A stretch of DNA of 23,033 nt. It comes from a virus. The DNA lies in the IMG/VR virus record IMGVR_UViG_3300027833_000229, positions 1 through 23,033 of that record, one strand, 5' to 3'. Below the pieces are notes generated by a model that saw only the letters and a program-made list of their open reading frames with translations, ran no database searches and was not told where the DNA came from. A program made the position numbers and the translations under genes. Shown here one piece after another: positions 1-23,033 of the stretch (positions within the stretch are counted from its first letter, which is position 1; every line of letters begins with the position of its first letter).

Positions 1-1955
1 CTAATAACAATAAAATCACCAGTTGTTAAACCGTGTGCTACAGAAGTTATAGTTAATCCTGTACCTGAACGAACCCAACTTAAACCACCTTCTACGTTAC
101 CTGAAGACATTACTTGAGATGAGTTACTACCAGCAGTTTGTATATATCTAACTACTGGGTTATATGAAGCACCACCACCACCTGCGATAGTTACTGTTAC
201 GTCATCTACGCTAGTTGTAGCTACTACTCCAGCTCCTACAAAATTGATTTGAGCTACATCGGTAGTTAAAGAAACACCTTCATCTTGAACAGTTATTGAT
301 TGTCCTGTACCTGATGTACCTGATGAACCTGAGCTACCATCAATACCTGATGTACCTGAAGAACCGCTTGAACCTGAAGTACCTGAAGTACCTGAAGAAC
401 CGGATGAACCATCGATACCTGAAGTACCTGATGAGCCACTTGAACCCGAAGTTCCTGATGAACCTGATGTACCTGAAGTACCTGAAGAACCTGAGCTACC
501 TGAAGTACCTGATGAACCTGAGCTACCGCTTGTACCTGATGAACCACTTGAACCCGAAGTACCTGAGCTACCTGATGAGCCTGAATCACCTACACCTACA
601 ACTTTAACCGCATCAAACGAAAAGTTAATTGGAGTAAAATTAACAGTTGCCCCACCAGTTGTTCTTTTAAAGTAAACACCTAGGGTATCACCAGAAGATA
701 AATCAACTAGCTCTGTCATACCAAATGAACCAATAACTCCAGAATCAAACTCCCTTCTAACTTCAGTAGATGCTATTGGGGAACCGTTTAGATAAACAAC
801 ACACCATACCGCTGTATTATTAGTGTCTACTGATAAAGATAATTGAATATTTAGTTGGTATACTCCTGGGTAAGTAATGTTTGGTGAAAGTGTGCTTGCG
901 GTTGCACCCGTACCTACTACACGAGTCATACCGTTTATTTCTCCAAGTGTATCAGTGTTCCAACCTGAGTATGTGTTTAATGTTAATGCTCTTGCTGATC
1001 CGTTTGTCTCAAATATTTGTCCATATGCTACACCACCAGTAACCGTACCTGATGTACCTGAAGTACCTGATGAACCAGATGAACCATCTGTACCTACACC
1101 TGAAGTACCTGATGAACCGCTTGATCCGTCTGTTCCTACACCTGAGGTTCCTGATGAACCAGATGTACCTGAACTGCCTGAGCTACCATCAGCACCTGAT
1201 GTACCTGATGAACCTGAGCTACCATCAGCACCTGATGTACCTGATGAACCTGAGCTACCATCTGTACCTACACCTGAAGTACCACTTGATCCTGATGAAC
1301 CGTCAGCACCTGCAACTCCTGAAGTACCACTTGATCCTGATGAACCATCAGCACCTGCAACACCTGAAGTACCTGAAGAGCCTGAAGAACCATCTACACC
1401 TGAGGTACCTGAAGAGCCGGATGAACCCGCTGCACCTGCAACACCTGATGTACCTGAAGAACCTGATGAGCCGTCTATACCTGAAGTTCCTGAAGAACCT
1501 GATGAGCCGTCTATACCTGAAGTTCCTGATGAACCTGATGAACCATCAGCACCTGAAGTACCTGATGAACCAGATGAACCATCTGTACCTACACCTGAGG
1601 TACCTGATGAACCACTTGAACCATCTGTACCTACACCTGAAGTACCTGATGAACCAGAACTACCCGCACCACCTGATTGATCTACCCATTGGGTATTATA
1701 GTTAGTACCATCAATTTTAGATAATACCTGACCTACAGTACCTCCTACTGGGACACCTTGTCCTGAAGTACCAGAACTACCGGAACTACCAGAGCCGCCG
1801 CCTCCTCCGGAGCCAACTTCTATGATATTACCATTAGATTCCTTTAAAAATAGACCTTCGTCTCCTAGCGAACCAGAAGAAAAGATAGCAACATTCCCAT
1901 TGGCTGGGTTTGATACATCACTTCCTGAGGTATTTAGTATATTAATTTGAGCCAC
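1..1955 (-). CDS. Collagen-like tail fibre protein with C1q-like domain (C-terminus beyond window)
   Basis: The frame is open from a GTG at 1955 to the window edge, about 651 codons, so the C-terminus is missing. GTG is chosen because an in-frame TAA lies five codons upstream and the product then starts [11 protein letters not shown], like the MA starts of its neighbours. Order of domains: N-terminal adaptor-like part (1-93) with a short GSS linker; a Gly-X-Y tract rich in GSS and GTS (about 94-303); a beta-rich domain (about 304-452) with the segments [22 protein letters not shown] and SGDTLGVYF, resembling C1q/TNF jelly rolls; a second Gly-X-Y tract (about 454-552); then a segment with VQDEGVSL and INFVGAGV, seen in many phage fibre proteins. 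The triplets lack proline. The inferred role is a trimeric receptor-binding or decoration fibre. It follows the neck and tail-completion genes and has its own promoter-like motif. Confidence 0.85.
300..596 (-). repeat. Collagen-like Gly-X-Y repeat tract 2
   Basis: About 33 consecutive Gly-X-Y triplets, nearly all GSS or GTS with occasional GID, run without a register break. At DNA level this is a degenerate 9-base periodicity. It codes for the second stalk of the fibre protein. Confidence 0.85.
1047..1675 (-). repeat. Collagen-like Gly-X-Y repeat tract 1
   Basis: About 70 Gly-X-Y triplets ([15 protein letters not shown]). Blocks reading GVGTDG add two residues and shift the register, so the triple-helix phase is interrupted several times. 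Longer DNA units are visible: a 36-base tandem at 1177-1248 and a 45-base unit repeated around 1280-1370, signs of recent repeat expansion by recombination or slippage. Confidence 0.85.
1177..1248 (-). repeat. 36-base perfect tandem duplication
   Basis: Positions 1177-1212 and 1213-1248 are identical, and a third copy begins at 1249. The unit codes for twelve residues (four Gly-X-Y triplets including GAD), so copy number can change without breaking the reading frame. Confidence 0.85.
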
Positions 1956-1970
1956 TGCGAGTAAGTTTTA

Positions 1971-1981
1971 TTATAAATATT
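1971..1981 (-). promoter_or_regulatory. Late-promoter-like motif upstream of the fibre gene
   Basis: The minus strand reads AATATTTATAATAAAA, ending 15 bases before the GTG start of the fibre gene. The same core recurs before six other genes in the window. Function as a phage late promoter is inferred. Confidence 0.5.
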
Positions 1982-2011
1982 TTAATTTCTTGTCAAAAAA
2001 TATGAGTTATA

Positions 2012-2329
2012 TTAAGTTTGGTCTCCCCCTACTTCTATTAACCCTTCGTTATATATAGTACCTTGGTTTTCTAAAATATCACCAACATAAAGTTGGGAAT
2101 TAGCACGTGTTACCGTGCCATTTGGAAGTTGGATTTGTGGGCCAAGTTCCATAATTAAAGTTCCAGCTACTGTTAATCTGTAAGTAGATATACTGGTGTT
2201 GGATGATACAATAAATGATGCTCCTGGGAGGATTATTCTAGGAATAGATGCTCCGTATGCCGTGGAATTATTACTCCCATTGGCAAATGAATTTACTGAT
2301 ACTTGATCTAAAAATCTTACATTAGCCAT
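2012..2329 (-). CDS. Small beta-rich virion protein, hypothetical
   Basis: A 105-residue protein that I do not recognise. It is rich in Ser, Asn, Thr, Ile and Val in alternating patterns typical of beta structure, with segments such as YRLTVAGTLIMELG and LENQGTIYNEGLIEVGG that look like turns of a repetitive beta solenoid. It has no signal peptide, membrane segment or cysteine. Its ATG overlaps the TAA of the gp15-like gene as TAATG, so translation is probably coupled to tail-completion protein synthesis. Lying between gp15 and the long fibre gene, it is most likely a small tail, fibre-base or head-decoration protein; this comes from position and composition only. Confidence 0.7.
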   Translation of the reverse strand: MANVRFLDQVSVNSFANGSNNSTAYGASIPRIILPGASFIVSSNTSISTYRLTVAGTLIMELGPQIQLPNGTVTRANSQLYVGDILENQGTIYNEGLIEVGGDQT

Positions 2330-3303
2330 TATTCTTCGTCATTTAGTCTTTTACGTGTATCAACATTTTCAGATAAACGGTTTCTACCATCTTCTGTAAC
2401 TTGAGGATCCGGGTTATATATATCTGGATTTGAGGTAGTCTCTAGTGAAAATACAATTTTTGATTTTGAGTTGTACTTTTTAATAGAGCTTAATTCCTTT
2501 TGTATAGCATCCGGTATTATATACCCATACATATTAATGTTAAATGTACTCCTAACAGAACGATCTTCACCTTTTGCTATTTCATTTACTGTATTGAAAC
2601 TATCAATACGAGCCATAAACTTATAACGGTCTGGATTACCCCAATACGCATCTGACGCGTATTCAACTGCTTCTATTATTTTATTGAGTTGGTCTACGTA
2701 ATATGTTTGAATAATAACACTATATTCCAAATTAACATAATCAGGAACCACATTTGCTACAAACTGTTTTGTTTGGTCTCTATTATTTAATGCGTTAAAA
2801 TTAGAATAAAAGTTTTTATCATTATATTGTTTCATCCAACCCGTATATAGGTTAGGTTGATTAGCGTCTAATTTATTTGTTAGAGTTCTATTTTTCGTTA
2901 ATGAATTACGTTTAAATAAAATTATAGGTGACATTATAGCACCATTTTTATCTCTATAATATCCATCTTTTTGTACTGCTTTCCACCTTTCAGGTGAACC
3001 ATATATAACAGGTACTGCTATTCTTTCCCCGTTTTGGATTACTGTAGGACGTATTACATTTTCAAAATAATAGAAAATGGCTTCATCTATATCCTGTAGC
3101 CCAACTGTAAAATCTTTATACGTGTCTCCTTTACGAGACATCTTTTCTGAGCGATTAAATGATATACCTGCTTGATTTAGGTTAGGATCAGTAGAGTATT
3201 TACCAGATCCATTAGGGTTACCAGCTTCAACATAACTGGGGGTTTGTAAACCTTCGCTAAGTTCTCTTTGTGATTTTGGTATGGGTTTTCTTTGCTTAGC
3301 CAT
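2329..3303 (-). CDS. 15: Tail sheath stabilizer / tail terminator, gp15-like
   Basis: A 324-residue protein resembling T4 gp15 (272 residues), which caps the finished contractile tail and joins it to the neck. Matching features: N-terminal IRPTVIQNGERIAVPVIYG, where T4 has a similar VPITYAS segment; a central beta segment LEYSVIIQTYYVDQLNKI followed by an EAVEYA helix; and the late NINMYGYIIPDAI, where T4 has a FEVNGWMYPP segment. The first 50 or so residues (KPIPKSQRELSEG) are extra and the tail end is polar. The start overlaps the preceding stop as TAATG. The order gp13-gp14-gp15 is as in T4, which supports the call. Assignment is from remembered similarity, not a search. Confidence 0.75.
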   Translation of the reverse strand: MAKQRKPIPKSQRELSEGLQTPSYVEAGNPNGSGKYSTDPNLNQAGISFNRSEKMSRKGDTYKDFTVGLQDIDEAIFYYFENVIRPTVIQNGERIAVPVIYGSPERWKAVQKDGYYRDKNGAIMSPIILFKRNSLTKNRTLTNKLDANQPNLYTGWMKQYNDKNFYSNFNALNNRDQTKQFVANVVPDYVNLEYSVIIQTYYVDQLNKIIEAVEYASDAYWGNPDRYKFMARIDSFNTVNEIAKGEDRSVRSTFNINMYGYIIPDAIQKELSSIKKYNSKSKIVFSLETTSNPDIYNPDPQVTEDGRNRLSENVDTRKRLNDEE

Positions 3304-3869
3304 TAAAATCTTTCTAATTGAATTTGTACTTTATCTGCTGGTACGTAATGAGTTTCACATATTACTGAAACATTATAACCAAATCTGTTTAAATCAGATT
3401 CTAGTGGGTTAACACCATTGTCATCTTTAAAATCATATGCTGGATCTTTACCTACAAAATATTGACTTATATTAACAGTATCAATCTGGAAGTATGATTG
3501 ATGATACATTATAATATCTCCTACTTCAGTTACTAAATTAGCACCATGAGGGTTATCATTATCTTCTTCACAACTGCCTGATGTAGATGCTAATAAATCG
3601 TCTTTTAAGAATTTAAATGTTGGGTTCCAATTAAAATTAGGCCCAAATTCACTTTCAGGGTATTGTTGGCTAGGAGTTTCAATTAAACAATATAATAATA
3701 CTGGTGGGTGGTAATACTTTTCAGTAGAAGCTTCGCCATATAGGTTTACTTGCGTTTCATCCAAATCATATTTGTACAAAACACATTGTTGGGAAATAAT
3801 GTCGTGCATTAATTCCCTATTAATATTTCTAAAGAGACTCATGTCTCTGGCTCCACCGTATAATGCCAT
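3303..3869 (-). CDS. 14: Neck protein, gp14-like
   Basis: A 188-residue protein placed between gp13-like and gp15-like genes, where T4 has gp14 (256 residues), the neck protein that with gp13 seals the filled head and docks the tail. Sequence similarity to T4 is faint: the stretch GDIIMYHQSYFQIDTVN followed by a FVGKDPAYD segment resembles gp14's GDLIYFPMDNSLFEINWV region. The N-terminus (FRNINRELMHDIISQQCVLYKY) is an amphipathic helix followed by strands. Both ends overlap neighbours as TAATG, so the three neck and tail-completion genes form one coupled set. Position carries more weight than sequence here. Confidence 0.6.
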   Translation of the reverse strand: MALYGGARDMSLFRNINRELMHDIISQQCVLYKYDLDETQVNLYGEASTEKYYHPPVLLYCLIETPSQQYPESEFGPNFNWNPTFKFLKDDLLASTSGSCEEDNDNPHGANLVTEVGDIIMYHQSYFQIDTVNISQYFVGKDPAYDFKDDNGVNPLESDLNRFGYNVSVICETHYVPADKVQIQLERF

Positions 3870-5032
3870 TATCCTACAAAGATTGTCATTGGTACCCTAT
3901 CTAATTCACTTTGCATTGCTGTTGATTCTGCTTGTTTTCTTTCTAATAACTTTTGTCTAGAAGTGTCATCAAAATAAGCTCGTAATCTATCTACTAATGC
4001 GTTTTTATCTGATGTGGCTGATGTTAATAAATCAGCTTGGTTTAATGTTACTTCCGCTCCTGGAATTGGTACTGAAGTGTATTTACCTCTTACGTAACCT
4101 AATATTTCTTTAGATAACGCCAATGTATACTCAAATATCCAACTTCTACCTACAGAATTGATACTATCGTAATCAATATTTCTGTAAGGGACTTGAGATA
4201 TGTTAGATATAGCATTTGGGTTTATATCTATAGCAGCACAATCTACGTCAGATTTAAGCATGTACTCAAACCATAAGTTATCACCATTTTCAGCGTTGGT
4301 TGGAACTGGGAATATTCTTAATTTATTATTAATTAATTGGAAGGTATAGTTAGCAAATAAAACATTTCTAAACATTTCAATACCTTGGATCATTTGTAGA
4401 TCCATACTTAAAGGTGTCATTAAAAATGAATTTGCTCCGAATCCTGCCATTCCAGATGCTGCTACTGCACCCATACCCATAGCACCACCCATAAAACCTC
4501 CAAATACTTCAGAACTTGCTGGACGTGGTTCATAGAATATTCTCATAATATCAACATCACTACCAGTTAAACCTACTGATGATGCCCAATCGTCTAAATT
4601 ATAATCTTGAATGCTTGATGTAAGGACAATATTACCTTTATACCAATCTACATCACCACCTACACCTGCCCAGGTTCCATATTGTTCTGAGAGGTCTACT
4701 ATTGTTCTTAAATTAGGGGTAACAATAGCGTCTTGAAAGTTTACATTACTATTCTCATAAGAATAAGGAGCACCTTCTAAAGTTAAATAATCTTCTCTCT
4801 GTTTGTAAGCGAATAATTCGTTAGAATAAACAGTAACTGCTTCCTCAAAAGCAGTATAGAAGTTTATGTCTTGTAATTCAACGTTTTCAATTGGGAAACC
4901 TAAACGTAGACCACAAAATTTAGATACTTTATCAGCATCTCTTTGGAAGTCTGGATTATAGTCATAAAAACCAAATGGAGTATCTCCAGGTGCAAAGGAT
5001 GATGAACCGGGCCAAATAGGAATGTTTGCCAT
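3869..5032 (-). CDS. 13: Neck protein, gp13-like
   Basis: A 387-residue protein, longer than T4 gp13 (309), belonging to the neck proteins of T4-like phages that bind the portal vertex after packaging. Recognisable parts: DTPFGFYDYNPDFQRDADK near the start, LGFPIENVELQDINFYTAFE at about 45-64, and near the end ALSKEILGYVRGKYTSVPIP with the following EVTLNQADLL, which is strongly typical of the family. An unusual Gly/Met/Ala-rich stretch (about 178-200, GGFMGGAMGMGAVAASG) sits between the beta-rich parts and may be a flexible or hydrophobic loop. A promoter-like motif lies nine bases upstream, just after a terminator, so the gene probably starts a transcription unit. Confidence 0.8.
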   Translation of the reverse strand: MANIPIWPGSSSFAPGDTPFGFYDYNPDFQRDADKVSKFCGLRLGFPIENVELQDINFYTAFEEAVTVYSNELFAYKQREDYLTLEGAPYSYENSNVNFQDAIVTPNLRTIVDLSEQYGTWAGVGGDVDWYKGNIVLTSSIQDYNLDDWASSVGLTGSDVDIMRIFYEPRPASSEVFGGFMGGAMGMGAVAASGMAGFGANSFLMTPLSMDLQMIQGIEMFRNVLFANYTFQLINNKLRIFPVPTNAENGDNLWFEYMLKSDVDCAAIDINPNAISNISQVPYRNIDYDSINSVGRSWIFEYTLALSKEILGYVRGKYTSVPIPGAEVTLNQADLLTSATSDKNALVDRLRAYFDDTSRQKLLERKQAESTAMQSELDRVPMTIFVG

Positions 5033-5041
5033 ATCTTTTTG

Positions 5042-5052
5042 TTATAAATATT
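5042..5052 (-). promoter_or_regulatory. Late-promoter-like motif upstream of gp13-like gene
   Basis: The minus strand reads AATATTTATAACAAAAAG, ending nine bases before the ATG at 5032. It directly follows the T-run of the terminator at 5053-5082, which leaves no room for a usual -35 box. Function is inferred from recurrence. Confidence 0.5.
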
Positions 5053-5082
5053 AAAAAAAGGGGCTCCAATCAAGAGCCCCTT
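5053..5082 (-). terminator. Rho-independent terminator after the 5106-5609 gene
   Basis: Positions 5058-5066 (AAGGGGCTC) pair perfectly with 5074-5082 (GAGCCCCTT) around a seven-base loop. On the minus strand the stem is followed by a run of T, and it lies 23 bases after the stop codon at 5106. The run of A before the stem on the minus strand is weak, so minus-strand termination is favoured. Confidence 0.85.
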
Positions 5083-5105
5083 AAATTAAATGTGTGAGTT
5101 TGATA

Positions 5106-5609
5106 TTAAGGGTTGAATATCATTAAATATCCTGAACCACTAGCGGATCCACCTCCACTACCTGATATCCATAATGAACCAGTTATATTTGGTTCTGTTG
5201 TAGGTAGAGATTCCATTGTTATTCCACCTATAAACTTAGCTGAACCGGATTCATTGTTTGATTGAGTTACTGATAGTGTATAACCAAAACCAGGGGCATC
5301 TTCTCCATACCCCATATTAGTATTAGTACCTTTTATATTAGCATCATCATACACAGTTAAATCATCTCTAACTATTATATCTCTTGAAAAATCTACTGTA
5401 CCTGAGACCTGGAATTGAACATATGCACCATTATCTACATCAATTATTACTGATGAACCTGTTACATATAATGGTCCATCAATAGTTGTTGAACCTGATA
5501 CTATTAGTGAACCTGTAATAGATTGTGATCCTGTAAAATGTGCAAAATTTGCATCCAACTCATCTATGGTTAGAGCTGAACCTTTTACGTTTCTGTATGT
5601 TAATGCCAT
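5106..5609 (-). CDS. Small fibre-like virion protein, hypothetical
   Basis: A 167-residue protein. The start MALTYRNVKGSALTIDELD followed by ANF is the short N-terminal signature seen in many phage fibre or structural proteins, and it is followed by Gly/Ser/Thr-rich strands (ITGSLIVSGSTTIDGPLYVTG) of a beta-helical fibre. The end is Ser/Gly-rich (SGSGGGSASGSG). No enzyme motif is seen. Together with the next upstream gene it forms a pair of small virion genes between PhoH and the neck cluster, and a terminator follows it. A promoter-like motif lies 12 bases upstream and overlaps the stop of the 5631-6167 gene. The inferred role is a tail fibre, whisker or decoration protein; the exact role is unknown. 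Confidence 0.75.
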   Translation of the reverse strand: MALTYRNVKGSALTIDELDANFAHFTGSQSITGSLIVSGSTTIDGPLYVTGSSVIIDVDNGAYVQFQVSGTVDFSRDIIVRDDLTVYDDANIKGTNTNMGYGEDAPGFGYTLSVTQSNNESGSAKFIGGITMESLPTTEPNITGSLWISGSGGGSASGSGYLMIFNP

Positions 5610-5621
5610 GATCTTATTTTA

Positions 5622-5632
5622 TTATAAATATT
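5622..5632 (-). promoter_or_regulatory. Late-promoter-like motif upstream of the 5106-5609 gene
   Basis: The minus strand reads AATATTTATAATAAAATAAG, ending 12 bases before the ATG at 5609. It overlaps the TAA stop of the upstream gene, so the motif is kept even where there is almost no intergenic space. Confidence 0.5.
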
Positions 5633-6167
5633 ATGAAGAAGCTACAACGTATTCTAGTTGTATACTTCCGCTGTAAGTTAAATCGTTATCACCTGCTTTT
5701 GCTTTAATCTCACTCATGTAAGTAAAATCGTCAAAATATTGTTTATCTGCATATGTTTCCTCTACATAATCAGCTGTTGAAGAAGCATCAAATACATCAT
5801 TACTTAATATAAGTGATTTACCTGGGTCTACTTTAAATACTACTGATTCTGCATTTTCTTTAATAATATAAATGCTTGCGAACTTATCACTAAATGGGTA
5901 ATTAGTGATTCTAATATATTTAACGTTAGCGTTTACAAATGAACCTGGAGTTTGTTCTTGTTCTGAACCTACAAAATCTATGATACCAATACCTGAACCA
6001 CTCCAATCGGGTTGGATTACATCAGTTCTAGTAACATAGTTGTTTATACCACATACCGTAAATTTATTAAACGATTCCTGAACGTTATAATTAGGGAGAA
6101 TAATAGATTCTTGGATAGTTACATCCAAACAGCCAGTAGGTGGGGTTTTAGGAGGACAATTTGCCAT
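5631..6167 (-). CDS. Hypothetical virion-associated protein
   Basis: A 178-residue protein that I do not recognise. It begins MANCPPKTPPTGCLDVTIQE, with two cysteines and a Pro-rich stretch, then alternates short beta-like segments (FTVCGINNYVTRTDV, NVKYIRITNYPF, FASIYIIKENAE, SVVFKVDPGKSLILS) before an acidic aromatic patch and a final strand SIQLEYVVASS. The composition fits a globular beta-sandwich virion protein. It has no membrane segment. It lies between PhoH and a fibre-like gene, with a promoter-like motif 11 bases upstream of its ATG. A head decoration or tail accessory protein is the likeliest role, inferred from context only. Confidence 0.7.
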   Translation of the reverse strand: MANCPPKTPPTGCLDVTIQESIILPNYNVQESFNKFTVCGINNYVTRTDVIQPDWSGSGIGIIDFVGSEQEQTPGSFVNANVKYIRITNYPFSDKFASIYIIKENAESVVFKVDPGKSLILSNDVFDASSTADYVEETYADKQYFDDFTYMSEIKAKAGDNDLTYSGSIQLEYVVASS

Positions 6168-6178
6168 GCTTATTTTAG

Positions 6179-6189
6179 TTATAAATATT
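6179..6189 (-). promoter_or_regulatory. Late-promoter-like motif upstream of the 5631-6167 gene
   Basis: The minus strand reads AATATTTATAACTAAAATAA, ending 11 bases before the ATG at 6167. It lies in the short gap after the PhoH stop codon. Confidence 0.5.
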
Positions 6190-6202
6190 AGAAGAAATAT
6201 TA

Positions 6203-6934
6203 CTATTTACGTTTATTACTAGAACCTGAAGTACCTAAATCCAATCCATTTTCTTCGGCTTCATCGTATAAGTTAATTAAATCTTCAACAATAGGATCTC
6301 TATGGTTAGTTACTAAAGAAATACCTACCATGTTTTTAATCTTACGTGCTGCTGTATATAAAAATCTAAATCCAGAGTCGCGTTTTGACTTTAAATCCAC
6401 TTGGTGATCATCACCACACACAATCATTTTAGAACGTAAACCAATACGAGTAACAATCATTTGCATTTGTTCGTGTGTAACGTTTTGAGCTTCATCCACG
6501 ATAACAACACTATCTAAGAATGTTCTACCACGCATAAAACTAACAGGAACAATCTCTATTGCACCATCTGATATAAGTTTCTCGATTTTAACCTTATCAT
6601 ACAGGGCATACATATTTTGATAAATAGGCTGCACCCATGGGTCCATCTTCTCGCGGAGATCACCCGGTAAAAAGCCGATTTCTTCCTTACTCACAGTAGG
6701 TCGCGTTATGATTATTTTATCGCATTCTCTCATGAATAATTTCTCAAGTGCGATTTGACAAGCTAGTAAAGTTTTACCTGAACCTGCTGAACCTGCTAAT
6801 AGAGTAATTGTACTTTTAAGGATTTTAGCTTTTGCTTCTTTTTGTTCCTCGTTTAATGTAATTTTAAACTTGATGGGAGTTTTAGGTTTACGTTTTTCAC
6901 GGAATACCTCATCATCATGATGCTTTTGAGCCAT
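6203..6934 (-). CDS. phoH: PhoH-like P-loop ATPase
   Basis: A 243-residue single-domain PhoH-family ATPase. Visible motifs are the Walker A GSAGSGKT (48-55), the PhoH-specific IITRPTVSKEEIGFLPGDL (from 75) and VQPIYQNM, then FMRGRTFLDSVVIVDEAQN (about 133-151), which includes Walker B, and a late GDDHQVD. The family binds and hydrolyses ATP and is thought to act on RNA. It is common in phages, where its role is unsettled and phosphate starvation is only one proposal. The C-terminus ends in a polar GTSGSSNKRK tail. It sits between the capsid terminator and small virion genes, so it appears to be expressed with late genes. There is no clear Shine-Dalgarno; a variant of the promoter motif lies upstream. 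Confidence 0.93.
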   Translation of the reverse strand: MAQKHHDDEVFREKRKPKTPIKFKITLNEEQKEAKAKILKSTITLLAGSAGSGKTLLACQIALEKLFMRECDKIIITRPTVSKEEIGFLPGDLREKMDPWVQPIYQNMYALYDKVKIEKLISDGAIEIVPVSFMRGRTFLDSVVIVDEAQNVTHEQMQMIVTRIGLRSKMIVCGDDHQVDLKSKRDSGFRFLYTAARKIKNMVGISLVTNHRDPIVEDLINLYDEAEENGLDLGTSGSSNKRK

Positions 6935-6957
6935 AATATAGAACTTTTAGTTGTTTA

Positions 6958-6968
6958 TTATACATATA
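6958..6968 (-). promoter_or_regulatory. Variant promoter-like motif upstream of phoH
   Basis: The minus strand reads TATATGTATAATAAAC, differing at two positions from the recurring AATATTTATAATAAA motif, 23 bases before the phoH ATG. It abuts the T-run of the capsid-gene terminator, as the exact motif does at 5042-5052. Confidence 0.35.
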
Positions 6969-6996
6969 AAAAAAAAAGCCCCGCTTTCGCGGGGCT
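6968..6996 (-). terminator. Rho-independent terminator after the major capsid gene
   Basis: A perfect eight-base stem (6977-6984 AGCCCCGC with 6989-6996 GCGGGGCT) with a four-base loop is followed on the minus strand by about nine T. It lies 26 bases after the capsid stop codon and separates capsid transcription from phoH. Confidence 0.92.
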
Positions 6997-7022
6997 TAAT
7001 TTTTCCTATTTTAGGTTATTTA

Positions 7023-8711
7023 CTAGAGCGAGTTTAGACCGTTCACGTAAACTTTACCATAAAATTCTGGACGAATCATCTTCTTAGCGTAACGAGTTAA
7101 GAGACCTTTACGTGGAGTAAACGTTTCTGGATCGTAGATAAGAGGAGTCATGATTAACGGAATGTATGGAGCGAATACAGCACCACTTTCCAAGAACTGA
7201 GAACCTCTATACCCCATAAGGATAACGTTTTCGTTCATGTAAGGGTTTTTGTATACGTCATATCTGTTATTCAATGAACCAGCTTTTTGTACACCAAACG
7301 CATAGTTTTTAGATACATCACCATCTGAAGTTGAGGCAAATCCTGGGATTGATTCTAGGATTGTTGCAACAGCAGGAGAAATTACCATAAAATTAGCACC
7401 ACCTCTAAGAGTTAACTGGTGAATTCTATTTGACAATTTCTGTAGTTTAGTACCTAAAGTTTGGAACCAACCACCTTGAGTATTGTAGAAACCTGAAGCG
7501 TCAACGTTAACAACGTTACCAGCTGCATCTACTTGTCTGTTGTTTTGAGCTGACCAGTACTCAGTACCAGCGGCAGCATCTTCAATCAACATATCAAGAA
7601 TTTCTAAGTCAATTTCCAAAGAAATGTACTCACTCATGATGTTAGTTACTTCAGCTTCAGCATCCAAAGCTTGGTAAGCGTTAAGATCTTGAGCGAACTC
7701 AGGAGTCCAAACAGCTTTCAACTTTTTAGTCTTAGCTACGATAGCCTCTGAACGCATCTGGATGTTAATCTCAGGGATTGCGATTTGAGTCTGGTTAAGT
7801 GAGTTTGGCTCAGCAAAGTCATTACCCGCTTCGAAATCACCTACCTCGTAAGGAGACATAGTTGTTGCTTTCTGATAGTATACGTCGAAATCTGTTAAGT
7901 TAAGAAGTGAAGCATCTGAAGCAGATACAAAGAATTCAAGATTTACACCGTTTACTTTAGTAAATGACATTAGCAAATCATCAGCTTGTACTGAAACAGC
8001 ATCTCCGATTGATCCTGAAATAAGAACAAAACCACGAACAGCATCAGCATCGAATGATGGTAAGTCTGAAGTAGCAACTTGGAATTTCCAGATTTCGTTT
8101 TCTGACAAAGAAGCAGATAATCTACTATCAAAGTTGATATCAGAAAAAACTGCAGAAGCAGATGCAACACCACCTTGAAGTACTAGATCAACTGATTCTG
8201 AGAATTGGTTGGTTGAGTAAGTAAACTTACCTGCACCATACAATCCACCAGCACCTAATTGGTCCAAGTTACTTGTAGCAGTACCGAATGGGTAATCTGC
8301 ATTAGCATTACCGTAAAGTGAATCGCCTGCACTGAATGGAGTTTTAGTGCTACCATATTGGAAATCTAGATAAAATACTAGACCTGAAGGTAGGTTCATC
8401 GGCTGAACAGAAACGAATTCCTTAGCAGCGATTTGACCGAATACCTTACGTACCAATGGAAGAGCTACACCAGCCCACTGCTCACCTGTACCTACTGTAA
8501 AGTTAGCTGTACCACCTGTTTGTGATTGCTCAGTTACTAATTGTTTAGCTTGGTTTTCGAGGATCAAACTCATGTTGTTTTTATCAACTTCTTTATTGAA
8601 GCCTTCTAACAAACCTGTTTTTTCCCACTTATTAGCCAATCTAGCAGCGTCTGATTGCATGTTTTTCCAACCTGAACCTGCAGACTCTAAAAGAGAATTT
8701 AATTGTGACAT
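7023..8711 (-). CDS. 23: Major capsid protein, gp23-like
   Basis: A 562-residue protein, close to T4 gp23 (521), forming the hexamers of the head. The segment LVRKVFGQIAAKEFVSVQPM followed by NLPSG (about 86-110) matches the start of the mature gp23 fold. ILENQ at 50-54 parallels IFENQ in the T4 propeptide, and the end KKMIRPEFYGKVYVNGLNSL is typical. T4 gp23 is cut after residue 65 (LTE) by the gp21 protease; here LVTE at 58-61 is the likely equivalent, though glutamine rather than alanine follows. A Ser/Ala/Leu-rich middle (about 150-270) looks like an inserted domain. There is no Shine-Dalgarno; the leader is A-rich. A strong terminator follows, and the scaffold gene ends 18 bases upstream. 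Confidence 0.95.
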   Translation of the reverse strand: MSQLNSLLESAGSGWKNMQSDAARLANKWEKTGLLEGFNKEVDKNNMSLILENQAKQLVTEQSQTGGTANFTVGTGEQWAGVALPLVRKVFGQIAAKEFVSVQPMNLPSGLVFYLDFQYGSTKTPFSAGDSLYGNANADYPFGTATSNLDQLGAGGLYGAGKFTYSTNQFSESVDLVLQGGVASASAVFSDINFDSRLSASLSENEIWKFQVATSDLPSFDADAVRGFVLISGSIGDAVSVQADDLLMSFTKVNGVNLEFFVSASDASLLNLTDFDVYYQKATTMSPYEVGDFEAGNDFAEPNSLNQTQIAIPEINIQMRSEAIVAKTKKLKAVWTPEFAQDLNAYQALDAEAEVTNIMSEYISLEIDLEILDMLIEDAAAGTEYWSAQNNRQVDAAGNVVNVDASGFYNTQGGWFQTLGTKLQKLSNRIHQLTLRGGANFMVISPAVATILESIPGFASTSDGDVSKNYAFGVQKAGSLNNRYDVYKNPYMNENVILMGYRGSQFLESGAVFAPYIPLIMTPLIYDPETFTPRKGLLTRYAKKMIRPEFYGKVYVNGLNSL

Positions 8712-8729
8712 TTGTTTAAAATTTAATTG

Positions 8730-9767
8730 TTATTTAATACCTGCTAATTTTTGCCATCTAGCAACCTGAGAGTTGACTTCAACTATAGGTTGTTTTGTTG
8801 GCGCAATACCAGCAGCAGAAGAAGCGCGACCTAAATTTTCTCTAATTGGAGCAACGGTTTTATTAACCATACCTTCGTTTAAAGTTTCAAAAATAAGTTT
8901 TACTTCTTTAACATTCGACGCCTTGTCAAACGCTTCTAGAACTTTTACCTTCTGAGCTTCTTTTAAGTTTTTAGCTCTGAAGATTTTATTTGTGTAGAGA
9001 AGTTTAGCGTTCAAAAGATTAGTTTCGTGAAGGTCAGATCTCAATTCCTCGATTTCTTCTTTCATTTTCTTCATATCTTCTTCTTCGTCCTTCATACCGT
9101 CTTTGTAGCCTTCTTCCTCAGCATCAGTACGTGCGTTCTCTGTAACTTCTACGTCTACCTCTGTGTCATCTTCTACATCGATATCCTCATCATCTTCAAC
9201 GTCGATTTCATCTTCGTCTTCTGTTTCAAATTCTTCGCCTGCTTCTAATTCACCAGCGGTAACCATATCAGCGATTACATCCTCAATAAATGATTTAAGA
9301 TCATCTTCTGATAAGTCGTCAAGATCAATTTCTTCATCTTCGTCATCACCTTCCATGTCTTCTTTTTCATCTTCCATGCCGTCTTCGTAGCCTTCTTCCT
9401 CAGCATCCGTTCTTTCATCTTCCGATAAATCACCTTCAAGTTCAGCTAAAATTTCGTCTAAGTCCATTTCCTCGTCTACTTCAGATTCAGCTAAGTCTTT
9501 TCCGTACTTCATTTTTTCTGTACGTTTAGTTTCTTTGCTTTCACCGCCGTCTTTACGATCGTCGTCCTTGTACTCTTTTTTAGCTTCAGTCGTTGTAGCT
9601 TCTTCTAGTTCGTCTTCTTTATCCATTTCCTCAAGTTTAGCTGAAAGCATTGACTTAAGTCTTGGTTCGAAAGCTTCTTCTAGAGCTACCTTTGCGTTAG
9701 CAATAGCAGTTTCTTTAAGTGCTTTTGCGTCAGCGATTGCTTCTTTTAGCAGATCTCTGTTTGCCAT
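8730..9767 (-). CDS. 22: Prohead core scaffold protein, gp22-like
   Basis: A 345-residue, very acidic and mostly helical protein, larger than T4 gp22 (269). It is called as scaffold because it lies between protease and capsid genes and ends RWQKLAGIK, like other gp22 C-termini; the final 110 residues (ELRSDLHETNLLNAKLLYTN onwards) resemble gp22. Residues 95-235 are dominated by Asp and Glu. A 21-residue block around TDAEEEGY occurs twice (118-138 and 212-232) and again in the neighbouring 10583-11608 gene. The scaffold forms the internal core and is then degraded by the protease. The start has a plausible Shine-Dalgarno, GAGG, seven bases upstream. It is preceded by a 208-base structured gap with terminator and promoter-like motif. 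Confidence 0.88.
   Translation of the reverse strand: MANRDLLKEAIADAKALKETAIANAKVALEEAFEPRLKSMLSAKLEEMDKEDELEEATTTEAKKEYKDDDRKDGGESKETKRTEKMKYGKDLAESEVDEEMDLDEILAELEGDLSEDERTDAEEEGYEDGMEDEKEDMEGDDEDEEIDLDDLSEDDLKSFIEDVIADMVTAGELEAGEEFETEDEDEIDVEDDEDIDVEDDTEVDVEVTENARTDAEEEGYKDGMKDEEEDMKKMKEEIEELRSDLHETNLLNAKLLYTNKIFRAKNLKEAQKVKVLEAFDKASNVKEVKLIFETLNEGMVNKTVAPIRENLGRASSAAGIAPTKQPIVEVNSQVARWQKLAGIK
9072..9134 (-). repeat. Acidic TDAEEEGY block, copy 2 (scaffold 212-232)
   Basis: Codes for ARTDAEEEGYKDGMKDEEED and one more residue. Lysine replaces acidic residues at two variable positions, while the TDAEEEGY and DGM cores are unchanged. Confidence 0.85.
9354..9416 (-). repeat. Acidic TDAEEEGY block, copy 1 (scaffold 118-138)
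   Basis: Codes for ERTDAEEEGYEDGMEDEKED and one more residue. It matches copy 2 in the same protein and a third copy in the 10583-11608 gene at most positions, including Arg, TDAEEEGY, DGM and D.E.D. Confidence 0.85.
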
Positions 9768-9836
9768 AATTACCTCAAAATTTTGTTTGTGGAGTACGCC
9801 TATTAGAAGACGTAATAAGAATTATTTAATTAGTGA

Positions 9837-9857
9837 ATACTATATAGATCATAGTAT
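9837..9857. repeat. Inverted repeat in the scaffold leader
   Basis: ATACTAT at 9837-9843 and ATAGTAT at 9851-9857 form perfect seven-base arms around a seven-base spacer. It lies within the presumed untranslated leader of the scaffold gene and could be a leader hairpin or an operator. Confidence 0.6.
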
Positions 9858-9874
9858 ATTGCTCACGTTACAGC

Positions 9875-9886
9875 TATACATATATA
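9875..9886 (-). promoter_or_regulatory. Possible promoter upstream of the scaffold gene
   Basis: The minus strand reads TATATATGTATAGC, sharing ATATGTATA with the variant upstream of phoH, about ten bases after the terminator at 9896-9923. It lies roughly 107 bases from the scaffold start, so a longer leader would result. Weak support. Confidence 0.3.
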
Positions 9887-9895
9887 AAGGGACAT

Positions 9896-9923
9896 AAAAA
9901 ACGCCCCCCTTTCGGAGAGCGTT
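9896..9923 (-). terminator. Minus-strand terminator with GAAA loop after the protease gene
   Basis: As minus-strand RNA, AACGCUCUCC pairs with GGGGGGCGUU (ten pairs, two of them G-U) around a GAAA tetraloop, and U residues follow. On the plus strand the two G-U pairs become C-A mismatches, so the structure favours minus-strand transcription. It lies about 50 bases after the protease stop. Confidence 0.85.
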
Positions 9924-9929
9924 TTGGGT

Positions 9930-9948
9930 CTTAGGATACTATCCTAAG
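9930..9948. repeat. 19-base perfect palindrome between protease and scaffold genes
   Basis: CTTAGGATA and TATCCTAAG flank a single central C and are followed on the plus strand by more G, giving a run of seven. It lies between the protease stop and the terminator. It could be an additional hairpin, an RNA-processing site or a protein-binding site; the sequence does not decide. Confidence 0.7.
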
Positions 9949-9975
9949 GGGGGGTAGCGCCTCAATACAGAGGTA

Positions 9976-10581
9976 TTAGTCTAAATAACAAGTGCAAGTG
10001 TTAGCGCATAAAAGTTCATTTACGATACTATTAACACCTTGATATTTATTTATTTGAGCTTTTTTACCTTCAGTAACAATTTCCATATATGAACCTGGAT
10101 TAGATGGGGTTGAAACAAAATCCCAACATAGTAATTCGAAGTCGTTTTGTACTTCTAATACACCACCTTTATCCTCAAGTGAACCCATCCCACGGGATGA
10201 AACACCTACAGTAATATTATTTTCAATTAATGCTTTAAGAATGTTTCCTGATGGTGTAGGTAGTATTTCGATTTTACCATACACTTCATCTCCGTCCCAC
10301 CACATTTCAGTAATATTATGGGATACATTTTTCAAGTTAATAACAGAGGATTCAGGGTGATCTAATTCACCTAATGCTCTGTTTTGTTTAACTGATTCCA
10401 TGTATTTATCGATCTCACGTTCCCATAATTCTCTTGGGTAGTAACGACCATTACCATTTTTTACTTCAGCAGTAGCTAGGATACCCTCAACCATAGGATT
10501 CCCTCTATTAGAGAGCTTCCCTTCGGTAAGCATTAAACCCTTAGGTTTAAAAATTTGAGTTTCTACTAGTACTTTTTTCAT
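9976..10581 (-). CDS. 21: Prohead maturation protease, gp21-like
   Basis: A 201-residue protein, near the 212 of T4 gp21, the serine protease built into the prohead core that cuts scaffold, capsid and internal proteins before packaging. Visible signatures: GILATAEVKNGNGRYYPREL (33-52), GELDHPES with the likely catalytic His75, GVSSRGMGS with the likely nucleophile Ser128 or Ser129, and a late FELLCWDFVSTPSNPGSYM (149-166) typical of the family. The end CANTCTCYLD is unusually rich in cysteine. The ATG follows the upstream TAG by one base, so it is coupled to the preceding core-protein gene. A terminator lies downstream, separating it from the scaffold gene. Confidence 0.92.
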   Translation of the reverse strand: MKKVLVETQIFKPKGLMLTEGKLSNRGNPMVEGILATAEVKNGNGRYYPRELWEREIDKYMESVKQNRALGELDHPESSVINLKNVSHNITEMWWDGDEVYGKIEILPTPSGNILKALIENNITVGVSSRGMGSLEDKGGVLEVQNDFELLCWDFVSTPSNPGSYMEIVTEGKKAQINKYQGVNSIVNELLCANTCTCYLD

Positions 10582-10582
10582 C

Positions 10583-11608
10583 CTAGTATTCCATTTCGTC
10601 TACTTCGTCTACCATTTCTGGTTTAGAATAAGCTTGACCACACATTTTTTCATACAACTTTTCCATTTTAGCCTTTTTTCTTTCAAGATCCTTAACTTCG
10701 CGTTGCATATCTTTCAGTTTCTTTGCATCTACTAATTCAGATAGATTATCATCTTCTGTAACCATCGAAATTCTTTCGTTTTTAGTAGTAATGGCTTCGT
10801 CAACTGATTCGATTTGAGCTTCTAAAGTAGTAATTCTACCTGCTTTTTCAATTTCAGCTAATTTAGTATCTATTGTTTCTTTTTTGATTTTTTTCTTTTT
10901 AGGCTTATCTTTTATATCTTCTTTCTCATCACGCATACCATCTAAATAACCTTCTTCTTCAGCATCAGTTCTTGCGTCTTCATTTGTCATCCCTATAGGG
11001 CGTAAATCAACGTAACCGGCAACCGCTTCGTTAATTAAATCTGTTAATTTAATCATATTTTCTTTTACTGGGACCATTTGGTCTGATTTTGAAGCTTTTA
11101 AACCGGGTGCTTCGTCAGTATACCCTATACCTTTAATACCAAACTGGGCTTCAGTAGTATAATATGTTTTATCTTTAGCTAAATTCTTAGCTACAATTTC
11201 TTTTAATTCAGCTACATCCTTACCTTCGTTTTTAGGATCTTCCATTTCAGTATAAAATCCTTGTAAAAATGCTTCACCATATAGGTTATCGATGTTTTTT
11301 TCATCTCTATAATCAAAGGCATGATCCTGTATATCTTCTACCTCTTTTGTAGTATTTTTTTCTTCTGCTTTTACTTCTTCAGATAAAAATTCATTCCAAT
11401 TAATAAATGGGTTAACAGCAGTCGTTACAACACCACCAATACCACCTTCTGAGATGATTTGTTTTTGTTTCATGACTTTAGTAGCAGTATCAAAATTTGA
11501 TAAATTATTAAAGATATTAGGAAACTGGGTACGAGCCGACTTCATAAAAGTATCTTTACTACCTTTACCTTCTTTAATAAGATTGTATTGTTCTTGTAAT
11601 GTTTTCAT
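10583..11608 (-). CDS. Probable prohead core or internal head protein sharing the TDAEEEGY block
   Basis: A 341-residue protein that I cannot assign to a named family. It is charged and largely helical: an N-terminal basic/helical part with MKSARTQFPNIFNNLSNF (22-39), an acidic middle, the motif MIKLTDLINEAVAGYV (185-200), the block ARTDAEEEGYLDGMRDEKED (212-231) shared with the scaffold, a lysine patch KPKKKKIKK (235-243) and a C-terminal coiled coil (about 245-325). It lies directly before the protease in the same coupled operon, its own start overlapping the previous stop as TAATG. Shared block and position suggest it joins the scaffold in the prohead core, comparable in role to T4 gp67, gp68 or internal proteins. 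That role is inferred. Confidence 0.75.
   Translation of the reverse strand: MKTLQEQYNLIKEGKGSKDTFMKSARTQFPNIFNNLSNFDTATKVMKQKQIISEGGIGGVVTTAVNPFINWNEFLSEEVKAEEKNTTKEVEDIQDHAFDYRDEKNIDNLYGEAFLQGFYTEMEDPKNEGKDVAELKEIVAKNLAKDKTYYTTEAQFGIKGIGYTDEAPGLKASKSDQMVPVKENMIKLTDLINEAVAGYVDLRPIGMTNEDARTDAEEEGYLDGMRDEKEDIKDKPKKKKIKKETIDTKLAEIEKAGRITTLEAQIESVDEAITTKNERISMVTEDDNLSELVDAKKLKDMQREVKDLERKKAKMEKLYEKMCGQAYSKPEMVDEVDEMEY
10913..10975 (-). repeat. Acidic TDAEEEGY block, copy 3 (in 10583-11608 protein)
   Basis: Codes for ARTDAEEEGYLDGMRDEKED and one more residue, nearly the same as both scaffold copies, although the two proteins are otherwise not obviously related. A three-residue acidic lead-in (NED) precedes it. 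Confidence 0.85.
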
Positions 11609-11853
11609 TATTGTTGTTTTAATAATTTATCAATGTCTTTTAAATAATCTAATATTAAATCAGTAGCATATACAACACTATATGATTCTGGTTTATCCTG
11701 ATAGTAAGCTATTGTTTCATCTTTAGCTTTATCTATCAAAGGGTATAAACTATTTAAATATTTTTCGATATCTTGGAAAGCAGCAATACGTGTTTCCTGG
11801 TATGCTGCTCGGCTGTCATCGCGTTCTTTTAAATTTAATTTATACTTATACAT
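11608..11853 (-). CDS. Small helical protein, hypothetical
   Basis: An 81-residue, charged and probably all-helical protein (RDDSRAAYQETRIAAFQDIE, then YLNSLYPLIDKAKDETIAYY) without cysteine or membrane segment. I do not recognise the family. Its stop overlaps the next start as TAATG, and only seven bases separate it from the upstream gene, so it belongs to the head operon between portal and protease. In T4 the corresponding stretch holds the tiny core genes 67 and 68, which suggests a small head-core role, but no sequence similarity is claimed. Confidence 0.7.
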   Translation of the reverse strand: MYKYKLNLKERDDSRAAYQETRIAAFQDIEKYLNSLYPLIDKAKDETIAYYQDKPESYSVVYATDLILDYLKDIDKLLKQQ

Positions 11854-11860
11854 ATTACTA

Positions 11861-12430
11861 TTATTTAACGAACGTATCCGGTGCCCATAAATATTTAGTA
11901 TCTATAGCTTTAGATTGTTTTGCCAATTTTTTAGGATCAACTAATTTATACTTAAATCCTTTTACGTAATAATTGTCTTTAACACCATCTTCACTTGCTT
12001 TAGGTCCTGGACCTAAGGTAGAACCTGGGTTTGATTCGTTGATGTCTTTTTTCTTTTTAAATGCTTTTGGAGTAGCGTATTGTGCTCCAGTACCAACACT
12101 AAAAGAAGCACCACCGCCTCCGGTGCCACTCATTTCATCTAAACCTTTAATACGAGAGTATTCATTAGCTTTATTATTACGTAAATAAGTTCTTAATTCA
12201 TTTCTACGTTTTTTGATATCTAAATAATGATCTCTAAAGAACTCCTCACCAGTCATATCAGCTACTTCTTTAGCTGTTTCCATTAGATCAGTAATATCTT
12301 TAAATAGTTTTTGGTAGTCAGCTGTATAGTTAACATCCCAAGTGATTTGGCCTGTTACTGGGTCTATGTTAGTTACTGTGGTTTCAATACCACCCTTTTC
12401 TTCAGTATCGCCTATTTTAGCCATGAGCAT
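11861..12430 (-). CDS. Hypothetical head-operon protein
   Basis: A 189-residue protein that I do not recognise. It has an N-terminal strand region with DPVTGQITWDVNYTADYQ, a helical middle (LFKDITDLMETAKEVADM, then DIKKRRNELRTYLRNNKANE), a Gly/Ser-rich linker (GTGGGGASFSVGTGAQYATP) and a basic end (YYVKGFKYKLVDPKKLAKQS). The longest frame starts at 12430. An ATG two codons later at 12424 (MAKIGDTEE) is equally likely, because many neighbours start MA and it shortens the overlap with the upstream stop to ATGGCTAA. The gene is in the coupled head operon between portal and protease; a structural or head-assembly role is inferred from location. Confidence 0.72.
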   Translation of the reverse strand: MLMAKIGDTEEKGGIETTVTNIDPVTGQITWDVNYTADYQKLFKDITDLMETAKEVADMTGEEFFRDHYLDIKKRRNELRTYLRNNKANEYSRIKGLDEMSGTGGGGASFSVGTGAQYATPKAFKKKKDINESNPGSTLGPGPKASEDGVKDNYYVKGFKYKLVDPKKLAKQSKAIDTKYLWAPDTFVK

Positions 12431-13274
12431 TTTTTAATTCTTCTACTAATTCTAAGTATTGAAGAATATTTACGATGTTATCTGATGTTACGTTAGTTTT
12501 TTTATCTAACTCCTCAATTAAAGTACTTACTTCATTGATTTTGATTTGAACAGCCTTATCAGTAATTTGAGATGATAATTCGTTTAATTGTATTTGGATT
12601 TTACCTACTTCAGTATTATAAAATTCTCTTAATACGGGAGTTGAGTCAACTGAATTAACATATTGTCTAAGTACTTCTTTTTGGCTTGGATATAAACCAT
12701 CATACTTACCATTGAACTTTTCCATTAAGATTCTATAAGTAAGTATACGAGTATCTTTATCGTATGCTTGAAATTCTTTTAACAAATCCTCTTCTACTTT
12801 TTCTTCACTAATATCTGAATTAGAAAGGTGTTCTAGGAGAGTCATTTTATTATTAACAATAATATTGGTATCTACTAAAGCTTCAGTATTTTGTACTTCC
12901 GATAACATATAATAAGCAGCATGTACTTTATAATGTGGAAGTTTTGTTTTAAAGAATTCTTCTAAATTATAACTATCTTTAATCTCGTTAATTAAATTAT
13001 ATTTTTCTCTTTTAAGAGCTCTACGATTTAATTTTTTAGAAGATTCTAACAACGTTTGAACCAAAACATTAGCCTTACCTTCAGTGAGGGTAGTTGTTTT
13101 AGTTAACGCTTCATATAGTTTATATTCCTTCCCCAATTCAGACTTGACGAAATATTTTTGAATTAGTTTTATAGCGGCAGACTCTACACCATTCAAGGTG
13201 TCAGCTGTTACCTGGCGAACTAATAATTCAAAAAGAATACCAGTATTTTTATACTTCGAATGTTTAATGTTCAT
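12417..13274 (-). CDS. Hypothetical conserved-looking head-region protein
   Basis: A 285-residue protein, probably entirely helical, with no recognised family. The start MNIKHSKYKNTGILFELLVR gives an amphipathic segment, and the rest is charged helices ending in a coiled-coil-like SSQITDKAVQIKINEVSTLI. It follows the portal gene, with a promoter-like motif 15 bases upstream of the ATG and a short AGGA just before the start. It heads a tightly coupled series of genes ending with the protease. T4 has nothing of this size between gp20 and gp21, so it is a lineage-specific insertion. A role in head assembly or portal-core initiation is a guess from location. Confidence 0.75.
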   Translation of the reverse strand: MNIKHSKYKNTGILFELLVRQVTADTLNGVESAAIKLIQKYFVKSELGKEYKLYEALTKTTTLTEGKANVLVQTLLESSKKLNRRALKREKYNLINEIKDSYNLEEFFKTKLPHYKVHAAYYMLSEVQNTEALVDTNIIVNNKMTLLEHLSNSDISEEKVEEDLLKEFQAYDKDTRILTYRILMEKFNGKYDGLYPSQKEVLRQYVNSVDSTPVLREFYNTEVGKIQIQLNELSSQITDKAVQIKINEVSTLIEELDKKTNVTSDNIVNILQYLELVEELKNAHG

Positions 13275-13289
13275 TCCTAATAGGATTTA

Positions 13290-13300
13290 TTATAAATATA
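13290..13300 (-). promoter_or_regulatory. Late-promoter-like motif upstream of the 12417-13274 gene
   Basis: The minus strand reads TATATTTATAATAAATCC, one change from the consensus core, ending 15 bases before the ATG at 13274 in the short gap after the portal stop. Confidence 0.5.
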
Positions 13301-13310
13301 TAAGGAGATA

Positions 13311-15173
13311 TTACTCTTTAATGTTTGACTCATCTAATAGTGATTCCTTCTTTTTATCAGAAGTAAAGACTAACTCTTTTTGCATAGATTCTAACAAAGA
13401 ACGATTTTTTAAGTATTGCTTATTAGCACCTTCGTTAAAACCGGGTTGATCGTCTACTTTCATTGCTTTTTTACCTAAACGATCTTTACCAAATACATTA
13501 TCCTGAGTATTAATGTTAGATACTTTTTCTTCAGGACGACCTAGTGGTTTCTTTTCATTATACCCATCAGGTACATTAGCTGGATCTGAATCCACTCTAC
13601 CGGTTCCATATAATGAAGCTAAATCATGTGGGGTACCATATGAACGACCTGTTGTAACAGGATCATTTCCTTCAGTTTGGATTTGGTTGTTACGGAATTC
13701 ACGTTTCTGATCTTGAGTAATTAAGTCTCTATATTCTTCGTATTCATCTTCACTAAAGTGGAAGATATGATCATAAATCCAATCCGTTGGGAGTAATTTA
13801 TTCTCCATTATTTGACCAGCTAGATCTACTTTTTCTTTCATTAATGCAATCTTTTCTTGATCGTAAATAATGGATGGTGTAGTTAAATCTAGTGTAAAAT
13901 TTGTCATTTGTTCATCTCTATACCCTTGGGCATATAAGTGAACTAATGCAATTTTGTATAATTCTGATAGTAATATACGTTGTAATCTGTCAATTGTGCG
14001 ACCAAAACGGATATCCTCAGCTGCTAATGTTGCTTTACCTGATAGATTCTCATCGTATCCCATAAATGCTTTAGGTACTTTAAGAGCAGCAAATAGTTTT
14101 TCTCTTAAGTATTCTACATCCTCAATAGCAGCATAATCTAAACCTTTTGTAGTATCGATTTTAGTTGACTGATCATTCCCTCTAACAGGAATATAAAAGT
14201 CTTCCATGATGTTTTGCTGGTTGTACTTTAAGTTATATTCACCAGTCTTTTGATCTATTAGCGGAGTACGTTTCATTGTTGAAATCGTTTTCTGCATAAA
14301 GTTTTCTACTTCGTTTGGAGGTATAGACCCTACATTTACATAAAATATTCTTTTCTCAGGAGCACGTACAATTCTATGAATCAACATAGCATCCTCCATT
14401 AACGAATATTGTTTAAATAATTTACGACCAGGCTCAATATATGAGCGACCATAAGGAAGGTAATTTACGTCTGAAATCAATCTAAAGTGAGCAATTTCGT
14501 AATTATCAAATTCAATGGTATTTGATGCAGCGTTTTGATTTGGTGACGTATAGTAACCTGATGATGAGCCTCCCATAACTCCTTCAGGGTTATAAGTAAA
14601 TACTACTCTTGAAGGTGATTCAGGATCGAAGTTTTCTTTACGTTCAATGTGGTATGCTGAATAAGGGATTACATTATAAACACCGAATGTTTCTGATATT
14701 TCTAGTTTAAGGAAAAAATCACCATACTTACACATTTGACGTGTCCAAGCCCAAAGGTTAAATTCTACGTTTAAAACATCGTAAAATAAATTGTATAGGA
14801 TTTTTTGAATGTCTTCATCTGATGATTTGATTTGAAGTACTTCACCCATATCATTTTTCAAAGTACACTCATCTGCAATGATATCAAGAGCAGAGGCAAC
14901 AATAGCATCCGTATCCATTAAATCATAATCTGAGTATAGATATGTTCTTAAATACTGGTAGTTCATGTTGAACTGTTGTCCGTATAAAGATGTTGATGCT
15001 GGGTTTTGGTAGATGCCTGTAAAGCGATCCATTAAGGAATTTGTAGCAAATTCGCCAGAGGTTTGGATGTGATCAGTATCAATCACTTTGAGTTGATTAC
15101 CTCCTACATTCCGAATTACTACATCGGATGCAAATAATCTCTCTAGTCTTTTAAATAAGCCTTTATCAGCCAT
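13311..15173 (-). CDS. 20: Portal protein, gp20-like
   Basis: A 620-residue portal protein, longer than T4 gp20 (524). The dodecameric portal starts head assembly, docks the terminase and serves as the DNA channel. Visible family signatures: DTDAIVASALDIIADECTLK (about 87-106), MLIHRIVRAPEKRIFYVNVG (about 268-287), MEDFYIPVRGNDQSTKIDT (about 324-342) and IEDVEYLREKLFAALKVPKA (about 351-370), which parallel T4 gp20. The last 130 residues are polar and lack a clear counterpart, ending in a charged helix. It follows the terminase after 27 bases, with a promoter-like motif 14 bases upstream. Tail sheath and tube genes, which separate gp17 and gp20 in T4, are absent here. Confidence 0.93.
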   Translation of the reverse strand: MADKGLFKRLERLFASDVVIRNVGGNQLKVIDTDHIQTSGEFATNSLMDRFTGIYQNPASTSLYGQQFNMNYQYLRTYLYSDYDLMDTDAIVASALDIIADECTLKNDMGEVLQIKSSDEDIQKILYNLFYDVLNVEFNLWAWTRQMCKYGDFFLKLEISETFGVYNVIPYSAYHIERKENFDPESPSRVVFTYNPEGVMGGSSSGYYTSPNQNAASNTIEFDNYEIAHFRLISDVNYLPYGRSYIEPGRKLFKQYSLMEDAMLIHRIVRAPEKRIFYVNVGSIPPNEVENFMQKTISTMKRTPLIDQKTGEYNLKYNQQNIMEDFYIPVRGNDQSTKIDTTKGLDYAAIEDVEYLREKLFAALKVPKAFMGYDENLSGKATLAAEDIRFGRTIDRLQRILLSELYKIALVHLYAQGYRDEQMTNFTLDLTTPSIIYDQEKIALMKEKVDLAGQIMENKLLPTDWIYDHIFHFSEDEYEEYRDLITQDQKREFRNNQIQTEGNDPVTTGRSYGTPHDLASLYGTGRVDSDPANVPDGYNEKKPLGRPEEKVSNINTQDNVFGKDRLGKKAMKVDDQPGFNEGANKQYLKNRSLLESMQKELVFTSDKKKESLLDESNIKE

Positions 15174-15187
15174 AATGTTTGTTATTG

Positions 15188-15198
15188 TTATAAATATT
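15188..15198 (-). promoter_or_regulatory. Late-promoter-like motif upstream of the portal gene
   Basis: The minus strand reads AATATTTATAACAATAAC, ending 14 bases before the ATG at 15173, between the terminase stop and the portal start. Confidence 0.5.
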
Positions 15199-15200
15199 AT

Positions 15201-16781
15201 TTAGAGAATCCAACTTATGTCTTCTTTCCCACCATATGGATTTTCTATTTCATATGGATTTTGGGTAGCACTGTTATTACTATACCCCCCTACAAATGCT
15301 GTTTTATTGGTTGACATACCGTTTAATGTAGCTTTACTCATATCCAAATGTTGTTGGTTAAACTTAAACGACGTATCACGCATAAACATACCAATCCCAA
15401 ATGCCATAACCAAATCATCATTGTACCCTTGTTGGGCTTCAGCACGTCCATTTTTCCACATAAATACTTTCATTTCCTCAAGTAAACGTTTTGATTGAAT
15501 TGTAACTGATTTATCATTAACATATTCTTGAACTTTACCTATTATTAAAGGTCTAACTCTAGATGTCATACTAAATCCAGGAACCATTTTACTTGTATCC
15601 ATATATTTATCAAAATACGAATCTGCTCTGCTGGAATCACTTTTAGATGAGTAATAAAGATTAGTATATCCTCTATCTATAATGGTTTGAATCGTGGACC
15701 AACCAATTGAGGCATTCTCTACTACAAGTAAAGCCTCGTTATATTCGGTAGCAATACCAACTAATAAATGCCCATATTCTTTAGTGCCTAATTGTCCCCT
15801 ATATTCAGCGACTTGAGTATTAGTTTCAATATCAAGGATGTGGAACGCAGAGTAATCTTTCCCATCTCCACGAGCAACATCGGCAACAACAAGATAGGTT
15901 CTTGAATAATCAGCGGGTTCCCAAATCCATAGATTTTGGTCAGCACCACGCTTTTCAAGTGGGTCTTTAATATATGTTTGTTCATAAAATTCTAAATATT
16001 CAGCATAGAATACAGTATCACCGGAGGTTGAGAAATCACAATCACACTCTTGTGCTGCCATTCTAGGATCACCTAAAAGTTCATCTTGTCTATCTCTCCA
16101 TGTTTGATCACGTTCGGGATGAACGTACCAAGGGAGTTTAATGGGTAAAAAATCGTTTTCAGCATTTTCTGCTCTAACCCATGTTTGATGGAACCAGTTA
16201 CCTGTACCATAAGGAGTGGATAGTGCTATACACCCACCACCAGTTGCTAGTGTTTGTTGAGCTGAAGCCCAAATCTCACCAATATTATCAATAAAGGCTG
16301 CCTCATCAATTAATAGAAGAGACACTGCTTCTGATCTACCTGCATCACTTGATGCTGATGTAGCTTTAATTTGTGATCCATTACTTAATCGTAATGTTAA
16401 TTTATTATTTTCAGGTGCATCTATCTTAAGCCATGAAGGTAAATTTTCATACATGAATTTAACCTTCGTAACCATGTTTTTTGCTGTATCCTGCTTTGTC
16501 GCAATACAAAGTACGTTTCTATCCTTATGGAACAACATTAACCATAAAGAATACCCAGCACCTAAAGTAGAAATACCTAACTGTCTTGATTTAAGTATTA
16601 TCGAATAGGGGTTATCTTGAAATAAAGTTAAAACTTTTTCTTGAAAAGGGTACAGTTGGAATGGAATACGCCCACGTTGTGGGTGTTGAATCATACAGTA
16701 CTTTTTCATAAAATGCACTGGATCAGCAGCACATTTAATGTATTCAGATTGTATTATTTGCCTTAAATTAGGTTCTGCCAT
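15201..16781 (-). CDS. 17: Large terminase subunit, gp17-like
   Basis: A 526-residue packaging motor and nuclease (T4 gp17: 610). ATPase domain: Walker A SRQLGIST (65-72), Walker B LLLIDEAAF (155-163) and coupling motif ALSTPYGTGNWF (186-197). Nuclease domain of the RNase H fold: Asp301 in VVADVARGDGKDYSAF, Glu355 in LLVVENASIGW, and Asp455/Asp456 in GYNDDLVMAFG. All catalytic motifs look intact. The protein pumps DNA into the prohead through the portal and makes the final cuts. The start overlaps the stop of the membrane-protein gene as TAATG. No convincing small terminase is seen immediately upstream; the coiled-coil protein at 17361-17708 is a weak candidate. Confidence 0.96.
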   Translation of the reverse strand: MAEPNLRQIIQSEYIKCAADPVHFMKKYCMIQHPQRGRIPFQLYPFQEKVLTLFQDNPYSIILKSRQLGISTLGAGYSLWLMLFHKDRNVLCIATKQDTAKNMVTKVKFMYENLPSWLKIDAPENNKLTLRLSNGSQIKATSASSDAGRSEAVSLLLIDEAAFIDNIGEIWASAQQTLATGGGCIALSTPYGTGNWFHQTWVRAENAENDFLPIKLPWYVHPERDQTWRDRQDELLGDPRMAAQECDCDFSTSGDTVFYAEYLEFYEQTYIKDPLEKRGADQNLWIWEPADYSRTYLVVADVARGDGKDYSAFHILDIETNTQVAEYRGQLGTKEYGHLLVGIATEYNEALLVVENASIGWSTIQTIIDRGYTNLYYSSKSDSSRADSYFDKYMDTSKMVPGFSMTSRVRPLIIGKVQEYVNDKSVTIQSKRLLEEMKVFMWKNGRAEAQQGYNDDLVMAFGIGMFMRDTSFKFNQQHLDMSKATLNGMSTNKTAFVGGYSNNSATQNPYEIENPYGGKEDISWIL

Positions 16782-17377
16782 TATTTACCTATTTTCCAAT
16801 ATAGGCGGCCTGATACTATAGGAAGAAAATCTTTATCTACTCCTAAACCAAAACCGTATACATTTCTTTTTTTATTAACGTACATTAACTCCCCACTAAT
16901 ATAATTTATTGGTGATTCATTTTGTACCTGATTTTTCATCCCACCTACCGCAACGCCCCAAAATAACTCGCGTTTGTAGAGGTAAGTAGTATTAGTAATT
17001 GTAGTTGTTGGGATGAATATGTTGGATTGAACATCTCGCTTTGATATTAAGTTACGAGTAACTGTATCATTTATCACTATAAAACCAAGGCTATCAACCC
17101 TAATAGTATCAGTGTAAAAATATTTTGCGTAGTAATCTTTTAGAATAGAAATAGTATCAATAGGTACCTGGAAGGTGTCGATTTCTACTACTGTTTTTCT
17201 AATATATTTAGGCACATACTCTTTAGTGGCAACCTTTAACGTATCCCATCTAGTTACTACCTCAGTAATAACTTCAGGTTCTACCGGAGGGGTAGAAGAG
17301 CAGCCTTTTTGATATAACAAAAGTGCTGCTAATACTACAACTAGTAAAGTTTGAATATTTTTAAATAAGTCCTTCAA
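16781..17377 (-). CDS. Membrane-anchored periplasmic protein with beta-rich end (possible spanin)
   Basis: A 198-residue protein. A hydrophobic N-terminal helix (about 9-22, TLLVVVLAALLLY) follows a short basic head and is succeeded by KGCSSTPPVEP; the cysteine lacks a good lipobox (QKGC), so an uncleaved anchor is more likely than a lipoprotein. The middle (35-135) is Val/Thr-rich and extended. The last 60 residues contain alternating strands (LFWGVAVGGM, YISGELMYVN, VYGFGLGV, GRLYWKIGK) resembling outer-membrane beta-hairpins. An envelope-spanning layout would suit a one-protein spanin for host lysis, but no lysis neighbours are present, so this is inference. It overlaps the upstream gene by 17 bases and the terminase by one. 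Confidence 0.75.
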   Translation of the reverse strand: MKDLFKNIQTLLVVVLAALLLYQKGCSSTPPVEPEVITEVVTRWDTLKVATKEYVPKYIRKTVVEIDTFQVPIDTISILKDYYAKYFYTDTIRVDSLGFIVINDTVTRNLISKRDVQSNIFIPTTTITNTTYLYKRELFWGVAVGGMKNQVQNESPINYISGELMYVNKKRNVYGFGLGVDKDFLPIVSGRLYWKIGK

Positions 17378-17708
17378 GCTCTTTTTTGATTTTAGTTAAA
17401 TCTTTCAAACGAGCTAATAGTCTTTCTTTATCTTCACCTTCAGCTTGTTTCCACTTGTTAACTAAAGATTTCATTTCTTTATTAGTATCTTGTAGTTTAC
17501 GAGAAATAGTAGAAATTGAATCGTTTTTTTTAATATCCTTAGATGTTGGTTCTACATCATCATCTTCAGTTAAATCAGCTGTTAATTCTTTAGTCTTAAC
17601 TAATTCGTCATTATATGCTTTAGCTGTATCAACATCTTCTTGAGATACCTCTGTAAGTACATCTACAATAGTTTCCTTAATATATTCTGCTAATTCTCTA
17701 CGTTTCAT
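17361..17708 (-). CDS. Coiled-coil protein upstream of the terminase, hypothetical
   Basis: A 115-residue charged protein. Residues 1-22 (MKRRELAEYIKETIVDVLTE) form an amphipathic helix, 40-62 are acidic and probably disordered, and 65-113 (STISRKLQDTNKEMKSLVNK onwards) form a coiled coil. The family is not recognised. A promoter-like motif lies 15 bases upstream, and the gene leads the unit that ends with the terminase. Small terminases are short, coiled-coil-containing and often close upstream of the large subunit, so this is a candidate, but no helix-turn-helix is visible and the membrane-protein gene lies between them. Start at 17708 is the only ATG that keeps the first helix. Confidence 0.72.
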   Translation of the reverse strand: MKRRELAEYIKETIVDVLTEVSQEDVDTAKAYNDELVKTKELTADLTEDDDVEPTSKDIKKNDSISTISRKLQDTNKEMKSLVNKWKQAEGEDKERLLARLKDLTKIKKELEGLI

Positions 17709-17723
17709 GATAATATTATTTTA

Positions 17724-17734
17724 TTATAAATATT
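17724..17734 (-). promoter_or_regulatory. Late-promoter-like motif upstream of the 17361-17708 gene
   Basis: The minus strand reads AATATTTATAATAAAATAAT, ending 15 bases before the ATG at 17708 and overlapping the stop codon of the upstream ATPase gene. It is the highest-coordinate copy; none was seen among the accessory genes beyond it. Confidence 0.5.
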
Positions 17735-18263
17735 ACGAAGAAAGCGCCTCTAACATTTGTTCGATGCGTTTTTCGGTGCTACCTGATAATGTATTAAGAT
17801 TTTTAAATCGATATTTGTTAGCATCAATAAGATTACTAATAGTAAAATCAATTAGGTCTCTATAATCCACATTAGTTTCTCTAATACCATTATCTTCAAT
17901 CTCTACCCCTACAGGTGAGACATAAAAGATGTAATCGTATTCTTTAATAAAACGTTTAGCATAATTTATAAATTCTTCCTTGTCAATATAATTCATAGAT
18001 TTAGATGCTCTAGCGAATGCCATAACATCAACTACAGTTCTATCTGTAATTATATTTTCACACATTAATTCACTAGTACGCTCAGCTAAAAATACTGTTT
18101 GTCCTTTTAATGTTGAATCAGTATTCAATGGAATACCTTGAGCCATCAATTCTTTAGAACGTTCTGTTCTAAACATATAATCCTTAAATTCAGGACGCTC
18201 TTTAAGAGCATTAACGAGTGTGGTTTTACCCACACTCATTGTTCCACATAATCCTATTTTCAT
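17733..18263 (-). CDS. P-loop nucleoside/nucleotide kinase-like ATPase (NadR-type AAA)
   Basis: A 176-residue P-loop protein. Walker A is GTMSVGKTT (7-15). The pattern ENIITDRTVVDVMAFARA (69-86) carries the Asp-Arg pair typical of small-molecule kinases, DYIFYVSPVG (110-119) is the following strand, and NGIRETNVDYRDLID (125-139) resembles a lid with arginine. The overall layout is like the AAA_28 group that includes the kinase domain of NadR, so phosphorylation of a nucleoside or a related small molecule is likely; the substrate is not readable. It overlaps the cupin gene by four bases (ATGA), so the two are translated together. A serving role in nucleotide or cofactor supply during infection is inferred. 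Confidence 0.82.
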   Translation of the reverse strand: MKIGLCGTMSVGKTTLVNALKERPEFKDYMFRTERSKELMAQGIPLNTDSTLKGQTVFLAERTSELMCENIITDRTVVDVMAFARASKSMNYIDKEEFINYAKRFIKEYDYIFYVSPVGVEIEDNGIRETNVDYRDLIDFTISNLIDANKYRFKNLNTLSGSTEKRIEQMLEALSS

Positions 18264-18655
18264 ACGTCTTTATTATCTAACCATTTTCTGTATACTCTGT
18301 AACTATCGCTGTCAAAGTGTTCTGTACTGACTTCAAATAATGTACCATCAGTTAATGCTTTAACTTGGTGTGGTTGTCCTGGGTATTGTCTTACACTATC
18401 ACCTTCACGTAATTTTTGCTCGTGAACCTCACCTGTTTCAGTATCAACCCAGCGATATAAAAACTCACCTTCTTGTACATACCAAGTTTCATCTTTAATA
18501 AGATGGTAGTGCATGCTAAAATTGCAACCCTTTTTAAATACTAGTAACTTACCACAATAAAGTTCGTTATTTTCGAATATAATTTCATGCCCCCACCCTT
18601 TAGGAACATTACACTCTTTACACTCTTTAGCGTTTATTACAATTGGTTTTTCCAT
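18260..18655 (-). CDS. Cupin-fold protein, sugar-phosphate isomerase-like
   Basis: A 131-residue single-domain cupin. WGHEIIFENNELYCGKLLVF (21-40) and FSMHYHLIKDETWYVQEGEF (46-65) give metal ligands His49, His51 and Glu56; PGQPHQV supplies His96, and FEVSTEHFDSDSYRV (107-121) closes the barrel. This layout resembles the cupin part of mannose-6-phosphate isomerase/mannose-1-phosphate guanylyltransferase enzymes. The metal site is complete, so it is probably active on a sugar or sugar nucleotide, although a binding-only role is possible. It sits one base after the upstream gene's stop and overlaps the kinase-like gene, forming an accessory metabolic pair. Confidence 0.85.
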   Translation of the reverse strand: MEKPIVINAKECKECNVPKGWGHEIIFENNELYCGKLLVFKKGCNFSMHYHLIKDETWYVQEGEFLYRWVDTETGEVHEQKLREGDSVRQYPGQPHQVKALTDGTLFEVSTEHFDSDSYRVYRKWLDNKDV

Positions 18656-18656
18656 A

Positions 18657-18938
18657 TTAATGTCTGTAATCTTGAAGTGAGTTTTTCATTGATTGGTTTT
18701 TATACCAAGGTAAACCTTCACGTTCTTGCATGATTTCATTATAGGCTTCCTCACCATATTGGATACCATTTAAGTAAAATGATTTTACCATTTCACTAGT
18801 TTTATCATAAGGTTCGATTGCTGGTCCATCCCATCTGTGGAATTTCCAATTTTCTTCACCTACATATCTTGCTAGATGGATATTAGCCCCCCGTGAATTG
18901 ATTTCCTTGTACTCATACAATTTTTGTTTCTTAGCCAT
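18657..18938 (-). CDS. Small 'HRxDGPA' phage protein, hypothetical
   Basis: A 93-residue protein with RYVGEENWKFHRWDGPAIEP (24-43) followed by KSFYLNGIQYGEEAYNE (52-68). The pairing of an H-R-x-D-G-P-A segment with a Y-L-N-G segment is a pattern I recall from many small phage proteins, usually in repeats; here one unit is present. The function is unknown. The basic start MAKKQKLYEYKE and the short, soluble composition give no further clue. It lies 13 bases after the FAD dehydrogenase gene and one base before the cupin gene, so it is part of the accessory operon. Confidence 0.72.
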   Translation of the reverse strand: MAKKQKLYEYKEINSRGANIHLARYVGEENWKFHRWDGPAIEPYDKTSEMVKSFYLNGIQYGEEAYNEIMQEREGLPWYKNQSMKNSLQDYRH

Positions 18939-18951
18939 AACTGTTTTTAAT

Positions 18952-20307
18952 TTAAAATAAATGATTTTCTATAAAATCTGGGTAATCTGGATTGTTTTTA
19001 CTTAAAATATAATCTGTAACGTATATTCCTTGTGCTCCTGATACTGTAATACCTCTAGCTGACAAAGCATCACCTACAAAATGTACATTTTCATAATCAA
19101 CTAACGATAAATCATCGTAATTAACTAATGGTTCAGGAGACAAATATTTAACCTCAGGAATATACATTCCCCAATCATCACCTAACGTTGGGAATACTTT
19201 CTTCATATCCTCAATGAAGTCGTCAATATACGAAAAATATCCGTGGAAGGCACTTCTAACACCTTCCATTTGTTCTGGTGTGATAGGTATAGCGCTAACG
19301 TTTTCACCTTCAGATGTTGTAGAAGGTGTACGGGTTGGGCTGTAATATAAACCTGTACCGCTTTTATTTACTTTAGATACTAATTCTCTAGACCAAGCAA
19401 ATGGTTCTTTGATACCATTGACTTCCATCAAGATACCAAAATTGGTCATGTCGTTTCGGAACTTTTCGTCTTTTTTGGCGTGTCCATTGTACGAATGATC
19501 TCCATACGTTTGCTCAACGGCAACATAAGCTGCGTTGTTGTTAGTACAGAAAGAGCGTAGTGATACTCCTTTGTCTTCGAATTTACGATACAGTTTGAAG
19601 TCATAGCTAACGTCAATTAGTTTTTGAAAGTGTTTTTGTGGTGCTTCGAATCGCACCCCAATCTGTACTGGTTTTGGTTCAGTAGGTAATTTATAATCGT
19701 CTGCTAGTTGCTTACCAAAATCAATACCTGATTTACCAACAGCAAACATTAGTTTATTGTATTTTCGACCTACTATTGTTGGGTCTTCTGGATCTGAAAA
19801 ATGTGCTATTTGTCTTTCAAAATCGATAGCTGTTACTTTGGTATCCCATATAAATTCAACACCGCTATCTACTAAAAAGTCGTACCAGTTTTTACCTATT
19901 TCATGTAGATAATCTGTACCTACGTGCCATACAGGGAACAAACGTAAACCGAAATATGGTTTAATAAAATCTGGTTCCGCTATTGGGTTTGAACATTGTA
20001 CTTCCTCTGGTTTAGGATGAAAACGTTTAAAGTTGTTGATTACCTCATCAAATAGCTCCATTGCTTTATCTTCACCACAATATTTAGACATATGTCCTCC
20101 AATTGCTGTGTGATAAGTTAATTTACCATCTGACCAACCACCAGCACCTAAGAATCCAGTCATTACTTCTGAATATGGTCTGCGATATGGATCTTTACCC
20201 ATATCAATGATTGTAATGTTTTCACCTGGGAAACCATTATCTACTAATTTAGTAGCAGCATTAACACCTGCTACACCAGCACCTACGATTACTAGTTTTT
20301 CTGCCAT
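18952..20307 (-). CDS. FAD-dependent dehydrogenase, COG2509-like
   Basis: A 451-residue flavoprotein. Residues 4-20 (KLVIVGAGVAGVNAATK) form the FAD-binding beta-alpha-beta fold with GxGxxG; GAGGWSDGKLTYH (54-66), VWHVGTDYLHEIG (126-138), AVGKSGIDFG (189-198) and PVQIGVRFEAP (213-223) follow; and NVHFVGDALSARGITVSGAQ (407-426) with GIYVTDYIL closes the FAD site. This order matches uncharacterised FAD-dependent dehydrogenases (COG2509) of cellular organisms. Length is complete and no key motif is missing, so it is likely active; the substrate is unknown. Its leader is A-rich without a Shine-Dalgarno and follows a 104-base gap. Such enzymes are unusual in phages, suggesting acquisition from a host as a metabolic gene. 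Confidence 0.85.
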   Translation of the reverse strand: MAEKLVIVGAGVAGVNAATKLVDNGFPGENITIIDMGKDPYRRPYSEVMTGFLGAGGWSDGKLTYHTAIGGHMSKYCGEDKAMELFDEVINNFKRFHPKPEEVQCSNPIAEPDFIKPYFGLRLFPVWHVGTDYLHEIGKNWYDFLVDSGVEFIWDTKVTAIDFERQIAHFSDPEDPTIVGRKYNKLMFAVGKSGIDFGKQLADDYKLPTEPKPVQIGVRFEAPQKHFQKLIDVSYDFKLYRKFEDKGVSLRSFCTNNNAAYVAVEQTYGDHSYNGHAKKDEKFRNDMTNFGILMEVNGIKEPFAWSRELVSKVNKSGTGLYYSPTRTPSTTSEGENVSAIPITPEQMEGVRSAFHGYFSYIDDFIEDMKKVFPTLGDDWGMYIPEVKYLSPEPLVNYDDLSLVDYENVHFVGDALSARGITVSGAQGIYVTDYILSKNNPDYPDFIENHLF

Positions 20308-20411
20308 TTGTTTTTATTTTTAACCCTTAAATATACGAAATATATTTTGGGAATCCTAATTGTGGGGCCACAGCTCCCATAAAATATTGGGTTGGATCGA
20401 CTGGCTATGAA

Positions 20412-20714
20412 TCAGTCTAGATGTATTTTGAGTGTTAGATTACCCGTGCCTTTAATAACACGATGCCACTCATGACGTTTGATAAATATACAATCATTTA
20501 GTGAGGTAGGCAAGTTATCATCTAACTGGATTGACCAATCTGTTTCACCTATAATCTCTATAGTACGAGATTGATCATCGCGGTGCCACATTAACTCTAT
20601 TGGGTCAATATCGTCTCCGAATTCACGAATAATGTATTTGTCTGTAATCTCTAAGTCGGTGTATGGTTTACCAGAAACCTCCGAAGTTTGATTTGAGTCC
20701 GAGTAATTTTGCAT
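20412..20714 (-). CDS. Small cupin-like phage protein, hypothetical
   Basis: A protein of 100 residues if started at the ATG at 20714 (MQNYSDSNQ). The frame extends to an ATG at 20804, but that would put 137 bases inside the preceding gene and adds a basic segment with no phage-like pattern, so the shorter start is preferred; it still overlaps by 47 bases. The segments IELMWHRDDQSRTIEII, DWSIQLDDNLPTSLND and FIKRHEWHRVIKGTGNLTLK match a pattern I recall from T4-like phage proteins with a small beta-barrel fold. Two His-containing strands resemble cupin metal sites, but binding is unproven. Function is unknown. Confidence 0.7.
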   Translation of the reverse strand: MQNYSDSNQTSEVSGKPYTDLEITDKYIIREFGDDIDPIELMWHRDDQSRTIEIIGETDWSIQLDDNLPTSLNDCIFIKRHEWHRVIKGTGNLTLKIHLD

Positions 20715-21399
20715 AACGTGGTAGACGGCAAGACCAATATCCTGCTTTTGTTTTATCCTTTTTTGTTGAACATTTATGTCTCGCTGCGAATGCGTTACGA
20801 GCATCTTTGTTATTGATTTTAGCCCTTAAACCACCTGAACCAAAACGTACTGTTTTGATGTTTCCTGTTTTAGGATCTTTAACATAAACCTTATATGCTT
20901 TACCTCCAGATGAGTCACGCATTGGTTTATTTAATTTTTTAGCATTTTTCTTAGCTTTCTTTTTAGCTTCGCTTATAGGCATGTTGTCTATTTCATCACG
21001 AACCCATTCTTGCTCATTTGAACCTAACTGATCATAATCCATTCCAAATTCCATATTTGCAATGTCATCATAAATGTCCATTTGCTCATTTAATTCGATA
21101 GGAAAATCTAAAGGCACTTTTTTACCTTCAAACATGCCAAAGTGGCCGAGATCTGTTTCAAGTAGTACTTCCAAATCCTCACCTTGTACTTCAAGAATGT
21201 TACGTGCGTATAAAGCGCGGGCTTCAGCCCATAATTCGAAGTATTTCTGTGATCCGGCACGGTACACATGCTCAGTAAGAGGTCGCGCGTTATCCATGTG
21301 AAATTTTAAGCCTTCAGATAAAATTGTCTTTGGAGCTAAACTTTCATTTAACACCACTGGTTTTTTAACTGAACATCCTCCACACCCACAATCACACAT
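20668..21399 (-). CDS. DUF5872-like basic protein with Cys-rich start
   Basis: A 243-residue protein in two modules. The start MCDCGCGGCSVKKP has four cysteines in nine residues, a possible metal site, followed by a phage module with LTEHVYRAGSQKYFELWAEA (41-60) and TDLGHFGMFEGKKVPLDFPI (82-101). After a Lys-rich linker (145-160), the C-terminal module (163-243) contains KVYVKDPKTGNIKTVRFGSG (170-189) and ARHKCSTKKDKTKAGYWSCR (206-225) followed by LPRYAKLLGL. This matches what I recall as DUF5872, frequent in T4-like phages. Its paired HKC and WSC cysteines and high charge suggest metal or nucleic-acid binding, but function is unknown. It starts one base after the preceding stop. Confidence 0.8.
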   Translation of the reverse strand: MCDCGCGGCSVKKPVVLNESLAPKTILSEGLKFHMDNARPLTEHVYRAGSQKYFELWAEARALYARNILEVQGEDLEVLLETDLGHFGMFEGKKVPLDFPIELNEQMDIYDDIANMEFGMDYDQLGSNEQEWVRDEIDNMPISEAKKKAKKNAKKLNKPMRDSSGGKAYKVYVKDPKTGNIKTVRFGSGGLRAKINNKDARNAFAARHKCSTKKDKTKAGYWSCRLPRYAKLLGLKSNFGGFW

Positions 21400-21400
21400 A

Positions 21401-22522
21401 TTATTTCATTATTTCGTTGTAAGATAATTCTACTTTATCTCCAGTTAAACTACCGTTTTTATATATAAGACTTTCGGGTTGTACTGTAGCTCTTAAACCA
21501 CCAGTAGCTTTACGAGTTGAATCGTGTCTAATATTAAGAACAGGTTCTAGGTTAAATGCTTCTACATCCCCTAAATCTTCTATGATTTTGGAAACTTCAA
21601 CTCTAACTGTATCACCTTCTAGTGTAAAGTCTTTCGGGGAATATGTCCTGTATATTACCACAGCATCATCTGAACCAAATATGATTGATTCTTCATCTTT
21701 AGATGGTAAATCTGTTACAATAATACCTGTTACTTTTTTACCTGTTTTCTCATTGTACATGAGATTAATACCGGCCTTTTCATTACCTAATTTATCTTTA
21801 AAAGGTATAAACACTAATTCGGGGGCAAAATCACCTCTTTTAATTTTTTCAGATAGTTTAGCAACTACATCTTTATATCTAGAATCTGAACTTTCCCAGA
21901 AACCAGCATTATCTTTTTTAATTGATATGGGGTAATTTTTATCTCCTACCAAAACAACATCTGCTTTTTTACCTCCAGCAACATCGTATCCTACACCTAC
22001 AACCTCTTTAATAGCTCTAGTAGCATAGTTCTTATTTGAACCAACAAATACTACGTTTTTAGGACCATCTTCAAGATATTTCTTTAATTCATTTTCTAAA
22101 ATATCTTCATTTTCAGTACCTGCTGATGCTCTACCTTGAGCACCTGTAGGTTTTAGGACAAATTTAGCACCTTTATATAATACAGCACCCATTGAAGAGC
22201 CGGTAGCATTAGGATTGAATGTAAAGTCTTCTAAAGCATCCAATTTTTGAGCATAATCAAAACGTTCTGCTCTAGGGACTAGTATTTTATATGTAGTACC
22301 CGAAACTTTTTTAAAGTCTTCGTCTTTAAATTCAAATTTGTCTTTAAGGATTTCAATACCCTCTTCAGCATCTGTGGCTTCATTGATTATATTAAATTCT
22401 TCATCCAATATACCACTTAACAATGATTCTAACAATAAAACATCCTGAGCATTGTCCATGTCAGGATATCCTTTATCGAATTTATAAGCGAATTTAGTAA
22501 AAAATTTATCGAATACTTTCAT
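21401..22522 (-). CDS. Hypothetical protein with possible PD-(D/E)XK nuclease-like core
   Basis: A 373-residue protein with no certain family. The central part suggests a restriction-endonuclease fold: an acidic helix TENEDILENELKKYLED (136-152), then GGKKADVVLVGDKNYPIS (183-200) followed by IKKDNAGFWES, where Asp188 and the I-x-K of residues 199-203 fit the D...(D/E/I)xK spacing of that superfamily. I recall similar KADVV...ISIKKDNA proteins in T4-like phages without known function. The N-terminal 100 residues are helical and charged, and the C-terminal third is beta-rich with NIRHDSTRKATGGLRATVQP. The start overlaps the upstream stop as TAATG. Nuclease activity is an inference from spacing only. 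Confidence 0.72.
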   Translation of the reverse strand: MKVFDKFFTKFAYKFDKGYPDMDNAQDVLLLESLLSGILDEEFNIINEATDAEEGIEILKDKFEFKDEDFKKVSGTTYKILVPRAERFDYAQKLDALEDFTFNPNATGSSMGAVLYKGAKFVLKPTGAQGRASAGTENEDILENELKKYLEDGPKNVVFVGSNKNYATRAIKEVVGVGYDVAGGKKADVVLVGDKNYPISIKKDNAGFWESSDSRYKDVVAKLSEKIKRGDFAPELVFIPFKDKLGNEKAGINLMYNEKTGKKVTGIIVTDLPSKDEESIIFGSDDAVVIYRTYSPKDFTLEGDTVRVEVSKIIEDLGDVEAFNLEPVLNIRHDSTRKATGGLRATVQPESLIYKNGSLTGDKVELSYNEIMK

Positions 22523-23001
22523 TATGCGTCTACGTCTGTTTCTGTATCAACTGATATATCTGTTAATGATTCTTCATCAGAACCACCACCTGAACTTCCG
22601 GTATCAAACTCTGATGCGTCAACTTCTCCTTCAATATTTGGAGCACCATATCTTAATATACGAGCAATCGCTTTTTGGGCATTTTGTTGTTCGTTTAAGT
22701 TAAGTAAGTAGTATTTTTTACCTTCAACCTCAGCAATAAATGTTCTAGAAGTATGAACTAAATAGAAATTTTCGTTGTTTTTAAGATTGATACGAAATGT
22801 GGTTGGTGTTGGAGCAACCCAATCGATTGAGGCAACAAATAAATCAAATTGTGGGCCTAATAGGGATACTATTACGTCCTTTAATTCTGGGAACTTAGTT
22901 AATTCGTCATACTCGATAGCAGCTTGTTCTATACTTGCTCTCTCTTTATAGACGGTTTTAGCTAAGGATTGAATTTTTGCTCTTAGTTCCGATTTAGTCA
23001 T
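22522..23001 (-). CDS. Hypothetical protein coupled to the nuclease-like gene
   Basis: A 159-residue protein that I do not recognise. A helical N-terminus (MTKSELRAKIQSLAKTVYKE onward) leads to a beta-rich centre (FRINLKNNENFYLVHTSRTF, VEGKKYYLLNLNEQQNAQKA) and an acidic, Ser/Gly-rich tail (DTGSSGGGSDEESLTDISVD), probably disordered. There is no membrane segment or enzyme motif. Both ends overlap neighbours as TAATG, so it is produced together with the following nuclease-like protein and could be its partner. AAAGGA lies close upstream of the ATG and may act as a Shine-Dalgarno. Confidence 0.7.
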   Translation of the reverse strand: MTKSELRAKIQSLAKTVYKERASIEQAAIEYDELTKFPELKDVIVSLLGPQFDLFVASIDWVAPTPTTFRINLKNNENFYLVHTSRTFIAEVEGKKYYLLNLNEQQNAQKAIARILRYGAPNIEGEVDASEFDTGSSGGGSDEESLTDISVDTETDVDA

Positions 23002-23033
23002 TATCCTTTTTGTTTAGCTGTTGGACCTTTACC
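23001..23033 (-). CDS. 3' end of an upstream gene (partial)
   Basis: Ten codons ending GKGPTAKQKG and a TAA are open to the window edge. The TAA shares its last base with the ATG of the next gene (TAATG), exactly as at six other junctions in the window, which supports this being a real gene end. Nothing can be said about function. Confidence 0.5.
   Translation of the reverse strand, partial: GKGPTAKQKG

Follow-up and report, generated by a model that had tools for sequence, protein, structure and literature searches.

We found that a short acidic block with the core RTDAEEEGYxDGMxDExED, which occurs twice in a gp22-like scaffold and once in the gene preceding the prohead protease (pre21) of a T4-like phage, is confined to head-assembly proteins, and that its carriers are two unrelated groups of aquatic phages. 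Judged from its sequence, the block is a near-invariant 20-residue acidic unit under selection at the protein level. The reading that we favour, and to which we give about an even chance, is that it represents an acidic module of the prohead core that is exchangeable and delimited by the protease; for this module we infer cleavage, retention and activity.

The window analysed is the whole IMG/VR virus record IMGVR_UViG_3300027833_000229 (23,033 bases). Its minus strand carries a head module containing the terminase, the gp20 portal, three small genes, pre21, gp21, the gp22-like gene and gp23 (Table 1), which is of T4 type on the basis of matches to PF07230, PF03420 and PF07068, of PHROG matches and of the T4 gene order. 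The scaffold gene gave no match to a curated gp22 family in Pfam or PHROG, and its assignment as gp22 derives from its position and from homologous genes found at this place in Flavobacterium phage immuto and Microcystis phage Mel-JY01. Its product has a conserved N-terminal helix, an acidic variable middle part, C-terminal helices and an ...ARWQKLAGIK end. Pre21, which also had no match in Pfam or PHROG, is homologous to the hypothetical protein found at the same position in the immuto phages. When both AF2 models were compared to viral models in a structure search, all significant matches were uncharacterised proteins of uncultured phages.

Table 1. Head-module genes, block copies and predicted protease sites in the window.
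Feature	Position	Strand	Basis or remark
Terminase	15201-16781	-	part of T4-type head module
pre21 (pre-protease core gene, 341 aa)	10583..11608	-	gene order; T4 gp67/gp68 position
Block copy 3, ARTDAEEEGYLDGMRDEKEDI	10913..10975	-	pre21 residues 212-232, disordered linker
gp21-type prohead protease (Peptidase_S77, PF03420)	9976..10581	-	domain match
gp22-like scaffold gene (345 aa)	8730..9767	-	position gp20-pre21-gp21-gp22-gp23
Predicted gp21-type cut site L-S-E	9420..9428	-	gp22 residues 114-116, just before copy 1
Block copy 1, ERTDAEEEGYEDGMEDEKEDM	9354..9416	-	gp22 residues 118-138, slot A, predicted disordered
Predicted gp21-type cut site V-T-E	9138..9146	-	gp22 residues 208-210, just before copy 2
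Block copy 2, ARTDAEEEGYKDGMKDEEEDM	9072..9134	-	gp22 residues 212-232, slot B, leads into helix
gp23-type major capsid protein (PF07068)	7023..8711	-	domain match
Capsid protein predicted maturation site ...QLVTE|Q	8529..8540	-	QLVxE| conserved, 88 distinct gp23 sequences

A preliminary description of this DNA had reported the 21-residue block, with an identical core, at three positions. When the window was searched with a degenerate DNA pattern of the core, these three sites and no further one were found, whereas 100 dinucleotide-preserving shuffles gave 0.00 on average. The block is the sole convincing region common to gp22 and pre21 (BLASTP E = 9e-7 around it); elsewhere, only weak, low-complexity matches were obtained, in agreement with the claim that the two proteins are otherwise dissimilar. 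The conserved unit reaches further left, to E-[DN]-[AE], and can be arranged in tandem with a 24-residue period (unit of 24-25 residues). The residues flanking the searched core, Thr before it and Asp after it, lie outside the search pattern but show 100% invariance. Since the gp22 and pre21 proteins are both acidic, a chance similarity of low-complexity sequence might be suspected; this explanation is refuted by the shuffles, by the invariance of these two residues and by the rarity of the block in cellular genomes, where the few matches are all phage-like (see below).

The DNA of the three window copies is 76-83% identical, with identical codons at 9-12 of 17 same-residue positions. The frequency of identical codons was close to that expected from codon usage, both within genomes (0.574 vs. 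0.589) and between genomes (0.600 vs. 0.575). Silent-site divergence therefore corresponds approximately to the prediction from codon usage, which indicates a constraint acting on the protein and no recent DNA copy; the selection proposed in the preliminary description is thus confirmed at this level. The same result rules out a recent DNA duplication or a mobile element of the Rickettsia palindromic type, even though a bias in Gly codons remains: the first Gly is encoded by GGC in 74% of gp22 copies, with respect to a 19% background. A repeat that moves or recombines at the DNA level and is in frame by accident would account for such biased codons and for the discrete presence or absence of the block across genes. 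However, the block is always in one frame and its flanks are unrelated, and we regard this explanation as largely refuted and scarcely credible.

In a DNA scan of the viral contigs of IMG/VR, DAEEEGYxDG was found in at least 119 contigs; two codon-restricted scans of viral contigs gave 22 and 106 contigs. In contrast with what would be expected of a widespread cellular acidic motif, a candidate that is hereby ruled out, the scan of bacterial and archaeal genomes (257 Gb, 11.3 million contigs) yielded only 4 contigs with the block, all 4 carrying phage core genes. When eight records of 6-98 kb were searched whole, the block was confined to head genes. The 208 distinct carrier ORFs among the matches listed are all predicted prohead-core or scaffold proteins, namely 130 gp22-like proteins, 26 pre21 proteins, 11 members of a family in which most N-termini resemble a capsid-targeting signal (CTS; family 4), one further CTS-like protein and 40 proteins of a second lineage; a wide occurrence in unrelated non-virion proteins, which the preliminary description had regarded as damaging to its proposal, was looked for and not found. 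In the second lineage, the carrier gene has a gene with a Peptidase_S78_2 domain on one side and that of a capsid-type protein of about 317 aa on the other, with the portal downstream; judged by this position, the carrier serves as scaffold in an unrelated head system with an S78-type protease. Block matches were all-or-nothing, that is, either strong (nearly all above 40 bits) or absent. The search of cultured phages with the short block by tblastn gave no match, probably owing to low-complexity masking, and the full window proteins had matches solely in one uncultured genome, the immuto phages and Microcystis phage Mel-JY01. In immuto and Mel-JY01, the gp22 homologue does not contain the block. 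The string DAEEEGY was not found in the open literature searched, consistent with the earlier remark that no motif of this form had been described.

Since every carrier found is a predicted core protein, the block might be a capsid-targeting signal that brings proteins into the core, as the preliminary description had suggested among other functions. Like the CTS of T4 IPI-IPIII, it is a short sequence on prohead-core proteins beside predicted protease sites. However, the T4 signal is N-terminal and removed, whereas the block is internal in gp22, pre21, the second-lineage scaffold and family 4. The latter comprises core proteins of 170-320 aa, most of which possess a separate CTS-like N-terminus (e.g. 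MENFDLKKYLAENKLLKE) ending in a predicted cut site; the single further carrier has a CTS-like start unlike that of family 4. Moreover, gp22, which itself forms the core, bears up to three copies, and the core proteins of most relatives have none. A targeting function is consequently very unlikely.

The T4 gp21 protease cuts after L/I-X-E, and replacement of the P1 residue by D prevents the cut in T4 while leaving targeting intact (PMC9026906). The tripeptide [LIVM]xE directly precedes the block in 138 of 140 distinct gp22 copies, with respect to a background of 6.1%. In fact, 24 of the 26 distinct junction tripeptides of gp22 fit this pattern (binomial 1e-12 given E). The same junction was found in 4/4 copies of the CTS family, but in just 7 of 14 pre21 copies; the copy in the window pre21 is preceded by T-N-E, which is not such a site. 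In tandem arrays, position 19 is L and the residue directly before the next copy is E in each of the 7 distinct linkers, a pattern that single copies usually do not have. The capsid site QLVxE| of gp23, from which the protease specificity of this phage group was deduced, is of the same class as the block junctions. Cleavage at the predicted sites would give peptides of 38 and 27 residues from the window gp22 copies, with pI values of 4.1 and 4.5, respectively. No internal [LIVM]xE site is present in the 140 gp22 copies, as compared to 41 in shuffles, although these copies are pseudoreplicated and, the core being invariant, amount effectively to one observation. It also counts against the predicted excision that L/I-x-E sites are common in acidic scaffolds.

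In the second lineage, which has an S78-type protease, F or M occupies the corresponding position and [LIVM]xE was found in 0 of 27 cases. Excision by the same rule therefore cannot be general, and the presence of the block without the junction makes the gp21 protease itself unlikely as its partner. For this reason, the earlier proposal of a protease element is retained for gp22 and the CTS family in the sense of a delimited segment, but not in the sense of a recognition sequence, considering the counts for pre21 and the second lineage.

The gain and loss of the block was followed in samples gathered by gp21 or by the second-lineage capsid protein, and not by the block itself. The majority of the T4-like loci in the gp21 sample do not contain it, and 40 are without it in both gp22 and pre21. 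In the capsid-gathered sample, 32 second-lineage scaffolds have the block as compared to 43 that do not. On the gp21 tree (111 rows), the block state of gp22 changes 13 times, at least 11. Among the relatives of the window, L024 carries the block solely in gp22, and L075 in gp22 as well as in pre21. In the nearest one (sister L131) it is missing from both proteins; the preliminary description had named its absence from the head proteins of close relatives as evidence against its proposal. The block was found in pre21 at 5 of 74 loci with the block in gp22 vs. 2 of 47, which shows no association (Fisher p = 0.70). This result argues against an obligatory co-assembly pair of gp22 and pre21, and the idea of a co-assembly tag finds no support in that form.

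The gp22 copies fall in two hypervariable acidic slots, 118 of them between an ..AEL helix and EIDLEDMSEDDL and 25 before LNEVNLLNAKLL. Relatives have other inserts in these slots, such as EPVSAMAIAAG.. in L024 and GFEQWLDSVSAQMDK.. in immuto. Some of these alternative inserts are duplicated between LxE sites and look membrane-active. In pre21, the slot is bounded by LTDLINEA..GYVDLRP and KKKxKKETIDSKLAEIE and contains the TDAEEEGY block, a DxDxDG block or, in L131, AKDKGEEDAFGAGVEKGEK. The DxDxDG block (E-x-A-[KR]-PD[FY]-x-D-[IV]-DGDGD) is calcium-loop-like, follows [MI]xE in about 15 of 21 cases and never occurs together with the TDAEEEGY block in pre21. Two further blocks, RDDSYGKFGKRD and PKKVGQST, are common to gp22, pre21 and the CTS family.

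Because a DxDxDGD block fills the same pre21 slot in other phages, and the TDAEEEGY block can be read as D-x-E-x-E-G-Y-x-D, a likeness to EF-hand-type loops was considered. The block, however, has invariant Glu in place of Asp, Asn or Ser at ligand positions and no E or D at position 12. With respect to the calcium loop D-x-[DNS]-x-[DNS]-G...E12, it reads D-x-E-x-E-G-Y-x-D-G-x-[KREH], in which position 12 is basic or variable, and membership of this class was rejected.

The strict invariance of T, D, A, E, G, Y, D, G, D and D is not accounted for by an acidic peptide alone, and it implies a specific partner, such as another copy, the shell, a metal or DNA, or a host target. One possible but doubtful explanation along these lines is that of a helical element for self-association or docking, in which an A-xxx-G-xxx-G face and the conserved Tyr would pack on another copy, on the scaffold lattice or on the shell, and aid core assembly before cleavage. 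The fact that two unrelated head systems, whose proteases differ, have the block in their scaffolds is in favour of it, as are the tandem copies and the continuation of copy 2 into a long confident helix (gp22 residues 222-265 in the AF2 model). In contrast, copies 1 and 3 are predicted to be disordered (pLDDT < 50 over gp22 residues 116-145 and pre21 residues 204-234, respectively), the latter in the linker that joins the N-terminal domain to the C-terminal coiled coil. In a conservation-moment test, the variable positions gave a maximum at 95 degrees, a helical angle, but this periodicity is not significant (p = 0.23). The glycine-repeat helices of FliH/YscL proteins form dimer contacts. They share with the block an EEGYxxGxxx-type pattern, and sub-threshold HMM matches to two carriers lend docking some further support; nevertheless, the block has a single G-xxx-G and no long repeat, and membership of this family was rejected (18.9 and 21.2 bits vs. 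cut-offs of 220 and 180). Docking is also difficult to reconcile with the loss of the block in close relatives whose set of core genes is complete, and with the uncoupling of the gp22 and pre21 copies.

According to our preferred reading of an exchangeable module, the block would sit in disordered acidic linkers of gp22-like, pre21 and CTS-like core proteins and would enter the prohead as part of the core. In T4-like carriers, the predicted gp21-type cut would fall mostly at its start ([LIVM]-x-E|[DN]-[A/E]-R-T-D...) and never inside it, so that maturation would either excise it as an acidic peptide or leave it at the N-terminus of one. The peptide might bind cations or DNA-packaging partners, or the block might make core or shell contacts before cleavage. 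By analogy, the released peptide would be comparable to the gp22 and gp67 fragments of 2.5 kDa and 3.9 kDa that are kept in mature T4 heads at 115 and 139 copies per head (PMC9026906). The two cases are alike in the genome positions of the carriers (the scaffold and the core gene beside gp21), in the predicted gp21-type site before the gp22 copies and in the acidic nature and similar size of the peptides. They differ in that here one sequence recurs in the two proteins as well as in additional core proteins and an unrelated head lineage, that it is present or absent among close relatives, and that its cleavage and retention are predicted.

The T4 internal proteins are carried in the core, processed by the protease, dispensable and active in the host (PMC9026906). 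The block might likewise be a cargo peptide that the scaffold bears and the protease releases, and that is packaged along with the DNA to act in the infected cell, as a scaffold-embedded counterpart of IPI. Its rapid gain and loss, its near-invariant sequence common to unrelated phages and the swapping of cassettes at the same slots, including the duplicated and apparently membrane-active ones, are consistent with this possibility. The block and IPI, a core-packaged and injected inhibitor of a type IV restriction enzyme, are both core-carried, lineage-variable and likely processed. However, IPI folds as a protein of its own and has a separate gene, whereas the block consists of 20 residues within scaffolds; moreover, it is very acidic and short, and its retention and injection are conjectural, so that we consider a cargo function improbable. 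In the most far-reaching form of this idea, which seems to us equally improbable, scaffolds would be carriers of interchangeable cargo peptides, and the block, shared horizontally, would be excised from hundreds of scaffold molecules in each head and then packaged and delivered to hit a conserved bacterial target, such as a component of defence or transcription; other cassettes of the same slots would behave alike.

These results suggest a modular organisation of scaffolds, which would serve as carriers with exchangeable slots; no description of this feature was found in the literature searched. The same 20 residues are kept nearly unchanged in at least five protein families and in two unrelated head-assembly systems, and yet they are swapped among close relatives. 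Processed scaffold and core fragments stay inside T4 heads, and here one such segment is marked out by conservation. With the block, a defined peptide is thus available on which retention, binding and injection can be tested directly.

Two further cassettes recur among the head-core proteins of the related phages. The first one is basic, GYDDREDESLGxRxGAEKGKKQSMKxRRDDSYGKFGKRDAEAKGK..GPGKNKxNKE, and is common to three core protein families. The second, EMDEVSWNDKNNPTRGA..DPKKVGQSTSAY, is carried by pre21 (the core gene before the protease), the gp22-like scaffold or family 4, a core-protein family mostly with N-termini like capsid-targeting sequences (CTS). The C-terminus of gp22 reads ARWQKLAGIK or RMQKLAGII and is similar to an N-terminal EFLRMQKLAGLITE element in other proteins of the same phages, which gives these proteins a second core element in common.

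The gp22 scaffolds of L024 and L123 contain hydrophobic or amphipathic inserts, duplicated and bounded by LxE sites, which are unusual for scaffold proteins. The latter scaffold, from Flavobacterium phage immuto (MW353176.1, immuto35A_203), carries the label 'DNA polymerase phi-like protein', which is very likely wrong.

Within the window itself, the inverted repeat is probably an intrinsic terminator, and the low-complexity region may represent a minus-strand gene of Gly-rich repeats that continues past the contig end.

Features of the window and of loci of related phages (L-numbers)
Feature	Position or loci	Remark
GC-rich inverted repeat aaaaacgcccccctttcggagagcgtttt	window 9899-9928	between protease and scaffold genes
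Strongly repetitive low-complexity region	window 293-1705	repetitive in several reading frames
gp22 C-terminal element	window 8733-8760 and gp22 homologues; L156, L169, L175, L201, L127	
L024 gp22	6158-7651	insert EPVSAMAIAAGMASILGGSALLAKVQDKMEKG..
L123 gp22	5974-7239 (6001-7242 for the entry immuto35A_203)	insert GFEQWLDSVSAQMDKFGKNNPTIQAIEKAV..
Basic GYDDREDESLG cassette	gp22: L093, L029, L306; pre21: L048; family 4: L335, L354	
Cassette EMDEVSWNDKNNPTRGA..DPKKVGQSTSAY	L007, L016, L026, L048, L373	
Small proteins with CTS-like starts	L054, L117, L127, L290, L291, L335, L349, L354, L374 and others	

Numerous small proteins of the related phages begin with M-x-NFDLKKYLAENKLLKE or M-x-EFLHMQKLAGLITE. 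These starts look like capsid-targeting sequences, closing with a predicted gp21-type cut site, and the proteins that carry them may amount to a list of the internal proteins that are packaged.
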